Assembly: GCF_000007705.1 (NCBI RefSeq)
Contig: NC_005085.1
Coordinates: forward strand, 2,613,752-2,677,751
Reading direction: 5' to 3'
Length of the DNA: 64,000 nucleotides
DNA from: Chromobacterium violaceum ATCC 12472
Lineage (GTDB): Bacteria > Pseudomonadota > Gammaproteobacteria > Burkholderiales > Chromobacteriaceae
A model generated the notes under the pieces. That model had not been told where the DNA came from and searched no databases. It worked only from the letters and a program-made list of their open reading frames with translations. Both the position numbers and the translations under genes were made by a program. Every line of letters begins with the position of its first letter. The first letter of the stretch is position 1. Of this stretch, positions 1 to 64,000 are shown piece after piece.

Positions 1-2
1 CA

Positions 3-815
3 CTGGCCGCGGTGTTGTCCACCGTATCGGTCATCAGCGCGGCGGCATCCGCCGGCTTGGCCATCGCGCAACAGTTTGTGGAGGCATCGGACCCCCAAGC
101 CGCAGCTGCATTGGGGTGGGCCGCGCTTGGGGCAGGGAGTGTGAGCGGACTCAGCTCGCTGGCCTTGACTTGGGCTGCGCCTGGGGCGCGTTCATTAATC
201 GGCTTGCTGCCGGGAAGCAGTGATCGTCCGTTTGGTGGATTGATGATGTCTGGAGGCGTCAGAGCGGAAACCACAGCAGGCCAGGCTGGGTCTGGGCATG
301 CCGGAATATGGCGCGCCATCCAGGAGCGAATCCCTTTCCTGCGCAGACGCGCCGTCTTCAGCGAAGGCAGCGAGGCGATATTATATAAAAAAGGGAATTT
401 CTTAATAAAAGAATATAAAAACCAGCAAGTGGATCTAAGACAGCTCAGCAATGAGGCATCGATTTTCAATAGAGTTCATGCCTCAACCACAGCAAAAGTA
501 AAACCTCCCCGCAGCATAAAAATGCCTTTGGTGAAAGGCGTGCCGCTTTCCAATAATCATGTTTTGTTTGAACTGACAAGCGATCATGCACGTTCCCTGG
601 TGAAGTCGATGGATAGAATCCACGATCTGGGAATACTGCATGGCGATATCAGCGATGGCAATATCTTGTTCGAGAAGGCAGCGAATGAATTCAAATTCAT
701 AGACTTCAGCGCATCTGCAATGAATAGCTCGGCATTGGAAATGCGCGCTGAAAGCGACCATTTGCGCTGGAAGATACAGCAATGGCCCAACTATTCAGAG
801 GAATGGTTAATCTGA
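3..815 (+). CDS. RHS-type polymorphic toxin, C-terminal part, OspG/NleH-like kinase domain (5' truncated by window edge)
   Basis: The frame is open from the first bases, so the apparent GTG at 12 is not a real start. The first ~75 residues are an Ala/Gly-rich hydrophobic linker closely resembling the one after the RHS core in the toxin at 14763-15932. The last ~150 residues look like a minimal protein kinase: GSEAILYKK (glycine loop and lysine strand), an E in NEASIF, the catalytic loop HGDISDGN (nt 639-662), then IDFSAS in place of DFG. Spacing and motifs resemble Shigella OspG and E. coli NleH, kinases injected into host cells. Base composition falls sharply from about nt 375 (AT-rich), suggesting the kinase module was acquired separately. 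RHS proteins are usually exported by T6SS or related routes. The RHS core is inferred from the linker and lies outside the window. Confidence 0.72.
   Translation: MAAVLSTVSVISAAASAGLAIAQQFVEASDPQAAAALGWAALGAGSVSGLSSLALTWAAPGARSLIGLLPGSSDRPFGGLMMSGGVRAETTAGQAGSGHAGIWRAIQERIPFLRRRAVFSEGSEAILYKKGNFLIKEYKNQQVDLRQLSNEASIFNRVHASTTAKVKPPRSIKMPLVKGVPLSNNHVLFELTSDHARSLVKSMDRIHDLGILHGDISDGNILFEKAANEFKFIDFSASAMNSSALEMRAESDHLRWKIQQWPNYSEEWLI
130..137 (+). other. KOPS-like octamer GGGCAGGG pointing toward dif
   Basis: Exact GGGCAGGG on the + strand, left of the dif candidate, so oriented toward it. It matches the E. coli FtsK-orienting consensus GGGNAGGG. It lies inside a coding region, as such sites often do. 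Confidence 0.5.
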
Positions 816-1016
816 AGAACCACTCCGCATGCGTGAGCCGCTCTCGATGCCGCCTGTCGTCATGACTGCGCGGATCGCGCAAGCCTGTACCCGAGGGGGA
901 GGGCGGCAATGGGGCAGGGCGACTCAACGGCGGCCTGGGCGAGATTGGACTAAGCAGCCAGCAAACACCATCATGTTTGCCTAGAATATTGTCATCAGCT
1001 CGTTTGTCACCTGCCA
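816..1016. other. Intergenic region between RHS toxin and TIR-like operon
   Basis: About 200 nt with no convincing gene. It contains a GGGCAGGG octamer at 912-919 on the + strand, again pointing toward dif. It presumably holds the promoter of the downstream three-gene operon, but I could not assign -35/-10 boxes with confidence. Confidence 0.5.
912..919 (+). other. KOPS-like octamer GGGCAGGG pointing toward dif
   Basis: Second exact GGGCAGGG on the + strand left of dif, within the intergenic gap. Confidence 0.5.
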
Positions 1017-1847
1017 ATGCCATGGATGGACTTCCGACGGGTCGCAATCATGAACACCTCCCAGCACATCATCCACTACCAACCGCGGCGCATTCACGCC
1101 GCGCATGCAGATAGCTGGTTTGCGGAACCGCGCGAGCCTGACGATGGTTTCAAACGCCCTGGCTATCACACAACTCGGCAGACACGGGGCGCCGCGTCCT
1201 TGGTGCGCGAAGGAGATGTGATCTGGATGGTCGGGCAGTTGCATGCGCCCTGGGGGACCTTGCCGCCATCGCTCGATGCGCGCATCAACGTCGAGAAAGT
1301 GGAACGTCTTCCTGATGGACGTTTTCGCTTCGCTGCAAGCGCGGACTCGTGCTGGTTTCCATTATTCGATGCGCGGCCCTTGTTGAGAATACTGCAGACC
1401 CAGAACACCAAGGGGCAGGTCATGCCGCTTTGGAGGCGACCAACCGCTCCAATCGGGCAATATCTGCAAAGCCCAAGGATGCTTGTTTCCGGAGAGGAGA
1501 TACAAGCCTATGCGAAGCGGATGCTTGATCTCCCGTTGCAATTCATCAGCTATCGCATCGCCGACGGAACGCAGCCAGCATTCGAACTTGCTCGCGCGCT
1601 CCTCGACGCAGGCCACGCAGTGTTCTGGGATCGCTGGAGCCTGCCGCGGCGTCTGGCGGAGCGGCGGGAAGTGGTGAGCGACTCGGCGCTGGATGAGCAT
1701 TTGCTCAGCTGCCTGCGTAGCGCGCAAACAGTCTGGGGCGTTGAAAGTCCGCTTTATGCGGCTCCCGGCAGTTATTCCGTAAAAGAACAATCCGAAGCAA
1801 TGAATCTAGGCATTTGGCGAACAGCCAGCGCTTTGCCGAGGGCATAA
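1017..1847 (+). CDS. TIR-like domain protein, first gene of a TIR-phosphoesterase-CHAT operon
   Basis: The C-terminal ~100 residues have a TIR-like pattern: strand LQFISYR (174-180), an Ala/Leu-rich helix ending DAGH, strand VFWDRWSLP (202-210), a helix SALDEHLLSC, strand TVWGVESPLY (238-247), then SYSVKEQ, whose E257 sits where NADase TIR domains keep the catalytic Glu. The N-terminal ~150 residues are unassigned; the run GDVIWMVGQL and the beta-rich pattern could be a PUA/EVE-like fold, but this is weak. Three ATGs (1017, 1026, 1050) lack a clear SD; MNTSQ at 1050 is a good alternative start. A phosphoesterase gene follows after 50 nt on the same strand. If active, it would cleave NAD or make a nucleotide signal. 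Being directly 3' of an RHS toxin, it could instead be that toxin's immunity gene. Confidence 0.55.
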   Translation: MPWMDFRRVAIMNTSQHIIHYQPRRIHAAHADSWFAEPREPDDGFKRPGYHTTRQTRGAASLVREGDVIWMVGQLHAPWGTLPPSLDARINVEKVERLPDGRFRFAASADSCWFPLFDARPLLRILQTQNTKGQVMPLWRRPTAPIGQYLQSPRMLVSGEEIQAYAKRMLDLPLQFISYRIADGTQPAFELARALLDAGHAVFWDRWSLPRRLAERREVVSDSALDEHLLSCLRSAQTVWGVESPLYAAPGSYSVKEQSEAMNLGIWRTASALPRA

Positions 1848-1897
1848 AGACCTCGCCACGGCACGCGCCGCTTGGCGAATCTTGAGGAGGACGCACG

Positions 1898-3337
1898 ATG
1901 GTGAGCGACTTGGACTTTGACGAAGTCCATGGCATTTCAGACCTCCATATTGGCGGGCAACCAGGCTTTCAAATTTTCGGATCGACCGAGGAACTGGTCT
2001 GGCTACTGGATACGCTCAGCCAAAAGCCCGCCGAGCAACGCGTTGCGCTGGTCATCAACGGCGATTTCATTGATTTTCTCGCCGAGCCCGGCGCGCGGCA
2101 TTTTAACCCCGACAAGGCAATCGGAGATTTGGAGCGCATCAAGGGGGACGGTACCTTTGCGGCCATTTTCCCGGCAATCCAGCGGTTCGTCTCGACGGCG
2201 AATCGAACCCTGATCATCAATCTCGGCAATCATGACATCGAACTTTCCCTGCCATGGGTCCAGCGGCATTTATTGGAAATGCTGAGCGCCGGCGACGACA
2301 GTCGACGCGGCCGGATACGGCTGGTCGCCGATGGCACGGGAGTGTCGTGTCGCGTTGGCAAGGCGAATGTTCTCTTTGTGCACGGAAACGAGGTGGACGA
2401 CTGGAACCGGGCCAATTACGAGCAGCTCCGGATGGCTGCCAGAACGGGCCAATGGGGCGGGCGCATCGACCCCATCGAACCGAATGCCGGCTCAAAAATG
2501 GTCATCGAGGTGATGAATGACATCAAGCGCCAGTATCCATTCGTTGACTTGCTCAAGCCGGAAACGGAAGCCGCGATCCCCATTCTGCTGACGCTTTCTC
2601 CAGAGGCGTACGGCAAACTGCAGCCGGTGCTCTCGGTGCTCGGCCGGGTGGGGCTGGACAAATTCAAAAGCCATATCGGCTGGCTTGGCGAAGACGAGGC
2701 TCTTCCAATCTCGGATGCGCTCGTCAACTCGACCCGGCCGCTGCCATCATCGCGGCAACTACTGGACGGCGTGGAGTACATGGCGCGCCAGCAAGCAGAT
2801 CCGATGGCGCTCTTGCCCGGCGCCGCCTCCCAGCAACTGGGGGTAATGGATGCCATACGGGGGCTAATCCAGGGGAAGTCGACGGAGGAGGCATTGCGAA
2901 GGGGGCTGGATGGACTTGATAAGGACCAAAGCTTTAATCCGAACGCAGTTGACGACACGTTCACCGCCCTGGATGAGCAGGTTGACCCGAGCATCGATTT
3001 TCTGGTGGCGGGCCACACCCATCTAGAGCGTTCTCTTTCCCGAAGGAAAGGGCAGGGAAGCTATTTCAACAGCGGCACCTGGGCACGGCTTATCCAGATC
3101 TCGCCGCAAACCCGCCAGGACCCCCAGGCGTTCAATACGTTGATCAACCGGCTTATCAAGAGCCGCAGCATGGGCGAACTGGATCAGGCCGATGGTTTAG
3201 TGATCCGGCGCTGCTCGGTCGTGTCGATCTGGAAGGACGGAGACCGGACCCTTGGTGAACTGCGGCGTGTAGCGCTCGCCGCAGGACGAAAAACGCTGAT
3301 CCCGGTACCGAATACCTTGCGGAGCAAGGAGGCCTGA
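1898..3337 (+). CDS. Calcineurin-like metallophosphoesterase of a TIR/CHAT operon
   Basis: Cytoplasmic 479-residue protein with the full dimetal phosphoesterase signature: SDLHIGG (D15, H17), INGDFID, LGNHDIE, VHGNEVDDW and a C-terminal GHTHLE. About 200 residues are inserted between the fourth motif and GHTH, more than in a minimal family member, which suggests an added helical partner- or substrate-binding region. A strong AGGAGG lies about 10 nt before the ATG. The stop is only 1 nt from the TTG start of the CHAT gene, so the two are translationally coupled. In conflict operons such enzymes can act on nucleotides or nucleic acid; the substrate here cannot be read from sequence. Confidence 0.85.
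   Translation: MVSDLDFDEVHGISDLHIGGQPGFQIFGSTEELVWLLDTLSQKPAEQRVALVINGDFIDFLAEPGARHFNPDKAIGDLERIKGDGTFAAIFPAIQRFVSTANRTLIINLGNHDIELSLPWVQRHLLEMLSAGDDSRRGRIRLVADGTGVSCRVGKANVLFVHGNEVDDWNRANYEQLRMAARTGQWGGRIDPIEPNAGSKMVIEVMNDIKRQYPFVDLLKPETEAAIPILLTLSPEAYGKLQPVLSVLGRVGLDKFKSHIGWLGEDEALPISDALVNSTRPLPSSRQLLDGVEYMARQQADPMALLPGAASQQLGVMDAIRGLIQGKSTEEALRRGLDGLDKDQSFNPNAVDDTFTALDEQVDPSIDFLVAGHTHLERSLSRRKGQGSYFNSGTWARLIQISPQTRQDPQAFNTLINRLIKSRSMGELDQADGLVIRRCSVVSIWKDGDRTLGELRRVALAAGRKTLIPVPNTLRSKEA
3050..3057 (+). other. KOPS-like octamer GGGCAGGG pointing toward dif
   Basis: Third exact GGGCAGGG on the + strand left of dif, inside the phosphoesterase gene. Confidence 0.5.
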
Positions 3338-3338
3338 A

Positions 3339-5480
3339 TTGCATACCATATCGCTGGAGCTGCTTCGCCATGGTCCATCGAATAACCAGCTGCTGTCTCC
3401 GCTGACACCCTATCTGGCACTGTGCCAGAACCACCCGGCGGTCACCTTGGCTGTTCCTTTCGAGCATGGGCAAATGCTTCACCGATTGACCGCGCTCAGC
3501 TATCGGCAAGGGGATGAGCCACGCCGGTTTCAGCTTCAAGACACGGCGCGCGCGCTGGCTGATTTGTTCGGGCAAGTGCCAGGGCTGACAGCCGACATGG
3601 CGGGACACGAGGTTGGCGATGATGGCAATAGTTACACCCAGTTGCGCTTGGTTCTGTCCGCGGCCGAACTGGCGCTATTACCGTTCGAATTGATGCTGTC
3701 GCCGCCTGGCCAGCCAGGAGCAGGGCAGCACCTGTTGCTGCAGGCGCAAAGGCCGATATGTCTGACGCGGGAAATTCGCCGCGTTACCGACGACGCCGTC
3801 TCATGGCCGGTCCACCCACGTATCCTGGTCGTGCTCGCGTCTCCGCCAGGGCTGCCGGCGATTCCCGCGGAGGCGCATTTATTGGCCATCCGCCAGGCCC
3901 TGGACCCCTGGATCGCTCAAAGCGAGCTCGACTTGCCAGAGCGCCAACGGGATCGAGTCATGCGACACCTCACTGTATTGAGCAACGCCAGCATCCGCGA
4001 CATCGAGCAGGCCTGCGCGAAGACGGCATACACGCATGTGCATATCCTCGCGCATGGAGTCAACCTGCCAGGGGAGATCGACCAGAGTTTCGGCATTGCC
4101 TTGCACGCGGTGAACAGCCCTCAAGGAGAAATGGACAAAGTAAGCGGCAAGCGTCTTGCTTCCGCGTTGCGGGCGACAACGGCTGAACGCCAAACAGCCA
4201 ATTCGCGGCCCTCCGTGGTCACCATGGCGTCGTGTGACAGCGGGCACCAAGGGTCGGTGATCGGCACAGGCGCCAGCGTGGCGCACGCATTGCATGAGGC
4301 AGGCATCCCCTTGGTGATCGGATCACAGTTCCCGTTGTCCTATGGCGCTTCAGTCCGCTTCGTACAAACGCTTTATACTGGCTTTCTGTGGGGTGAGGAC
4401 CCTCGTCACCTGTTGGTTGCCTTGCGGCGCAGTCTTCACAGCGAGTATCCAGACACCCACGATTGGGCCAGCATTACCGCCTATGCGGCGTTTCCTCCCA
4501 GATTCGATAAGGGGCTCGCGGATGCCCAGATCGCCCGGGCGATGGCGCATATCGATGTGACGCTGCGATTTGCAGGCGAGGCGGTGTGGGAGACCTCTCA
4601 GCAAGTCAACCAACAGCCGATAGAAAAGGATGAGGCAGCCGAACCGTTTGAGACCCAATCGGCGCCGGCGCCTGACGGCGGCATTGGATTCAACATGCTG
4701 TCGCAAGCTCGCGAACGCGTCGCTGACGCCGTGACGAGACTGAAGGGCCTGACTCAGCGCCATCCCGGTGAGGCGGCACGATTGCATGGCTTCTTGGCCA
4801 GCACAGAAAAGCGCGCATCCGAAGTCTGTTTTCTGCTCAGCATGGACCCGCGCGAAAGCGAGTTAAAGCATGCCGCCACGTTGCGTGATGAGGGATGGCG
4901 AGCCTTGGCTCGCGCCCGGCAATACTACTGGTCGGCGTACTCTGGAAACCGTGAGGACTATTGGGCTGTCGTGCAGTACCTGTCGCTTACCTTCGTGCTA
5001 GGAGTCATCGGCAGGGCACCGCAACCCCTCGACGAAGAGTGGGATGACTTGCCACCGTTATGGTGGCTGGCTGAGGTGCAGTCCCGACAGGACCAGGGAG
5101 CCGCTGGGGCAAAAGCGATTTGGGCGCAGGCCAATTTGCTTGAGCTCCACATTCTGGCGCCCATGCTGCCCGAGATCGCCTCGCAGCTCAGCAAACATAG
5201 GCGGCTAAACGATCGCGACCCGCTGCGCATGAAAGTGCAGCAACTGGCGAGTGGACTGCAGCAGATGGTTGGCGTGGATTCGTTTGAGCTGTTTTCGACG
5301 TACCGACAACTGCATCGCTACGCGCTGTGGGAGAAAATCCTCCAGATGGATTCGATACGCCGCTCGACAGATGGAACCGAGCTCCATGCGCGATTCGAAC
5401 AAGTGCTCCAACTGTCGAAACTGGCGATCGGGATGCTGCCAGAGCAAGAAGATGTCGGTTGGGCCGATCGGCACACATAG
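3339..5480 (+). CDS. CHAT-domain (caspase-like) protease, effector candidate
   Basis: 713-residue protein with a CHAT peptidase domain at about 100-400. The catalytic His lies in HILAHG (H239) and the Cys in VTMASCDSG (C299), followed by the family-typical GTGASVAHAL, IPLVIGSQFPLSY and HDWASITAYA. The ~300 C-terminal residues are predicted largely helical and rich in Trp/Arg, with no clear TPR consensus; they may sense the partner proteins. The start is TTG at 3339, supported by AAGGAGG at 3326-3332 and by coupling to the upstream stop. CHAT proteases are clan-CD enzymes, some of which act as defence effectors that cleave proteins on activation. Here it would be the likely executioner, with TIR and phosphoesterase proteins upstream. 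Last gene of the operon. Confidence 0.82.
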   Translation: MHTISLELLRHGPSNNQLLSPLTPYLALCQNHPAVTLAVPFEHGQMLHRLTALSYRQGDEPRRFQLQDTARALADLFGQVPGLTADMAGHEVGDDGNSYTQLRLVLSAAELALLPFELMLSPPGQPGAGQHLLLQAQRPICLTREIRRVTDDAVSWPVHPRILVVLASPPGLPAIPAEAHLLAIRQALDPWIAQSELDLPERQRDRVMRHLTVLSNASIRDIEQACAKTAYTHVHILAHGVNLPGEIDQSFGIALHAVNSPQGEMDKVSGKRLASALRATTAERQTANSRPSVVTMASCDSGHQGSVIGTGASVAHALHEAGIPLVIGSQFPLSYGASVRFVQTLYTGFLWGEDPRHLLVALRRSLHSEYPDTHDWASITAYAAFPPRFDKGLADAQIARAMAHIDVTLRFAGEAVWETSQQVNQQPIEKDEAAEPFETQSAPAPDGGIGFNMLSQARERVADAVTRLKGLTQRHPGEAARLHGFLASTEKRASEVCFLLSMDPRESELKHAATLRDEGWRALARARQYYWSAYSGNREDYWAVVQYLSLTFVLGVIGRAPQPLDEEWDDLPPLWWLAEVQSRQDQGAAGAKAIWAQANLLELHILAPMLPEIASQLSKHRRLNDRDPLRMKVQQLASGLQQMVGVDSFELFSTYRQLHRYALWEKILQMDSIRRSTDGTELHARFEQVLQLSKLAIGMLPEQEDVGWADRHT

Positions 5481-5745
5481 CGATGCCCAAAGCTATGATC
5501 ACGCCAAGCGATGTTCATGGCGGAAGCGTTGAACAACGATGAGCTGATCCAGCAGGCGCCAGCTATGCAAGCCGCACGCAGACCCTTACAGCCTAATGGC
5601 CTATATTCGCATAATCTATATTATGTCAAATCGCGTATTATCAAGAATCAGGCGGTTCCTAAAAGGCGCACTGTCCTTTTGGACGGGGTCCAATTACGCA
5701 ACACTGCCGATCTAGGGAGTTCCACCGACAACAATTCAAGCTCGT
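5481..5745. other. Intergenic region carrying dif
   Basis: A 265-nt gap. The only strong element is the dif-like site at 5604-5631. A small open frame at 5511-5771 has no family features, overlaps the next gene and is not called. AT content rises around the site, as is usual for dif. Confidence 0.6.
5604..5631 (+). other. dif: dif-like XerC/XerD recombination site
   Basis: 28-bp site with 11-6-11 architecture: XerC arm TATTCGCATAA, central hexamer TCTATA, XerD arm TTATGTCAAAT. Against the E. coli dif sequence as I remember it, 23 of 28 positions match, including 10/11 of the XerD arm. CATAAT/ATTATG form a perfect inner inverted repeat. It lies in an intergenic gap. GGGCAGGG octamers point toward it from both sides. 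XerCD would resolve chromosome dimers here, activated by FtsK, whose gene is at 54191-56500. Filamentous phages integrate at dif, and a filamentous prophage remnant lies 3.7 kb away. Confidence 0.82.
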
Positions 5746-6195
5746 ATGAAAAAGAATCAGCCGTGGTGTGAATTCCCCTGCAGCCCTGACGATCTCGTCA
5801 GGGCTGTTTCGTTTGGTGACATTGAGGAAATGGCCGCCGAGCTCGGCGTCAGCGCGCAACAGCTGGCCTACTGGCGGCGTGGACGCGAGCCAGTGCCGCG
5901 CGTGGTCTACCTATGGCTGCGCCATCGCTCAGAAACGGTCCTAGGCGCGCAATACGGGCCGTTCACTGGGTTCCGGCTATGCGATCGCGGCGACGCCCTG
6001 GTATGCCCAGCAACAGGCATTCGGGTGAACCACGCAGACGTTGTGCGTCTTCCCGAGTACCGTCGCGCGCAATGCCTGATCGAGCAACAGTCAGCACTAA
6101 TTGAGCGGCTAATGATGGAGCGCGATTTCTACCGACGCAACTGCTTAAAACAAGCAAAATATGGCATGATCATCAATGCCTTAGTTCCGGACTAA
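5746..6195 (+). CDS. Small HTH DNA-binding protein, phage/mobile-element type
   Basis: 149 residues. Around 25-55, the segment EEMAAELGVSAQQLAYWRRG is a Cro/XRE-like helix-turn-helix, followed by PVPRVVYLWLRHRSE. The middle (VLGAQYGPFTGFRL) and the C-terminal helix (about 105-135, Gln/Glu/Arg-rich) could mediate oligomerisation. I cannot place it in a characterised family. Its stop overlaps the next gene by one base (TAATG), so the two are coupled. It starts 115 nt after dif, which would suit a regulator from an integrated element, but no integrase is present. Confidence 0.6.
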   Translation: MKKNQPWCEFPCSPDDLVRAVSFGDIEEMAAELGVSAQQLAYWRRGREPVPRVVYLWLRHRSETVLGAQYGPFTGFRLCDRGDALVCPATGIRVNHADVVRLPEYRRAQCLIEQQSALIERLMMERDFYRRNCLKQAKYGMIINALVPD

Positions 6196-6809
6196 TGAAT
6201 ATCATGGTCAGCTTCTTCATCATCTCCATCATCCTCGCCGGCGTAGCTGGGCTTGTACTGAAGCCGGGAAAACAGAAGGCGCAGAAGGCAACGAAAGAGC
6301 CTGAGTCACAGGAGATAGAAAAAACAAACAGCTACGGCGCAGCACGATTTGTGCTGAAGCGCCCCACTATCCTGACGCCCCGTGAAATTGAATGCTATCG
6401 GCGACTAACTGTCAGCCTCTGTCCGAATTTTCTAGTCTTCCCTCAAGTGGCGTTCAGCCAGATACTAGACACCAAGGGCGGGAGCCGATGGCAACGTGAA
6501 TGGCTACGCAGAACCATGAGCCAAAAAGTGGCTGATTACCTCATCTGCAAAAATGATCTGACCATGATCGCGGTGATAGAGCTGGACGATAGCAGCCACC
6601 TGGGGAAAGAGGAACAAGACAAGATGCGTGATGCTGTCATTCGGCAAATCGGCTTGATGCCGCTGCGCATCCCAGAGACACCACCTCAGGAGTTGCTTGA
6701 TCGCTACGCCAGTATTCTGTCCAAGATGTACCCGGCTGGTGCAGCCACAGAAGCGCAAAGTCAAAGGCCCGGGAAGACGCTCCGGCCTACGGAAAAATTC
6801 TCAAATTGA
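6195..6809 (+). CDS. DUF2726 protein with N-terminal membrane anchor, restriction-endonuclease-like fold
   Basis: 204 residues. One N-terminal membrane segment (about 4-21) is followed by a charged linker, then a DUF2726 domain (about 50-170) opening with VLKRPTILTPREIECYRRL. VADYLICKN (D114) and AVIELDDSSH (E129, D131) fit the D...E-x-D core of the PD-(D/E)XK nuclease fold, which DUF2726 proteins share. Whether it cuts DNA is unknown. It overlaps the upstream HTH gene by one base, implying a two-gene unit, and is followed by a hairpin terminator. Confidence 0.72.
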   Translation: MNIMVSFFIISIILAGVAGLVLKPGKQKAQKATKEPESQEIEKTNSYGAARFVLKRPTILTPREIECYRRLTVSLCPNFLVFPQVAFSQILDTKGGSRWQREWLRRTMSQKVADYLICKNDLTMIAVIELDDSSHLGKEEQDKMRDAVIRQIGLMPLRIPETPPQELLDRYASILSKMYPAGAATEAQSQRPGKTLRPTEKFSN

Positions 6810-6816
6810 GAAAAAA

Positions 6817-6862
6817 GACGGGTAATACCAGTCACCCGTCTAGGCCGCTTCGCGGCCTTCTT
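6817..6862 (+). terminator. Double hairpin between convergent genes
   Basis: GACGGGT/ACCCGTC (6817-6823/6834-6840), then AGGCCGC TTC GCGGCCT (6842-6858) with a short T-rich tail. It lies between the DUF2726 gene (+) and the lipoprotein gene (-) and could act in both directions. Confidence 0.65.
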
Positions 6863-6870
6863 GGGCGTTA

Positions 6871-7200
6871 CTAGCCAGTCAGTTGAGGCAAGCTACTTGG
6901 CAGCACTCCACCAGCTTTTCGATATTCAAGGTAACGATTCATGACAGACCACGAACGGGCCACTACCTCATTCGTGATGTCACCCGGGGTGTGGCTGGAC
7001 TCACCGTGTCGAGGCGCTTTTGAATGGTCAGTGATGTACTTTAGATACGTGTCGCGCGCATCATTCACGGCCGCATAGACTGCGGTGTCTCGTGTCACGG
7101 TTGCATCCGTATCGGGCAAGGAGCATCCGGCCAGGGTCGCAAGCACCGCCAGTGTCAAAGCATGTTTCACCGCTCTATAGTGCGACCTAGGCAATTGCAT
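6871..7200 (-). CDS. Small lipoprotein, last gene of the Tle1 effector operon
   Basis: 109 residues with a lipoprotein signal peptide ending LATLAGC (Cys26), so the mature form (~83 aa) would be membrane-anchored in the periplasm. It overlaps the 3' end of the phospholipase gene by 14 nt, which implies co-expression. No domain recognised. By position it could be a second immunity protein that guards the periplasm against the lipase, but unlike the 172-aa partner it matches no known Tli family that I can name. Confidence 0.65.
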   Translation of the reverse strand: MQLPRSHYRAVKHALTLAVLATLAGCSLPDTDATVTRDTAVYAAVNDARDTYLKYITDHSKAPRHGESSHTPGDITNEVVARSWSVMNRYLEYRKAGGVLPSSLPQLTG

Positions 7201-8710
7201 CTGTCTCAGGGCTTGTCCGTTGAGCTAGGACGGTATCTTCATGCATGAATATTTTTCGTGGATCATATAGCGCGCATGGCCAGCTATCAAATGCCGCCAC
7301 GGAATCATGCACATACTCTTCAAAGAACTCGATAATGTATTTAGGCAACGGATTCGGATTGGTCCAAGCACTGTAAATGAGTTCCTCATAATCCGTCCTT
7401 GGCCGATCGACGTTTTCATTGCCTATGCGCTCATAAGGTTCTTTGATGAAGGGAATGCGATTTGCAAGACGCTTATGCTCTGTAACCAGCTCTTTGCCCT
7501 GCCCTGTCGCATCCTTCATATTGCGACTAGCCCACAGCTTTTCATTTTTCTCGACCTTGATGCGTTCCGCTGGAGCGGATAAGCACGCGGAACAGTCAGC
7601 CTCTTTTGCTAATCCAGAGAAAAGTCGAGTTTTATCGCCACTGCGTTCCACATCTGCATGCCACCTAAAGAATACCGGTCGATGTGCCAATATCAATGAA
7701 ACCAAGTTATCTTCTTTGGCTTTCGCATCCGATGTTTTTTTTGCACCTATCGGAGCTTTTACATACTCCATATAAGATTTATATTTTTCGACGAGCTCCA
7801 CCCGATTTTCGGGTGTGAATTCGCCCCTATACTCTTTTGTCATCTCCGTAAGCGACTGCAATCCAACGCCTGCTTTTAGCGCCTCTAAATACATCTCCCG
7901 CAGAGGAATTTTGGTGTATTCCAGACTGCGGCCTTGCTCGTTCGGGTAATAGCCGCCGCCTACATCAGAATGCACACCGGGATAGACAACTTCTTCACTA
8001 TTGTCGGGATATTTGTTTTTGTATTGGATGGAGTCCAACGGGAAGGCTTTGCGGACTTCATGCGCGGCGACGAGATGGACGCAGCGTTTTACAGCGGACG
8101 GCACGCGCAAGTCTTTGGCCCAATCCGCGTGCAACTGCGGCCCGCCCACCGAGGCCACAGTATCAAACAGGCCGAGAAAGCCGATTTCCAAGGGAACAGT
8201 CATGCCGTATACGAATGCTCGGGCAAGTGTTGCCCCGCGCGAGAAACCAATTACATCCACCCGGAGCATTTTGATATGCGCAATGGCCGTTGTGTAATTC
8301 CTGCCTAATGTCTTCTCAATAAAAAGGATGGCGTCCTTCAGGCGCATATCGCCACCCTTGCCGAAACCGGCACCCATATTGCCGCCTTTGTCTACGCCAA
8401 CTTCGGGATTGTCCTTGGGTTCGTATAAAGTGCCAACGCCAGTGATGTAGCGGGGATAGTATTCTTTACCTCTGTCGTCGTAGGCGGTCAGAAATAAGCG
8501 GGCCACATTGGACTTATTATCCGGCGAGGTATTCAGATTGTTCATTGTGCCATCAAAAAAGATGGTGAATTTCGGAAAGAACTTACATTCAATTTTCTCT
8601 TTCCAAGTTTCGCCACCGATTTCGCACGACAATCTAGCCATTTTGGCGGCTTTATGTGCAGCTAATAATGCCTGATCGTCGATGTAAGCACCCGCTTGCC
8701 TGAGAGTCAT
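7187..8710 (-). CDS. Tle1-like T6SS phospholipase effector (DUF2235)
   Basis: 507 residues of the DUF2235 alpha/beta-hydrolase family, the family of Tle1 type VI lipase effectors. Visible motifs: FFDGTMNN (51-58), nucleophile elbow GFSRGA (S157), GLFDTVAS with a likely catalytic Asp, and VHSDVGGGY with the likely His. Tle1 enzymes attack phospholipids in the periplasm of rival cells. There is no signal peptide, as expected for a T6SS cargo. A DUF3304 lipoprotein gene precedes it with no gap and another lipoprotein gene overlaps its end. No vgrG or hcp is in the window, so its carrier must lie elsewhere. Confidence 0.87.
   Translation of the reverse strand: MTLRQAGAYIDDQALLAAHKAAKMARLSCEIGGETWKEKIECKFFPKFTIFFDGTMNNLNTSPDNKSNVARLFLTAYDDRGKEYYPRYITGVGTLYEPKDNPEVGVDKGGNMGAGFGKGGDMRLKDAILFIEKTLGRNYTTAIAHIKMLRVDVIGFSRGATLARAFVYGMTVPLEIGFLGLFDTVASVGGPQLHADWAKDLRVPSAVKRCVHLVAAHEVRKAFPLDSIQYKNKYPDNSEEVVYPGVHSDVGGGYYPNEQGRSLEYTKIPLREMYLEALKAGVGLQSLTEMTKEYRGEFTPENRVELVEKYKSYMEYVKAPIGAKKTSDAKAKEDNLVSLILAHRPVFFRWHADVERSGDKTRLFSGLAKEADCSACLSAPAERIKVEKNEKLWASRNMKDATGQGKELVTEHKRLANRIPFIKEPYERIGNENVDRPRTDYEELIYSAWTNPNPLPKYIIEFFEEYVHDSVAAFDSWPCALYDPRKIFMHEDTVLAQRTSPETDAIA
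7497..7504 (-). other. KOPS-like octamer (CCCTGCCC on +) pointing toward dif
   Basis: First such octamer right of dif, and in the opposite orientation to those on the left, so again directed at dif. It lies inside the phospholipase gene. Further copies in the same orientation are at 19466, 23990, 47852, 51849, 52917 and 55023. Confidence 0.5.
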
Positions 8711-9229
8711 CTACTTATCCCTGCAATCGTATTCGTTAGCGTATTTTAATTCAACCTTTTCAAGGTCTCTGATTACTACGCACATCACATCTTCGCTATT
8801 TATATGATCATTCGGGATAATGCGTGGCAATCTCTGAGGCAATCTGGCTGTTACTATTTTTTTTACTGGAGGAATTAAAACCTTTCCTTCTATAAAATTC
8901 TGATCAGGACCCATGACAGGCGGCTCGGATACAGAGTGCCAATTCAGCTCAATCTTCACTGGCTTCTTCAAGTCGGTTATGTTGAAACAACACATAGAAC
9001 CGCCCGTGCCTGGCTTTCCATCTTTTGCGGCCGCCGGGGCTCCGCCTCCATTAACCCCATCATCCAAACGGAAGAACACCGCCCGATTAACATAGTTTGC
9101 AGAATAGACACTCAAGCCAATGCCATTCCTCAGGTAAGGATCATTGGATTCCGCTGCATTGGTGGTGGCGCAGGAGGTCAAGACAAAGGCCAGCAATATG
9201 CTGGCCAGGAGGAAGGAGATTTGTTTCAT
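8711..9229 (-). CDS. DUF3304-type lipoprotein, probable Tle1 immunity protein
   Basis: 172 residues with signal peptide and lipobox (LLAFVLTSC, Cys19). The mature part has VYSANYVNRAVFFRLDD, GGSMCCFNIT and a C-terminal CVVIRDLEKVELKYAN, the pattern I associate with DUF3304 lipoproteins, which commonly accompany Tle1 effectors as periplasmic immunity proteins. It immediately precedes the lipase gene with no gap, so lipase and protector would be made together. First gene of the operon. Confidence 0.75.
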   Translation of the reverse strand: MKQISFLLASILLAFVLTSCATTNAAESNDPYLRNGIGLSVYSANYVNRAVFFRLDDGVNGGGAPAAAKDGKPGTGGSMCCFNITDLKKPVKIELNWHSVSEPPVMGPDQNFIEGKVLIPPVKKIVTARLPQRLPRIIPNDHINSEDVMCVVIRDLEKVELKYANEYDCRDK

Positions 9230-9334
9230 TGTCTTATAGTTGAGGCAGTTATAAGCAAGCTAGCACCATACCACAATGCCGCATTCGTGCACCTGTCCTT
9301 TTGTGAATGACGAACAGGCGGTTTGGCTAGGCCG

Positions 9335-9406
9335 CTACCGCACATTCTTGATCAAGTACACAAGCAACACCGGCAGGCCGACGGCTGCAATCACGAGGCA
9401 TAAGGG
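9335..9406 (-). pseudogene. Filamentous-phage inner-membrane protein fragment
   Basis: A stop-bounded fragment encodes a hydrophobic tail IAAVGLPVLLVYLIKNVR followed by TAG, with no start. In filamentous phages of Neisseriales a small DUF2523-type membrane protein gene follows the adsorption-protein gene; this order is matched by the adjacent fragment. Judged a remnant. Confidence 0.4.
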
Positions 9407-9426
9407 TCACTAATAGCATTCCATTC

Positions 9427-9612
9427 CTACCCGCTTCCCTTGATGAAGTAGGCGCGGATGGCGCTGGCGTACTTGCAGAACCATTCGAACGAGTACGAGA
9501 AGTGCTGGCCGCTGCTCAGCGTGAATTCGTAGTTCGGCGGACAGGTCGCCGGCATGGAAAAGCTTTTCGGGGTGAAGACGACTTCGCGCGCGAGCGCGGT
9601 CTCCCGAGCCGG
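9427..9612 (-). pseudogene. Filamentous-phage minor coat/TspB-like protein, C-terminal fragment
   Basis: Sixty-one codons bounded by stops. They read through VVFTPKSFSMPATCPP, NYEFTLSSGQHFSYSFEWF and CKYASAIRAYFIKGSG before TAG. The paired Cys, the F-x-L...S-x-S segment and the closing C-x-x-A-x-x-IR resemble the C-terminus of TspB/pIII-like adsorption proteins of Neisseria-type filamentous phages. No start codon or N-terminal part remains. It lies upstream, on the same strand, of the hydrophobic fragment above, as in an intact phage. Confidence 0.45.
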
Positions 9613-9652
9613 TCATTGATACCCTGCGGAGGATCTAGTTCGCACATTTTTC

Positions 9653-9687
9653 TTGACCGGAGTTTTTATTTCCATAAATATGGAAAT
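9653..9687 (+). promoter_or_regulatory. arsR promoter with overlapping ArsR operator
   Basis: TTGACC (9653-9658), 16 nt, TAAATA (9675-9680). A perfect inverted repeat ATTTCCAT-AAAT-ATGGAAAT spans 9668-9687, covering the -10 box and ending at the base before the ATG. This is the expected layout for autorepression by an ArsR/SmtB protein that releases DNA on binding arsenite. Confidence 0.72.
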
Positions 9688-10020
9688 ATGGAAATGAAAA
9701 GTGCTGTCACGCTCTTGGCCGCCTTGGCGCAGGACACTCGCCTAGCGATTTATCGACTTCTGGTTCAGCAAGGCCCTGAAGGCCTGGCAGTCGGCCAGAT
9801 CGGAGAACGGCTTGCTGTGGCTAATGCCACGCTGTCCTTTCATTTGAAGGAGCTATCTCATGCCGGGCTGATTTTGTCCCGCCAAGAGGGGCGCTTTATC
9901 TACTACTCAGCCAACTACGAGCAGATGAACGCCTTGCTAGGTTTTCTGACCGAAAACTGTTGTCGCGGCGAAACCTGCACGCCAGCAAACAATGTGCCGC
10001 CCTGCGATGGCACTTGCTGA
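9688..10020 (+). CDS. arsR: ArsR-family arsenite-responsive repressor
   Basis: 110 residues from ATG 9688 (MEMKSAV); the longer open frame back to 9502 crosses the promoter and phage debris and is rejected. Winged-helix pattern: LLAALAQDTRLAIYRLL, then IGERLAVANATLSFHLKELSHAGLI (recognition helix about 50-65), then the wing RQEGRFIYYS. The C-terminal ENCCRGETC supplies clustered cysteines that could bind As(III). First gene of arsR-arsC-acr3. The ATG sits about 8 nt after the -10, so the message may be almost leaderless. Confidence 0.9.
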   Translation: MEMKSAVTLLAALAQDTRLAIYRLLVQQGPEGLAVGQIGERLAVANATLSFHLKELSHAGLILSRQEGRFIYYSANYEQMNALLGFLTENCCRGETCTPANNVPPCDGTC

Positions 10021-10036
10021 AAGAGGCGAACTCATC

Positions 10037-10531
10037 ATGAATCAACCTACGGCAAATGTGCTGTTCTTATGCACGGGCAATTCCTGCCGCTCCATCCTGG
10101 CTGAAGCAGTTTTTAACCACCTAGCACCGGCTGGCTGGCATGCGATGAGCGCCGGAAGCCAACCGACAGGCCAAGTTCATCCTCGCTCGCTGGCTTTGCT
10201 AACGCGAGAAGGAATTGCCACCGATGGCTACCGCAGCAAATCCTGGGATGATCTGCCGGTTACGCCGGATATCGTGATTACGGTATGCGCCAGCGCTGCC
10301 GGCGAGACCTGTCCCGTGTTCCTGGGACCGGCGCTGCGCAGCCATTGGGGTGTAGACGATCCGGCGCACGCGAAAGGCAGCAATGAGGAAATTGATGCCG
10401 CCTTTCTGGCGGCCTATCGCATCCTGCGGGCGCGAATTGAGGCTTTTCTAGCGTTGCCATTGGATACGCTGCGCGAAGATCCGCTTCGTCTCAAGACAGA
10501 GCTGGAGCGCATCGGCACGCTACACCGCTGA
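10037..10531 (+). CDS. arsC: Arsenate reductase, low-molecular-weight phosphatase type
   Basis: 164 residues starting at MNQPTAN (ATG 10037); the upstream extension to 9992 overlaps arsR. The N-terminal LFLCTGNSCRS is the CX5R phosphate/arsenate loop of the thioredoxin-coupled or LMW-PTP-like ArsC class. Other cysteines (ITVCASAAGETC) sit where the redox relay Cys lie in this class. It reduces As(V) to As(III) in the cytoplasm for export by the next gene, which starts 46 nt downstream. Confidence 0.92.
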   Translation: MNQPTANVLFLCTGNSCRSILAEAVFNHLAPAGWHAMSAGSQPTGQVHPRSLALLTREGIATDGYRSKSWDDLPVTPDIVITVCASAAGETCPVFLGPALRSHWGVDDPAHAKGSNEEIDAAFLAAYRILRARIEAFLALPLDTLREDPLRLKTELERIGTLHR

Positions 10532-10577
10532 GTCAGCCCTCACGGCGTCACATACCCTCTATTTTGCGGAGAATGGC

Positions 10578-11654
10578 ATGTCCTCCCCTTCTGAAGTCGC
10601 CGGCGCCAGCACCGCCAGCACATCTCTGAATCTGTTTGAACGCTATCTGACAGCCTGGGTCGCCATCTGCATCGTGATCGGAATCGGCCTAGGGCAGTTC
10701 TTCCCTTCCGCATTCCACATGATTGCTGGTTTGGAAATCGCCCAGGTCAATTTTCCGGTCGGCCTGCTGATTTGGGTGATGATTATCCCGATGCTGTTGA
10801 AAATCGACTTCGGCGCGCTGGATCAAGTCAAGGCGCACACGAAAGGCATCGGCGTTACCTTGTTCATCAACTGGATGGTGAAGCCGTTCTCGATGGCCTT
10901 TCTGGCCTGGCTGTTCATTCGGGTTTTGTTTGCGCCGCTTTTGCCGGCTGAGCAGTTGGACAGCTATATTGCTGGCCTGATCCTACTAGCGGCTGCGCCA
11001 TGCACCGCCATGGTGTTTGTCTGGAGTCGGCTGACTGACGGCGATCCGTATTTCACGCTATCCCAAGTCGCACTGAACGACCTGATTATGGTGTTCGCCT
11101 TCGCGCCACTGGTAGGCCTGCTGCTGGGTGTCTCCAACATCACCGTGCCGTGGGCCACGCTGCTGACTTCTGTAGGTCTATACATCGTGGTGCCGGTGCT
11201 GATCGCGCAGGCCATTCGCAAGACACTGCTGAGCAAAGGCCAAGCGGTATTTGATGCCACGTTGCATCGCATCCAGCCATGGTCGATCACGGCGCTATTG
11301 CTGACCTTGGTGCTACTGTTTGCCTTCCAAGGCAACGCCATCCTGCGACAACCCTTGGTGATCGCCCTGCTAGCCGTGCCTATTCTGATTCAGGTGTTCT
11401 TCAATTCAGCATTGGCCTACTGGCTCAATCACCGCGTCGGAGAAAAGCACTCAGTAGCCTGCCCATCCGCCCTGATCGGCGCTTCCAACTTCTTTGAGCT
11501 GGCTGTGGCGGCAGCGATCAGCCTGTTCGGCTTCCAGTCGGGCGCGGCCCTGGCTACGGTGGTTGGTGTACTGATCGAGGTGCCGGTAATGCTGCTGGTC
11601 GTCCACGTTGTTAATGCGAGCAAAGGGTGGTACGAGAGGAGCGCATCGGGTTAG
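10578..11654 (+). CDS. acr3: ACR3-family arsenite efflux permease
   Basis: 358 residues with about ten membrane segments. Typical ACR3 features: NFPVGLLIWVMIIPMLLKIDF near the N-terminus, LAAAPCTAMVFVWSRLTDGDP with the conserved Cys, and GASNFFELAVA near the end. It exports As(OH)3/arsenite across the inner membrane. Co-transcribed with arsR and arsC. Often labelled arsB in databases although unrelated to true ArsB. Confidence 0.93.
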   Translation: MSSPSEVAGASTASTSLNLFERYLTAWVAICIVIGIGLGQFFPSAFHMIAGLEIAQVNFPVGLLIWVMIIPMLLKIDFGALDQVKAHTKGIGVTLFINWMVKPFSMAFLAWLFIRVLFAPLLPAEQLDSYIAGLILLAAAPCTAMVFVWSRLTDGDPYFTLSQVALNDLIMVFAFAPLVGLLLGVSNITVPWATLLTSVGLYIVVPVLIAQAIRKTLLSKGQAVFDATLHRIQPWSITALLLTLVLLFAFQGNAILRQPLVIALLAVPILIQVFFNSALAYWLNHRVGEKHSVACPSALIGASNFFELAVAAAISLFGFQSGAALATVVGVLIEVPVMLLVVHVVNASKGWYERSASG

Positions 11655-11713
11655 TGGCTCGATTGCTGGAACGCCTTCCTGGGCAGTACCGCGCGGCTTT
11701 TTTAGAATATCTC

Positions 11714-11731
11714 GCACTACTTCGGTGCGAC
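11714..11731 (+). terminator. Possible weak stem-loop after the ars operon
   Basis: TCGCAC...GTGCGA around 11714-11731, 60 nt after acr3. There is no downstream T-run; T-rich sequence lies before the stem instead. A tentative call. Confidence 0.3.
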
Positions 11732-11768
11732 GCAATTGGGCCTTCGGGCGTTGGATCAAGCTCATCCG

Positions 11769-12685
11769 TTAGTCTGCAACGCCTGCATGGCGTGCATTGC
11801 CAATGTTGGCTTGAAAAAACTCAAGCGCCTTCTCGCCAAGCTCTTTGTGGAAGGCTATGCGGTCAAATCCTGGCGCGTCGACGCAGAGCTCAGGCGCATC
11901 TTTCTCCAATGCTTCAGGGCAAGGCGCAAGAAAGGCAAAATGCGCCGAACCGGACACAAGGTGAAATTCTGGCCTGATGGGAAGCGCATTGGCTAGTGCA
12001 GGAACAGTTTCCGGTAATACGCCGTCACCGCCATGTTGTGAAGCCCAGAGCTGAATGGGCGCTTTTACACTTTTCAGACTGTCTGCTGTTGGAAACTCGT
12101 TGAGCGGGTCCGCAATGATGTAGGCTTTGATCCGCGCATCGTGAGTCCATGGCCCCTTGGGGACCTGTTTTCGCCGGAGCTGTGCGCACATGGGAAGATT
12201 CAGGTCCGCACAGGGGACATTGGCGTTAAGAAAATCTGGATTGCCGCCCGCCAATACAAGCCCGGTATAGCCTCCGCGCGAAAAACCGAAAAAGCCTATC
12301 GATGCATGGTCGATTTTTGGCGCGTCCGGCGCCTCGCTCAGCAAGTAGTCGATCAACCGCTTTATGTCGACCGGACGCTCCACGAACTCGGACAGTTCGG
12401 CCGCGTGGCTCATATCCGAGAACGTATCGCCGGGATGGTTAATGGCCACCACGATAAAACCCGCATCAGCCAGCCGCTCGGCAAGATCGTGGTGGCTAAG
12501 AAAAGACCCTCCATGGCCATAGGCCCGATGGGTACTTCTTGCGCACTCACGGCGCATGGCGTCCACACCATCGCCTTGAGCGCCGGGCCATTTGCATCGG
12601 CTGGGACTTGAGCAAACTTAATTCCTGCCGCATGTGTGATCGCCGTGTACAGACAGAATAACACCGTCAAGACCAATGCTCTCAT
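11769..12685 (-). pseudogene. Decayed secreted alpha/beta hydrolase (dienelactone-hydrolase family)
   Basis: Two frames together make one broken gene. The 5' frame begins at ATG 12685 with a signal peptide (MRALVLTVLFCLYTAITHA) and runs to EVPIGP; the 3' frame carries YGHGGSFLSHHDL, the nucleophile elbow GFSRGG and GSAHFAFL, ending at 11769. Near 12530 the frame changes, and the ~20 residues that normally end in a strand plus SHG are missing, so this is a frameshifting deletion rather than a single-base error. The 265-aa frame alone lacks the export signal and the oxyanion-hole strand. Convergent with acr3. Confidence 0.72.
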
Positions 12686-12999
12686 GTGGGTGCCCATCCA
12701 ATTAGTCAAAATTATTTATTGAAAGATACCTTTGGGTGCTGTTGCGTAAGTCCTGGATAGGGTGAGCTCCCCTTTCTCAAATAGATTATCGAGTTTTCAC
12801 CGTCTTGCCACAACTTGTGGATTATCCGCGCGTTGCATGGGCATGGCGGGCAGCTCTGTAAGCGGCCCGCTTTGAACGGGAAATTTATTGGGTTTGATCC
12901 CGGCTTGTCGACATCCGGGTCCATTTGGCCGCCGATGAAACGGGACGGCAGCCAGGCACGACCAACCACGCAGGCATCGAGTTTTACCCGGGCATGGCG
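12686..12999. other. Intergenic region, possible insertion-sequence scar
   Basis: About 310 nt with no convincing gene. GGGTGCTGTTGCGTAAGTC at 12734-12752 resembles the terminal inverted repeat of IS5-group elements (GGCTTTGTTGCATAAATC type), but no transposase or partner end is present. Confidence 0.35.
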
Positions 13000-14067
13000 T
13001 CAGAAGCCACCGGCGATCAGCAATGCGAAAACGCCGTACAGGCCGCCGACCGCCACCAATGCACGGCCATCGACCGCGCCGCGTCGGAAATTGAACCAGA
13101 GAATGGCGATAGCCAAGGCCGTGACCGCGCCGGCGGCCAGCAAAGAGGCGTCGAGCAGCCAGGGGGTGAAGAAGAGCCCCAGCGCGCTGGGTATCGTGGC
13201 CTGAATCATCATTGCGCCGGAAATATTGGCCAAGGCCAGGCGCTCCTTGCCTTGGCGCACCCAGATAAGGGCATTCATGATTTCCGGCAGTTCTGTCGCC
13301 ACAGGACTAAGCAACAAGGCGGTCAGGTGCGCCGGCCAGCCGATGGCCAAACCGATGGCTTCCAGCTGCGCCACGAAGGTGTGGGAAGCCAGGCCGATGG
13401 CGATCAAGGCCAGCAGCGTCTGCAACAGCGGCCAGCCCAAAGAGGACTCATCAGCCGAGGGCCGGATTTTCAAGGGCTCAAGCGCCTCCTCGTCCTCCGA
13501 GGTTTCCGCATCGCGTACCTCGCGCCAGACATAGGCGGCATAAGCGGCCAAGAACACCAGGCCCAGCCAGGGCTTGATGGTGAAGGCGAACAGCCCCAGT
13601 GCGACCTTGAGCGCGAACACGCCGAAAAACGCCGCCTGGTCCCGGCTCAGCCGGACGTGGTCGGCCTGCGTCTGCCCATGGCCGCGGCCCAGGCGCTTGC
13701 GATTCGCCAGAAGGGTCAGCCCGACCACCGCATAGGCAAGCGTGGCAAGCACCAGGGGGCCGCCCATGGCCGCCCCGACGCCAAGGTCGCGTTGCTCCGG
13801 CGTGCTGCCGAACGCTACCGCCATCAGCGTCACCGCGCATTCAGGCAGCGCGGTGCCAAATGCGGCAAGCACCGATCCTATGGCGGTGGCGCCCAGGTTC
13901 AAGCGACGGCCCAGCCATTCAATGCCGTTGACGAAATATTCACAGGAGGCGTAGATCGCGCCGGCGGAGAGGAAAAACAGAACAAACGTGACAAACATGA
14001 AAGCCATCCAGCCGGGCAAGCGAAAACCGATGGCGCGCCATGCGGCTTGCCCGGCTGGCAAACGCAT
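13000..14067 (-). CDS. Sodium/calcium exchanger family (CaCA) membrane protein
   Basis: 355 residues from MRLPAG; MAFMF (14007) is another possible start, and neither has a clear SD. Two alpha-repeats define the family: GSVLAAFGTALPECAVTL near the N-terminus and LLLSPVATELPEIMNALIW in the second half, each with the acidic ion-binding residue. About ten membrane segments, with an acidic cytoplasmic loop (ETSEDEEALEPLK) between the halves. It probably exchanges Ca2+ or another cation for Na+/H+. The long + strand frame at 12925-14121 is its antisense shadow. Confidence 0.85.
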   Translation of the reverse strand: MRLPAGQAAWRAIGFRLPGWMAFMFVTFVLFFLSAGAIYASCEYFVNGIEWLGRRLNLGATAIGSVLAAFGTALPECAVTLMAVAFGSTPEQRDLGVGAAMGGPLVLATLAYAVVGLTLLANRKRLGRGHGQTQADHVRLSRDQAAFFGVFALKVALGLFAFTIKPWLGLVFLAAYAAYVWREVRDAETSEDEEALEPLKIRPSADESSLGWPLLQTLLALIAIGLASHTFVAQLEAIGLAIGWPAHLTALLLSPVATELPEIMNALIWVRQGKERLALANISGAMMIQATIPSALGLFFTPWLLDASLLAAGAVTALAIAILWFNFRRGAVDGRALVAVGGLYGVFALLIAGGF

Positions 14068-14291
14068 CGCGGCCAAAGGTCTTGCCTGACTTGCCTTGCG
14101 GTTAAGCGCAATACAAGCTGACCACGCCATGAGGCGTGAGGCCTCAAGTTTGTTGACGTGGACTTCCCGGGCTGGCCGGGAAAGGCTACTCCCCAATGAC
14201 TGAGCGACAGATACTATCAGCTGATTGACTCGGCGGCCAGACACCGGCGATTGATCAACCACAGACTTCCCTGGATGATGATCGAAGAGGT

Positions 14292-14310
14292 AAAATGACA
14301 AAGTCATTTT
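14292..14310. repeat. Inverted repeat upstream of secreted protein gene
   Basis: AAAATGAC-AAA-GTCATTTT, a perfect 8-bp inverted repeat 13 nt before the ATG of the next gene. Could be an operator or a small hairpin. Confidence 0.4.
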
Positions 14311-14323
14311 TCGGACGGGCGTC

Positions 14324-14722
14324 ATGCGGTCAAAAATCTTGTTGGCATCAACCATCGCGTTGCTCAGCAGCCATGTCGGCGCGCAAGTCCTGGAATGCGT
14401 CGGCGGCGGCAGGGTTGAATTCACCAATGCAACCGAGTGCCCCAGTGGTTTCAAACCCAAGCGCGCCTTGCAGCTCAACGAGAACTACCCGCCTCCGCCG
14501 CCGGCTCGCGCCCATCCCTACAGCAGCCCCCAACCCGTCTACACGCGCCCTATCATTGCCCAGAGTCCCCTGCCTGCGCAGCCGTCATGCGAAACGCTGC
14601 GCTCATGGCGCGACTACTACATGGCCCAGATGGAGCCAAAGAACAACTCCACCATCCAAGACCTGTTCACCAAGCTGCGCGACGTGCAGGACAAGATGAA
14701 CCGCCAGGGTTGCCGCATCTAA
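14324..14722 (+). CDS. Small secreted Cys/Pro-rich protein, unknown function
   Basis: 132 residues with a signal peptide (MRSKILLASTIALLSSHVGAQ). The mature protein begins VLECVGGGRVEFTNATECPSG, a short beta segment with a likely disulfide that resembles DUF4124-type domains. A proline-rich linker (YPPPPPARAHPYSSPQP) follows, then a helical end with two more Cys (CETLRSW, NRQGC). Probably periplasmic. No operon partners; convergent with the RHS toxin gene. Confidence 0.7.
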   Translation: MRSKILLASTIALLSSHVGAQVLECVGGGRVEFTNATECPSGFKPKRALQLNENYPPPPPARAHPYSSPQPVYTRPIIAQSPLPAQPSCETLRSWRDYYMAQMEPKNNSTIQDLFTKLRDVQDKMNRQGCRI

Positions 14723-14762
14723 AGCCTGGCTTGAAAAGATGGCGCCGGTCTTGCCGGGAAAA

Positions 14763-15932
14763 CTAGGCCAGTCCACCCCAAGCCGGCGGGGGATATCCCT
14801 CCGTCTGCTCTATGATCTCTCTCTGGGCTGGCGACCGCCTGAATGAAACAGGATTGCCATGCGCGATACGGAAAAACTCCAGATCCGCGAAAATATTGAC
14901 GCCCTCGATGATCGCCTGGTCAGGGTATCGCTCCACGGCTTGAGCAAAACGTATCCGCGCCTCGGCGTCTGGAAAATTACGCACCTCCGCGGATATCCGC
15001 CTGAGCGCAGCAACGGCATGCCCCTGAACGGTCACCTCTCCTCGAAAACCAGTAACGGTTTGCATTGAATTTATCGGCAAATCTCCGGCGACTGGCAAAT
15101 TTCTCACAAATGCCCGCGCCAGATTTACCGAGTTGCAGGTTATAAACCTGATAGCATCGTAATCTGCCAGATCCACGCCTACGGCGTCGAGAAGTTCGAG
15201 CAGTGTGCGGGCATTGAATGTTCGTCCATTTATGAAGATGAGATCGGGATTCCTCCCATGCGCCCAGATGTTCAGCCGCAATCCATTCTGAAAATGATCT
15301 TCGAATACTACAGACATCATCGAGTCGGGATTCGCCCCTCTTCTCGCCGTACGGCCAAGCGCGGCAACGAACCTGAATTCGCTATCCAGATCCATCACCA
15401 TGGAATCGCTGGCTTTCCCTGACTGCCTGAGGGCTCGGTGTCCTGTGGAGACCAGTCCCGCACCCAGTGACAGCATCCCCGCGGATAGCGACACCCATCC
15501 CAAGACAGATGACGCTGTCGGATGGCTCGCGCCAACCGTCTCGCTCGCGATTGCCGCCGCATCCGCCACCACGGCGGCTCCGCCTATCGCCAACGATGCG
15601 GCAGAGGCGCTTTCCAGCGCAGAGATCATGCCGCCGGCGGCGGCAATCGAGCTGCCTGCGGTATAGGCCGCCAGCGCCAAACCTGCCGCGGCCAAGCCAA
15701 TCCCCGCCCAGGCTTGCCAGCTCAGATGCCCAGAGGGGTCGGCCCGATTGACCGGGTCTCCGCTGCAATAGGCGTAGGAATTGATCCCGCCGGCGCCAAA
15801 TGGACTCAGACTGTCCGGGCAATGAAAACGCATCAATGCCGGACTGTAGGCTCGGCAACCCTTTCCGAGGAGAGCGAATCCGCGTGCCGGGTCAAGGCGC
15901 TCCCCATTAAACCCCAATACACCACGGCTCAT
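14763..15932 (-). CDS. Orphan RHS C-terminal toxin with clan-CD-like His/Cys domain
   Basis: 389 residues from ATG 15932, chosen over 15959 because AGGGGGAA lies just upstream. Residues ~18-69 are the end of an RHS core (LLGKGCRAYSPALMRF, NSYAYCSGDPVNRADPSGH). Residues ~70-170 are a hydrophobic Ala/Gly linker like the one at nt 3-240. The variable C-terminal domain contains LNIWAHGRN (H225) and AIRFITCNSVN (C266). A strand ending in HG and a second strand ending in a Cys about 40 residues later is the arrangement of clan-CD proteases such as C80 autoprocessing domains and CHAT. No RHS repeats precede it and no same-strand immunity gene follows, so this is a displaced toxin tip or a cassette donor. 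Confidence 0.75.
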   Translation of the reverse strand: MSRGVLGFNGERLDPARGFALLGKGCRAYSPALMRFHCPDSLSPFGAGGINSYAYCSGDPVNRADPSGHLSWQAWAGIGLAAAGLALAAYTAGSSIAAAGGMISALESASAASLAIGGAAVVADAAAIASETVGASHPTASSVLGWVSLSAGMLSLGAGLVSTGHRALRQSGKASDSMVMDLDSEFRFVAALGRTARRGANPDSMMSVVFEDHFQNGLRLNIWAHGRNPDLIFINGRTFNARTLLELLDAVGVDLADYDAIRFITCNSVNLARAFVRNLPVAGDLPINSMQTVTGFRGEVTVQGHAVAALRRISAEVRNFPDAEARIRFAQAVERYPDQAIIEGVNIFADLEFFRIAHGNPVSFRRSPAQREIIEQTEGYPPPAWGGLA

Positions 15933-16097
15933 GATTTCCCCCTGCAAGCAAAACCGCAATCAGCGATCGCACTATTCATGACCCCGCCAGACCCGGCTGC
16001 GAGTCATGAGTAAAATCAGATATTTCCGCCGATAAAAGACCCGACTGGCGGACTATCCTGCGTTCAGTAGAATGCATCCCAGGGGAGCGACAAGGCC

Positions 16098-16433
16098 ATG
16101 CTGATCATGAAAAACAATCTGTTCGACCATATTCCCGGCGAGCTCCCAGAGGAGTGGTGCCAGGAAATTCTTTCTGGCGGCCAGGGGTTTCGCATGGAAC
16201 GCATCGTGTCAAACGGACATTGTTCGCCGGATGGCTTCTGGTATGACCAGAATGAGCATGAATGGGTGTCGCTGCTATCCGGCGCCGCGATATTGGAATT
16301 CGCCGAACCAGATCAGCAGATGCGGCTGGAGCCTGGCGATGCGGTCATGATCCCGGCCCATCGCCGCCACAGGGTCGCGTGGACCGATCCCGAACAGCGC
16401 AGCGTATGGCTGGCGGTATTTTTTCCGGCATGA
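16098..16433 (+). CDS. Cupin-domain protein
   Basis: 111 residues, single small cupin barrel: NEHEWVSLLSGAAILEF (first cupin motif, modified) and LEPGDAVMIPAHRRHRV (second motif, PGD...P...H). Close to the ~110-aa cupin proteins found alone in many proteobacteria. The substrate is unknown. A Gly-rich SD (AGGGGAGCG) precedes the ATG; a second ATG is at 16107. Confidence 0.82.
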   Translation: MLIMKNNLFDHIPGELPEEWCQEILSGGQGFRMERIVSNGHCSPDGFWYDQNEHEWVSLLSGAAILEFAEPDQQMRLEPGDAVMIPAHRRHRVAWTDPEQRSVWLAVFFPA

Positions 16434-16452
16434 CGCGCCGGTCGCATGGGTT

Positions 16453-17364
16453 TCAAGACCGGTGTTCGGCTGAAAGCAAGCTTTCTTCCGCGAGCCGGAT
16501 CCGCCGGCCCAATATTTGCTCCAATCGCTCAGGCATGTCTTCCGGAGCGAGATGCCGGAGCAACCACTCCCGGCCGATGATGGCATCGTTATAATCGCCC
16601 AAGCGCCGCTGCAAAGCCTGCAGCTTGCCGAGCAGGCGCTTGTCGTTCCGGCTCAATCGCAGATCGGTGAAAAACTCGGCCGCATAGCGCAGTTTTTTGC
16701 CCTGTTTTCGCAATTCGTGCCATTGCCCGATCGAATGTCTGGATTTCGCCTGCAGTTCGCAAACGGTTTTGCGCTGCCGCTTCAGCGACTGGTTTGCCAG
16801 CACTGGCAACGCAGGCTGCCGGCACGCCGGCAGCCTGGCCAGGCCATTCAGCAATCCAGGAGGCAGCGCGGTCCAGCGCCTAGACGCCAGTGCTACGCGG
16901 CAAGCGGCGCGGCTGTCCTGGCGGGCCGCGCTCAACGCGGCCGCGGCAGGCGCCAGGCTGGCGTCCCGCAGCTCGGCCTGGAGGGCGGGAAGCGTTTCCA
17001 GCGCCAGCACATCCAGGTCGCGCGCTTTGCCGAGTATGCCGGCCAGCCATTTCAAGTCGCCCGATACAGCTTTCCATTTCCGTCCCCGAACCAGGGGCGA
17101 GAATATGGCAAGCGCGGTTCTCAGCCGGCGGATCGCCACGCGGGCCTGGTGGACGGGCTCGGCCTCGTTCCCTTCGCAAATGGCTGGCGTATTGGCCAAA
17201 AGGTGCCGCAGACATTCCAGCGCGATGCGCTTCAGCGCCTGATCGCATCCCATGTCCGCCTGCAGGCGCGGAATGCGCGCCTGGGTACGATCAGCGGACA
17301 AATGAGATGGCGAGCGCTGCTGACGCAATGAGCGGCCTTTTGCCATGGCTCTCTCTCGACTCAT
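16453..17364 (-). CDS. CHAD-domain protein
   Basis: 303 residues, mostly helical and strongly basic. The conserved CHAD elements are present: VHQARVAIRRLRTAL near 75-90 and WHELRKQGKKLRYAAEFF near 215-235, both lining a positively charged channel. CHAD proteins bind inorganic polyphosphate and often associate with polyP granules. No adjacent CYTH or ppk gene, so the partner is not evident. Convergent with the cupin gene. Confidence 0.88.
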   Translation of the reverse strand: MSRERAMAKGRSLRQQRSPSHLSADRTQARIPRLQADMGCDQALKRIALECLRHLLANTPAICEGNEAEPVHQARVAIRRLRTALAIFSPLVRGRKWKAVSGDLKWLAGILGKARDLDVLALETLPALQAELRDASLAPAAAALSAARQDSRAACRVALASRRWTALPPGLLNGLARLPACRQPALPVLANQSLKRQRKTVCELQAKSRHSIGQWHELRKQGKKLRYAAEFFTDLRLSRNDKRLLGKLQALQRRLGDYNDAIIGREWLLRHLAPEDMPERLEQILGRRIRLAEESLLSAEHRS

Positions 17365-17713
17365 CGGCGATTATCGTGAGCTGAGTATGCGCGGATCGGA
17401 TGGATCATGCGAGTCTTCAGCGCAACACAGGCCTGTCCTCATTCCGACCAATGAGCATTTCTCACGACGCGGTCTATTTTCCGGCCGCGCCGCAATGTTT
17501 TTTCACGTCTTGCGGTAGCGAAAAAAACAGCATTTCTCTTCATGGCAAACCAGCAACTGTCCTAATTGACAGTCATGCTTCAGAGTATTGCCTGGCGAAG
17601 GTTTCATCTGGGCGCGCTCCGCATGCTTGAATGATTTTTATGTGAACGGACTTGTCTGAAAATGTTCCAGTGCATGAAAATGCGGCCGAATCTGAATTGC
17701 ACCTTGAGCCTGA
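17365..17713. other. Regulatory gap upstream of the lipid operon
   Basis: 349 nt without a gene, AT-richer than its surroundings. It holds the lux-box-like palindrome at 17556-17573 and presumably the promoter of the seven-gene operon. An open frame at 17400-17630 has no recognisable features. Confidence 0.6.
17556..17573. promoter_or_regulatory. CviR/LuxR-type lux box candidate
   Basis: ACTGTC-CTAATT-GACAGT is a perfect 6+6 inverted repeat. Its core CTGTCCTAATTGACAG fits the CviR consensus as I recall it, CTGNCCNNNNGGNCAG, at 9 of 10 fixed positions. It overlaps a TTGACA (17566-17571) that could be a -35 box. It lies 141 nt before the first gene of the lipid operon. This suggests, but does not prove, acyl-homoserine-lactone control. 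Confidence 0.6.
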
Positions 17714-18685
17714 ATGAATTTGATTGCAACCGGCAAAGCACTGCCGAGCCATCCCGTCACCGCTGACGATCTTGACATCAAGCTTGGCTGCCGCCGCGGC
17801 CATACCCTGAAGAAAAGCGGCGTCCACACCCGGCATTTCGCCGGCGACCACGAGTCGCAAAGCCTGCTGGGCGCCCGCGCGCTGAACGATGCTTTGGCGC
17901 GCGCGGCAATGCAAGCGTCGGAGATAGACTTGCTGATCGGCGCCTGCGGCATTCCGGAGCAGGCCTTGCCCGGCACCGCCAGCTTCATCGCCCATGCCGC
18001 CGGGCTGCCCGCCGGCCTGCCCGCTTTCGACGTCAATACCAGTTGTCTCAGCTTTCTGTCCGCGCTGCAGGTGGCGGACAGCCTGTTGCTGTCGGGCGCG
18101 TATCGCCGAATTGCCATCGTATCGGCCGACCTGGCCTCGCGCGGCCTGAACTGGGCCGATCCCGAGGCTTCGCTGATCTTCGGCGATGGGGCGGCGGCGG
18201 CCATCGTCGAGCGCTCGGCGCCGGGCCACGGCCTGAAGACTTTCAAGCTGGCCACCTATCCGGAAGGCCGCAACTTCTGCGAGATACGCGCGGGCGGCAC
18301 CCAGCGCAACCCGCGCCGCGGCGTCGCGGACGGGGATTTCCTGTTCGACATGAACGGCAAGGCGGTTTTCAAGCTGGCATCGCGATTGATGCCGGACTTC
18401 CTGGATGCGTTGATGGATGCCACGCCGGGCGGACTGAACAGCATAGATTGCGTGGTGCCCCATCAGGCCAGCCACCTGGGCATGCAGCACATGGCCAAGC
18501 GCCTGGGCATCGCCGCCGGCCGCATCGTCGACATCTACGCCTCGCACGGCAACCAGGTGGCGGCCTCGCTGCCCACCGCGCTGCACGAGGCCTTTGTCGA
18601 CGGCCGCGCCCGCGCCGGCAAGCGCCTGCTGATGGTGGGCACGGCGGCGGGCCTCAACCTGGGCGGGCTGGTATGGGATCTGTGA
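17714..18685 (+). CDS. KASIII-like / OleA-like ketoacyl synthase
   Basis: 323 residues with the full KASIII triad: Cys111 in DVNTSCLSFL, His250 in VPHQASHLGM, Asn280 in SHGNQVAAS, spaced as in FabH. Family-typical GDGAAAAIV and C-terminal GTAAGLNLGGLVW are present. FabH-fold enzymes of this branch join an acyl-CoA or acyl-ACP to a second acyl unit; OleA, the condensing enzyme of olefin synthesis, is one. First gene of the seven-gene unit; the reductase gene overlaps its end. It is not the housekeeping fabH, which normally sits with plsX/fabD. Confidence 0.85.
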   Translation: MNLIATGKALPSHPVTADDLDIKLGCRRGHTLKKSGVHTRHFAGDHESQSLLGARALNDALARAAMQASEIDLLIGACGIPEQALPGTASFIAHAAGLPAGLPAFDVNTSCLSFLSALQVADSLLLSGAYRRIAIVSADLASRGLNWADPEASLIFGDGAAAAIVERSAPGHGLKTFKLATYPEGRNFCEIRAGGTQRNPRRGVADGDFLFDMNGKAVFKLASRLMPDFLDALMDATPGGLNSIDCVVPHQASHLGMQHMAKRLGIAAGRIVDIYASHGNQVAASLPTALHEAFVDGRARAGKRLLMVGTAAGLNLGGLVWDL

Positions 18686-19692
18686 CGCGGGTGCTGGTCA
18701 CCGGCGCCACCGGCGGCCTGGGGCGCAATGCCGTCGCCCACTTGCTGGACAGGGGATGCGCGGTGCGCGCCACTGGGCGCAACCTGGCTGCGGGCCGCGA
18801 ACTGGCGGCTGCGGGCGCGGAATTCGTCGCGCTGGATCTGGCCGCCGCGGGTGAAAGCGAGCTAGCGGACCTGATGGACGGCGTGGACGCGGTATGGCAT
18901 TGCGCCGCGCTTTCCGCGCCCTGGGGACGCGAAGCCGATTTCGCCGCCGCCAACGCGCTGGCCACGGGAAAACTGCTGGATGCCGCCGGCGCGTCGCGCG
19001 CCAGCCGCTTCATCCACGTTTCCACGCCGGCGCTGTATTTCGATTTCCGCCATCGCTACAACGTGCCGGAGGCGTTCCGCCCGCGCCGCTTCGTCAACGC
19101 CTATGCCCGCACCAAGGCGCAGGCCGAGGACAAGGTGCAGGAGGCGACGCGCGCCTATCCCGCGCTGCGGACCACCATTTTGCGGCCGAGGGCCATTTTC
19201 GGAGAGCACGATCAGGTGCTGATGCCCAGGCTGGCGCGCATGCTGAGCCGGCGCGGCGGGCGCCTGCCGCTGCCGCGCGGCGGCGCGGCGACGCTGGATC
19301 TGACCTATGTCGGCAACGTGGTTCACGCGATGTGGCTGGCCACCTCGCATCCAGACCTCGCCAGCGGATTGGCGTTCAACATCACCAACCAGCAGCCTGT
19401 CATGCTGCGCGACGCGCTGACGCGGGTGTTCGTCCAGGAGCTGGGCCAGCCGCTGCGCATCGTCACCCTGCCCTACCCCTTGCTGAGCGCGGCCAGCCGA
19501 CTGGCGCAGCTGTGGGCTGCGGTCACCGGCAGGGAACCGGCATTGACGCCTTACAGCCTGGGCGCGATTCATTTCGACATGACGCTGGACAACACCCAGG
19601 CCCGCGAGGTGCTGGGCTATCTGCCGCCGTACAGCCTGGACCAAGGCCTGGCGCGCACCGCGCGCTGGCTGCGGGAGCGCGGGCATGGCTAA
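18673..19692 (+). CDS. Extended SDR, 3beta-HSD/OleD-like NAD(P)-dependent reductase
   Basis: 339 residues from ATG 18673; GTG 18682, which overlaps the previous stop as GTGA, is an alternative start. Rossmann motif VLVTGATGGLGRNAV at the N-terminus, VWHCAAL after strand 4 and an active-site YARTK (YxxxK) near 150. The substrate half resembles sterol dehydrogenase/OleD enzymes, which reduce a 2-alkyl-3-ketoacid to the hydroxyacid. A natural partner for the condensing enzyme upstream. The longer frame back to 18043 is an artefact of the overlap. Confidence 0.85.
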   Translation: MGSVTRVLVTGATGGLGRNAVAHLLDRGCAVRATGRNLAAGRELAAAGAEFVALDLAAAGESELADLMDGVDAVWHCAALSAPWGREADFAAANALATGKLLDAAGASRASRFIHVSTPALYFDFRHRYNVPEAFRPRRFVNAYARTKAQAEDKVQEATRAYPALRTTILRPRAIFGEHDQVLMPRLARMLSRRGGRLPLPRGGAATLDLTYVGNVVHAMWLATSHPDLASGLAFNITNQQPVMLRDALTRVFVQELGQPLRIVTLPYPLLSAASRLAQLWAAVTGREPALTPYSLGAIHFDMTLDNTQAREVLGYLPPYSLDQGLARTARWLRERGHG

Positions 19693-20494
19693 CGTCACCG
19701 CCTTCAGCGTCGGGCATTGCACCCACCCCGCCTGCATGGCGCTCAAGGGCGCGGGGCTGGCCAGCCGCTGCTTCCCGTCGCGCGCCTACCTGATCGAAAC
19801 CCGAAATCGCTTGCTGCTGTGGGACACCGGCTATTCCGAGCATTTCTTCGATGCCAGCCGCCGCGGCGCCTACCGGCTGTATCCGTTGGTGACGCCGGTG
19901 CATTTCGACGATGCCCGTTCGCTGCGCGAGCAGCTGCGCGCCCACGGAATCGGGCCAAACGATATACACACATTATTGCTGTCGCACTTTCACGCCGACC
20001 ATATCGCCGGCCTGCGCGACTTTCCCCGCGCCCGCATCCTGGCCTCGGAGCCAGGTTGGCGCGCGGTGCGCGGGCTGAGCGGGCTGGCCGCGGTGCGGCA
20101 GGCCTTTCTACCCGGCCTGCTGCCGCCCGACATGGAAAGCCGGCTGTCCTTCGTCGAGGCCTTTGCCTTACAAGCGCTGCCAGCCGATCTGGCACCGTTC
20201 AGCCATGGCCGCGACGTCAGCGGCTGCGGCGAAGTGTTCGTGGTCGACCTGCCCGGACATGCGGCCGGCCACCTGGGGGCCTTCGTGCTGGGCGATGCGG
20301 GCTGGACGCTGCTGGCCTCGGACGCTGCGTGGTCGGAGGAAGGCTACCGGGAGATGCGCGGCCCATCGGAGCTGTCCTTTCTGGTTCAGCACAGTCGCCG
20401 GTCTTACTACGACACGCTGGCCAGGCTGCATGCGCTGCATCGCGGCGGCCGCGTGGATATCCTGTTGACCCACCAGGAGGAGACGCCGTGCTGA
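19685..20494 (+). CDS. Metallo-beta-lactamase fold hydrolase
   Basis: 269 residues. LLLSHFHADHIAGL supplies the HxHxDH metal motif, VDLPGHAAGHLG the next His, ASDAAW the bridging Asp, and LTHQEE closes the active site, as in lactonase-like MBL enzymes (AiiA/YtnP branch). It overlaps the reductase gene by 8 nt and the adenylating-enzyme gene by 7 nt. In the pathway it could hydrolyse a thioester, lactone or ester intermediate. Since the operon carries a lux box, degradation of an acyl-homoserine lactone is also conceivable, though the context favours a biosynthetic role. Confidence 0.83.
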   Translation: MANVTAFSVGHCTHPACMALKGAGLASRCFPSRAYLIETRNRLLLWDTGYSEHFFDASRRGAYRLYPLVTPVHFDDARSLREQLRAHGIGPNDIHTLLLSHFHADHIAGLRDFPRARILASEPGWRAVRGLSGLAAVRQAFLPGLLPPDMESRLSFVEAFALQALPADLAPFSHGRDVSGCGEVFVVDLPGHAAGHLGAFVLGDAGWTLLASDAAWSEEGYREMRGPSELSFLVQHSRRSYYDTLARLHALHRGGRVDILLTHQEETPC

Positions 20495-21777
20495 GGCTGA
20501 TCCGCATTCTGGCAGCCTACTGGCGCGCCCGGCGGCTGCATTTCCGCGACCGCGCGGCGCTGGAACGCCACCAGGCCCGGCAGATGGGCCGTTTCCTGGC
20601 CCGTCTGCGCCGGCGCAGCCCCTATTTCGCCAAGCTGGGCGCGCTTCCCTTCGCGCAGTGGCCGCGGATGGACAAGGCCGCGATGCTCGCGCATTTCGAC
20701 GACATGAACGCGGCGGGGCTGAAGCTGGACGAGGTGATGGACGCCGCGCTGCGCGCGGAGCGCAGCCGCGACTTTTCGCCCACGCTGAACGGCCATACCG
20801 TGGGCCTGTCGTCCGGCACGTCCGGCCAGCGCGGCGCTTTCGTCGTCAGCAAGAGCGAGCAGGCGCAGTGGGCCGGCATCATGCTGGCCAAGGCGCTGCC
20901 AGACGGTTTGCTGGCCGGCGAAAGGGTGGCGCTGTTCCTGCGCGCCAACAGCAATCTCTATAGCGCGGTGCGCAGCCGCTGGCTGACATTCCGCTTCTTC
21001 GACCTGTTTCAGCCGCTGGACGGACATTTGCCGCCGCTGAGCGAATACGCGCCCACCATTCTGCTGGCGCCGGCCCAGGTGCTGCGCGCGCTGGCGCTGG
21101 CCCAGTTGGACGGCCGGCTGAGGCTGTCGCCCAAGCGGGCGTATTCGATCGCCGAAGTGCTGGAGCCGCAGGACCGCGCGCTGATCGAACAGGCCTTCGG
21201 CCGCGTGCACGAGATCTACCAGGCGACCGAGGGTTTTCTCGGCAGCAGCTGCGAATACGGCACGCTGCACTTGAACGAGGAATACATCCATGTCGAGCCG
21301 GAATGGCTGGACGCGGAAAAACGCCGCTTCGTGCCGGTGATCACCGATTTCAGCCGCCTAACCCAACCCATCGTCCGCTACCGGCTGAACGACGTGCTGC
21401 AGGCGCGCGCCGAGCCCTGTCCCTGCGGGCGGGCGGCGATGGCGCTGGACGCGGTGGAGGGCCGCTGCGACGACATGCTGCGCCTGCCGGGCCGCGATGG
21501 CGGCGAGCTGACGGTGTTCGCCGACGTGATGGGGCGCGCGCTGGCGACCGCCCTCCCGCGGGAAGCCGATTACCGGCTGCGCCAGACCGGGCCGGCAGAG
21601 CTGGCGCTGGACGCCGACGTGCCGGCGGCGTCATTGCCCGCCATCCGCCGCTGCCTGGAACAAACGCTGGCCGGCCTGGGCGTGGATGCCGAGGCGCTGC
21701 GATGGACGCTGTCCAACCACGTTCCGGCCATGGACGCCACGCGCAAGCGCCGGCGCATTGTCAGGGCGTTCGCATGA
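20488..21777 (+). CDS. F390-synthetase-like adenylate-forming enzyme
   Basis: 429 residues from GTG 20488, supported by AGGAGG at 20475-20480 and the tight overlap with the MBL gene. Adenylation motifs: GLSSGTSGQRGAF (phosphate loop, about 107-119), EIYQATEGFLG, QPIVRYRLNDVL and EGRCDDML. It is closest to the F390-synthetase-related branch (PaaK-like fold), distinct from the classical OleC ligases. It should activate a carboxylic acid as the acyl-AMP. This is the step that could drive lactone, ester or amide formation from the hydroxyacid made upstream. Confidence 0.82.
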   Translation: MLRLIRILAAYWRARRLHFRDRAALERHQARQMGRFLARLRRRSPYFAKLGALPFAQWPRMDKAAMLAHFDDMNAAGLKLDEVMDAALRAERSRDFSPTLNGHTVGLSSGTSGQRGAFVVSKSEQAQWAGIMLAKALPDGLLAGERVALFLRANSNLYSAVRSRWLTFRFFDLFQPLDGHLPPLSEYAPTILLAPAQVLRALALAQLDGRLRLSPKRAYSIAEVLEPQDRALIEQAFGRVHEIYQATEGFLGSSCEYGTLHLNEEYIHVEPEWLDAEKRRFVPVITDFSRLTQPIVRYRLNDVLQARAEPCPCGRAAMALDAVEGRCDDMLRLPGRDGGELTVFADVMGRALATALPREADYRLRQTGPAELALDADVPAASLPAIRRCLEQTLAGLGVDAEALRWTLSNHVPAMDATRKRRRIVRAFA

Positions 21778-22397
21778 GGCGCGCGCTGGATGGCTTGCCG
21801 CCCAGGCTGCGCCACCTGCTGCTGGGCTGGGCTTCAGTAGGCTGCGCGTATTCGCTGGGCAGCCTGTGGCCGCGGCGCGCGATCGTCCTGCCCGAGCTGC
21901 CCGTGGATCGCTGGATTCCCTTCGACCCGGCGGCGATCTGGCTGTACGCGTCGTTTTTCCTGATCGTGCCCGTGGCCTACCTGTTCGCTCGTCCGGAAAA
22001 GTTGGCCTGGCTGCAGCGCGCGATGCAGCTGTGCGCGCTGGCCGCGGGCGCGGTGTTCCTGCTGTGCCCGACCACCCTGGCCTACCCGCCCATCGTCGGG
22101 GATGGCTGGCATGCCGAGGCGCTGCGCGTCTTCCTGCGCTTCGACACCCCGCACAACTGCCTGCCCTCGCTGCACGGCGCGCTGACCGCCTTGTCCGCCT
22201 GGGCCTTGTGGGCCGGCCGCCGCCGGCTGCGCTCCTGGCTGGCGCTGGCGTGGGCGCTGGCCATCCTGTTCGCCGTGATCCAACTGCGCCGCCATTTGTT
22301 CATCGACCTGTCCGCCGGCGTGGCGCTGGGGCTGCTTTGCGGCCTGCTGGCGGCGCGGCCGGCAACTGTTTTCAATTTTTCTTATCAACGCACATGA
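21774..22397 (+). CDS. PAP2-superfamily membrane protein
   Basis: 207 residues, about six membrane segments. CLPSLHGAL matches the PSxxH motif and LRRHLFIDLSAG the RxxxxxHxxxD-type motif in reduced form; the first classical KxxxxxxRP motif is not obvious. The arrangement suits the inositol-phosphorylceramide-synthase-like PAP2 branch that moves phospho-headgroups on lipids. ATGA overlaps with both neighbours. It may dephosphorylate a lipid intermediate or attach a headgroup to the product. Confidence 0.75.
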   Translation: MRRALDGLPPRLRHLLLGWASVGCAYSLGSLWPRRAIVLPELPVDRWIPFDPAAIWLYASFFLIVPVAYLFARPEKLAWLQRAMQLCALAAGAVFLLCPTTLAYPPIVGDGWHAEALRVFLRFDTPHNCLPSLHGALTALSAWALWAGRRRLRSWLALAWALAILFAVIQLRRHLFIDLSAGVALGLLCGLLAARPATVFNFSYQRT

Positions 22398-23491
22398 ACG
22401 TATTCGCCCTCACCTTCGCCGTCATGCTGGCGGTCGTGCTGCTGGAGCTGTTCGCCCTGCGCTACTGGCGCAGAGAGGCCATTCCCTGGCGCGAAATCAT
22501 CTTCAACCTCAATTCCGGCCACATCGTGATGTGGGTGTTCCGCGGCGTGGAGGTGGCGGGGTTCGGCTTGCTGCTGCAATACGCCAACCTGCACCTGGTG
22601 GACCGGCTGCCGGTGTTCTGGCAGTGGGTTTTCGCATTCATCGCCTGGGACCTGAGCTTTTACTGCATGCACCGGGCCCACCATACCTGGCGCATCTTCT
22701 GGGCGGTGCACGTGGTGCACCACCAGGGCGAGCATTTCAGCCTGTCGCTGGGCATACGCAATTCCTGGTATTCCTCGCTGACCTCGTTTCTTTTCGTCGC
22801 GCCGCTGGCCGTGCTGGGCCTGCCGCTGGAGATGTTCGTCGCCGCATCGTCTTTTCATTACGCGGTGCAGCTGTACAACCATAATGCCTTCGTCGGCAAG
22901 AGCGGCTGGCTGGACCGGGTGCTGGTGACGCCGTCCAACCATCGCGTCCACCATGCGATGCATCCGGCGTACCTGAACAAGAATTTCGGCGGCACCTTCC
23001 TGATCTGGGACAAGCTGTTCGGCAGCTATCAGGCCGAGCGCGACGACATCCCGCTGCGCTACGGCGTGAGCGGCGCCTCGCCCGGCTACAATCCGTTCTG
23101 GGCCAGCAACCAGGGGCTGCTGGCCTGGACCCGGCGCCGCTTCGGCGGCGCGGAAGGGCGCGCGCCGCGCCTGCCCGCCGCCTACATCGCCACCGGCGGG
23201 ATCTTGCTGTTCGGCATGGTGATCTATTACGTGGACCGGGTGGCTGGCTGGGACGCCGTCGGCAAATGGAGCGTATTCGCCTGCCTGGTAGCCGGCACCA
23301 TCGCCATAGGCGGCATGTCGGATCAGCGGCGTTGGGGCTGGATGGGCTGGCTGGCGCTGACGCTGGCGATGCCGGCCCTGTGCGCAGGCCTGTTCGGCAT
23401 CCGCGACGGCTGGGCGCTGTGCCTGCTGGCGCTGCTGCTGGTCCACGGTCTGGCCGGACTTCGCCTGCGGGAGGCCGCATGGGCAAACTGA
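22394..23491 (+). CDS. Sterol desaturase / fatty acid hydroxylase family di-iron enzyme
   Basis: 365 residues, membrane-embedded. Three histidine boxes are clear: HRAHH, HVVHHQGEH and NHRVHHAMH. They coordinate the two irons that perform O2-dependent hydroxylation or desaturation of a lipid chain. The C-terminal ~110 residues add extra membrane segments beyond the minimal family. ATGA overlap with the PAP2 gene and a 13-nt overlap with the desaturase gene. Probably hydroxylates the acyl chain or ring of the operon's product. Confidence 0.87.
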   Translation: MNVFALTFAVMLAVVLLELFALRYWRREAIPWREIIFNLNSGHIVMWVFRGVEVAGFGLLLQYANLHLVDRLPVFWQWVFAFIAWDLSFYCMHRAHHTWRIFWAVHVVHHQGEHFSLSLGIRNSWYSSLTSFLFVAPLAVLGLPLEMFVAASSFHYAVQLYNHNAFVGKSGWLDRVLVTPSNHRVHHAMHPAYLNKNFGGTFLIWDKLFGSYQAERDDIPLRYGVSGASPGYNPFWASNQGLLAWTRRRFGGAEGRAPRLPAAYIATGGILLFGMVIYYVDRVAGWDAVGKWSVFACLVAGTIAIGGMSDQRRWGWMGWLALTLAMPALCAGLFGIRDGWALCLLALLLVHGLAGLRLREAAWAN

Positions 23492-24552
23492 GATTCCGCT
23501 CGTCGGCGCAGCTGCCGTTCCGGGTCGACCTGCAACGCGCCGCCCAAGACTATCTGGCAGAGCGCGGCGACCATCGCTTCGCAGACTGGCGGGTGGGACT
23601 GAAGGGCGCGGCGCTGGCCGCCCTCAGCCTGGGCTGCTACGCGCTGGCGCTGAGCGCGACGACGATGTGGACGTTCGCGCCGGCCTATATCGCCGCCATC
23701 GTCCTGGCCATGCTGCTGGCGATGAACAGCCTGCACGACGCCGCGCACGGCGCGCTGTTCCGCAGCGCCGCGCTCAACCGCCTGCTGACCCGCGCCGCAA
23801 GCCTGCCGATGGGCATAGACGCCGATATCTGGACCCGGCGCCACGTGCATCTGCACCACACCTACCCCAATGTCGACGGCTACGATCTGGACATCGAGCC
23901 CAATCCCTTCCTGAGGCAAACCCCATTCCAAAACTGGTCGCCGCAATTCCGCTTTCAGCACCGTTACTGGCCGCTGGTGGCGGCGCTGTCCCTGCCCTAT
24001 CTGTGCTGGTATGGCGACTGGTTGGACCTGCTGGGCAAGAGCAAGCTCAGACAATACGACAGCCAGCCAATTCCCGCGGCGGGATTCCTGCTGGGCAAGC
24101 TGGGACACTTGGTCCTGCTGCTGGCGTTGCCCTGGTACTGCCTGCCGGCCGGCACGATCAGCTGGGGGGGGCTGCTGCTGTGCTACCTGGCCGGCCTGAT
24201 GACGGCTTCCTGCTTCCTGGTGGCGATGATTCTGGGCACGCACTGGGCGGAAGTGGAGTTTTTCCGGCCCGAGGGCATGGAAATGCCGCACACCTGGCAC
24301 GAGCACCAGTTCCTGACCTGCTGCGACTGGCTACCCAGGCCGCAGGCGCTGGGGCATTTGCTGGGCGGGCTGCATCTGCATCTCACCCATCATCTGTTCC
24401 CCGCTTACAGCCATCGCCACTATCCGGCGCTGGCGCGCATCGTTGAGGAGCTGGCATGCCGGCACGGCCTGCCCTACCGCCGCATCGGCTACCAGGGCCT
24501 CTGGCGCGCGCAGCAAAACTTCCTGCGGGCCATGGGGCGACGGCCGGATTGA
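23479..24552 (+). CDS. Membrane fatty acid desaturase
   Basis: 357 residues from ATG 23479. Histidine boxes: HDAAHG, HVHLHHTYPN and HLHLTHHLFP, the order of acyl-lipid/acyl-CoA front-end type desaturases (PF00487). Several membrane segments lie between the boxes. Last gene of the seven-gene operon, followed 20 nt later by a strong terminator. It would introduce a double bond in the acyl substrate or product. Confidence 0.88.
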   Translation: MGKLRFRSSAQLPFRVDLQRAAQDYLAERGDHRFADWRVGLKGAALAALSLGCYALALSATTMWTFAPAYIAAIVLAMLLAMNSLHDAAHGALFRSAALNRLLTRAASLPMGIDADIWTRRHVHLHHTYPNVDGYDLDIEPNPFLRQTPFQNWSPQFRFQHRYWPLVAALSLPYLCWYGDWLDLLGKSKLRQYDSQPIPAAGFLLGKLGHLVLLLALPWYCLPAGTISWGGLLLCYLAGLMTASCFLVAMILGTHWAEVEFFRPEGMEMPHTWHEHQFLTCCDWLPRPQALGHLLGGLHLHLTHHLFPAYSHRHYPALARIVEELACRHGLPYRRIGYQGLWRAQQNFLRAMGRRPD

Positions 24553-24571
24553 ATCGAGGCCTGCAAAAACC

Positions 24572-24600
24572 AACGCCCGCGGCGCATCGCGGGCGTTTTG
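24572..24600 (+). terminator. Strong rho-independent terminator after the lipid operon
   Basis: Perfect 10-bp stem AACGCCCGCG/CGCGGGCGTT (24572-24581/24588-24597) followed by TTTTG. Its reverse also has an A-rich side, so it may work for the convergent gene as well. Confidence 0.88.
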
Positions 24601-24737
24601 TCTTCCGTCGCGGCTAAATCTTATGCCGCCAAGCGAACAGCTTGGAGAGAATCCGCCGCGTCCCTTTCCGGATGGGCGGTTGTCGCAGGCAGAGGATTTC
24701 CAGCGGGACGGCCAGGGCAAGCCCCGCCGGCTTCCTC

Positions 24738-25514
24738 CTAGCCGCGATTGCCGTGCGGATGCGGGGCGAACAGCTGGCTCAGCCGGTTCAGCAGCATGCG
24801 CCCGGTGGCGTGGGCCACGCAGCCCAGCGTCACCGGCACCAGCGTCAGCAGGCCATGCCCCTTGATATAGCCAGGGTTGCGGCGGATGTAGAACTGCGCC
24901 GCCTGGCTGGAACTGGCCTGCCATTGCCGACGGTCGCCGTCGTTGTCCCGCGTCTGCCAGCCGACATGCACGACGCCGGGCGTATCCGGGTCTACCGGCG
25001 TGAGGCCGAACAGACGCGCCAGCTGACCTATCACGCCGCCATAATCCAGTTCCGAGGACTGCTGCTCGCTGGGCCATACCTTGGTCGCGTATTTGTCCAG
25101 CAGCATGTAGCTGGATGGGTGGACCAGCGCGCCCAGGTAGTACACGCGGCGGCCGGGATGCGTCAACCGGTAGCCCAGCACCTGGCGGCAGACGAAGGGC
25201 GCGTTGCGGTTTTTGCCGCGGTAAGCGCGCATCAGGCCGGCTTCCATGCGGATGACGGTGGATTGCTTGCCTTCGAGTTCTTGTTCGAAGAAATGGATCG
25301 CGCAGTATCCGACGGATTGCCCGTGCATATTCTTGTGAATCAGGATGCGCGTTTCATTGGCCTTGGAATACACGACATAGTTGGCAAAATCCTCCTTGCT
25401 GACGCCATCGAATATGTCGCAATGCACCAGATATAATTCGTCCACCAGTTTTTCCCTGTCGCCGCTACTCATCAAACTTGGCGTGACGACAACGGATTTT
25501 CCCATTTCAGACAT
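24738..25514 (-). CDS. GNAT-fold acyltransferase-like protein with C-terminal membrane-associated tail
   Basis: 258 residues. The N-terminal ~150 look like an acyl-CoA N-acyltransferase: ETRILIHKN, GYCAIHFFEQE, VIRMEAGLMRAYRGKNRN (acyl-CoA-binding turn) and YYLGALVHPSSY. After ~190 comes KGHGLLTLVPVTLGCVAHATG, a hydrophobic segment that may associate with membrane. I do not recognise a named family. It converges on the lipid operon, so it may or may not act on the same product. The promoter lies in the AT-rich stretch at 25515-25640. Confidence 0.6.
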   Translation of the reverse strand: MSEMGKSVVVTPSLMSSGDREKLVDELYLVHCDIFDGVSKEDFANYVVYSKANETRILIHKNMHGQSVGYCAIHFFEQELEGKQSTVIRMEAGLMRAYRGKNRNAPFVCRQVLGYRLTHPGRRVYYLGALVHPSSYMLLDKYATKVWPSEQQSSELDYGGVIGQLARLFGLTPVDPDTPGVVHVGWQTRDNDGDRRQWQASSSQAAQFYIRRNPGYIKGHGLLTLVPVTLGCVAHATGRMLLNRLSQLFAPHPHGNRG

Positions 25515-25639
25515 GTTAGCCCCTATTTTATTCGAATGGAAAATATCGCTTTTACTGCAAAAAATATGAATTTAATTGCAATGCAACGGCAAATATTCGA
25601 TATAAATGTTAATTCAAACGTTTAATCGCCTGAAATAGG

Positions 25640-25664
25640 AAAAAAGGCCAGTCAAAGACTGGCC
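25640..25664 (-). terminator. Rho-independent terminator for the M24 hydrolase gene
   Basis: GGCCAGTC-AAA-GACTGGCC (25646-25664). Read on the - strand the stem is followed by TTTTTT (A-run at 25640-25645), so it ends transcription from the M24 gene. Confidence 0.85.
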
Positions 25665-25720
25665 TAGTTATTTACTGGATAGTTATGTTTTGCAGAGTTA
25701 AATCTGAATTCACACCGCCA

Positions 25721-25784
25721 AGAGCGGCTAGCAAAACTCTGTTTTACGGCTGAAGCAAGCCGTGCCGACGCAGGCAGTACCAGC
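25721..25784 (+). repeat. Dispersed ~64-bp intergenic repeat, copy A
   Basis: About 80% identical to 45399-45462. Shared core: ACGGCTGA-GCAAG-CG-GCCGACGCAG. No coding sense, and it lies between genes. Looks like a small genome-wide repeat family of unknown function. Confidence 0.65.
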
Positions 25785-25832
25785 AGTACGGCAAGTTGGC
25801 GCAACGCTGGATCAGCGGTTTGCTTAGCCGCG

Positions 25833-27044
25833 CTAAGCGGCGACCAGTTTCCGAATGAAATAGCCCTTCATTCTCTGAGTGGGCTTGGCGGCGGCGATAA
25901 TCAGCGCATCCAATTCCACCTCGGCCTGGCCAGTCAGATTGCTCCAGCCATCGTCAGTGATGGCCAGCGTGTCCGAGTGGCGATACCCGCCCTCGTCCGC
26001 TAGGTAAATGCCGGGCTCTATCGATACCACCATGCCGGCCTGCAGCACGTCCTCGCTGCCCAGGGCCAGCCAAGGCGCCTCATGGTTGCCCAGGCCCAGA
26101 CCATGGCCGCAGCGGTGCAGCCGCAGCCTCCAGTCGCCGAAGCTTTCGTCGCGCAGGAAATCGTTGACCTTCTCGTCAATCTCGGCGCAGGCGGCGCCTG
26201 GCCTCAGCATGGACATCGCCAGTCTGCGCGCCTCGCTCATCAGCTGAAAACGCTCGCGCTGGCTGGCGGTGGGTGGACGGGTAAAGAAGGTGCGTTCGCA
26301 TTCGGCGGTGTAGCCATCCAGACGCACCACGGAGATCACCACGTGCGGGCCATTTTTCAGCCTTTGCGACAGCTGTGGAATCGCATGCGGCTGCGCGCTC
26401 AGCGGCGCCGGCCAGGGCGCCAGCAGCACCCGGGTGCACAGGGGATCGAACGCCGGCTCGTCCCGTATGATCCGGCGAAGCAGCTGCTGGCCGGTGGCAA
26501 AGCCCTCCGCCACCGACACGCCGTCGTAAACGCCGCGCAGCAACTGATTGACACCCTCCGCCGCATAACGGCCCGCGCGCGCCAGCTTGGCGATCTCCCA
26601 AGGCGACTTGACCATGCGGATCCGCTCCAGCGCGTCGTCGGCGCGTCCACCCACCGATTGCATGAACTGGGCGAGATGCAGCGGCGCGGCGGGATCGAAG
26701 GCGAAACGGTCGTTCAACAGCGGGATCAGCGCATCCTCCCAGCGCTGCCCCGCCGGCGCCGGATATTCGCGGTAGCTGTGCACGTCGTCTTCCGACACGC
26801 CCCAGGCCTGCTTCAGGTGCGCATGCTCGAGCTGGGGCACCAGCAGCTTGCGCTTGCCGCTGGCGGCGTCCAGCAGCAGGAAGAACGGGCGCTCCAGCGG
26901 TTCATAGCTGATGCCGGACAGGTAATAAATGCTTTCCGTGCCGCTGGCGACATACTGGCTGATGCCGGCCTGCAGCAGGCGGCTGCGCAGCAGCTGGTCG
27001 CGGCGCGCCATTTCCAGATGGTGTTCCTGCTCGAAATGCGCCAT
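25833..27044 (-). CDS. M24-family (creatinase / aminopeptidase P-like) hydrolase
   Basis: 403 residues with the two-domain architecture: a creatinase N-domain (1-140) and a pita-bread domain (145-390). The catalytic His lies in CGHGLGLGNHE and a Glu in VVSIEPGIYL. At the other metal positions the canonical Asp-x11-Asp is replaced (VVRLDGYTAECERTF) and the last Glu is replaced in GGYRHSDTLAIT. Three of five metal ligands thus look absent or changed, as in creatinase-type, metal-independent members. So Xaa-Pro peptidase activity is doubtful; C-N hydrolysis of a small molecule is equally possible. Confidence 0.82.
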   Translation of the reverse strand: MAHFEQEHHLEMARRDQLLRSRLLQAGISQYVASGTESIYYLSGISYEPLERPFFLLLDAASGKRKLLVPQLEHAHLKQAWGVSEDDVHSYREYPAPAGQRWEDALIPLLNDRFAFDPAAPLHLAQFMQSVGGRADDALERIRMVKSPWEIAKLARAGRYAAEGVNQLLRGVYDGVSVAEGFATGQQLLRRIIRDEPAFDPLCTRVLLAPWPAPLSAQPHAIPQLSQRLKNGPHVVISVVRLDGYTAECERTFFTRPPTASQRERFQLMSEARRLAMSMLRPGAACAEIDEKVNDFLRDESFGDWRLRLHRCGHGLGLGNHEAPWLALGSEDVLQAGMVVSIEPGIYLADEGGYRHSDTLAITDDGWSNLTGQAEVELDALIIAAAKPTQRMKGYFIRKLVAA

Positions 27045-27109
27045 ATCGTCTTCCCCAATCCAGGATCCGAGATATCAATATGACATAAATCAAATCGCAT
27101 TTCCCCGCA

Positions 27110-28483
27110 TCATGCTTGCGCGGCAAGCGAACGTCCCCGCAACTGGCCGAACTGCCGCCACAACAGCAGCGCCACCGCCGTGCCCAGCAGCAGGTTCACC
27201 AGCGGCATCGCCAGCCAGACGCCATCCAAACCCATGGCCAGCGGCAGCAGGCCCAAGGCGGGCAACAGCAGCGCGGTCTTGCCCACCGTCACCCCCAGCG
27301 CCAAGCGGGTCAGCGCCATCGCCTGCAAGGCCGTGGTGCCGACGATGACCAGACCGTCCAAAGGCATGGCCAGCAGATGCAGGCGCAGCGCGCGGCTGCC
27401 CTCCTCCACCAGCGCCGCGCTGCCGTCGCTATACCAGCCGGCGATCCAGGCCGGGAACAGCTGTACCGCCGCCCATGCGGCGACGCCGATGATCAGGCCC
27501 ACTTTGACGCCGTGCCGCAGCGCATCCCGCGCGCGTTCGGCCTGGCCGGCGCCTATGGCATGTCCCAGCAGCGGCTGCATGCCCACGGCCAGGCCGTGGA
27601 TCACCAGGGTGAACAGGGACTCGCTGTAGCCGGCCACCGCGTAGGCGGCCACGCTCAGGTCGTTGCCCCACACCAGCAGCTGATGGTTATGGGCATACAG
27701 CAACAGCGCCAGATTGAGCTCCATCAGCAGGCTGGGCGCGCCCAGCGCCAGGATGGGCCACAAGCCCCGCCAGTCGGGCCGCAGCCGGTCCGCGCGGATG
27801 CGCAGCGAGGCGCGCGGACTGAGAAAGTAAGCCAAGGCCAGGATCAAGACCACGGCTTCCGCCAGCAAGGTGCCGATGGCCGCGCCGGCCAGCCCCTTGC
27901 CCATCACGCCGACGAACAGGTAATCCAGGCCAATGTTCAACAAGGCGCCCAGCGTCATCAGCGCGGTGGACAGCTTGGGCCGCCCGTCGTTGCGCACCAG
28001 ATAGGTCAGCAGCATCGGCCCCATGGTCAGCCCGGCGCCAGCCAGCATCAGCAATAGGTAATCGCGCGCCTGCTCCGCCACCTGAGGCTGGACGTCGGCC
28101 TTCAGCCAGGCCAGCAGCAGATCGATATTGGGCAGGCCCAGCGCGGGGATCAGCGCGCTCAGCAAGAGCAGCAGCGCCAGCGCCGTCAGCAGGGTGCCGC
28201 GCGCGGCGCGCATGTCGCCGGCGCCTTGCTGGATGGCTATGCGGGTGGCGGCGCCCATGCTGATCATCGCGCCCAGCCCCACTTGCAGCATCACCAGCGG
28301 ATAGGCGAGATTGATCGCGGCCAGGCCGTGGCTGCCCACGTAATGGCCGACGAAAACCCCGTCTATCACGGCGTAAAGGCCGGTCACCAGCATGCCGGCG
28401 ATCGAGGGAATGGCGTAGCGCCAGAACAAGGTGGAGACGGGAAGGAGGTCCAGGTCACGGATGTGCGTATTGGTATTCTGCAT
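27110..28483 (-). CDS. MATE-family multidrug efflux transporter
   Basis: 457 residues from MQNTNTH (ATG 28483); the longer frame to 28525 enters the operator. Twelve membrane segments in two related halves, with typical PSIAGMLVTGLYAVIDGVFVG at the start and GAPSLLMELN opening the second half. Exports cationic drugs or metabolites by Na+ or H+ antiport. Divergent from a TetR gene, with a 32-bp palindrome between them, so it is very likely that regulator's target. Confidence 0.9.
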   Translation of the reverse strand: MQNTNTHIRDLDLLPVSTLFWRYAIPSIAGMLVTGLYAVIDGVFVGHYVGSHGLAAINLAYPLVMLQVGLGAMISMGAATRIAIQQGAGDMRAARGTLLTALALLLLLSALIPALGLPNIDLLLAWLKADVQPQVAEQARDYLLLMLAGAGLTMGPMLLTYLVRNDGRPKLSTALMTLGALLNIGLDYLFVGVMGKGLAGAAIGTLLAEAVVLILALAYFLSPRASLRIRADRLRPDWRGLWPILALGAPSLLMELNLALLLYAHNHQLLVWGNDLSVAAYAVAGYSESLFTLVIHGLAVGMQPLLGHAIGAGQAERARDALRHGVKVGLIIGVAAWAAVQLFPAWIAGWYSDGSAALVEEGSRALRLHLLAMPLDGLVIVGTTALQAMALTRLALGVTVGKTALLLPALGLLPLAMGLDGVWLAMPLVNLLLGTAVALLLWRQFGQLRGRSLAAQA

Positions 28484-28522
28484 ATGCGCTGCGGCAAAGA
28501 GCGATGGGAAAGACCATTCTAG

Positions 28523-28554
28523 CATTTAATTAATCATGCATGATTGATTAAATG
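28523..28554. promoter_or_regulatory. TetR operator between mate and tetR genes
   Basis: A 32-bp palindrome with one mismatched pair. Left half CATTTAATTAATCATG, right half CATGATTGATTAAATG; only the T/G pair breaks symmetry. It sits between the divergent MATE and TetR genes and would allow one repressor to control both. Confidence 0.82.
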
Positions 28555-28593
28555 TTGGCAGAATGTGACCAACCATGACAAGAAAGCAGGCAG

Positions 28594-29205
28594 ATGGCTC
28601 GCAAAACCAAGGAAGACTCGCAAAAAACCCGGGACGCGATACTGGATGGCGCGGAACGGGTGTTTTTGGACAAGGGCATCGCCAACGCCACCATGGCCGA
28701 GATCGCCGACGCGGCGCAGGTATCGCGCGGCGCGGTGTACGGTCATTACGACAACAAGCTGGAAGTGTGCCAGGCGATGATAGACCGCGCCTTCGCGCTG
28801 GACGCGCTGCGCTTCCCCGCCCCCTGCGCATCCGCTTGCGACACGCTGCTGGCGGCCGGAACTTACTACCTGGCGCAATTCCTGGAGCCCGGCTCGCCGC
28901 AACGGGTGTACCAGATCCTGTACCAGAAGTGCGAGCAGACAGAGGAAAACCGCAGCGTGCTGCGGCGCCGCGAGCTGGCGGACCGCCTGACCATGCATTA
29001 CGCGCGGCGACAACTGCGGCGGGCCATCGCCCAGCAGGAACTGCCCGACCGGCTGGACGTGGGCCTGGCCGCCGACTACCTGGTCTGTCTGTTCCTGGGC
29101 CTGTACGAGCTGCTGGAGGCCAGCCCGGACGCGCTGCCGCGCTGCGAGCGCATTCTGCGCGGTGCGCTGCAAGGCTTGCCGCACGCGGCCAGCATCATGC
29201 GTTGA
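28594..29205 (+). CDS. TetR/AcrR-family repressor of the adjacent MATE pump
   Basis: 203 residues. The N-terminal HTH reads MAEIADAAQVSRGAVYGHYDNK (about 34-55), very like AcrR/TtgR. The C-terminal ligand-binding domain is helical, with Cys at several sites. Divergently paired with the MATE gene across a 32-bp palindrome; probably derepresses on drug binding. Its 3' end converges on the ABC permease gene with a 6-nt gap. Confidence 0.9.
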   Translation: MARKTKEDSQKTRDAILDGAERVFLDKGIANATMAEIADAAQVSRGAVYGHYDNKLEVCQAMIDRAFALDALRFPAPCASACDTLLAAGTYYLAQFLEPGSPQRVYQILYQKCEQTEENRSVLRRRELADRLTMHYARRQLRRAIAQQELPDRLDVGLAADYLVCLFLGLYELLEASPDALPRCERILRGALQGLPHAASIMR

Positions 29206-29211
29206 CGACCG

Positions 29212-30303
29212 CTATTCGACATGGCGGCGGAAGCGCCATAGCGCCAGGCTCAGCGTGATGGCGGCGATCAGCCACAGCGGCAGCAGCCACGGCCAGGCGT
29301 CGACGAAACCGTAGCCCTTCAGGAAAGCCCCTTTCAGGATGGGAATGAAGTAGCTGAGCGGATTGATCCGCGCCAGCCATTGCAGCGCGTCCGGCATGTT
29401 CTCGATAGGCGACACGTAGCCGGACAGGATCACCGCCGGCACCATGAAGGAAAACACCCCCAGAAACGCCTGCTGCTGGGTGCGGCAGATCGATGAGATG
29501 AACAGGCCCACCCCGGCCAGCGCCAGGCCATAGCTGGCCATGCTGATCAGCAGCAGAGCGACGGAGCCGTCAAAGGGCACCCGGTAAGCCCATGCCGCGG
29601 CGACGGCGATCAATCCGCCCTGCAGCAAGGCCACCAGCACGCCCGGCACCGCCTTGCCCGCCATCACGTAGGCCGGCGTCAGCGGCGACACCAGCAACTG
29701 CTCGAAGGTGCCCTCCTCGCGCTCCCGCGCCACCGACAGGGCGGTGACGATCAGGCAGCCTATGGTGGTGATGATGGCCACCAGGCTGGGCAGCACATGC
29801 CACTGGAACTCCAGGTTGGGGTTGTACAGGTTGCGAACGGAAAGCTGCGGCCCCGGATCGGCGCGCTCCTGCCGGTAGGCGGCGACCATCTGGCCGATGT
29901 AGGCGCTGGCGATCTGTCCGCTATTGGAGCGGCGCCCATCCACGATCACTTGCAGCGATGTCGGCCGGCCGGCGGCCAGAGCCCGCGAAAAGTCCTGGGG
30001 AAACACCACGGCCAGCAGCGCGCATTGGCGGTCGATGCAGTCCCGCAGCTCCGGATAGCTGCGCATCGGCAGCATATGGTCGAAAGTGGCGCTGGCGGCC
30101 ATGCGCTTCACCAGCTCCTGCGAGGCCGCGCCGGCATCCTGGTTGTACACCGCCAGGCTGGCATGCTTGACCTCCAGCGTGGCGGCGAAGGGGAAAACCA
30201 GCAATTGCAGCAGCACTGGCACCACCAGCAGCAAGCGCCCCTGGCGGTTGCCGGCCAGCGCCTGCAGTTCCTTGATGATCAGCCACAGCAGTCGTTGCCA
30301 CAT
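29212..30303 (-). CDS. ABC-2 type permease, YbhR-like
   Basis: 363 residues: an N-terminal membrane anchor, a ~140-residue periplasmic part (VYNQDAGAASQELVKRM) and five C-terminal membrane segments. EREEGTFEQLLVSPL is the ABC-2 permease coupling motif. Second permease of the exporter, 4 nt after the first. E. coli ybhG-ybhF-ybhS-ybhR has the same gene order. Confidence 0.85.
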   Translation of the reverse strand: MWQRLLWLIIKELQALAGNRQGRLLLVVPVLLQLLVFPFAATLEVKHASLAVYNQDAGAASQELVKRMAASATFDHMLPMRSYPELRDCIDRQCALLAVVFPQDFSRALAAGRPTSLQVIVDGRRSNSGQIASAYIGQMVAAYRQERADPGPQLSVRNLYNPNLEFQWHVLPSLVAIITTIGCLIVTALSVAREREEGTFEQLLVSPLTPAYVMAGKAVPGVLVALLQGGLIAVAAAWAYRVPFDGSVALLLISMASYGLALAGVGLFISSICRTQQQAFLGVFSFMVPAVILSGYVSPIENMPDALQWLARINPLSYFIPILKGAFLKGYGFVDAWPWLLPLWLIAAITLSLALWRFRRHVE

Positions 30304-30307
30304 CGCT

Positions 30308-31420
30308 TCAATCCAGCGTGCGCCGCGTCTTGCGCACGGTCTGCCCCAGCCAGAACGCGCCCAGCAGGATCAGGCTGGCGGCGTTGAACCACAACAGCGA
30401 TGGAATCACGCCGGCCTGGAACAGCGTTTGCAGCGTGCTGGCGAAATACCTCGCCGGCAGGATGCGCGTCAGCCATTGCAGCGGCGCCGGCATGCTGGAT
30501 ATCTCGAACACGAAACCCGACAACATCAGCGCCGGAAGATAGCCGGCGGTGAGCGCCGCCTGGGCGGCGTCGAACTGGGTACGCATCACCGTGGACAGAA
30601 ACAGCCCCATGCCCAGCGCATTGGCCAGGAACAGCGAGGACATCAGCCACAGCAGCCATAGCGGGCCGCGGAACGGCACCCGCATCACGAACACGGCGAC
30701 GAGCAGGCACAACAGCATGGCCGCGATCCCCAGCACGTAATACGGCAGGATTTTGGACAGCAGCAATTCGGCGCGGCTCACCGGCGTGGCCAGCAGCGCC
30801 TCCATGGTGCCGCGCTCCCACTCGCGCGCCACCACCAGCGAGGACAGCAGCGCGCCGACGATGGTCATCACGATGGCGATGGTGCCCGGCACCAGGAAAT
30901 TGGGGCTCTCCGCGCTGGGGTTGAACCAGAAGCGCTGGCGGATGTCGATGGCTGGCGCGGCGGACTGGGCACGCTCGTCGCCCTCGGCCTGCTGCCAGCG
31001 CAGCCAGGCGCCCTGGGCATAGGCGGCGACGAAGTTGGCGGTATTCGGTTCGGCGCCGTCGGTCAGCAACTGCACCGCGCCCCGGCGGTTGGCCCAATCG
31101 CGGGAAAAACCATTTTGAATCACCAGCGCGCCGCGTATTTTGCCATGGGCCAGTTTTTCCTCCAGCTCCGGGCGGGAGTGCAGCGGCCGCACATCCAGCG
31201 CCGGCGTGGCGTACAGCGTCGCCGCCAGCCGTTGCGCCGCGCCGCCGCCGTCCAGGTCCAGCAATCCCAGCCGGATGTGGGCGGAGTCCAGATTCACCGC
31301 ATAGCCCAGGATGAACAGCAGCGCCACCGGCAAGATGAAAGCGATCAGAATGCTGCTGGGATCGCGGACGATCTGATAGCTTTCCTTGCAGCACAGCGCG
31401 GCCAGGCGGCGGAGGTTCAT
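30308..31420 (-). CDS. ABC-2 type permease, YbhS-like
   Basis: 370 residues from MNLRRLA (31420); the upstream extension runs into the ATPase gene in another frame. Layout as in its partner, with the motif AREWERGTMEALLATPVSRAE and LPARYFASTLQ near the end. It overlaps the ATPase stop by 4 nt, so translation is coupled. Forms the membrane channel with the second permease. Confidence 0.86.
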   Translation of the reverse strand: MNLRRLAALCCKESYQIVRDPSSILIAFILPVALLFILGYAVNLDSAHIRLGLLDLDGGGAAQRLAATLYATPALDVRPLHSRPELEEKLAHGKIRGALVIQNGFSRDWANRRGAVQLLTDGAEPNTANFVAAYAQGAWLRWQQAEGDERAQSAAPAIDIRQRFWFNPSAESPNFLVPGTIAIVMTIVGALLSSLVVAREWERGTMEALLATPVSRAELLLSKILPYYVLGIAAMLLCLLVAVFVMRVPFRGPLWLLWLMSSLFLANALGMGLFLSTVMRTQFDAAQAALTAGYLPALMLSGFVFEISSMPAPLQWLTRILPARYFASTLQTLFQAGVIPSLLWFNAASLILLGAFWLGQTVRKTRRTLD

Positions 31421-33135
31421 GCGTCGGCCTCCCCCACCAGCAGGATGAAGGCGTCCTCCATGGTCGGATCGGGCAAGCCGGGGCTTTGCACACGGCTTTT
31501 GAGCGCGTCCGGCGTGTCCAGCGCCAACAGACGGCCGCGATAGACCAGCGCGATGCGATCGCAATACTCGGCCTCATCCATGAAGTGGGTGGTCACCAGC
31601 ACGGTCACGCCTTTTTCCGCCAACCCGTTGATATGGGTCCAGAATTCGCGCCGGGTGACCGGATCGACGCCGGAGGTGGGCTCGTCGAGGAACAGCAGCG
31701 GCGGCTCGTGCATCACCGCGCAGGCCAGCGCTAGCCGCTGCTTGAAGCCCAATGGCAACTCGCCGGCGGGGCTGTCCATATAAGGCGACAGGCCGAACAC
31801 CCGTTCCATCTGCGCCACCTTGGCGCGCTGCGTCGCGCCGGCCAGGCCGTAGACGCCGGAGAAGAACATCAGATTGCGGCGCACCGTCAGCTGCGCGTAC
31901 AGCGAAAACTTCTGCGCCATATAGCCCAACTGCTGCCGGGCGGCGCTGGGGCTGGCCTTCAAGTCCAGGCCCATGACCAGCGCCTGGCCTTCGCTGGGCT
32001 TGAGCAGCCCGCACTCCATCTTGAACGTGGTGGACTTCCCGGCGCCGTTTGGCCCCAGCAGGCCGAACACTTCGCCGCGGCGCACGGAAAAGCTGATGTC
32101 GTCGGCGGCGCGGAAGTCTCCGAAGCGCTTGCCCAGCCGCCGGGCCTCGATCACCGCCTCGTCCGCCCGACTCGGCGCGTCGGGCATCACTGCGGCCAAT
32201 GCCGAATCCCCCCCGGGCCCGCCTCCCAGCAGACTGATGAACGCGTCTTCCAGCCTGGGTCTGGCAACCTGCAATCTGGTGTCCGGGCCGGCCTCAGCCG
32301 CGGCGAGATCCGGCCGATGTTCGGCATCTCGCAACAGCAAACGCAGGCTGTGGCCCTGTATCGTGCCATCCATCAACGCCGGCTGGCGCAGCAGACGCTG
32401 CAGCAAGCGGCGGCGGTTGCCGGCTATGCCGGTGAGCCGCAGGCAGCGGCCGGCCAGCGGCGCGGTCAGATCGGCAGGCGAGCCGCCGGCGCGGATCCGC
32501 CCGGCGGCCATCAGGTACACCACGTCGCAGGACTCCGCCTCGTCCAGATAGGCGGTGCTGAGCAGCACGGTGATGCCGTCGGCCGACAGCGCGCGTATCA
32601 GCTTCCACAACTCGCGCCGCGAGATGGGGTCGACGCCGACGCCCGGCTCGTCCAGCAGCAGCACGCGCGGCCGGCCCAGCAGCGAACAGGCCAGGCCCAG
32701 CTTCTGCTTCATGCCGCCCGACAGCTTGCCCGCCGGGCGGGCGGTGAACGCGGCCAGGTCGGTCAAGGCCAGCAGGCGGGCGAAATCCCGCTCGCGGTCG
32801 CCGGCGGCCACCTCGCGCAAATCGGCGTACAGGTTCAGGTTCTCCTGCACAGTCAGGTCTTCGTACAAGCCGAATTTCTGCGGCATGTAGCCTATGCTCC
32901 GCCGCAACGCGTCACCCTCCGCCACCGGGTCCAGCCCGGCGACGCGCGCCTTGCCGCCGCTGGGCGTCAGCAAGCCGGCCAGCATGCGCAGCAGCGTGGT
33001 CTTGCCCGCCCCATCCGGGCCGACCAGGCCGGCGACGCAGCCGGGAGGGATGGCCAACTCCACGCCGGACACTGCGTCCGCGGCCGCGCCGGAAAAGCGT
33101 TTGCCCAGGCCTGCGGCGTGGATGGAGGCATTCAC
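31417..33135 (-). CDS. Dual-NBD ABC transporter ATPase, YbhF-like
   Basis: 572 residues from GTG 33135, which overlaps the HlyD stop. NBD1 has GPDGAGKTT, LSGGMKQKL and LLLDEPGVGVDP; NBD2 has GPNGAGKST and FLDEPTSGVDP but a changed signature, ELPLGFKQR, in place of LSGGQ. YbhF-type proteins share this asymmetry, so it is natural rather than damage. Powers the exporter formed by the next two genes. Confidence 0.88.
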   Translation of the reverse strand: MNASIHAAGLGKRFSGAAADAVSGVELAIPPGCVAGLVGPDGAGKTTLLRMLAGLLTPSGGKARVAGLDPVAEGDALRRSIGYMPQKFGLYEDLTVQENLNLYADLREVAAGDRERDFARLLALTDLAAFTARPAGKLSGGMKQKLGLACSLLGRPRVLLLDEPGVGVDPISRRELWKLIRALSADGITVLLSTAYLDEAESCDVVYLMAAGRIRAGGSPADLTAPLAGRCLRLTGIAGNRRRLLQRLLRQPALMDGTIQGHSLRLLLRDAEHRPDLAAAEAGPDTRLQVARPRLEDAFISLLGGGPGGDSALAAVMPDAPSRADEAVIEARRLGKRFGDFRAADDISFSVRRGEVFGLLGPNGAGKSTTFKMECGLLKPSEGQALVMGLDLKASPSAARQQLGYMAQKFSLYAQLTVRRNLMFFSGVYGLAGATQRAKVAQMERVFGLSPYMDSPAGELPLGFKQRLALACAVMHEPPLLFLDEPTSGVDPVTRREFWTHINGLAEKGVTVLVTTHFMDEAEYCDRIALVYRGRLLALDTPDALKSRVQSPGLPDPTMEDAFILLVGEADA

Positions 33136-34112
33136 TGCGCCAGCCTTACCGTCACCGGCATGCCCTGGCCGAGCCCGGCGTCGGCGTCGCCGACCACCAC
33201 GCGTATCCGGTAGACCAGCGCGGTGCGCAGATCGGCGGTTTCGACGGACTTGGGCGTGAACTCCGCGGTGGGCGAGACGAAGCCCACCACGCCGCGATAG
33301 ATTTTCTCGGGGTGGCTGTCGCTGGAGACCTGCACCTCCGTCCCGGTTGCGAACTTGCCGAGCTGGCTTTCTCCGACGTAGGCGCGCACCCATACCGGCT
33401 GGCGCAGCGACAGCGTGAATGCCGGCGTGCCGGCCTGGACCATGCTGCCAGCCTCCACCGCGCGGGCGAGGATGATGCCGGCGCTGGGGGACTGCAGGCT
33501 GGCGTCCTTGAGCGCCAGGCGCGCGGCGGCGACATTGGCCCGCGCCTGCTTCAGCTGGGCGTCGGACTCGGCGATTTCCTCGGGACGGAAGCCGGCGGCG
33601 AGCGCCTTCAGCTGCTGGATGGCGGCATCGCGCTGGGCCACGGACTGGTCGCGTTGCGAGCGGGCGGCCTCCAACGACTGCCGGCTGCTGCCGCCGGCCG
33701 GCACCAGGTCGCGCTGGCGCTTGTATTCGCTGTCGGCCTGGACGACTGCGGCCTGGGCCGCATACAGCCGGGAGCGCGCCTGGGCGATGTCCTCGCTACG
33801 GTTGCCCTTGCGCATCAGCGCATTGCGCGCCGCGCTGGCCGCCTCGTTGGCCAGCGCGGCGTTCAGGTTGTTCTTCAATGGCTCGACGTCGAGCCTGGCG
33901 AGAATCTGCCCCGGCTGCACACTGTCGCCCTCGTCCACCTGGACCGAGGACAATCTGCCGGAGACGCGAAAGGCCAGCACCACCTCGCGGATGTCGACAT
34001 TGCCGTAAAGCGTGCCCTGGCGCGCCGCCTCCGCCTGCCGCTGGTAAAGGTAATAGCCGCCTGCCAGCGAGGCGGCCAGCAACAGCGCCGCGGGAATCAT
34101 CCATTTTTTCAT
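33132..34112 (-). CDS. HlyD/YbhG-like periplasmic adaptor protein
   Basis: 326 residues from MKKWMIP (34112), with one N-terminal membrane anchor. A barrel-sandwich part (GNVDIREVVLAFRVSGRLSSV, DEGDSVQPGQILARLD) encloses a ~120-residue coiled coil rich in Ala/Gln/Arg, then the beta-barrel. It connects the ABC permeases to an outer-membrane channel. First gene of the four-gene exporter operon. No TolC gene adjacent. The nearby TetR belongs to the MATE pump. Confidence 0.87.
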   Translation of the reverse strand: MKKWMIPAALLLAASLAGGYYLYQRQAEAARQGTLYGNVDIREVVLAFRVSGRLSSVQVDEGDSVQPGQILARLDVEPLKNNLNAALANEAASAARNALMRKGNRSEDIAQARSRLYAAQAAVVQADSEYKRQRDLVPAGGSSRQSLEAARSQRDQSVAQRDAAIQQLKALAAGFRPEEIAESDAQLKQARANVAAARLALKDASLQSPSAGIILARAVEAGSMVQAGTPAFTLSLRQPVWVRAYVGESQLGKFATGTEVQVSSDSHPEKIYRGVVGFVSPTAEFTPKSVETADLRTALVYRIRVVVGDADAGLGQGMPVTVRLAQ

Positions 34113-34283
34113 TATGCCCCCGTTTCGGCCGGCATCACTCACCCGGCCCGCCGCCGCGCCGGAATCAGGCCGCGGCGGCCATGGGGTAGCATACCGCACC
34201 GAATCGAAGCCCATGTCATCCAATGATGGCATTCGATGCCGGAACACGGCGGCGCGCCGGCCCGCGAAACATGGATGCAACAG

Positions 34284-34784
34284 CTAGAGCGCGCGGGACA
34301 TCAGGAAGCCGGCCCCGAACCACAGCAGCACCGTCATGATGGGTTCGGCCATTTTCGGGCGCAGCAGCATCAACGGCGCGCGGAAGCGTATCCGGATCGG
34401 CCACAGCAATGGAATGCCGGCCGGGGTCAGCCAATCGCCCACCAGATGGGAGGCATAGCCTACGCACAGACCCAGCACCAGCGGCATCGCATGCCCCAGC
34501 CTAACACCCCAGTCATGCAGGCAGGCGGCACTGGCATAAAACACGCCGACCACCGCCAGCAGGCTGTGAGTAATGCCGCGATGGCCGAACAGATAAGAGA
34601 TGGGACGGGACAGGAAGGGAATGCGCCGGCCCAGCCAGCTCTTGGGATGGTCTATGTCCGGCAGCAATGAGCCGGCCAGTCCGCCGGCCAGCAGCAGCAC
34701 CGCCATCATGGCGGGTAGATGCAGGATCAGCGCGGCGGAAACCGCGCAAAACGCCCCGAATGCGACATGGGTGGCCACCATCAT
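34284..34784 (-). CDS. YdjM-type inner-membrane metal-dependent hydrolase family protein
   Basis: 166 residues, four to five membrane segments. The conserved polar sites are GSLLPDIDHPKS, FGHRGITHS and YASHLVGDWLTPAG, where His/Asp residues line a likely metal site. Named after E. coli YdjM, a LexA-regulated protein; no LexA box was identified here. Function unresolved. Confidence 0.82.
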   Translation of the reverse strand: MMVATHVAFGAFCAVSAALILHLPAMMAVLLLAGGLAGSLLPDIDHPKSWLGRRIPFLSRPISYLFGHRGITHSLLAVVGVFYASAACLHDWGVRLGHAMPLVLGLCVGYASHLVGDWLTPAGIPLLWPIRIRFRAPLMLLRPKMAEPIMTVLLWFGAGFLMSRAL

Positions 34785-35064
34785 GGCGCCAGCCCGCCGC
34801 GTAAATTGTCAGTCATTATGGTTGTCGCCTTTGCGGCCATTGCTTCTTGCGGTATTGCCCCGCCTTGCGCGCGGGGCGCACATGCTACTGCAGTCCGGCG
34901 GCGGAAGCAAAAACCGCGCAAAACCCCAGTCTGCGCCGTCGCGGCCAGGCCGGCCGGCCGAAATCCGTCAGTCAGGCAGGAACAGACCATCCGCCGCGGA
35001 ATTGGTTGCTGAAAATCGACGGTCTAGAATCAAATCAGCGGCCTGGGCGCCGCCAGGAGTGCCG
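34785..35064. other. Intergenic region
   Basis: 280 nt. GCCCCGC...GCGGGGC (34857-34877) forms a hairpin without a T-run. No gene supported; the long frame that starts at 34600 and crosses this gap is spurious before 35065. Confidence 0.5.
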
Positions 35065-35976
35065 ATGCTCGTCTTTCCGTCTGCCGCCTTGCGGCGAAAA
35101 CTCGCCGGTTTCGCCCTGCTGGCGTTTGCCGCCGGAGCAAGCCTCGCGGCCGAGCCTTACCAAATCACCTGGGTGCTGTCGGACTGGGCGCCCAACTTCA
35201 TCATTCGCGACGGCAAGCCCACCACCGGACAGAACGATGTCTACCTGAAACTGATCATCGCCCGTTGGCCGGAGGCCGAGCATCGCTTCATGGTGATGAG
35301 CACCGCGCGCAGCACGCTAGAGCTGCAGCGCGGCAGCCAGTTGTGCCGGATGAATTTGATCCCGACGCCCGAGCGCGAGAAATTCGCTTTTTTCACGCTG
35401 ACTCACATGCAGCTGCCGCTGCAATTGGTGATCCGCAGGGAGCTGGCGGCGCAGGCGCCTTTGAACGAGGCGGGCGAAGTGGTACTTGAGAAATTGATCC
35501 TGAAGCCAGGGTTGCGCGGCATCACCGCCGCCGGCCGAAGCTATACGGCGGAGATCGACCGGCTGCTGGCCGATCGCAAGGGAGAGTCCAACGTCAGGGA
35601 TATCCCCAACCTCCCCTCCAACGATGGCCTGTTCAAGCTGCTGGAGCTGGGTCGCGCCGACTACACGCTGGACTACGAGCCCAACTTCAAATACCGCGAA
35701 GAGCAAAACCGCGATCATCCATTGGCCAGCCTGCCCATCGCCGGGGCGGCGCTGATCCCGGTGGGCATCGCCTGTCCGCGCACCCGCTGGGGGCGGATGG
35801 CCGTGATGAAGATAGACCAGTTGCTCAGCGAGGCCGTGGCGGATCCCGCCTACCGCCAGGCGCAGGATCGCTGGCTGTCGCCGGAATCCGTGCAGCGCTA
35901 CCGCGTCGAGCTCGACCGTTTCTACCGCCAGCGCGCGCGGCCCGCCGACCCCGCGCGCTACGCGCTGCGACGCTGA
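35065..35976 (+). CDS. Periplasmic solute-binding-like protein (SBP_bac_3 / TIGR02285-like)
   Basis: 303 residues from ATG 35065, with AGGAGT just upstream. Signal peptide ends around AGASLAAEP. The mature protein resembles amino-acid-binding protein relatives that occur without a transporter: ITWVLSDWAPNFI, GQNDVYLKLI, CRMNLIPTPEREKFAFF, GRADYTLDYEP. No permease or ATPase nearby, so it may feed a sensor rather than a transporter. Convergent with a chemoreceptor gene. Confidence 0.75.
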   Translation: MLVFPSAALRRKLAGFALLAFAAGASLAAEPYQITWVLSDWAPNFIIRDGKPTTGQNDVYLKLIIARWPEAEHRFMVMSTARSTLELQRGSQLCRMNLIPTPEREKFAFFTLTHMQLPLQLVIRRELAAQAPLNEAGEVVLEKLILKPGLRGITAAGRSYTAEIDRLLADRKGESNVRDIPNLPSNDGLFKLLELGRADYTLDYEPNFKYREEQNRDHPLASLPIAGAALIPVGIACPRTRWGRMAVMKIDQLLSEAVADPAYRQAQDRWLSPESVQRYRVELDRFYRQRARPADPARYALRR

Positions 35977-35978
35977 CG

Positions 35979-37613
35979 CTATACCTGGAACTGCGCGACC
36001 GACAGCCTGAGGTTGCCGGTCACCTCGTCTATCCGCTGTATGCTTTCCGAGGCCTGGGTGGCGGCGACCGCGTTGCCGGACGCAACCTGGGCGATCTGCT
36101 CGACGTGGCGGGCGATGTCCTGGCTGGCCGTGCCCTGCTCCTGCAGCGCATGCGAAATGTCGTTGACCACCTGCACCACCTGGCCGGCGCTGCCGCGGAG
36201 CTGCTGAATCAGCTCGCCGCCCTGCTCCGCCAGCTCCAGCCCCGACTTCACCCTGGCCACCGTATCGCTCATATTGCGGCGCGACAGGTCGGAGCTGGCC
36301 TGGATCTCGGCGATCATGTCCGCGGTCTGCTCGGTGGCCTTGGCGGTGCGCTCCGACAGCTTGCGCACCTCGTCCGCCACCACGGCGAAGCCTCGGCCGG
36401 TCTCGCCGGCCCGCGCCGCCTCTATCGCTGCGTTCAAGGCCAGCAGATTGGTCTGATCGGCGATGTCCTTGATCACCTGCATGATGCTGGAAATGGTGGC
36501 GGTCTTGCTCGCCAGCTCCGAAATCGCCGCTTCGGTCAGGTCCACGGTGGCGCTGATGCCCTGCATTTCCTCCACCGCGCGCGCGATCACCTGGCTGCCG
36601 GCCTCGGACAGCTGGCCGGAGTCCTGCGACACCGTCCGGGCATCCGACGCGTGCTGGGCGATATGATTGATGCTGACCGTCAGTTGCTCCACCGAGGCCG
36701 CCATCGCCGCGGCGCCCTCGCTCTGCCCCTGGGAATTGCCTGCCACCATGCGCGCGCCGTCCACCACGTCGGCGTTCAGCCGGCCCAGCTCCTCGGCATC
36801 GCGCATGATGTCGCCCACCAACTGGCGCAGCTGGCCCTGCATCTCGCGGATATGGGCCAGCAGGCTGTCCTGATGGCCGGCATCCACCTCGATTTCCCTG
36901 TCCAGCCTCCCGGCGGCGATCTCGCGCACGATGTCGGCGGCCACCGAAGGCTCGGTTCCCAGTTCCCGCATCACGCTGCGGTACACCCACCAGCCCAGCG
37001 ACAGGCTGACCGCCATGAACAGCAGCACCTGCGCGCCCACGCTGAGCAGCTGCCGCGTCAGCGTGGCGTTGATGTCGTCCAGATACAGCCCGGTGCCGAC
37101 CACCCAGCCCCAGCGCGGAGTGGTCTGGAAGTAGGCGAGCTTGGGTTGGGGAGCGCTGGCGCCCGGCTTGTCCCAGACGTAGTTGACGAAGCCCTTGCCC
37201 CCGCCCTTGCGCATCGCATCCTCGAACAGCGCGCCGATATTGGCGCCCGCTCCGTCCTTGACGCCGTGCATGTCCTTGCCGACCAGCTTGGGATTCATGC
37301 CATGGGAAAGCCACTTCAGATTGCGGTCCAGCGTGAAGAAATACTCGTCGCCGTCGAAACGCAGGCTGGCCAGCTCCCGCATCGCCATCTTCTGCGCCTC
37401 CGCCTCGGGCACCAGGCCCGCTGCGGCCTGTCGCTCGTGCATCGCCACCAGGCTGGCGGCGTTTTCCACCTGGGTGCGCACCTGATCGTGCCGGTCATCC
37501 AGCATCTGCTGGCGCAGGGTATTCATCAGCAAGGTGCCCAGAATGCAGACCAGGGCAATGGCGCTGACAGTCTGCAGCAACAGGCGCCGCTTCAAGGAAA
37601 GGGTTCTGGCCAT
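35979..37613 (-). CDS. Methyl-accepting chemotaxis protein with single Cache domain
   Basis: 544 residues from MARTLSL (37613); the longer TTG start at 37676 is less likely. Topology: membrane segment, periplasmic ~155-residue sCache_2 domain ([31 protein letters not shown]), membrane segment, HAMP-like stretch and a signalling domain with the invariant hairpin [20 protein letters not shown]. sCache_2 receptors bind small organic acids. No C-terminal CheR-tethering pentapeptide is seen. Confidence 0.92.
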
Positions 37614-37764
37614 GTTTTCGCTCACGAAATTTGTAAACAACTGGCTACGATAACCGATGCCATTATTCAATTTCAATATTCAAATGTATTTTGTTGATTT
37701 TTGTCATGGAATCTTGCCCGGTTCCTTGCTTTTTACTGCCGCAAACCTCTCGCCGCTTGACTTT

Positions 37765-37792
37765 GTATCTTACGATATATATCTTAAGATAC
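37765..37792. promoter_or_regulatory. PadR-type operator upstream of padR/siderophore reductase pair
   Basis: Inverted repeat GTATCTTA (37765-37772) and TAAGATAC (37785-37792) with 12 nt between. The right half is itself palindromic (TATCTTAAGATA, 37780-37791). It lies 26 nt before the PadR start codon and fits autoregulation. Confidence 0.75.
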
Positions 37793-37817
37793 ATAAACAG
37801 AACCAGAGGAGACTGAG

Positions 37818-38441
37818 ATGCCATTCAATCCCTATCAACACCCGCTGCATCGAATGATGCGGGCAATGCGCGGGCCTCGTCGCCGCGGCGGCGAAGATGA
37901 GGCGCTGGCGCGGGGGCGTAAGTTCGGCGCAGACGACCTGCAACTGCTGTTGCTGGCGCTGATCAGCGAGAAGTCCTGTCACGGCTACGAATTGATCAAG
38001 GAGCTGGCGTCCCGCTCCAATGGCTATTACAGCCCCAGCCCGGGCGTGATCTATCCCGCCCTCGTCCACCTGGAAGAAGCCGGCCAGGTCACCGTCGCCA
38101 GCCATGGCAAGCGGAAGTGCTACTCGTTGGCCGATGCCGGGCGGGAACGCTTGGCCATCCACCGCGAACACGTGGAGCTGACCCTGGCCAAGCTGGTTCA
38201 CATCGGCCGCAAGATGGAGCTGGCGCGCCGCGCCTACGCCGGCGAGGAAATCGGCGAGGATGGCGCGGCCGGCTGGACCCGGGAACTGATAGAGGCCAGG
38301 CGCGCGCTGAAACATGCGCTGCTGCTCCGAGACCAGGCCGGGCCTGACGAACAGCGCCGCATCGCGGCCATCCTGCAACGCGCCGCGGCCGAAATCGCCG
38401 CGGCGAGAAAACCGGAGGACATGCATGAATCCCGAACTTGA
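37818..38441 (+). CDS. PadR-family regulator, YqjI-like
   Basis: 207 residues. A basic N-terminal tail (HPLHRMMRAMRGPRRRGG) precedes the winged helix (LLALISEKSCHGYELIKEL, SPSPGVIYPALVHLEEAG) and a C-terminal helical dimer part. Length, architecture and neighbour match E. coli YqjI, a nickel/iron-linked repressor of the ferric reductase gene yqjH; the metal-binding Cys/His-rich tail of YqjI is not retained here. Overlaps the reductase gene by 17 nt. Confidence 0.85.
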   Translation: MPFNPYQHPLHRMMRAMRGPRRRGGEDEALARGRKFGADDLQLLLLALISEKSCHGYELIKELASRSNGYYSPSPGVIYPALVHLEEAGQVTVASHGKRKCYSLADAGRERLAIHREHVELTLAKLVHIGRKMELARRAYAGEEIGEDGAAGWTRELIEARRALKHALLLRDQAGPDEQRRIAAILQRAAAEIAAARKPEDMHESRT

Positions 38442-39225
38442 AATCCAGCGCCTGCGGCTCCCGCTGCGTTTCCGCCTGCTGCAGGTGGCGCGCGTCTCGC
38501 GGCTGTCCCCGTCGATGCTGAGGGTCACGCTTTCCGGCGAAGATCTCGCCGGTTTCGCGTCCCCATCATTCGATGACCATATCAAGCTGCTCTTCCCGGA
38601 AGCCGGCGCCGCGGAACCGGTCATGCCGACGCTGGGCGCGGATGGCGGCGTCCGCTTTCCGGCCGGCCAGCCCAAGCCGACGATGCGCGACTACACGCCG
38701 CGCCGCTTCGACCCTGCAGCAGGAGAGCTGGACATCGATTTTGTCGTCCACGCCGGCTGCGTAGCCGCCAGCTGGGCGCTGGACGCCAAGCCCGGCGACA
38801 AGCTGGGCATTGGCGGTCCGCGCGGCTCGCGCGTCATTCCCCAAGGTTTCGACTGGCACTGGCTGCTGGGGGATGAGTCCGCTCTGCCGGCCATCGCCCG
38901 CCGGCTGGAGGAGTTGCCGGAAAACGCCCAAGGGCTGGCATTGATCCTGGCAGACTCGTCTTACTGCCGGCAAGCGCTGAGCGCCCCGGCCGGCATCGAA
39001 GTCATCTGGCTGTATCGCGACCGTGACGCCAACCTTGAGCGAGCGCTCTCCCTGCACGACTTCCCTGCCGGCGAGGGCTTTGTCTGGGCGGCGGGCGAAA
39101 GCGGAGAAATGCGCGCCATCCATCAGCAGCTCAAGCAGAGAGGCCTGCCAAAGGAAAGAATGCGGGTGGCCGGTTACTGGAAGCGCGGCGACGCAGGCGC
39201 CCACGAAAGCATCAGCGAAGATTGA
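38425..39225 (+). CDS. Siderophore-interacting (ferric-chelate reductase) protein, YqjH/ViuB-like
   Basis: 266 residues from ATG 38425, with GGAGGA upstream. FAD-binding barrel motifs MRDYTPRRFD (R-x-Y-[TS]) and DFVVHAGCVAASWAL, then GIGGPRGS, and a C-terminal SIP domain (WAAGESGEMRAI, RVAGYWKRG). It uses NAD(P)H to reduce Fe(III)-siderophore and free the iron in the cytoplasm. Co-transcribed with the PadR regulator. Confidence 0.9.
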   Translation: MNPELEIQRLRLPLRFRLLQVARVSRLSPSMLRVTLSGEDLAGFASPSFDDHIKLLFPEAGAAEPVMPTLGADGGVRFPAGQPKPTMRDYTPRRFDPAAGELDIDFVVHAGCVAASWALDAKPGDKLGIGGPRGSRVIPQGFDWHWLLGDESALPAIARRLEELPENAQGLALILADSSYCRQALSAPAGIEVIWLYRDRDANLERALSLHDFPAGEGFVWAAGESGEMRAIHQQLKQRGLPKERMRVAGYWKRGDAGAHESISED

Positions 39226-39519
39226 TGCCCGGCATGCGGCGCGCATTTCCGCCGCCGCATGCCGAATGCCGTCTGGCTGATGCGGCGGTTTTCGCACGCA
39301 TTTCGTCTATATTGGTTTACACGAGGGGTGGCGCTGGGTAGAATCTCGCCGCTTCAATGGGCGGGTTGCACGCGCCGTCGGACACGACGGCTCGGCGCCC
39401 GCCTCGTCGCATCCTGCCGCGCGAGGCCTCACTCTTCCCGGCACGGCATGTCCCCTCGTTGAAGCGCCCGCGGAAGACTCGCGGGCAAGCCATCTCGAAA
39501 ACTACTACTAGAAAAGCTG
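39226..39519. other. Promoter and structured leader of the BMP receptor gene
   Basis: Gap of 294 nt. Includes the promoter at 39316-39344 and a ~170-nt GC-rich leader with GCCCGCG...CGCGGGC (about 39467-39485) among other stems. No known riboswitch consensus was recognised. Confidence 0.5.
39316..39344 (+). promoter_or_regulatory. Sigma-70 promoter candidate for BMP/PnrA-like gene
   Basis: TTTACA (39316-39321), exactly 17 nt, TAGAAT (39339-39344). Transcription would begin near 39351, leaving a long leader before the ATG at 39520. Confidence 0.65.
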
Positions 39520-40530
39520 ATGAAAATGACGTTTGCGATCAAGACCGCAGGATGCGCCGTAGCCGCCGCCCTGCTCGCCGGCCCCGCGCTGGCCAAGGAC
39601 TTCAACGTGGCCGTGGTGTACGACCAGGCCGGCAAGTTCGACAAGAGCTTCAACGAAGCGGCCTATACCGGCGCCGAACGCTTCAAGAAAGAGTTCAAGA
39701 TCAATTACCGCGAAGGTCAGCCCAGCAACGATGCGCAGAAGGAACAAGTGCTGCGCAATATGGCGCGCAAAGGCGCCGACCTGGTAGTGGCGGTGGGCTT
39801 TGCCTACACCCAATCGATCGAGACCGTGGCCAAGGAATTCCCGAACACCAAGTTCACGCTGGTGGACTCGGTGGCCAAGGGCGCCAATGTGCAGAGCATC
39901 GCCTTCAAGGAACAGGAAGGCTCCTTCCTGGTGGGCATGGCCGCCGCGCTGAAGTCCAAGACCGGCAAGGTGGGCTACCTGGGCGGCATGGACGTGCCGC
40001 TGATCCGCGCCTTCGGCTGCGGCTACGCGCAAGGCGCCCGCTACGTGAACCCGAAGGCCGTGGTGCTGCAGAACATGCTGGGCACCACCCACACCGCCTT
40101 CAACGACCCGTCGCGCGGCAACGAGCTGGCCAAGAGCCAGTACGACCGCGGCGCCGACGTGATCTTCGCCGCGGCCGCGCTGTCGAACGTGGGCGTGATC
40201 CAGGCCGCCAAGGCCTCCGGCAAGTACTACATCGGCGTGGACAGCAACCAGAACTACATGCAGCCGGGCACCGTGCTGACCTCCATGGTCAAGCGCGTGG
40301 ACAACGCCGTGTACGAAACCATGCGCGACGCCAAGGACGGCAAGTGGAAGCCCAGCGTCAAGCTGATGGGCCTGAAGGAAAACGGCGTGGACTGGGCGCT
40401 GGACCAGTACAACCGCGCGCTGATCACGCCGGAAATGGAGAAGAAGATCGTCGCCGCGCGCAAGGACATCATCGCCGGCAAGATCAAGGTGGTGGACTAC
40501 CGCGCGGCCAACAGCTGCCCGGTGAACTGA
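39520..40530 (+). CDS. BMP-family (PnrA-like) periplasmic binding protein
   Basis: 336 residues with a cleavable signal peptide (VAAALLAGPALA) rather than a lipobox. BMP/PnrA motifs: AVVYDQAGKFDKSFNEAAY at the mature N-terminus, VGFAYTQSIETVA, GYLGGMDVPLIRAFGCGY and ADVIFAAAALSNVGV. BMP proteins bind nucleosides for ABC import. No permease or ATPase gene is near, so the rest of the transporter must be elsewhere. Has its own promoter, long leader and a strong terminator, so it is monocistronic. Confidence 0.88.
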   Translation: MKMTFAIKTAGCAVAAALLAGPALAKDFNVAVVYDQAGKFDKSFNEAAYTGAERFKKEFKINYREGQPSNDAQKEQVLRNMARKGADLVVAVGFAYTQSIETVAKEFPNTKFTLVDSVAKGANVQSIAFKEQEGSFLVGMAAALKSKTGKVGYLGGMDVPLIRAFGCGYAQGARYVNPKAVVLQNMLGTTHTAFNDPSRGNELAKSQYDRGADVIFAAAALSNVGVIQAAKASGKYYIGVDSNQNYMQPGTVLTSMVKRVDNAVYETMRDAKDGKWKPSVKLMGLKENGVDWALDQYNRALITPEMEKKIVAARKDIIAGKIKVVDYRAANSCPVN

Positions 40531-40553
40531 GCCCGCAGGACCCAGTTCGAGGC

Positions 40554-40580
40554 AAGGCCCCGCTCGCGGGGCCTTTTTTA
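40554..40580 (+). terminator. Rho-independent terminator after BMP gene
   Basis: AGGCCCCGC-TC-GCGGGGCCT followed by TTTTTTA, 25 nt after the stop. Confidence 0.92.
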
Positions 40581-40671
40581 TCGGCGCAACGGGCCTGCGA
40601 TCCTGCGCAAACGCCGTGTTTATGGTATTCTTGCGCCCCCTCGTTCACTTGCCGTGACCCGTCACCCATCA

Positions 40672-41025
40672 ATGAAAGACCCTTGCGATCACTACACCTT
40701 CGACCTGATAGGCGGGGTGGCCAAAAAACCGGGCCGCAAGCCGCTGGGCGAACGGGCGATGACGGTGGCCGAGCGCAAGCGCCGCAGCCGCGAGTTGCGC
40801 CGCAACCGCTTGCAGGAAATGTCGGTGACGGTGGAACTGAGCCGCGACGCGCAAAAGTCTTTGGACAAGATGATAGAGTGGTGGGGCGTCAGCAAGAAGG
40901 AAGCGATCAACCGCGCGCTGATGATAGCCTGCCAGTCGCAGACCGGGCGCACCGGCAGCCTGTTCGAGCTGGAACTGGGCATGCAGCCGCCAGCCAAGGC
41001 GTCCCGACGCAAGGCACCGCGCTGA
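40672..41025 (+). CDS. Small basic protein, ribbon-helix-helix-like
   Basis: 117 residues from ATG 40672. The N-terminal half is very basic (KKPGRKPLGERAMTVAERKRRSRELRR). The middle, MSVTVELSRDAQKSLDKMIEWWGVSKKEAINRAL, has the strand-helix-helix pattern of ribbon-helix-helix regulators. A helical tail follows. Not a recognised named family. Stands alone; the convergent neighbour ends 4 nt away. Confidence 0.65.
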   Translation: MKDPCDHYTFDLIGGVAKKPGRKPLGERAMTVAERKRRSRELRRNRLQEMSVTVELSRDAQKSLDKMIEWWGVSKKEAINRALMIACQSQTGRTGSLFELELGMQPPAKASRRKAPR

Positions 41026-41028
41026 TTC

Positions 41029-41601
41029 TCAGATGAACTCTCCCGGCGGCAGATCGAGATTGATCTCGGCGCCCTGAAACGAAGCCGCGGCCGCCTGAGC
41101 CCGCCCGGACAGCAGCTCCAGCACCACCGCCTTGCCCAGCATGTCGCTGCGCAAGGCATTTTCATCTCCATTGGCAAGCAGCACGACGTCGGCCGCCTCC
41201 CACCCCGCTGCCGCCCGGTAAAATGGCAGCAAGCCGGCATCGCAGGAAAAGGCGGCGATATCGTAACGGCCGCAGTCCCTTAGCCAGTCCGACGCGGCCT
41301 TGACCGCGCGCGCGCCCAGTCCGCGCCCGCGCATGGCCGGATGGGTGGCGACGCAGCTGAGGCTGCCAAGCGCGTAAGCCTGCCCCTGCTGCGCGATGGA
41401 CTTTCCCAGCACCGCCGCATAGGCGGCAACTCTGCCGTCGCCGTCGAGCAGACAGAAGGACTGGGCGTCAAGCTCGGCGCGGTGCAGCGTTTCGTCCAGG
41501 TCGGCCTCTCCCTCGCATTGATAGGCCAGGTGCAGCATGACATTGATTTCCCGCCGCAAGGCCTGCGGCAGTTCCTGGTAGGGGGCGGTCGACACTTCCA
41601 T
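41029..41601 (-). CDS. GNAT-family N-acetyltransferase
   Basis: 190 residues from MEVSTAP (41601). Motif A SLSCVATHPAMRGRGLGARAVKAA carries the acetyl-CoA P-loop (RGRGLG); FYRAAAGWE is motif B. The substrate is not predictable. It lies directly after the acnB terminator in the same direction. Confidence 0.82.
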   Translation of the reverse strand: MEVSTAPYQELPQALRREINVMLHLAYQCEGEADLDETLHRAELDAQSFCLLDGDGRVAAYAAVLGKSIAQQGQAYALGSLSCVATHPAMRGRGLGARAVKAASDWLRDCGRYDIAAFSCDAGLLPFYRAAAGWEAADVVLLANGDENALRSDMLGKAVVLELLSGRAQAAAASFQGAEINLDLPPGEFI

Positions 41602-41660
41602 TTCGCGTCCTGTTGATGCGTCACCCGGATTGGGCCGAAAAACGCCTCGCCAGTTCCCGC

Positions 41661-41695
41661 AAAAAAAACGCCGCCCGCCCATGCGGGCGAACGGC
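41661..41695 (-). terminator. Rho-independent terminator of acnB
   Basis: On the - strand, GCGCCGTTCGCCCGC-ATG-GGCGGGCGGCG followed by TTTTTTTT (A-run at 41661-41668). Lies 29 nt after the acnB stop. Confidence 0.88.
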
Positions 41696-41723
41696 GCCAT
41701 CACCAAGGTAATCGGTTCGGCTA

Positions 41724-44312
41724 TCAGGCCTTGCTGGCGGCCAGCTCCTGATATTCAGCGATTTGATCGAAGTTCAGGTACTTGTAAACTTCGGCGCCTT
41801 TCTCGTTGATGATGCCGATGTTGGACTGGTACTCCTCCACGGTCGGGATCTTGCCCAGCTTGGAGCAGATCGCGGCCAGCTCGGCGGAACCCAGGAACAC
41901 ATTGGAGTTCTTGCCCAGGCGGTTGGGGAAGTTGCGGGTGGAGGTGGACATCACGGTCGCGCCCTCGCGCACCTGCGCCTGGTTGCCCATGCACAGCGAG
42001 CAGCCCGGCATTTCCAGGCGGGCGCCGGCGCGGCCCAGCACGCCGTAGTGGCCTTCCTCGGTCAGCTGCTTGGCGTCCATCTTGGTCGGCGGGGCCACCC
42101 ACAGGCGCACCGGGATATCCGCCTTGCCTTCCAGCAGCTTGGACGCGGCGCGGAAGTGGCCGATATTGGTCATGCACGAGCCGATGAACACTTCGTCGAT
42201 CTTGGTGCCGGACACTTCGGACATCAGCTTCACATCGTCCGGGTCGTTCGGGCAGGCGACGATGGGCTCCTTGATCTCGTTCATGTCGATCTCGATCACC
42301 GCCGCGTATTCGGCGTCGGCATCGCCCTTCAGCAGCTGGCCGTTGGCGATCCAGTCTTCCATCGACTTGATGCGGCGTTCCAGCGTGCGCGCGTCCTGGT
42401 AACCGTCGGCGATCATCGCCTTCATCAGCGTGATGTTGGAGCGCATGTATTCGACGATCGGCTCCTTGTTCAGGTGCACGGTGCAGCCGGCGGCGGAACG
42501 CTCGGCCGAGGCGTCGGTCAGCTCGAACGCTTGCTCGACCTTCAGATCCGGCAGGCCTTCGATTTCCAGGATGCGGCCGGAGAAGATGTTCTTCTTGCCG
42601 GCCTTGGCCACGGTCAGCAGGCCTTGCTTGATCGCGTACAAGGGGATGGCGTTGACCAGGTCGCGCAGGGTGACGCCCGGCTGCAGCTTGCCCTTGAAGC
42701 GCACCAGCACCGACTCCGGCATGTCCAGCGGCATCACGCCGGTGGCGGCGGCGAAGGCCACCAAGCCGGAGCCGGCCGGGAAGGAAATGCCGATCGGGAA
42801 ACGGGTGTGGCTGTCGCCGCCGGTGCCGACGGTATCCGGCAGCAGCAGGCGGTTCAGCCAGCTGTGGATCACGCCGTCGCCCGGACGCAGCGACACCCCG
42901 CCGCGGGTGGAGATGAAGGCCGGCAGTTCCTTGTGCATCTTCACATCCACCGGCTTCGGATAGGCGGCGGTGTGGCAGAACGATTGCATCACCAGGTCGG
43001 CGGAGAAGCCCAGGCAGGCCAGGTCTTTCAGCTCGTCGCGGGTCATCGGGCCGGTAGTGTCCTGCGAGCCGACGGTGGTCATCTTCGGTTCGCAGTAGGT
43101 GCCCGGACGCACGCCCTTGCCTTCCGGCAGGCCACAGGCGCGGCCGACCATCTTTTGCGCCAGCGAGAAGCCCTTGCCGGAATCGACCGGGGACTTGGGC
43201 AGGCGGAATGCGGTGGAAGCCGGCAGGCCCAGCGCTTCGCGCGCCTTGGCGGTCAGGCCGCGGCCGATGATCAGGTTGATGCGGCCGCCGGCGCGCACTT
43301 CATCCAGGATCACTTCGGACTTCAGCTTGAACTCGGCCACCACGGCGCCGTTCTTCTCGATCTTGCCGGCGTACGGGTAGACGTCGATCACGTCGCCCAT
43401 TTCCAGCTTGGACACGTCCACTTCGATCGGCAGCGAGCCGGAATCTTCCTGGGTGTTGAAGAAGATGGGGGCGATCTTGCCGCCCAGCGTCACGCCGCCA
43501 AAGCGCTTGTTCGGCACGAAGGGGATGTCCTGGCCGGTGGCCCACACCACCGAGTTGGTGGCGGACTTGCGCGAGGAGCCGGTGCCGACCACATCGCCGA
43601 CGTAGGCGACCAGATGGCCCTTCTTCTTCAGATCGTCGATGAACTGCATCGGGCCGCGCTTGCCGTCCTCTTCCGGCTTGAAGGCCGCGTCGGCGCGGGT
43701 GTTCTTCAGCATGGCCAGGTAGTGCAGCGGGATGTCCGGGCGGCTCCAGGCGTCCGGGGCCGGCGACAGGTCGTCGGTATTGGTTTCGCCAGGCACCTTG
43801 AACACGGTGACGGTGATTTTCTCGGCCACTTCAGGGCGGCTGGTGAACCACTCGGCATTGGCCCAGGATTCGATCACTTCCTTGGCGACGGCGTTGCCCT
43901 TGTCCATCTTTTCCTTCACGTCGTGGAAGGAATCGAACATCAGCAGGGTTTTCTTCAGGCCGGCGGCGGCGATCTTGGCGACGGCGGGGTCGTCCAGCAA
44001 GTCGATCAGCGGCTTGATGTTGTAGCCGCCCAGCATGGTGCCGAGCAATTCGGTGGCCAGCTCGCGCGAAACCAGCGGCGACTTGGCGCTGCCCTCGGCC
44101 ACGGCGGCCAGGAAGGAGGCCTTCACCTTGGCGGCGTCGTCCACGCCCGGCGGCACGCGGTGGGTGATCAGTTCGACCAGCGTGGCTTCCTCGCCCTTGG
44201 GCGGATTCTTCAGCAGTTCGACCAGTTCTTCAACCTGCTTGGCGGACAGCGGCAGGGGCGGAATGCCCAGCGCGGCGCGCTCGGCAACGTGCTGACGGTA
44301 AGCTTCTAGCAT
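41724..44312 (-). CDS. acnB: Aconitate hydratase B
   Basis: 862 residues from MLEAYRQ (44312), the usual length for AcnB. An N-terminal HEAT-like domain is followed by a swivelling domain, then the catalytic core. Cluster ligands are visible in [11 protein letters not shown] and [14 protein letters not shown] (three Cys for [4Fe-4S]). Interconverts citrate and isocitrate in the TCA cycle; in many bacteria AcnB also binds RNA when iron-depleted. Divergent from a LysR gene; has its own terminator. Confidence 0.97.
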
Positions 44313-44481
44313 GACTCGGGACCTTCTTGGCTTTGGTTTCGCAGGCTGCCGGCGCGGGCCGGCGGCTTCCACTTGCTGATTTCGCACCATCCCGCACTCT
44401 CGCTGCGGGATATGCACTTTGTAGTGACTGAAGATTACGCTTTTCGGCGCTTGCATACAAACGAGTAATCGCAACACGGAT

Positions 44482-44498
44482 TGTGAGTTAAAATCACA
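44482..44498. promoter_or_regulatory. Inverted repeat at the lysR start
   Basis: TGTGA-GTTAAAA-TCACA ends two bases before the LysR ATG. The arms are those of a CRP half-site but the spacer is 7 rather than 6, so a CRP call is not justified. May be an operator in the acnB/lysR divergent region. Confidence 0.4.
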
Positions 44499-44500
44499 GC

Positions 44501-45409
44501 ATGAGCGCTTACCCCCCTCTCAATTCTCTTCGCATTTTCGAGGCCGCGGCAAGGCTGGAAAGCTTTTCCGCCGCCGCCGGCGAACTCTTCGTCACCCATG
44601 GCGCTGTGAGCAAACAGATTAAGCAGCTGGAAGACTGGCTGGGCGTGCAGCTGTTCGAGCGCAGCGGCGGGCGCGTCAGGCTGACCGATGCCGGCTGGCG
44701 CTATCTGGTTCAGGTCCAGGACGGGCTGGATTTGATCGCCAACGCCACGTCACAGCTGCTGCAACCCAATCGCCAGCGCAGGCTGACCATCAACTCGACG
44801 CCCACCTTCGCGGCATTCTGGCTCTTGCCGCGGCTGGCAGGCTTCCGCTCCCAGCTGCCGGAGCTGGAGCTGCACCTGGTGACCTCCGACCGCGACCTTT
44901 CGCGGCTGGACGCGCCATTCGACGTAGCGATCCGCCGCGGCCCCGGCGACTGGCCCGGCCATATCGCCAAGCCTTTCCTGAAGGAGTGGGAGCTGCCGCT
45001 GTGCAGCCCGGCGCTGCTCAGCCGCCAGCCGCTGGCCCAGGCCGCAGATTTGACCCAGCACACCTTGCTGCATGCGGACACCCGCCCCACGGCCTGGCCG
45101 CGCTGGCTGACGCTGGCAGGCGCGCCCGAGCTCAAGCCCGCCTGCAGCCTGCATTTCGACAAGTTCTCCCTGGCGCTGCAGGCCGCGGTGGATGGATTAG
45201 GCGTGGTGTTGGGCCCGCTGCCCATGGCGCACGAACTGATAGCTGCCGGGAAACTGGTCTCCCCTTTGCCGGGTCCGGTGGTGACCGTGCGGGATTATTG
45301 CTGGGTGGTGCCGCGCATGTCGGCCGAAGACGCGACAGTGGCGACTTTTTGCCGCTGGCTGGAGGGCGAGGCGGAAAAGGCGGGCCTGTCAGGCGTTGAG
45401 AGTGGCTAA
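44501..45409 (+). CDS. LysR-type regulator, GcvA-like
   Basis: 302 residues. The N-terminal HTH has [24 protein letters not shown], the hallmark of GcvA/AmpR-like LysR proteins (AA.EL.VTHGAVS.QI). The effector domain follows from about 90. Divergent from acnB by ~190 nt, so acnB is a possible target. The last codons fall inside a copy of the dispersed repeat. Confidence 0.87.
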
Positions 45410-45462
45410 CGAAATTCAGTTTGACGGCTGAGGCAAGGCGCGCCGACGCAGACCGCACCAGC
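45399..45462 (+). repeat. Dispersed ~64-bp repeat, copy B
   Basis: About 80% identical to 25721-25784. It begins within the last codons of the LysR gene and runs into the short gap before ddl, so the repeat may have supplied the stop codon. Confidence 0.65.
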
Positions 45463-45477
45463 GCGCAAAGGGCGCGG

Positions 45478-46578
45478 CTAGTACTGGCAACTGCGGCTCA
45501 ACGCTTCATCCATCCGGCCTTTCTCCAGCGCCAACTCTATCAGCGCGGTGATCAATTCCCGATACGACATCCCAGCCGCCTGCCACAGCTTGGGGTACAT
45601 GCTGATATTGGTGAAACCCGGCAGCGTGTTCAGTTCATTGATCACCACCTCGCCATCCGGCGTCAGGAACACATCCACGCGCGCCATGCCGCTGCACTCC
45701 AGCGCCTGGAAAGCCTCAATGGCGATGCCGCGGATGCGCTGGCAGGCCTCGTCCGGGATGTCGGCCGGCACTGCGACGCGGGCGCCGTCCTCATTCAGAT
45801 ACTTGGTGTCGTAGGCGTAGAACTCATCGCTCAACACGATCTCGCCGCAGCCGCTGGCCCGCGGGCGCTCGTTGCCCAGCACCGCGCATTCGATTTCGCG
45901 GCCTATCACCGCCTGCTCCACCAGGACCTTGTGATCGTAACGGAAAGCTTCGTCCAGAGCCGCGCGCAAATCCGCCTCCCGCTTCACTTTGCTCACCCCT
46001 ACGGATGAGCCCTGATTGGCCGGCTTGACGAACAGCGGCAATCCCAGCTGCTCGACGATGGCGGAGAGATCGGCGCCGGCGGCCTTGGATCGAGTCAGGC
46101 TGACGAAAGGAGCGACTTTGAGGCCCGCATCGCGCAACAGGCGCTTGGCCACGTCCTTGTCCATGCAAACCGCCGAACCCAGCACGCCCGCGCCGACGAA
46201 GGGGATGTTGGCCATTCGCAGCAGGCCTTGCAGCGAGCCGTCCTCGCCCAGCGTGCCGTGGACGATGGGGAAGGCCACGTCGATCTGCGCCAGCGGATGC
46301 GCATTCGCCGCCGTCTGCAGCTGGCCCGAACATTCGCCCGGCACCAGGGCCAGGTTTTCTCCGGACTCGCGCAAGGCGATGCGGCCGGGATCGTCGGCGT
46401 TCAGCAGAAAATTGGACGCCTGGCTGGCATGCCAGCGGCCTTGCTTGTCCACACCGATCAGCGAAACTTCGAAACGCTCGCCGTCTATCGCTTGCAGGAT
46501 ATTCCTGGCAGATTGCAAGGAAACCTCGTGCTCGGACGACTGTCCGCCGAAAATCAGACCCACCCGGATTTTGCCCAT
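45478..46578 (-). CDS. ddl: D-alanine--D-alanine ligase, DdlA type
   Basis: 366 residues from MGKIRVG (46578). ATP-grasp ligase motifs: [17 protein letters not shown] (N-terminal D-Ala site), [27 protein letters not shown] and [15 protein letters not shown]. Joins two D-alanines for peptidoglycan precursor synthesis. The length and inserted loops mark the DdlA rather than the short DdlB class. Not in a cell-division cluster. Confidence 0.93.
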
Positions 46579-46649
46579 GACTGCCTTCAATATGAAAAAC
46601 AGGAACGCGGCATGATAATGTATTTTCGATGCCGCCACTCGGCCTGCGC

Positions 46650-48227
46650 CTACTCTTCGCCAGGCGCCTCGTCGGCGTCTTCGCCCTCGTCGCTTTCCAG
46701 CCGCAGCTGCGACGGCAGCTGCTTGTTGTTCCGTATGCCCAGCTTGCGCAGCTTCTCGGCGCTGGTCATCAGATTGCCGCGCCCGCTGGACAGCTGCTTC
46801 ATCGCGTCGGAGAAGGTGTCGCGGCTGGTGTCCAGCTGCTTGCCCAGCTTTTCCATATTGGCGACGAAGCCGACGAATTTGTCGTACATCGCCCCGCCTT
46901 GGCGCGCGATCTCCTGCGCGTTCTGGTTCTGGTACTCGTAGCGCCAGATGCTGGCGACGGTGCGCAGCGTGGCCAGCAGCGTGCTGGGGCCGACGATCAT
47001 GATGCGGCGCTCGAAGGCCTCGTTGAACAAGCTCATATCGTGCTGCACCGCCAGCAGATAGGCTGGCTCCACCGGGATGAACATGAACACGAAGTCCAGC
47101 GTGTTCAGCTTGTACAGGTCCTGGTAACGCTTGTCCGACAGCGTGCGGATGTGCGCGCGGATGGCGGCGATGTGGCCCTTCAGCTCGGCCTCGCGCGCCT
47201 CCTCGCCATCGGCCGCGGTGTAGCGGACGTAAGCGTTCAGCGACACTTTGGAATCGACCACCAGCTGCTTGCCTTCCGGCAGGTCTATCACCACGTCGGG
47301 CTGGTAGCGCTTGCCGCCGTCGTCGGTTTCCAGGATGTCCGACACCTGCACCCGGTACTCGCGGTCCTTGGTCAGGCCGGAAGTCTCCAGCACCTTCTCC
47401 AGCACCATTTCGCCCCAGGTGCCCTGCGCCTTGCTGCTGGCGCCGGTCAAGGCGTTGGTCAGCGCGACGGCGTCGTCGCCCAAACGGGTATTCAGCTCCT
47501 GCAGGCGCTTGAGTTCGGCCTCCAGCGTCAACCGCTCCTTGCTGTCCTTGTCGTAGGTGTCCTGCACCAGCTTGCCGAAATTCTGGATGCGTTCGTGCAG
47601 CGGGTTCAGCAGCGCGCCCAGATTGTTCTGGTTCTGTTCGGTGAAGCGCTTGGATTTTTCCTCCAGGATGTCGCTGGCCAAGGCTTTGAACTGGTCGGAC
47701 AGGGTCTGGCGAGCCTCCATCAACAGCGCCAGCTTTTCCTGGCTCTGCCGGCGCTCGTTGTCCAGTTGCGTGGCCAGTTCCTGCTCGCGCGCCGTCAGGC
47801 GCATGATGTCCTGGCCCTGTTGCAGGCTGCGCGCCTCCAGAGCCTCCAGCACCCTGCCCTGCTCTTCCCTCGCCGCCAACTGCGAGGCCAGTCCGCGCGC
47901 CTCCCGCTGCGACGCGTCCAGCGCCTGCTCGCGCTCCTGCAGCTGTTTTTCCAGCTCCGGCACGCGCTGGGCGCGGGCGATGTAGGCGCCGAGCTGGGTC
48001 TGGCTGTCGGCCAATTGCTGGCTCTGCGCCTGCAGCGCCCGATTCGCCTCCTGCTCGCGGCTCTTCGCTTCTTCCCATTGCGCTCGCTGCGCGTCCAGCT
48101 GCGCCTGCAGCGCCGCCGTCTGCTGACGCAACGACTCCAGCTCCCTGGCGCGCCGTCCGCGCGCGGCCCAGGCCGCGGCGCCGCCGCCCAGCAGGCCCAG
48201 CAACAGGCCGATCACCAACATTTCCAT
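46650..48227 (-). CDS. rmuC: RmuC-family DNA recombination protein
   Basis: 525 residues from MEMLVIG (48227). One N-terminal membrane helix, then ~200 residues of Gln/Glu/Ala-rich coiled coil, then the nuclease-like RmuC domain ([35 protein letters not shown]). E. coli RmuC limits rearrangements at inverted repeats. The very long alternative frame on the same strand across this gene is spurious. Confidence 0.93.
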
Positions 48228-48259
48228 CACAGACACCTCATTCTTTGCGCGGCCCGCCC

Positions 48260-48814
48260 TCAGGCGCCCGCCTGGCCGATCACAAAAGCCGCCCGCTCCT
48301 CGAGCGACCCGCGCGGCACTTCGATCAATATGTATCCCAAGCGGCCGTAGACGCGCTCCATCGCCACGCAAGTGCGCTCGGCCTCGGCCAAGGTCTGCCG
48401 GCGCTCGCTGTCCTGCGTGAAAATCTCCGGCCAGGGACGCAACAGAAAAACCTTCTCATAGCGAAACATGCAGGCCGCCTTTTCCATGTGCGCGGGGACG
48501 GGAAGCCCCGACAGCTCCAGATAACCGATGGTGTCCGGAATGCCTCGATCCAAAAACACGGGCCCCGCCTCCCGTTGGGCGTTGCTGAAATTGCGCATGT
48601 CCCAAGCCAGCATCTGCTCTGCGAACGCGCGCGGATCGACCCAGGGCAGCGCGTTGCCGCCTATCCGCTGCTGGTCCTGGATGATGGCCCGCCCCGCTTC
48701 TCCCTGCGTCGGATAACCCATGTTTTCCAACATCGTCAGCAAGGACGTTTTCCCCGCCCCAGGGCCGCCGGTCAGGACCAGCGGTTTCGCTTCCACGCCG
48801 TCCGCCGGCCGCAT
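48260..48814 (-). CDS. P-loop ATPase/kinase-like protein (AAA_28 type)
   Basis: 184 residues from the ATG that overlaps the recJ stop (TGATG). Walker A GGPGAGKTSLL at the N-terminus, LDRGIPDTIGYL as a likely Walker B/DR motif, and RYEKVFLLRPWPE. Similar small proteins are annotated as AAA_28 or 'ATP/GTPase, NadR/TTD14-like'. The substrate is unknown. Cotranscribed with recJ. Confidence 0.78.
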   Translation of the reverse strand: MRPADGVEAKPLVLTGGPGAGKTSLLTMLENMGYPTQGEAGRAIIQDQQRIGGNALPWVDPRAFAEQMLAWDMRNFSNAQREAGPVFLDRGIPDTIGYLELSGLPVPAHMEKAACMFRYEKVFLLRPWPEIFTQDSERRQTLAEAERTCVAMERVYGRLGYILIEVPRGSLEERAAFVIGQAGA

Positions 48815-50502
48815 CAGGCCGCGGCCCAATGCTGCAGGTAGACCTGCAGTTCCTTGCGTCCCTGCCATTCGTTGGCGATCAGCTGGTACACCGCCTGGAT
48901 GCGGTCCGGCAGCCAGTCGGCATGGTTGAACAGCATCGCGTCGAATTCGCAGCCTTCGCGCGCCAGGCGCAGCTTCAGGTGCTTGTCGCCGACCAGTTTC
49001 TGATTCACCACCATGAACTGGTCGTGGAAATACGGCACCGGGAAGCCTTGCCCCCACACCTCAGCCGCCAGCGTCTCGGCCAGTTGCAGGCTGAGGTCGC
49101 GCGCCGGCAGGCTGCCGTCGGTTTCTATCATCCGGGTCAGCTGCTTCTCGTCCAGCAGCTCGCGCGCCACCGCCTCGAACGCCTGCTGGAACTCGGCGAA
49201 GCGGCTTTCGTCCAGGCTCAGGCCGGCCGCCATCGCGTGGCCGCCGAACTTGAGAATCAGCCCCGGATGGCGCTTGTAGACCAGGTCCAGCGCGTCGCGC
49301 AGGTGGAAGCCGGGAATCGAGCGGCCGGAACCCTTGATCTCGCCCTCGTCGCCCGGCGCGAACACGATGGCCGGCCGGTGGAAGCGCTCCTTCAACCGGG
49401 AAGCCACAATCCCCACTACGCCCTGGTGCCAGTCATCGCGGTACAGGCTGAGCGTGTAGCGGTTGCCGGCGTCGATGCCGGACAGCGCCGCCAGCGCCTC
49501 GTCCTGCATGCCGGCCTCGATGCCGCGCCGCTCGCGGTTGAGCTTGTCCAGCTCCTGCGCCAGCCGCATCGCCTGCTCTTCATTGCTCGCCAACAGGCAG
49601 GCGATGCCCAGGCTCATGTCGTCCAGCCGGCCGGCGGCATTCAGCCGCGGCCCCAGGGTGAAGCCCAGATCGAAGGTGTTGGCCTTGTAGTGGGCGCGGC
49701 CGGCGACGCGGAACAATGCCGCGATGCCGGGCGCCATCCGCCCGGCCCGCATGCGCTTGAGACCGTTTTCCACCAGCGTGCGGTTGTTGCGGTCCAGCCG
49801 CACCACGTCCGCCACCGTGCCCAGCGCCACCAGGTCCAGCAGCACGCCCAGATTGGGCTGGGTCTGCTCGTCGAACACGCCGCGCCGGCGCATCTCCACC
49901 CGCAAAGCCATCAACACGTAGAACATCACGCCGACGCCGGCCAGGTTTTTCGACGGAAACTCGCAGCCGGGCTGGTTGGGGTTGACGATCAGCGCCTCCG
50001 GCAAGGTGTCGCCCGGCAAGTGGTGGTCGGTGACCAGCACCTCGATGCCGCGCGCCTTGGCCGCTTCCACGCCGGCGACGCTGGCGATGCCGTTGTCGAC
50101 GGTGACGATGATGTCCGGCCGTTTCTGCGCCGCCAGTTCGACGATTTCCGGCGTCAGGCCGTAACCGTACTCGAAGCGGTTGGGCACGATGAAGCCGATG
50201 ATGGCGCCCAGCATGGACAGGCCCTTCACCGCCACCGCGCAGGCGGTGGCGCCGTCGGCGTCGTAATCGGCGACCACCAGCAGGCGCTGCTTGGCGGCGA
50301 TGGCGTCGGCCAGGCGGCTGGCCATCGCTTCGACGTTCTTCAGTTTTTGATAAGGCAGCAGGCCCTTCAGGCCGTAGTCCAGCTCTTCGCTGTCGGCGAT
50401 GCCGCGGGCGGCGTACAGCCGCGCCTGCAGCGGGGTCAGGCCCTGGCCGAGCAGCTTTTGCTGCAGTTCGGCGGGCACTTCGCGGGTAACGATTTGCGAC
50501 AT
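48814..50502 (-). CDS. recJ: Single-stranded-DNA exonuclease RecJ
   Basis: 562 residues from MSQIVTR (50502). DHH-family motifs in order: VVADYDADG, VTVDNG, VTDHHLPGD, GTVADVV, and the DHHA1 motif GGHAMAAGL, followed by an OB-fold. A 5'-3' ssDNA exonuclease for recombination and mismatch repair. The 7-nt gap upstream and TGATG overlap downstream place it in a three-gene unit. Confidence 0.96.
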   Translation of the reverse strand: MSQIVTREVPAELQQKLLGQGLTPLQARLYAARGIADSEELDYGLKGLLPYQKLKNVEAMASRLADAIAAKQRLLVVADYDADGATACAVAVKGLSMLGAIIGFIVPNRFEYGYGLTPEIVELAAQKRPDIIVTVDNGIASVAGVEAAKARGIEVLVTDHHLPGDTLPEALIVNPNQPGCEFPSKNLAGVGVMFYVLMALRVEMRRRGVFDEQTQPNLGVLLDLVALGTVADVVRLDRNNRTLVENGLKRMRAGRMAPGIAALFRVAGRAHYKANTFDLGFTLGPRLNAAGRLDDMSLGIACLLASNEEQAMRLAQELDKLNRERRGIEAGMQDEALAALSGIDAGNRYTLSLYRDDWHQGVVGIVASRLKERFHRPAIVFAPGDEGEIKGSGRSIPGFHLRDALDLVYKRHPGLILKFGGHAMAAGLSLDESRFAEFQQAFEAVARELLDEKQLTRMIETDGSLPARDLSLQLAETLAAEVWGQGFPVPYFHDQFMVVNQKLVGDKHLKLRLAREGCEFDAMLFNHADWLPDRIQAVYQLIANEWQGRKELQVYLQHWAAA

Positions 50503-50510
50503 GTCTTCTT

Positions 50511-51509
50511 CTAGTACAGCGCCGCCAGCGGCAGCGCGCGTTTCCAGAACTTCCACAGGTCGACGGGCCTGAGCGTCAGCTCGAAGCCGGCCGGGCCGGT
50601 GGCGATCAGCGTCAATTGCTCCAGCTGGCGCCGGCGCAGGGCGGACAGCATCGGCGCGAACCAGTCGCGCTCCAGGCGTTCCAGCGTCTCGCGCCAGCCC
50701 CAGGCGTCGCGGTACTGCGCGGCGGCCTGCAGCGCGTCCAGCACCAGCAGACAGTCGTCGCCCGGCTCCAGGCCGTCGAAGGCGAACGGCGCGGCGTCCG
50801 CGCGCATGCCGGTCCGGCTCGCCAGCGGCAGCAGCGCCTCGTCGTCGGCCAGCAGCCTGGGCGCCGGAGCGCGCCACGCGCCGGCTTCGCCCTCGCCCCA
50901 CAGCCACACGCTGTTGATGGCCAGCTCGCCGCGCGCTTCGCGCGCGTCGTTGACCGGCTGAGTGTACAGCAGCATCTGCAGTTCGTTCAGCATCCGGCTC
51001 CAGGCCAGGCCGTCGGCGCCTTGCGGCAAGTGGCGGTTGATGTCCTCGCCCACCACGTCCCACAACGGCGTGAAGCTGGCCCGCAACGGCTTGTCCGAGC
51101 GCAGCAGCCAACGGCCGGGCTGCGCCGGATGGAAGCTCAGCCCGTCTTCGCCGAAGTGGCGGTTCAACGCTTCGGCCAGCTTGGCGGCCTCGTCCTGGCT
51201 GACCTGCATCACGCCGACGTCGGCCAGCAACGCGCGGTCGCGGTCCACCCTCAGATGCACCGGGTCGGCGAACAGCCAGTCTCCTTGCGCGGCATCCAGG
51301 CCGGTCTCGGCGGCGGCCAGCCGCGCCAGGCCAGTCGCCGGCGCGCCCCAGAGGCGGCCCAGGCACTCGGCGTGGCTCTCGCCGCAGCGCAGGAGGGCGC
51401 CCTTGCCCAGCAGCTGTTGCAGCGCAGGAACGCTCAGCCCCTTGCCGACCTCCGCGCCGTCGTGGGCGTCCAGCCAGCACAGGCCGGGTAACAACAGGGT
51501 CAATTTCAT
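50511..51509 (-). CDS. Uncharacterised protein upstream of recJ (phosphoglycerate-mutase-like annotation in relatives)
   Basis: 332 residues from MKLTLLL (51509). No clear catalytic motif is visible to me; relatives next to recJ in Neisseriales are commonly labelled as phosphoglycerate-mutase-like or regulatory, which I cannot confirm from sequence. A soluble protein, rich in Leu/Ala/Trp, with the pattern LLPGLCWLDAHDG at the start. First gene of the unit with recJ and the ATPase. Confidence 0.7.
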   Translation of the reverse strand: MKLTLLLPGLCWLDAHDGAEVGKGLSVPALQQLLGKGALLRCGESHAECLGRLWGAPATGLARLAAAETGLDAAQGDWLFADPVHLRVDRDRALLADVGVMQVSQDEAAKLAEALNRHFGEDGLSFHPAQPGRWLLRSDKPLRASFTPLWDVVGEDINRHLPQGADGLAWSRMLNELQMLLYTQPVNDAREARGELAINSVWLWGEGEAGAWRAPAPRLLADDEALLPLASRTGMRADAAPFAFDGLEPGDDCLLVLDALQAAAQYRDAWGWRETLERLERDWFAPMLSALRRRQLEQLTLIATGPAGFELTLRPVDLWKFWKRALPLAALY

Positions 51510-51703
51510 ATTCTTGCCAGATGGATTGCGAATGGCGGCCATTTTGGCCGCTGGTCATTTGGCTCGCGCATCATTCTGCGGCACACTGACGACTTTGCCG
51601 GAACTATCGCGCGGACCGCCTACCAAACATGATTTTGGCGCATGCACGCGCCGGAATCGGATCAATATTTTGCATAGGCAGGCGGCGCCTGCCCGGAAAA
51701 GTG

Positions 51704-53038
51704 ATGGATTATCGCAAACTGCTACACATCCCGCAAAAATGCGCCAGCCGGCTGGTCAACCACCACCTGAGCTGGCTGGGCGTCGCCGCCTGCCTGCCGC
51801 TGCTGGGCACGGCCACCGCCTTCGCCGTCGCCAACGGCGCCAAGGAAACCCTGCCCGAGCAGGTGCAGCAGCAACAGGTGATCGAGCGGCTGGCTTTGCC
51901 CGAGTTCCGTTTCGCCGACAGCCAGACCCGCTACTGGCGCGACGAGGCGGTCAAGCGCGGCGACACCGTGGCCCGGGTGCTGAACCGCCTGGGCGTGCGC
52001 GACAACGAGGCTCACGCCTTCCTCTATACCAGCCCGCTGGCCAAGGATCTGCTCAAGCTGAAAGTCGGCGCCACGCTGACGGTGCAGACCAACGACGCCG
52101 GCGAGCTTTTCGGCCTGCGCTTCCTGCAGGACGACGACAACGGCGAACAATTGCTGGTGGCGCTGGAGAAGCGCGACGGCAAATGGCAGGCCAGCGCCGA
52201 CCCGGTGGCCGCGGAAAGCGTGGAGACCGTGCGCTCCATCACGCTGAAGCGCGGCGCCGCCGCCGAACTGGCCGCCGCCCGCGTGCCGGCCGACATCCGC
52301 AACCAGTTGTCCGAAGTGTTTGCCGACCAGTTCGAACTCTCCAGCCTGAAGCCGGGCGACCGCATCAATCTGGTGTACGAGACCATGGTCTACGCCGGCA
52401 CCGCCATCGCCAGCGGCAACCTGCTGGCGGTATCGATCGAGCGGGCCGGCAAGCTGCACCAAGCCTTTTACTTCGCCCACGACAGCGAAAGCGGCGCCTA
52501 CTACGACGGCGAAGGCAAGCCGATCAAGAAAGGTTTCAGCCGCCAGCCGGTGGCCGGCGCCCGCATCAGCTCCGGCTTCGGCCTGCGCAAGCATCCCATA
52601 CTGCGCTCGCTGCGCATGCACTCCGGCATCGACTACGCCGCCAGCGCCGGCACGCCCATCGTCGCGCCCGCCGACGGCGAGCTGGTGAAGGTCGCGCGCG
52701 AAAACGGCTACGGCAACGTGGTGATGATACGCCACAACGGCAAGCTGACCACGCTGTACGCGCACATGAGCGCCTTCGGCAAGGGCATCCAGCCCGGCGG
52801 CAAAGTGAAGGCCGGCGATGTGATAGGCTATGTTGGAAGCACGGGCCGCTCCACCGGCGCCCACCTGCATTTCGAAGTGCGGGTCAACGACCAGCCGGTG
52901 GATCCGGCCACCAACGCCCTGCCCACCCCGGGCCTGAGCAAGACGCAGCTTGCGCAGTTCGACGCCAAGAAACAGGTGCTGAGCGCGCGGCTGAACCTGC
53001 TGCAGAGCATCCCGGTCAACGTAGCCCAGATCGACTGA
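51704..53038 (+). CDS. M23-family peptidoglycan endopeptidase
   Basis: 444 residues from MDYRKLL (51704). One N-terminal membrane anchor, an OapA/LysM-like region, then the LytM domain: SSGFGLRKHPI, MHSGIDYAA (HxxxD) and HLHFEVRVN (HxH). All zinc ligands are intact, so it is probably a DD-endopeptidase acting in growth or septum splitting. The stop overlaps the anmK start (TGATG). Confidence 0.92.
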   Translation: MDYRKLLHIPQKCASRLVNHHLSWLGVAACLPLLGTATAFAVANGAKETLPEQVQQQQVIERLALPEFRFADSQTRYWRDEAVKRGDTVARVLNRLGVRDNEAHAFLYTSPLAKDLLKLKVGATLTVQTNDAGELFGLRFLQDDDNGEQLLVALEKRDGKWQASADPVAAESVETVRSITLKRGAAAELAAARVPADIRNQLSEVFADQFELSSLKPGDRINLVYETMVYAGTAIASGNLLAVSIERAGKLHQAFYFAHDSESGAYYDGEGKPIKKGFSRQPVAGARISSGFGLRKHPILRSLRMHSGIDYAASAGTPIVAPADGELVKVARENGYGNVVMIRHNGKLTTLYAHMSAFGKGIQPGGKVKAGDVIGYVGSTGRSTGAHLHFEVRVNDQPVDPATNALPTPGLSKTQLAQFDAKKQVLSARLNLLQSIPVNVAQID

Positions 53039-54141
53039 TGACAGACTTATATATCGGCATGATGTCCGGCACCAGCCTGGACGGCGTGGACGCCGTGCTG
53101 GTGCGCTTCGACGACGCCGGCCGCCCGGAGCCGCAGGCCGACCACGTCGTGCCCTATCCCGACGCGGTCAAGCAAGCCGTGCTGGCGCTGCAGCCCCGCG
53201 GCCATGACGAGCTGCACCGCGCGCAAACCCTGGCCAACCGGCTGGCGGAGATTTACGCCCAGGCCGCGCGCGAGCTGCTGCAGAAGTCCGGCCGCCGCGC
53301 GGAGGACATCCGCGCCATCGCCTGCCATGGCCAGACCGTGCGCCATGCGCCGCACGACGGCTACACGGTCCAGATCGGCAATATGGCCAAGCTGGCCGAG
53401 CTGGCCGGCATCGACGTGATAGCGGACTTCCGCAGCCGCGATGTCGCCGCCGGCGGCCATGGCGCGCCGCTGGTGCCCGCCTTCCAGCAAGGCGCGTTCT
53501 CCAGCCCGGACGAAAAACGCGTGATCCTGAACATCGGCGGCATCAGCAACATCGCTCGGCTGCACGCGGGCCAAGAGGCGATAGGTTTCGACTGCGGCCC
53601 CGGCAACATGCTGATGGACGCCTGGTGCCTGCGCCACACCGGCCAGCCCTTCGACGAAGACGGCAATTGGGCCGCCGGCGGCGCGGTTCACCCGCCGCTG
53701 CTGGCCGCGATGCTGGCCGAACCCTACCTGACGCAGCCGCCGCCCAAGAGCACCGGCCGCGACCTGTTCGACGACGAGTGGCTGGCGGGCAAGCTGGGCG
53801 CCTTGCCATCCGCCCCGCCTCCGCGCGACGTGCAGGCCACTCTGCTGGCCTTCAGCGCCCGCGGCATCGCCGACGCCATCCTGGAGCACTGTCCCGGCAA
53901 CCAGGCGGTCTACGTCTGCGGCGGCGGCGCGCGCAACGGCGCGCTGATGGCTGAAATCGCCCGCCAGCTGCCCGGGCAGCGCGTGGCCGCCATCGAGGCG
54001 CTGGGCCTGCCCGCGCAGCTGATCGAGGCGATCGCCTTCGCCTGGCTGGGATGGCGCTTCGACCGACGCCAGGCCGGCAACCTGCCCTCCGTCACCGGCG
54101 CGCAAGGCCCCCGCGTGCTGGGCGCGCTGTATCCTCGGTGA
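53038..54141 (+). CDS. anmK: Anhydro-N-acetylmuramic acid kinase
   Basis: 367 residues. ASKHA-type kinase motifs: MMSGTSLDGVD near the N-terminus, ACHGQTVRH, NIGGISNIA and GFDCGPGNMLMD, with VCGGGARNGALM. Phosphorylates and opens 1,6-anhydroMurNAc to MurNAc-6-P for cell-wall recycling. Coupled to the upstream M23 peptidase gene, so turnover and recycling are expressed together. Confidence 0.96.
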   Translation: MTDLYIGMMSGTSLDGVDAVLVRFDDAGRPEPQADHVVPYPDAVKQAVLALQPRGHDELHRAQTLANRLAEIYAQAARELLQKSGRRAEDIRAIACHGQTVRHAPHDGYTVQIGNMAKLAELAGIDVIADFRSRDVAAGGHGAPLVPAFQQGAFSSPDEKRVILNIGGISNIARLHAGQEAIGFDCGPGNMLMDAWCLRHTGQPFDEDGNWAAGGAVHPPLLAAMLAEPYLTQPPPKSTGRDLFDDEWLAGKLGALPSAPPPRDVQATLLAFSARGIADAILEHCPGNQAVYVCGGGARNGALMAEIARQLPGQRVAAIEALGLPAQLIEAIAFAWLGWRFDRRQAGNLPSVTGAQGPRVLGALYPR

Positions 54142-54190
54142 GGTGCAAAGCTTCGCATCAGGCTATAATCATCAGCTGTCATAGCCAAAT

Positions 54191-56500
54191 ATGAAAAAAA
54201 TGCGATTTTTCAAGCGCAAAGCCGTAGTCAAGAACAACCAGACGCCGCTGCCGCCGCAGCTGGTCTCCCTGCTCCGCGAAGCATGGTGGCTGCTGATGGC
54301 GGTAGCGGCCGTCTACCTTGTGCTGGTGCTGGCCAGTTATTCCCCGCTCGACTCCTCCTGGTCGCACAGCTCTTCCGACCCCACCGTCCGCAATTACGGC
54401 GGCGCTTTCGGCGCCTGGCTGTCGGACATGCTGCTGTACGTGTTCGGTTTTTCCGCCTGGTGGCTGGTGGTGTTCTGCCTGGTGGCGATAGGCTGGGGCT
54501 ACCGCCGCATCGAAAGCCTGGGTTTCAAGTTCAATCCCATCACCGCCGCCGCCGTCGGCGGCTTCGTGCTGTTGCTGCTCTCCAGCTCCAGCTTCGAAGC
54601 CATCGTGCTGGACGGCAAGGCGCTGAAGCTGCCGCTGGACGCCGGCGGCATGTTCGGCCATTTCATCGGCAAGGGGATCGGCCACGGCCTGGGCCTGTCC
54701 GGCGCCTACCTGCTGCTGGGCGTGCTGTCCGCCATCGGCTTTTCGCTGTTCACCGGCCTGTCCTGGCTCAATCTGATGGAGCGCATCGGCACCGCGCTGG
54801 AAGAAGGCGTGATCGGCCTGTGGCAAAGCTGGCAGGCGAAGAAGGACCGCGAGATCGGCAAGGAAACCGCGCAGAAGCGCGAAGAAAAGGTTTCGGTCGC
54901 CAAGAAGAAGATCGAGGAAACCGCGCCGGTGCGCATCGAGCCGCCGGTGCTGGAAGTGCCGGTGTCGGCCAAGGCGCAGAAGCCGGTGCAGCAGTCGCTG
55001 TTTGCCGACCCCAAGGACGCCGCCCTGCCCGGCCTGAGCCTGCTGGACGCGCCCAAGGAGCTGCTGGAGCCGGTGTCGCAGGAGACCGTGGAATACACGT
55101 CTAGATTGATAGAACGCAAGCTCGCCGACTTCGGCGTGGACGTCAAGGTGATCGCCGCCTATCCCGGCCCGGTGATCACCCGCTACGAGATCGAGCCCGC
55201 GGTCGGCGTCAAGGGCGCGCAGATCGTCAACCTGATGAAGGACCTGGCGCGCGCGCTGTCGCTGGTTTCCATCCGCGTGGTGGAAACCATCCCCGGCAAG
55301 ACGTACATGGGACTGGAGCTGCCCAATCCCAAACGCCAGATCGTGAAGCTGACCGAGATCATCGGCTCCGACGGCTACCAGAACATGGCTTCGCGCCTGA
55401 CCATGGCGCTGGGCAAGGACATCGCCGGCCAGCCGGTGTCGGCCGATCTGGCCAAGATGCCGCACGTGCTGGTGGCCGGCACCACCGGCTCCGGCAAATC
55501 GGTGGCGATCAACGCGATGATCCTGTCGCTGCTGTACAAGGCGACGCCGCAGGAAGTCCGGCTGATCATGGTGGACCCCAAGATGCTGGAGCTGTCGGTA
55601 TACGAGGGCATTCCGCACCTGCTGGCCCCGGTGGTCACCGACATGAAGCAGGCCGCCAACGCGCTCAACTGGTGCGTCGGCGAGATGGAGCGCCGTTACA
55701 AGCTGATGTCCAAGCTGGGCGTGCGCAACCTGGCCGGCTTCAACCAGAAGATCAAAGACGCCGACAAGGCCGGCGAGAAGATCCCCAACCCGTTCAGCCT
55801 GACGCCGGAAACGCCGGAGCCGCTCGACACCCTGCCGCTGGTGGTGGTGGTGATAGACGAACTCGCCGACCTGATGATGGTGGCGGGCAAGAAGATTGAA
55901 GAGCTGATCGCCCGCCTGGCGCAGAAGGCCCGCGCCGCCGGCATCCACCTGATCCTGGCCACTCAGCGGCCGTCGGTTGACGTGATCACCGGCCTGATCA
56001 AGGCCAATATCCCGACCCGGATCGCGTTCCAGGTGTCGAGCAAGATAGACAGCCGCACCATCCTCGACCAGATGGGCGCGGAGACGCTGCTGGGACAGGG
56101 CGACATGCTGTACCTGCCGCCCGGCACCGGCTATCCCAACCGCGTCCACGGCGCTTTCGTATCGGACGAGGAAGTCCACCACGTGGTCGAGTTCCTGAAA
56201 ACCACCGGCGAGCCCAACTACGTCGAGGGCATCCTCACCGGACAGGCCGACGGAGACGACGGCGGCGCGGCCGGCGGGCTGGACGGCGACGCCGATGGCG
56301 AGGCGGACCCGTTGTACGACGAGGCTGTCGCCATCGTGATCAAGACCCGCAAGGCCTCCATCTCTTCGGTGCAACGCCACCTGCGCATAGGCTATAACCG
56401 GGCGGCGCGCCTGATCGAACAGATGGAGGCTGCCGGCTTGGTATCCTCGATGGAAAGCAACGGCAACCGCACCGTGCTGGCCCCCGCCCGCGACGATTGA
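54191..56500 (+). CDS. ftsK: DNA translocase FtsK
   Basis: 769 residues: four N-terminal membrane helices (about 30-200), a short linker, then the motor with Walker A GTTGSGKS (about 430-437) and Walker [13 protein letters not shown], and a C-terminal winged-helix gamma domain ([20 protein letters not shown]). The linker is short compared with E. coli FtsK. The gamma domain reads KOPS octamers and activates XerD at dif; both elements are present in this window, at the terminus-like site 48 kb to the left. Confidence 0.97.
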
Positions 56501-56548
56501 CCTTCGGGGGCGCTTTTGCGCCCCGCTACCCACTTCTTAAGGATGGCC

Positions 56549-57637
56549 ATGCCCCGCTATCTGACTGAACCGGCGTTCCGCCATGATTACGCGCCCAAAA
56601 CCGGCGTGCTGCTGATCAACCTGGGCACGCCGGACGCGCCCACCGCGCAAGCGCTGCGTCCCTACCTCAAGCAATTTTTGTCCGACCCGCGCGTGATCGA
56701 GATTCCGCGCCTGCCCTGGTGGCTGATTCTCAACGGCATCATCCTGAACACCCGCCCCAAGCAGTCGGCCAAGAAATACGCCAGCATCTGGACCAAGGAA
56801 GGTTCGCCGTTGCTGCTACATACCCGCAGCCAGGCCAAGCTGCTGAAAGGCCAGTTGGGCGAGATGGGACTGCACAATCTGGCCGTCGACTACGCGATGC
56901 GTTACGGCAACCCATCGATCGAGAGCGTGATCGGCAAGATGCGCGAGCAAGGCGTGGAAAGACTGCTGCTGCTGCCGCTGTATCCGCAATACGCCGCCTC
57001 CTCCAGCGCCACCGCGCTGGACGAAGCCTTCCGCGTGCTGAGCCGGCTGCGCAACATGCCGGAAGTCCGCACGGTGAGGCATTTTCACGATGATCCGGGC
57101 TACATCGCCGCGCTGGCCGCTCAAATCCGCAAGCATTGGCAATACGGCCAGCGGCCGGACAAGCTGGTGATGAGCTTCCACGGCGTGCCGCGCTTCACCC
57201 GCGACAAAGGCGATCCCTACCATTGCGAATGCCAGAAGACAGGACGGCTGCTGGCGGAAGCGCTGCAGCTGCGGCCGGATCAATACGTCATCAGTTTCCA
57301 GAGCCGCTTCGGCCGCACCGAATGGCTAAAACCGTATACCAGCGAAGTGCTGGAAGCGCTGGGCAAGGCGAAAACCGCCAGGGTGGATGTCGTCTGCCCC
57401 GGTTTTGTCGGCGATTGCCTGGAAACGCTGGAAGAAATCGCGATGGAGGGCAAGGAAACCTTCCTGAGCCACGGCGGTGGCGAATTCCGCTACATCCCCT
57501 GTCTGAACGAAGACCCGCAATGGATATCCTCTCTCGCGGGAATAGTCCGGAACAATCTGGCCGGATGGACTGAAATTCGGGCAGAAGATAGCCAGCAAAG
57601 AGCGGCCCTCGCCCATGACATGGGGGCATCCGCCTGA
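56549..57637 (+). CDS. hemH: Ferrochelatase
   Basis: 362 residues from MPRYLTE (ATG 56549; AAGGA lies just upstream). Ferrochelatase motifs: [45 protein letters not shown] (the His of the metal site) and [15 protein letters not shown]. Inserts Fe2+ into protoporphyrin IX, the last step of heme synthesis. Followed by a terminator. Confidence 0.96.
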
Positions 57638-57708
57638 CATCAATGCCGGGCGCGGCATGTCGGCGCGCAACGCACAAAGCATTGAAAATCAAACGGATAA
57701 GCTAAAAT

Positions 57709-57744
57709 GACGGGCGTATGACCAAATGGCCATACGCCCGTTTT
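57709..57744 (+). terminator. Rho-independent terminator after hemH
   Basis: ACGGGCGTATG (57710-57720) pairs with CATACGCCCGT (57731-57741), followed by TTTTC. Lies 70 nt after the hemH stop. Confidence 0.88.
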
Positions 57745-57926
57745 CAACTTATTTGCCGCAAAAAAGCGATATTGGTCCTATATTCATTGGGTGCGCGCCG
57801 GGCCGGATTGACACCCTCGCGAACTGCTCAACATAATCGATCGCAGCTACCAGCCTCTTAACAGTGTTGTTGGTTTGCCAAAGAGATCATCAAAGTCTAC
57901 GCAGATAAGATTCAGGGGAACGCTCA

Positions 57927-59132
57927 ATGAACAAATATGCTCGCTATAGCCTGATCGCCACCGCCGTCATCGCCATGAACGCCTGCAGCAAGCAGGAACA
58001 GCCGGCATCTGGCGGCCAGGCCGCCTCCGCTCCCAGCCAGGCCGCCGCAGGCGGCGGCGAAACCGTGGTCAAGATCGGCCAGGTTTCTCCGATGTCCGGC
58101 CCGATTTCGCACCTGGGCAAGGACAACGAGTACGGCGCCAAGCTCGCCATCGAGGATCTGAACGCCAAGGGCGTGGAGATCGGCGGCAAGAAGGTGAAAT
58201 TCGAACTGGTGTCCGAGGACGACCAGGGCGACCCGAAAATCGGCACCCAGGTCGCCCAGCGCCTGGTGGACGCGGGCGTGGTCGGCGTGGTAGGCCACCT
58301 GAACTCCGGCACCACCATCCCGGCCTCCAAGATTTACTCCGACGCCGGCCTGCCGCAGATTTCCCCGTCCGCCACCAACCCTGACTACACCAAGCAGGGC
58401 TTCAAGACCACCTTCCGCGTAATCGCCAACGACGTGCAGCAGGGCAAGGCGCTGGGCGAATTCGCCGCCGGCACGCTGAACGCCAAGAAAATCGCCATCA
58501 TCGACGACCGCACCGCTTACGGCCAGGGCCTGGCCGACCAGTTCGAGGGCGCGGTCAAGGCCAAGGGCGCGCAGGTGGTGAAACGCGAGTTCACCAACAA
58601 CACCGCCACCGACTTCAACGCCATTCTCACCTCGATCAAGGCCACCAACCCGGATCTGGTGTTCTACGGCGGCATGGACGCGCAGGCGGGCCCGCTGGCC
58701 AAGCAGATGCAGCGCCTCGGCATCAAGGCCAAGCTGATGGGCGGCGACGGCTGGCAAACCCCGGAATTCGTCAAGCTGGCCGGCGACGCCTCCGAAGGCC
58801 AGTACGCATCCAGCTGCGGCATTTCCCGCGACAAGATGCCGGGCTTCAAGGCCTTCGACGAGAAGTTCAAGAAGGAATTCAACACCGACGTGCAGATCTA
58901 CGCGCCGTTCGAATACGACGCCGTGATGGTGCTGGTGGACGCGATGAAGCGCGCCAAGTCCTACGATCCGAAGGCTTACCTGCCTGAAGTCGGCAAGACC
59001 GATTACCAGGGCGTGACCGGCAAGATCGCCTTTGACGACAAGGGCGACATCAAAAACGGCGCCGTCACCGTGTACCAGGTGAAGAACGGCAAGTGGGAAG
59101 TGGTGTCCACCGTGGGCGGCGAAGCCAAGTAA
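57927..59132 (+). CDS. LivK-like branched-chain amino acid ABC transporter binding protein (lipoprotein)
   Basis: 401 residues. Signal peptide with a modified lipobox VIAMNAC, then a Ser/Ala/Gly linker, then a Leu/Ile/Val-binding fold: VVKIGQVSPMSGPISHLGKDNEYGA, GTTIPASKIYSDAGLP and AIIDDRTAYGQGLA. Typical of LivJ/LivK proteins. The Liv permease and ATPase genes are not in the window. The ~280-nt gap before it presumably holds its promoter. Confidence 0.9.
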   Translation: MNKYARYSLIATAVIAMNACSKQEQPASGGQAASAPSQAAAGGGETVVKIGQVSPMSGPISHLGKDNEYGAKLAIEDLNAKGVEIGGKKVKFELVSEDDQGDPKIGTQVAQRLVDAGVVGVVGHLNSGTTIPASKIYSDAGLPQISPSATNPDYTKQGFKTTFRVIANDVQQGKALGEFAAGTLNAKKIAIIDDRTAYGQGLADQFEGAVKAKGAQVVKREFTNNTATDFNAILTSIKATNPDLVFYGGMDAQAGPLAKQMQRLGIKAKLMGGDGWQTPEFVKLAGDASEGQYASSCGISRDKMPGFKAFDEKFKKEFNTDVQIYAPFEYDAVMVLVDAMKRAKSYDPKAYLPEVGKTDYQGVTGKIAFDDKGDIKNGAVTVYQVKNGKWEVVSTVGGEAK

Positions 59133-59159
59133 ACGCCACGCCGAATGCACCGGCGATGA

Positions 59160-59184
59160 CAGGGGCGCTTCGGCGCCCCTTTTC
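59160..59184 (+). terminator. Rho-independent terminator after livK-like gene
   Basis: AGGGGCGC-TTCG-GCGCCCCT followed by TTTCG, about 30 nt after the stop. Confidence 0.88.
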
Positions 59185-59505
59185 GCTCCACCGAGCCTTC
59201 CCCGCTGTAGATACGACTCTCGCAATCCGCAACGTCCTTCCCAGCCCGCGCAATCGTCCAGCCTGAACGCAACGAAGCCAGGCGTATCCGTCTTCCGGCA
59301 TAGAGCCAGCCGGACAGGCGCTTCCTTCCCGGCCGCACCGACATTGCGGCGACACTCGCAACCACGGATGCCGAGCCTGAATCCGGCACTTGCGCGCTTT
59401 AAATGCCTGCATGGCAAGTGCTCCGCCACGCGTTACGCGGAGCGCGGTTTTGCTTTTTCACCACACGCCCATGCCATTTTTCCGCTTTTTTCAATCTCAT
59501 ATTGA
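59185..59505. other. Intergenic region
   Basis: About 320 nt. Open frames here (such as 59065-59412 on the - strand) are Arg/Pro-rich shadows with no family features. AT-rich from about 59460 as it nears the TetR promoter. Confidence 0.55.
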
Positions 59506-59521
59506 ATGAACGTTCGTTCAT
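59506..59521. promoter_or_regulatory. TetR operator candidate
   Basis: ATGAACGTTCGTTCAT, with TGAACG/CGTTCA arms, upstream of the TetR gene and followed by TAAATATATT. Resembles AcrR-type operators. Autoregulation is likely. Confidence 0.68.
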
Positions 59522-59564
59522 AAATATATTGAGACAGCGCTCCGTCAAACATAGTGAGGCCTTA

Positions 59565-60161
59565 GTGGCAAACAAACGCCAGCAACAAACCGACAGCCGC
59601 CGAGCCCAGATCGTCGAGGCGGCGCTCGCCTGCTTCGTTTCCTCCGGCTTTCATCAAACCGGGATGCGCGACATCGCGGACGCCGCAGGCGTGAGCCTGG
59701 GCAATCTGTACAACCACTTTCCGAACAAGCAGGCGCTGATCGCCGAAATCGCGGCCCTTGAGGCGCTGGAAAAACAGGCGCTGATGGACGCGCTGGCTGC
59801 GGACCCGGCGCGCCAGGCCATCCGCAGTTTCGCCGAACGCTATCTGCGGCTATGCGAGCGTCCGGAAGACGTCAGCCTGACTGCCGAGGTGCTGGCCGAG
59901 GCGGCGCGCAATACCGAATTAGCGGCGATGTTCGCGGCCAACCGCCGCCAGCTGGCCGACGCCTTGGCCGATACCTTGCGCCGGGGAGCCGCGCAGGCCG
60001 AGATAGACGGCAGCCTTCCCTTTTCCGCCTGCGCCCACTGGCTGCTGGATGCGCTGGAGGGATGCGCGATCAACCGGACCCTGCTGGGCGCGCACCTGGA
60101 AACCGCTGACATCTTGACCTTGATCGACAAACTCTTATCCACGGCAGGAGGAACAAGATGA
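59565..60161 (+). CDS. TetR-family regulator
   Basis: 198 residues from GTG 59565 (VANKRQQ). HTH: GMRDIADAAGVSLGNLYNHFPNK. The longer frame back to 59403 crosses the operator. ATGA overlap with the downstream DUF418 gene, which it probably regulates. Confidence 0.85.
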   Translation: MANKRQQQTDSRRAQIVEAALACFVSSGFHQTGMRDIADAAGVSLGNLYNHFPNKQALIAEIAALEALEKQALMDALAADPARQAIRSFAERYLRLCERPEDVSLTAEVLAEAARNTELAAMFAANRRQLADALADTLRRGAAQAEIDGSLPFSACAHWLLDALEGCAINRTLLGAHLETADILTLIDKLLSTAGGTR

Positions 60162-61213
60162 ATGCGCCCCCCAATCGCCTGAATGGCCTGGATCTGGCCC
60201 GCTGCCTGGCCTTGATCGGCATGGTGATGGTGAACTTCCGCCTGGCGATCGCGCCCTTCCCATCGGCGCAGGACCCTCTGCTGGCATGGCTATCGCCGCT
60301 GGAGGGACGGTCGGCCGCCATCTTCGTCACGCTGGCCGGCATAGGGCTGGGCCTGGCGACCGCACGCCTCGCGCGCGACCAGGCCGTCGCCCAGACCTGC
60401 CGGCGCGCGATGTTCCTGCTCGCCGTCGGCCTGCTCAACTTCACGCTGTTTCCGGCCGACATCATCCACTATTACGCCTTCTATTTTCTCGCGGCCTGCC
60501 TGCTGCTGCCGCTATCCGGCCGCCTGTTGCTGGCCGCTCTCGGCTTGACGCTATCGTCGGCTTTCGCGCTGCAATTGACGCTGGATTACAGCCGGGGATG
60601 GAACTGGGGCGAATTGAGCTATGTCGACTTCTGGACGCCGATCGGCTTCGTCCGCAACCTGCTGTTCAACGGCTGGCATCCGATGCTGCCGTGGCTGGGT
60701 TTCGCGATCTGGGGCTTGTGGCTGTCCCGGCAGCCGCTGGCCCGTCCCAAGACGCAATGGGCGCTGATCGCAGGGGGCAGCCTACTCGCCTTGGCCAGCG
60801 GGCTACTGTCGGCTTGGCTACGGGACCTGACGCCTGCGCCACTCTCGGCGTTCCTCGGCACCAAGCCGCTGCCGCCGGGGCCGCTGTACATGCTGAACGC
60901 CGGCGGCATCGCCAGCGCGGCGATAGGCGGTTGCCTGCTGCTGGCGGCCCGGCCGCGACTGGCGGCGCGGCTCTCCCCGTTGCTGGCCGCCGGACGTCAG
61001 ACGCTGACGCTGTACATCGCCCACATCCTGATCGGCATGGGCGTACTGGAAGAAATGGGATGGCTCGACAGCGGTGAACTCGCGCGCGCGCCGCTCGCCG
61101 CGGCGCTGTACTGCATCGCCGCCGCGGCCTTCGCCTGGCTATGGTCGCGGCGCTTCCGCCACGGCCCGCTGGAGTCGCTGATGCGGCGCATCTGCGACCG
61201 GCAAGGCTCTTGA
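60158..61213 (+). CDS. DUF418 / acyltransferase-3-like membrane protein
   Basis: 351 residues, about nine to ten membrane segments. The start RLNGLDLARCLALIGMVMVNF and the C-terminal GRQTLTLYIAHILIGMGV fit the DUF418/YeiB family, related to heparan-alpha-glucosaminide acetyltransferases. Function unknown; possibly transfers acyl groups across the membrane. Coupled to the TetR gene. Confidence 0.82.
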   Translation: MNAPPNRLNGLDLARCLALIGMVMVNFRLAIAPFPSAQDPLLAWLSPLEGRSAAIFVTLAGIGLGLATARLARDQAVAQTCRRAMFLLAVGLLNFTLFPADIIHYYAFYFLAACLLLPLSGRLLLAALGLTLSSAFALQLTLDYSRGWNWGELSYVDFWTPIGFVRNLLFNGWHPMLPWLGFAIWGLWLSRQPLARPKTQWALIAGGSLLALASGLLSAWLRDLTPAPLSAFLGTKPLPPGPLYMLNAGGIASAAIGGCLLLAARPRLAARLSPLLAAGRQTLTLYIAHILIGMGVLEEMGWLDSGELARAPLAAALYCIAAAAFAWLWSRRFRHGPLESLMRRICDRQGS

Positions 61214-61291
61214 TACCCGCCGGCCAAAACGGGACTGGCGCCGCGACGAGGGGATGATCCCGGCTGGACAGGCGTCCAGCCGGACAGGAGC

Positions 61292-62107
61292 TCAGTCCCG
61301 AAAGCTGACCTGCTGCTTCATCATCGCAGCCATGCCAGCCTTCTGGATGTCCTCCGAGATCAGCATCGCCGCGTTCCAGCCGGCGACGAACTGCAGGCCG
61401 TCTGCCACGCTGTGATCGCGGCTGTAGTTCATCACTTCCTTGCTGCCGCGCACCGCCAGCGGCGATTTTCCGGCGATCAGCTTCGCGCTTTGCATGGCTG
61501 CCGCCAGCACGGCATCGGCGTCCTCCGCCACCCGATTGACCAGGCCGACCTCCAGCGCCTCCTCGGCCACCATGTCGCGGCCGGTCAGCGCCAGTTCGCG
61601 GGCCACGCCTTCGCCCACGACCCTCGGCAGGCGCTGCAGAGAGCCGACGTCGGCCACCATGCCCAGGTCCACCTCGCGCACGCCGAAAACCGCGTTCTCG
61701 GCGGCGAAGCGGAAGTCCGCCGCCAGCGCGATGTCCAAGCCGCCGCCCAGACAGGCGCCGTGGATCGCGGCGATCACCGGCTTGCGGCAACGCTCCAGGC
61801 TGTTCACGCAATCCTGCAGATCCAGGATCACGCGGCGCAGCTTGTCGCGCTTGCGGCCCTCGCACTCGTCCTGAATGCTGGACTGCAAGCCCACCAGCAT
61901 CGCCAGGTCGATGCCGGCGCAGAAATGTTTGCCGTGCCCTGCCAGCACCACGGCGCGGACGCCCGGTTCGGCGTCGGCCCAGTCCAGCGCAGCGCGCAGG
62001 TCTTGCCACATCTGCAGGTTCAGCGCATTGGCCTTGTCGGCGCGATTGAAGCGCAGCACGGCGACTTTCTCGTCCAGCTCCACTGCCACAGTCTGCAAAT
62101 TGATCAT
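61292..62107 (-). CDS. Enoyl-CoA hydratase/isomerase family protein
   Basis: 271 residues from MINLQTV (62107). Crotonase fold: AVVLAGHGKHFCAGIDLAML (oxyanion segment 1), AAIHGACLGGGLDIALAADFRF (segment 2) and VDLGMVADVGSLQRLP. The acidic pair (E in REVDLG, D in VADVG) and overall pattern resemble dienoyl-CoA isomerases. Overlaps the DUF4442 gene by 4 nt. Confidence 0.88.
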   Translation of the reverse strand: MINLQTVAVELDEKVAVLRFNRADKANALNLQMWQDLRAALDWADAEPGVRAVVLAGHGKHFCAGIDLAMLVGLQSSIQDECEGRKRDKLRRVILDLQDCVNSLERCRKPVIAAIHGACLGGGLDIALAADFRFAAENAVFGVREVDLGMVADVGSLQRLPRVVGEGVARELALTGRDMVAEEALEVGLVNRVAEDADAVLAAAMQSAKLIAGKSPLAVRGSKEVMNYSRDHSVADGLQFVAGWNAAMLISEDIQKAGMAAMMKQQVSFRD

Positions 62108-62616
62108 GCGGTCTTCGCCTCCGGGCGTTTCTTGGGAACCCAGGCCCACAGCATCTCGCAGACGATGGGGGACTCGCCGGACTCGTCGGTGACCAGCACC
62201 TCGACCAGCACCTCGCCCTTTTCCTGCTCGTACATGCTCTGGATCTGCTGCGGGGTCAGCGTCGCCACGGCTTTCATGTCGCCCTGGGAGCGCTTGACGT
62301 AATTGACCTTCATCGACTTCAGCAGCATCAGCTTGTCGTCCGGCATGTTCATGCCCACCACGAAGCCTGTCGACGTTTCGGCCAGCAGCGCCATCGCCGC
62401 CGCGTGCACGCCGCGAATGTGGTTCTGCACCTTTTTGCGGTTGCGGATCGACACCGTCAGCCGGTCATGGCCGACCTGCTCGAAACGCAGTCCCGCGGTG
62501 GACAGGAAAGGAACGATCTTGCCGAACATCATGGACAGCACCGGCCGGCGCCAGCCCACCGGCAGACGGCCCACCTTGTCGGCGATCCGGCTCATGCTGT
62601 TTTTTCTGTACTCCAT
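62104..62616 (-). CDS. DUF4442 hotdog-fold protein
   Basis: 170 residues. Hotdog-fold elements: VHAAAMALLAETSTGFVVGMN (central helix region) and MKVNYVKRSQGDMKAVATL. DUF4442 proteins are PaaI-like and may hydrolyse acyl-CoA thioesters. Translationally coupled to the crotonase gene, so the pair likely acts on the same acyl-CoA. Confidence 0.82.
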   Translation of the reverse strand: MEYRKNSMSRIADKVGRLPVGWRRPVLSMMFGKIVPFLSTAGLRFEQVGHDRLTVSIRNRKKVQNHIRGVHAAAMALLAETSTGFVVGMNMPDDKLMLLKSMKVNYVKRSQGDMKAVATLTPQQIQSMYEQEKGEVLVEVLVTDESGESPIVCEMLWAWVPKKRPEAKTA

Positions 62617-62665
62617 GCACCCCCCTTTGTTGTTTTGGTGTTGTCTGCGCCGGCGGGCCGGCGGC

Positions 62666-63256
62666 CTATTCCTGCGTCTCGGCCATGCCCAGCGTCGTTC
62701 TGACCTGGCTTTTCAGCAGCGGAAGCGCATCCTCGTCAATGCGCGCCAACTGCAGGCCGCCCTGCAGCGCGGAAAACAGCATCATCCCCACCGCCTCGGG
62801 CGAACCGGCGTAATCCATCTGGCCGCTTTCCCGCCCCAGCCTGACGATGGCGACCGCCCATCGCCTCATCTCGTCGATGAAGGCGGAGGCTTCCTGCCGC
62901 ATGTCGTCGGGCAACGTCTGGAACTCGGTGCTGAGAATGCCGCTGGGGCAGATTTGCTTGTGCTGCAGGTAATACTGGTCCGACAGGCCGAAATACGCCT
63001 CCAGGCGGCGAGCGGCGTCCCACTCCCCCTGCTGGTCGACGAAGCGCTGGAAACGCCGGCGGTAACGCTGGATCAGCGCCACGCCCAGATCGCTCTTTTT
63101 GGGAAAGTGGTAGTGGATGGCTGCGTTGCGCACGCCCAGCGCGCTGCTGATGTGCTGATAACTGAAGCCATTGAAGCCGCGCGTCAGCAACAGCTCCTCG
63201 GCCAGGTCGAGGATGCGCTTGCGGGTGTCGTTCTTGCTGTCGGAACCATTATGCAT
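62666..63256 (-). CDS. TetR-family regulator
   Basis: 196 residues. HTH: YQHISSALGVRNAAIHYHFPKK. The C-terminal part has YYLQHKQICPSGILSTEF, a pattern of the TetR_C_15/YcdC-like class. Lies 49 nt upstream of the hotdog/crotonase pair in the same direction, so it may control them. Confidence 0.87.
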   Translation of the reverse strand: MHNGSDSKNDTRKRILDLAEELLLTRGFNGFSYQHISSALGVRNAAIHYHFPKKSDLGVALIQRYRRRFQRFVDQQGEWDAARRLEAYFGLSDQYYLQHKQICPSGILSTEFQTLPDDMRQEASAFIDEMRRWAVAIVRLGRESGQMDYAGSPEAVGMMLFSALQGGLQLARIDEDALPLLKSQVRTTLGMAETQE

Positions 63257-63269
63257 CGGGCCACTCTAC

Positions 63270-63283
63270 TTACTGGTCAGTAA
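63270..63283. promoter_or_regulatory. TetR operator upstream of the tetR/DUF4442/crotonase unit
   Basis: TTACTG-GT-CAGTAA, perfect 6-bp arms, 13 nt before the TetR start codon. A typical TetR half-site (ACTGACCAGT class). Confidence 0.75.
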
Positions 63284-63397
63284 GGTGTCAATCGGCCGCC
63301 CCGCCGCGCTTCTTGCCCGCTGGAACGGCGCATGACTTAAAATACAAGCGACACTCTTTCCCATCCGCGCCCAAGCGCGCGACCACCCTGGTAGAAC

Positions 63398-64000
63398 ATG
63401 ACCGAACACACCGTTCCCGACCTGGAATCCTCATTGCGCCGGCTGTGCGAAACGCCCGGCCAGACCGATGCGCTGGCGGCGCTGATCGCCGCGCTGCGTC
63501 CCGGCGACCGCCAGCCGCATCAGCAGGCGACGGTCAACCTGCAGGCGCTGTCCTTCCTGCTCGAACACCACCCCGAGTTCCGCGAAGCCCTTCGCCAGGC
63601 CTTGTGCACGCTGCTGGCCGAAAGCCGGCAGATTCCGCTGTATACCGACGCCGGCATCCTCGCCAACGACGGATTCGGCACCACGCTGTTGCACCGGCTG
63701 GGCGAGCGCGCGCTGCCCATGCCCTACAATCCCGATTCGCTGCGCGACCGCTTCGGCCTGCTGTTCAGCGACAAGCAGGACTATTTATGGCTGGAAGCGG
63801 TGCCCGACGCCACCTGGCACGCGCTGTGGCGGGCGATGGCCTGGCAGGAGGCGCCGCGGCAGGACAGCGCGCGCCAGACTCGGCTGCAGCTGCTGGAGTC
63901 GGTTCAAGTGCTGTCCGCCCGCATCACCGCCATCGGCCTGGAGCCGGAACTGGTGCGGGTCTGCCCGGAGGTGGAGCGCTTCGCCTCGCCTTTCATGCAT
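63398..64000 (+). CDS. Site-specific recombinase family protein (Gcr-like), truncated by window end
   Basis: First 201 residues of a longer protein from ATG 63398. LYTDAGILANDGFGTTLLHRLGERALP and RFGLLFSDKQDYLWLE are recognisable in the 'site-specific recombinase' PF10136 family of Neisseriales. Despite the name these proteins have several membrane segments in their C-terminal part and are not Xer/serine recombinases. The open frame continues past 64000. Confidence 0.8.
   Translation, partial: MTEHTVPDLESSLRRLCETPGQTDALAALIAALRPGDRQPHQQATVNLQALSFLLEHHPEFREALRQALCTLLAESRQIPLYTDAGILANDGFGTTLLHRLGERALPMPYNPDSLRDRFGLLFSDKQDYLWLEAVPDATWHALWRAMAWQEAPRQDSARQTRLQLLESVQVLSARITAIGLEPELVRVCPEVERFASPFMH

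Follow-up and report, generated by a model that had tools for sequence, protein, structure and literature searches.

A conserved seven-gene operon of Chromobacterium violaceum, shared with Escherichia coli, that may direct the synthesis of a tailored lipid

A run of seven genes in Chromobacterium violaceum ATCC 12472 may constitute a dedicated lipid-biosynthesis operon, in which a four-enzyme core is joined to a membrane tailoring layer; we give this reading a probability of roughly 40%. All seven open reading frames were confirmed on the forward strand at positions 17714–24552 of the window (the whole 64,000-nucleotide stretch analysed), with junction overlaps of 4–13 nt. The first encodes a 323-residue β-ketoacyl synthase III of the FabH clade (KAS; 17714–18685; PF08541/PF08545 above the curated cut-off). 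It is followed by an OleD/3β-HSD-like extended SDR (PF01370/PF01073 above cut-off), which ends at 19692 and starts at either ATG 18673 or GTG 18682, giving an overlap with KAS of 13 or 4 nt, respectively. A hydrolase of the metallo-β-lactamase fold (MBL; 19685–20494; PF00753 above cut-off; overlap 8 nt) and a PaaK-class adenylating enzyme of TIGR02304, titled "F390 synthetase-related" (ANL; 20488–21777; overlap 7 nt), complete the core. The three remaining genes encode membrane enzymes, namely a PF14378 (PAP2_3) protein (PAP2; 21774–22397; above cut-off; overlap 4 nt), a member of the FA_hydroxylase (sterol desaturase) superfamily (FAH; 22394–23491; PF04116; overlap 4 nt) and an FA_desaturase (DES; 23479–24552; PF00487 above cut-off; overlap 13 nt). 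A terminator-like hairpin of 11 pairs, 8 of them G–C, lies on the same strand at 24572–24597 and may mark the operon end; it is supportive by position only, as the scan gave 7 such sites against 5.8 expected. A sequence-only reading had proposed a tight operon of these families with lipid chemistry as its theme; the layout and the family assignments hold, the latter by models above curated cut-offs, and the theme is supported. Active-site residues are conserved in all seven families, as counted over 65–81 sequences each after exclusion of those with less than 70% of the length of the window protein.

The same reading had called for a neighbourhood search, and the gene order indeed recurs elsewhere. 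Among the best 80 of at least 549 confirmed loci, ranked by ANL similarity so that all fractions are biased to close relatives, the KAS–SDR–MBL–ANL order is kept in 76 and all seven genes stand in order in 57; median gaps at the junctions range from −16 to +4 nt. Divergence is correlated among the genes (r 0.77–0.96 over 55 loci), and the conserved arrangement is far more than chance. Three full-length loci lack KAS (L067, L069 and L070), and each of these genomes has a KAS relative elsewhere that is 44–49% identical. In the Budvicia genome, which keeps parts of the gene set in two separate loci, this relative adjoins PAP2 and DES; no further operon gene was found within ~1.5 kb of its counterpart in the other two genomes. 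The kept order, the correlated divergence and the split Budvicia loci together support the earlier proposal that the genes serve one pathway.

In the RefSeq sample of 5,426 complete E. coli genomes, the operon is present in 672, about 1 in 8; carriers include the probiotic Nissle 1917, an ST131 strain and Seattle 1946 (ATCC 25922). E. coli K-12 lacks such an operon between narI and rttR. It occurs in 4 of 19 Chromobacterium species and, judging by the loci confirmed through ANL, in many other genera. This patchy presence is unlike a housekeeping role, and it bears on the highly improbable alternative that the set, with its FabH-like synthase and acyl desaturase, merely adjusts ordinary membrane fatty acids and yields no separate product; the adenylating enzyme, MBL, FAH and PAP2 would likewise have no obvious place there. 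In a plasmid collection, 67 records had an ANL match and 10 were inspected. Nine of these carry the four-gene core, two with PAP2–FAH–DES and seven without, and they include records from both Alphaproteobacteria and Bacillota; in the remaining record, ANL stands alone. As part of our preferred explanation, we propose that the operon has at times been transferred between lineages. KAS had matches in 20 records of a phage collection, all of them distant (27–32% identity for the five listed), and PADLOC returned no match for the six proteins scanned, i.e., all but ANL.

Upstream of the operon, a near-palindrome, AACTGTCCTAATTGACAGT, lies at 17555–17573, ~140 bp before the KAS start, and is a candidate operator. 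The block is kept in C. violaceum, C. piscinae and C. vaccinii with diverged flanks, and was not seen upstream in C. subtsugae or Aquitalea. It is the sole exact match in its own genome, where the next best site has 3 mismatches. Two assignments of this element were rejected. A CviR quorum-sensing box at 17557–17572 has 1 mismatch to the consensus and 2 in both close sister species, and box-like matches number 10 in the window against a shuffle mean of 5.2, a count reached by 3 of 100 shuffles. A LexA-type CTGTN8ACAG motif, sought upstream of the 75 KAS genes from the 80 loci, occurs in 2 (~0.4 expected), both from close Chromobacterium relatives.

The sequence-only reading had likened the set to an alternative OleABCD pathway with an OleA-like KAS, and the latter identification fails. 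The catalytic triad C111–H250–N280 is present in 76/76 KAS sequences; at the position aligned with the catalytic Glu of OleA (L85 in KAS), 75 have Leu and one has Ile. Four OleA-model proteins, one each in L125–L128, have Glu there; two antisense ORFs in this alignment are not OleA and were left out of the comparison. Against NF006720, which we take to be the OleA model, KAS scores 92 bits for a cut-off of 285, and a search of the C. violaceum genome at a threshold of E ≤ 1e-60 was negative. Among solved structures, KAS scores 177 bits with MxnB, 172 bits with CorB and 53 bits with the OleA entry 3s23. W32, R151 and R249 have assigned roles in FabH; the two arginines are not kept in KAS, whereas the triad is. 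The Glu in question is E117 of X. campestris OleA; its role is described in PMC4578411.

As regards the rest of the OleABCD comparison, OleD gives the best NCBIfam match of SDR, which carries Y144-xxx-K148, at 145 bits, far under the cut-off of 580. The condense–reduce–activate logic of KAS, SDR and ANL also suits that comparison, and a ketosynthase, an OleD-like reductase and an adenylating enzyme are common to both systems. However, the operon has Leu or Ile at the Glu position throughout, OleA and OleD models score under cut-off, the adenylating enzyme is of another class and three membrane tailoring enzymes are added. Family-model scans called no OleB-type α/β-hydrolase among the seven, which leaves the set with no visible olefin step. 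To equate MBL with OleB and ANL with OleC is analogy only. MBL has a complete metal site (HxHxDH, H192, D213 and H263), and its nearest curated models are lactonases. ANL belongs to TIGR02304, with 510 bits for a cut-off of 252, and has a conserved K420; its predicted model shows a PaaK-class fold nearest to NatL2, AjiA1 and PaaK, within a group of ligases that also includes ClxA. NatL2 is described as a PaaK-class enzyme that forms an ester (PMC7204872), and the title of TIGR02304 names no reaction. Overall, the likeness is partial, and we regard an OleABCD-type pathway as very unlikely.

The closest solved relatives of KAS raise a further alternative, which we deem unlikely, i.e., that two chains are condensed to a small lipophilic signal or antibiotic, such as a pyrone or furanone, which is later hydroxylated and desaturated. 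MxnB and CorB, of myxopyronin and corallopyronin synthesis, fuse two chains to a pyrone (PMC4578411; PMC5724707), and PMC4578411 gives them Val at the OleA Glu position, with which the Leu of KAS is comparable. Like them, KAS combines the CHN triad with a hydrophobic residue where OleA and PpyS have Glu (PMC4578411). E. coli FabH has Phe there, so that this feature does not separate MxnB from FabH; moreover, the similarity to MxnB is modest, with ordinary FabH entries close behind. A second model for this alternative is PqsABCDE, in which ANL would act first, KAS second and MBL as a thioesterase. The ANL–KAS–MBL combination resembles PqsA/D/E, a family-level likeness of KASIII, MBL and ANL in one operon, and differs in that only one KAS is present here, accompanied by SDR and membrane enzymes. 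Against this alternative, ketone reduction by the SDR that follows KAS would oppose pyrone closure, neither a type I PKS nor visible pyrone logic is found among the seven, and the three membrane enzymes, together with GT21 in relatives, point to a membrane lipid.

Canonical PAP2 lipid phosphatases carry the motifs KX6RP, PSGH and SRX5HX3D. The PAP2 protein of the operon has PSLH and HX3D, and its match to PF01569 falls just under the cut-off. Across 71 homologues, KX6RP and SRX5HX3D are found in none, PSLH in all and PSGH in one (L116), near the C-terminus and beside its own PSLH; the part of PgpB used as a control has all three canonical motifs. In a Foldseek search, the predicted PAP2 model ranked IPC synthase, the SMS-related protein (SMSr) and Aur1 first to third; by Z, the phosphatase LpxE is tied with the sphingolipid head-group transferases. 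By motifs and predicted fold, a plain phosphatase is doubtful, and PAP2 is a candidate head-group transferase of the sphingolipid-synthase kind. FAH scores 88 bits with PF04116 and retains its histidine motifs (H93, H97, H106, H109, H110, H183, H186 and H187) in 67/67 sequences, as DES does its three boxes (H86/H90, H122/H126/H127 and H301/H304/H305) in 65/65. PDB sequence searches with FAH and DES yielded nothing useful.

Neighbouring genes were clustered with a simple ORF caller and BLAST linkage, and families were scanned on one representative per cluster. In some relatives, GT21/HpnI-like and UGT-like glycosyltransferases follow the core, as expected for a hydroxylated lipid. ATP-grasp and GNAT proteins stand beside the core in Paenibacillus and Paraburkholderia and, with OlsE as the sole NCBIfam match of FAH (73 bits; cut-off 475), favour an N-acyl or O-acyl amino lipid of the ornithine-lipid kind, for which KAS, SDR and MBL would supply a 3-hydroxy fatty acid, ANL would couple it to an amine and FAH would hydroxylate like OlsE. 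We hold this to be doubtful, since family scans of the seven proteins yielded no acyltransferase of the OlsB/OlsA kind and neither ATP-grasp nor GNAT was seen in seven-gene operons in the gene clusters around the 80 loci.

For the preferred reading of a core plus tailoring layer, we infer substrates, an order of steps and a product as follows. In the soluble core, KAS, of the MxnB/CorB kind, would condense acyl thioesters, probably ACP-bound, to a β-keto product, which MBL would free from the thioester and SDR would reduce at the ketone to a β-hydroxy acid. ANL would then adenylate this or a partner acid and couple it to an acceptor, which may be a thiol, an alcohol or an amine. At the membrane, PAP2 would serve as a phospho-head-group transferase of the inositol-phosphorylceramide/sphingomyelin-synthase fold (or as a phosphatase), FAH would add a hydroxyl and DES would introduce a double bond. 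A more specific version, which we consider distinctly unlikely, is a membrane lipid akin to sphingolipids that forms independently of serine palmitoyltransferase and whose hydroxylated backbone would be built by the core and decorated by the Aur1/SMS-like transferase, FA_hydroxylase, desaturase and, in some enterics, GT21, as in eukaryotic ceramide. FA_hydroxylase, desaturase and GT21 superfamilies decorate sphingolipids, and FAH, DES, the GT21 of some relatives and the fold ranking of PAP2, with LpxE tied, are in line with this; the seven genes differ in having no serine palmitoyltransferase-like enzyme.

The sequence-only reading knew of no characterised product for this set, and none was found in the open-access literature among best-ranked matches and with guessed C. 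violaceum locus tags, which is weak evidence of absence. Within the RefSeq sample, about an eighth of complete E. coli genomes carry this seven-gene pathway with no assigned product. If the sphingolipid-like version were true, the producers of such a lipid would include E. coli Nissle 1917 and ST131 as well as Pseudomonas, Serratia and Chromobacterium. Were the product identified, TIGR02304 would gain a function and it would become clear what the modular KASIII–SDR–MBL–ANL core makes across Proteobacteria and Bacillota; a new class of membrane lipid might also come to light in the best-studied bacterium.

The seven open reading frames that the sequence-only reading had claimed at window 17714–24552 (+) proved to be real, with neighbours overlapping by 4–13 nt. 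In order, they encode a FabH-clade ketosynthase (KAS), an OleD-like reductase (SDR), a metallo-hydrolase (MBL), a TIGR02304 adenylating enzyme (ANL), a PAP2 protein, a fatty acid hydroxylase (FAH) and a fatty acid desaturase (DES). We consider it highly probable (about 0.9) that they form one dedicated lipid pathway. In the proposed scheme, KAS would carry out the condensation, MBL would free the condensation product, SDR would perform the reduction, ANL would activate and then couple, and PAP2, FAH and DES would provide membrane decoration. A terminator-like hairpin is located directly 3′ of the last gene. Upstream of the operon, a 19-bp near-palindrome, AACTGTCCTAATTGACAGT (window 17555–17573), forms a block conserved in three Chromobacterium species, and a genome-wide match search returned no second exact match in its own genome. 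KAS is 82–93% identical to its counterparts in C. piscinae, C. vaccinii and C. subtsugae. Elsewhere in the window, a manganese (yybP-ykoY) riboswitch (14044–14206, minus strand; 59.7 bits) sits immediately upstream of the calcium/sodium-antiporter domain in the ORF at 13000–14478 (−), so that the true start of the antiporter gene probably lies well within this ORF. The ORF at 14763–15959 (−), with an Rhs repeat-associated core domain close to its N-terminus, is apparently a C-terminal Rhs piece whose long Rhs body is missing.

A species-level genome collection was scanned once with an ANL alignment, which confirmed at least 549 relatives, and the best 80 of these were retained. They include loci from Chromobacterium, Aquitalea, Janthinobacterium, Cupriavidus, Burkholderia, Paraburkholderia, Ralstonia, Pectobacterium, Serratia, Erwinia, Rahnella, Providencia, Pseudomonas, Escherichia, Citrobacter, Klebsiella, Snodgrassella and Gilliamella. 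Among these best 80 of at least 549 by similarity to ANL, KAS–SDR–MBL–ANL are found in this order in 76 loci and all seven genes in 60, in 57 of them as ordered in the window; the remaining three complete loci (L064, L068 and L088) have the desaturase placed first. Some of the 20 loci without all seven genes are truncated by contig ends (e.g., L046, L066 and L085). The pairwise divergences of the seven proteins are correlated (r 0.77–0.96; 55 loci), and a core-gene tree, displayed pruned and without support values, broadly follows taxonomy with some transfers, such as Snodgrassella and an Azoarcus MAG placed among gammaproteobacteria. The operon is a conserved unit. The family is rare in evenly drawn samples (2/369 class and 7/398 phylum genomes at E ≤ 1e-60, own genome counted in both), and 4 of 19 Chromobacterium species genomes, own genome counted, exceed the cut-off.

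The operon is carried by 672 of 5,426 complete E. coli genomes, with ≥80% of the operon length covered in 671; the carriers include Nissle 1917, Seattle 1946 and one O25b:H4-ST131 strain. In Nissle (locus L044), it lies between narI and rttR–tRNA-Tyr, starting 111 bp past narI (junction at 5889–6001) and ending 16 bp ahead of the rttR sRNA/tRNA-Tyr genes (junction at 12882–12899); the narI–rttR site of K-12 holds no such operon. Because narH and narI sit shortly upstream of KAS (0.14–1.14 kb) in 12 of the 80 loci, read-through from the nitrate reductase operon into the lipid operon is possible in some loci.

Each of the seven families keeps its active-site residues. The Cys-His-Asn triad of KAS is intact, and its best solved relatives in a PDB sequence search were MxnB (177 bits) and CorB (172 bits), compared with up to 156 bits for ordinary FabH entries and 53 bits for OleA (PDB 3s23; PMC5724707). 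The position at which OleA and PpyS carry a Glu described as serving head-to-head condensation is Val in MxnB and CorB (PMC4578411), Phe in E. coli FabH, and Leu (75/76) or Ile (1/76) in KAS, which compared with E. coli FabH also lacks R151 and R249 and mostly carries Tyr for W32. The nearest model to SDR is OleD, with a score under cut-off, and SDR is 45% identical to E. coli proteins annotated YbjS. The metal site of MBL is complete, and the protein resembles lactonases. A GxCxHxxC motif at its N-terminus (residues 10–17; window 19712–19735), outside the classical metal site, has G10, C12, H14 and C17 in 79/79 sequences. The comparison with an alternative OleABCD pathway, as originally proposed, works reasonably well as an analogy where reduction and activation are concerned, but the operon falls outside the OleABCD family. 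ANL passes the TIGR02304 cut-off, and its predicted model (pLDDT 91.1) matches NatL2, AjiA1 and PaaK, tied by Z. Since NatL2 makes an ester (PMC7204872), the ANL acceptor, by analogy, need not be CoA.

Within PAP2, KX6RP and SRX5HX3D were found in 0/71 sequences and PSLH in 71/71, and a control, part of PgpB, contained all three canonical motifs. Foldseek ranked IPC synthase, an SMS-related protein and Aur1 highest for the PAP2 model (pLDDT 91.8); by VIA, LpxE tied with these three, and the sequence profile slightly preferred LpxE. Together with the family membership of FAH and DES and the GT21 enzymes of some relatives, this fold ranking prompts the boldest reading, a sphingolipid-like lipid whose synthesis would bypass serine palmitoyltransferase, no such enzyme being among the seven operon genes; we regard this as improbable, the sphingoid backbone itself being conjecture. 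No product for the gene set was found in the open-access papers searched, and an assignment may already have been published elsewhere.

Other gene complements surround KAS–SDR–MBL–ANL, the core of four. A GT21/HpnI-like cluster member occurs in 9/80 loci, joined by a UGT-like one in eight of the nine and by PAP2 in three, the family names of these clusters coming from a scan of their L123 proteins. At L123 (10325–14183), downstream of the core come another OleD-like SDR, a glycosyltransferase of the HpnI/GT21-like kind, a protein of 193 aa that matched neither Pfam nor NCBIfam, and a UGT-like glycosyltransferase. The Paraburkholderia operon ends with a predicted metal-dependent hydrolase (L068 12070–12933; PF10118, 276 bits) that belongs to a cluster with five members in the 80 loci. 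In Paenibacillus urinalis (L041 5848–12414), KAS passes the NCBIfam NF005541 (PRK07204) cut-off (425 vs 402) and the ATP-grasp protein comes close to that of NF005315 (PRK06849; 364 vs 406), on which grounds NF005541, NF005315 and TIGR02304 may be models of one system. The full-length loci without KAS (L067, L069 and L070) each have a KAS relative (44–49%) elsewhere in the genome, and in Budvicia, one of the three, this relative sits with PAP2 and DES.

Nine of the ten plasmid-collection records opened contain the core; the tenth, Pseudomonas amygdali megaplasmid pMPPla107, has a lone TIGR02304 gene (L039 9968–11266), with the other core genes absent from the annotation of the surrounding 21 kb. 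PAP2–FAH–DES accompany the core in two of the nine, from E. coli and Burkholderia stagnalis, and are missing from the other seven. There, the core is found with ATP-grasp and GNAT (Paenibacillus and Paraburkholderia), with ATP-grasp and no GNAT (Pontibacillus), with a weak GNAT match and an ATP-grasp gene on the opposite strand (Roseateles), adjoining a divergent sulfotransferase (Ketogulonicigenium and Paracoccus), or with a 530-aa protein lacking family assignment (Pseudomonas sp. FeN3W). The operon is a core with exchangeable tailoring genes.
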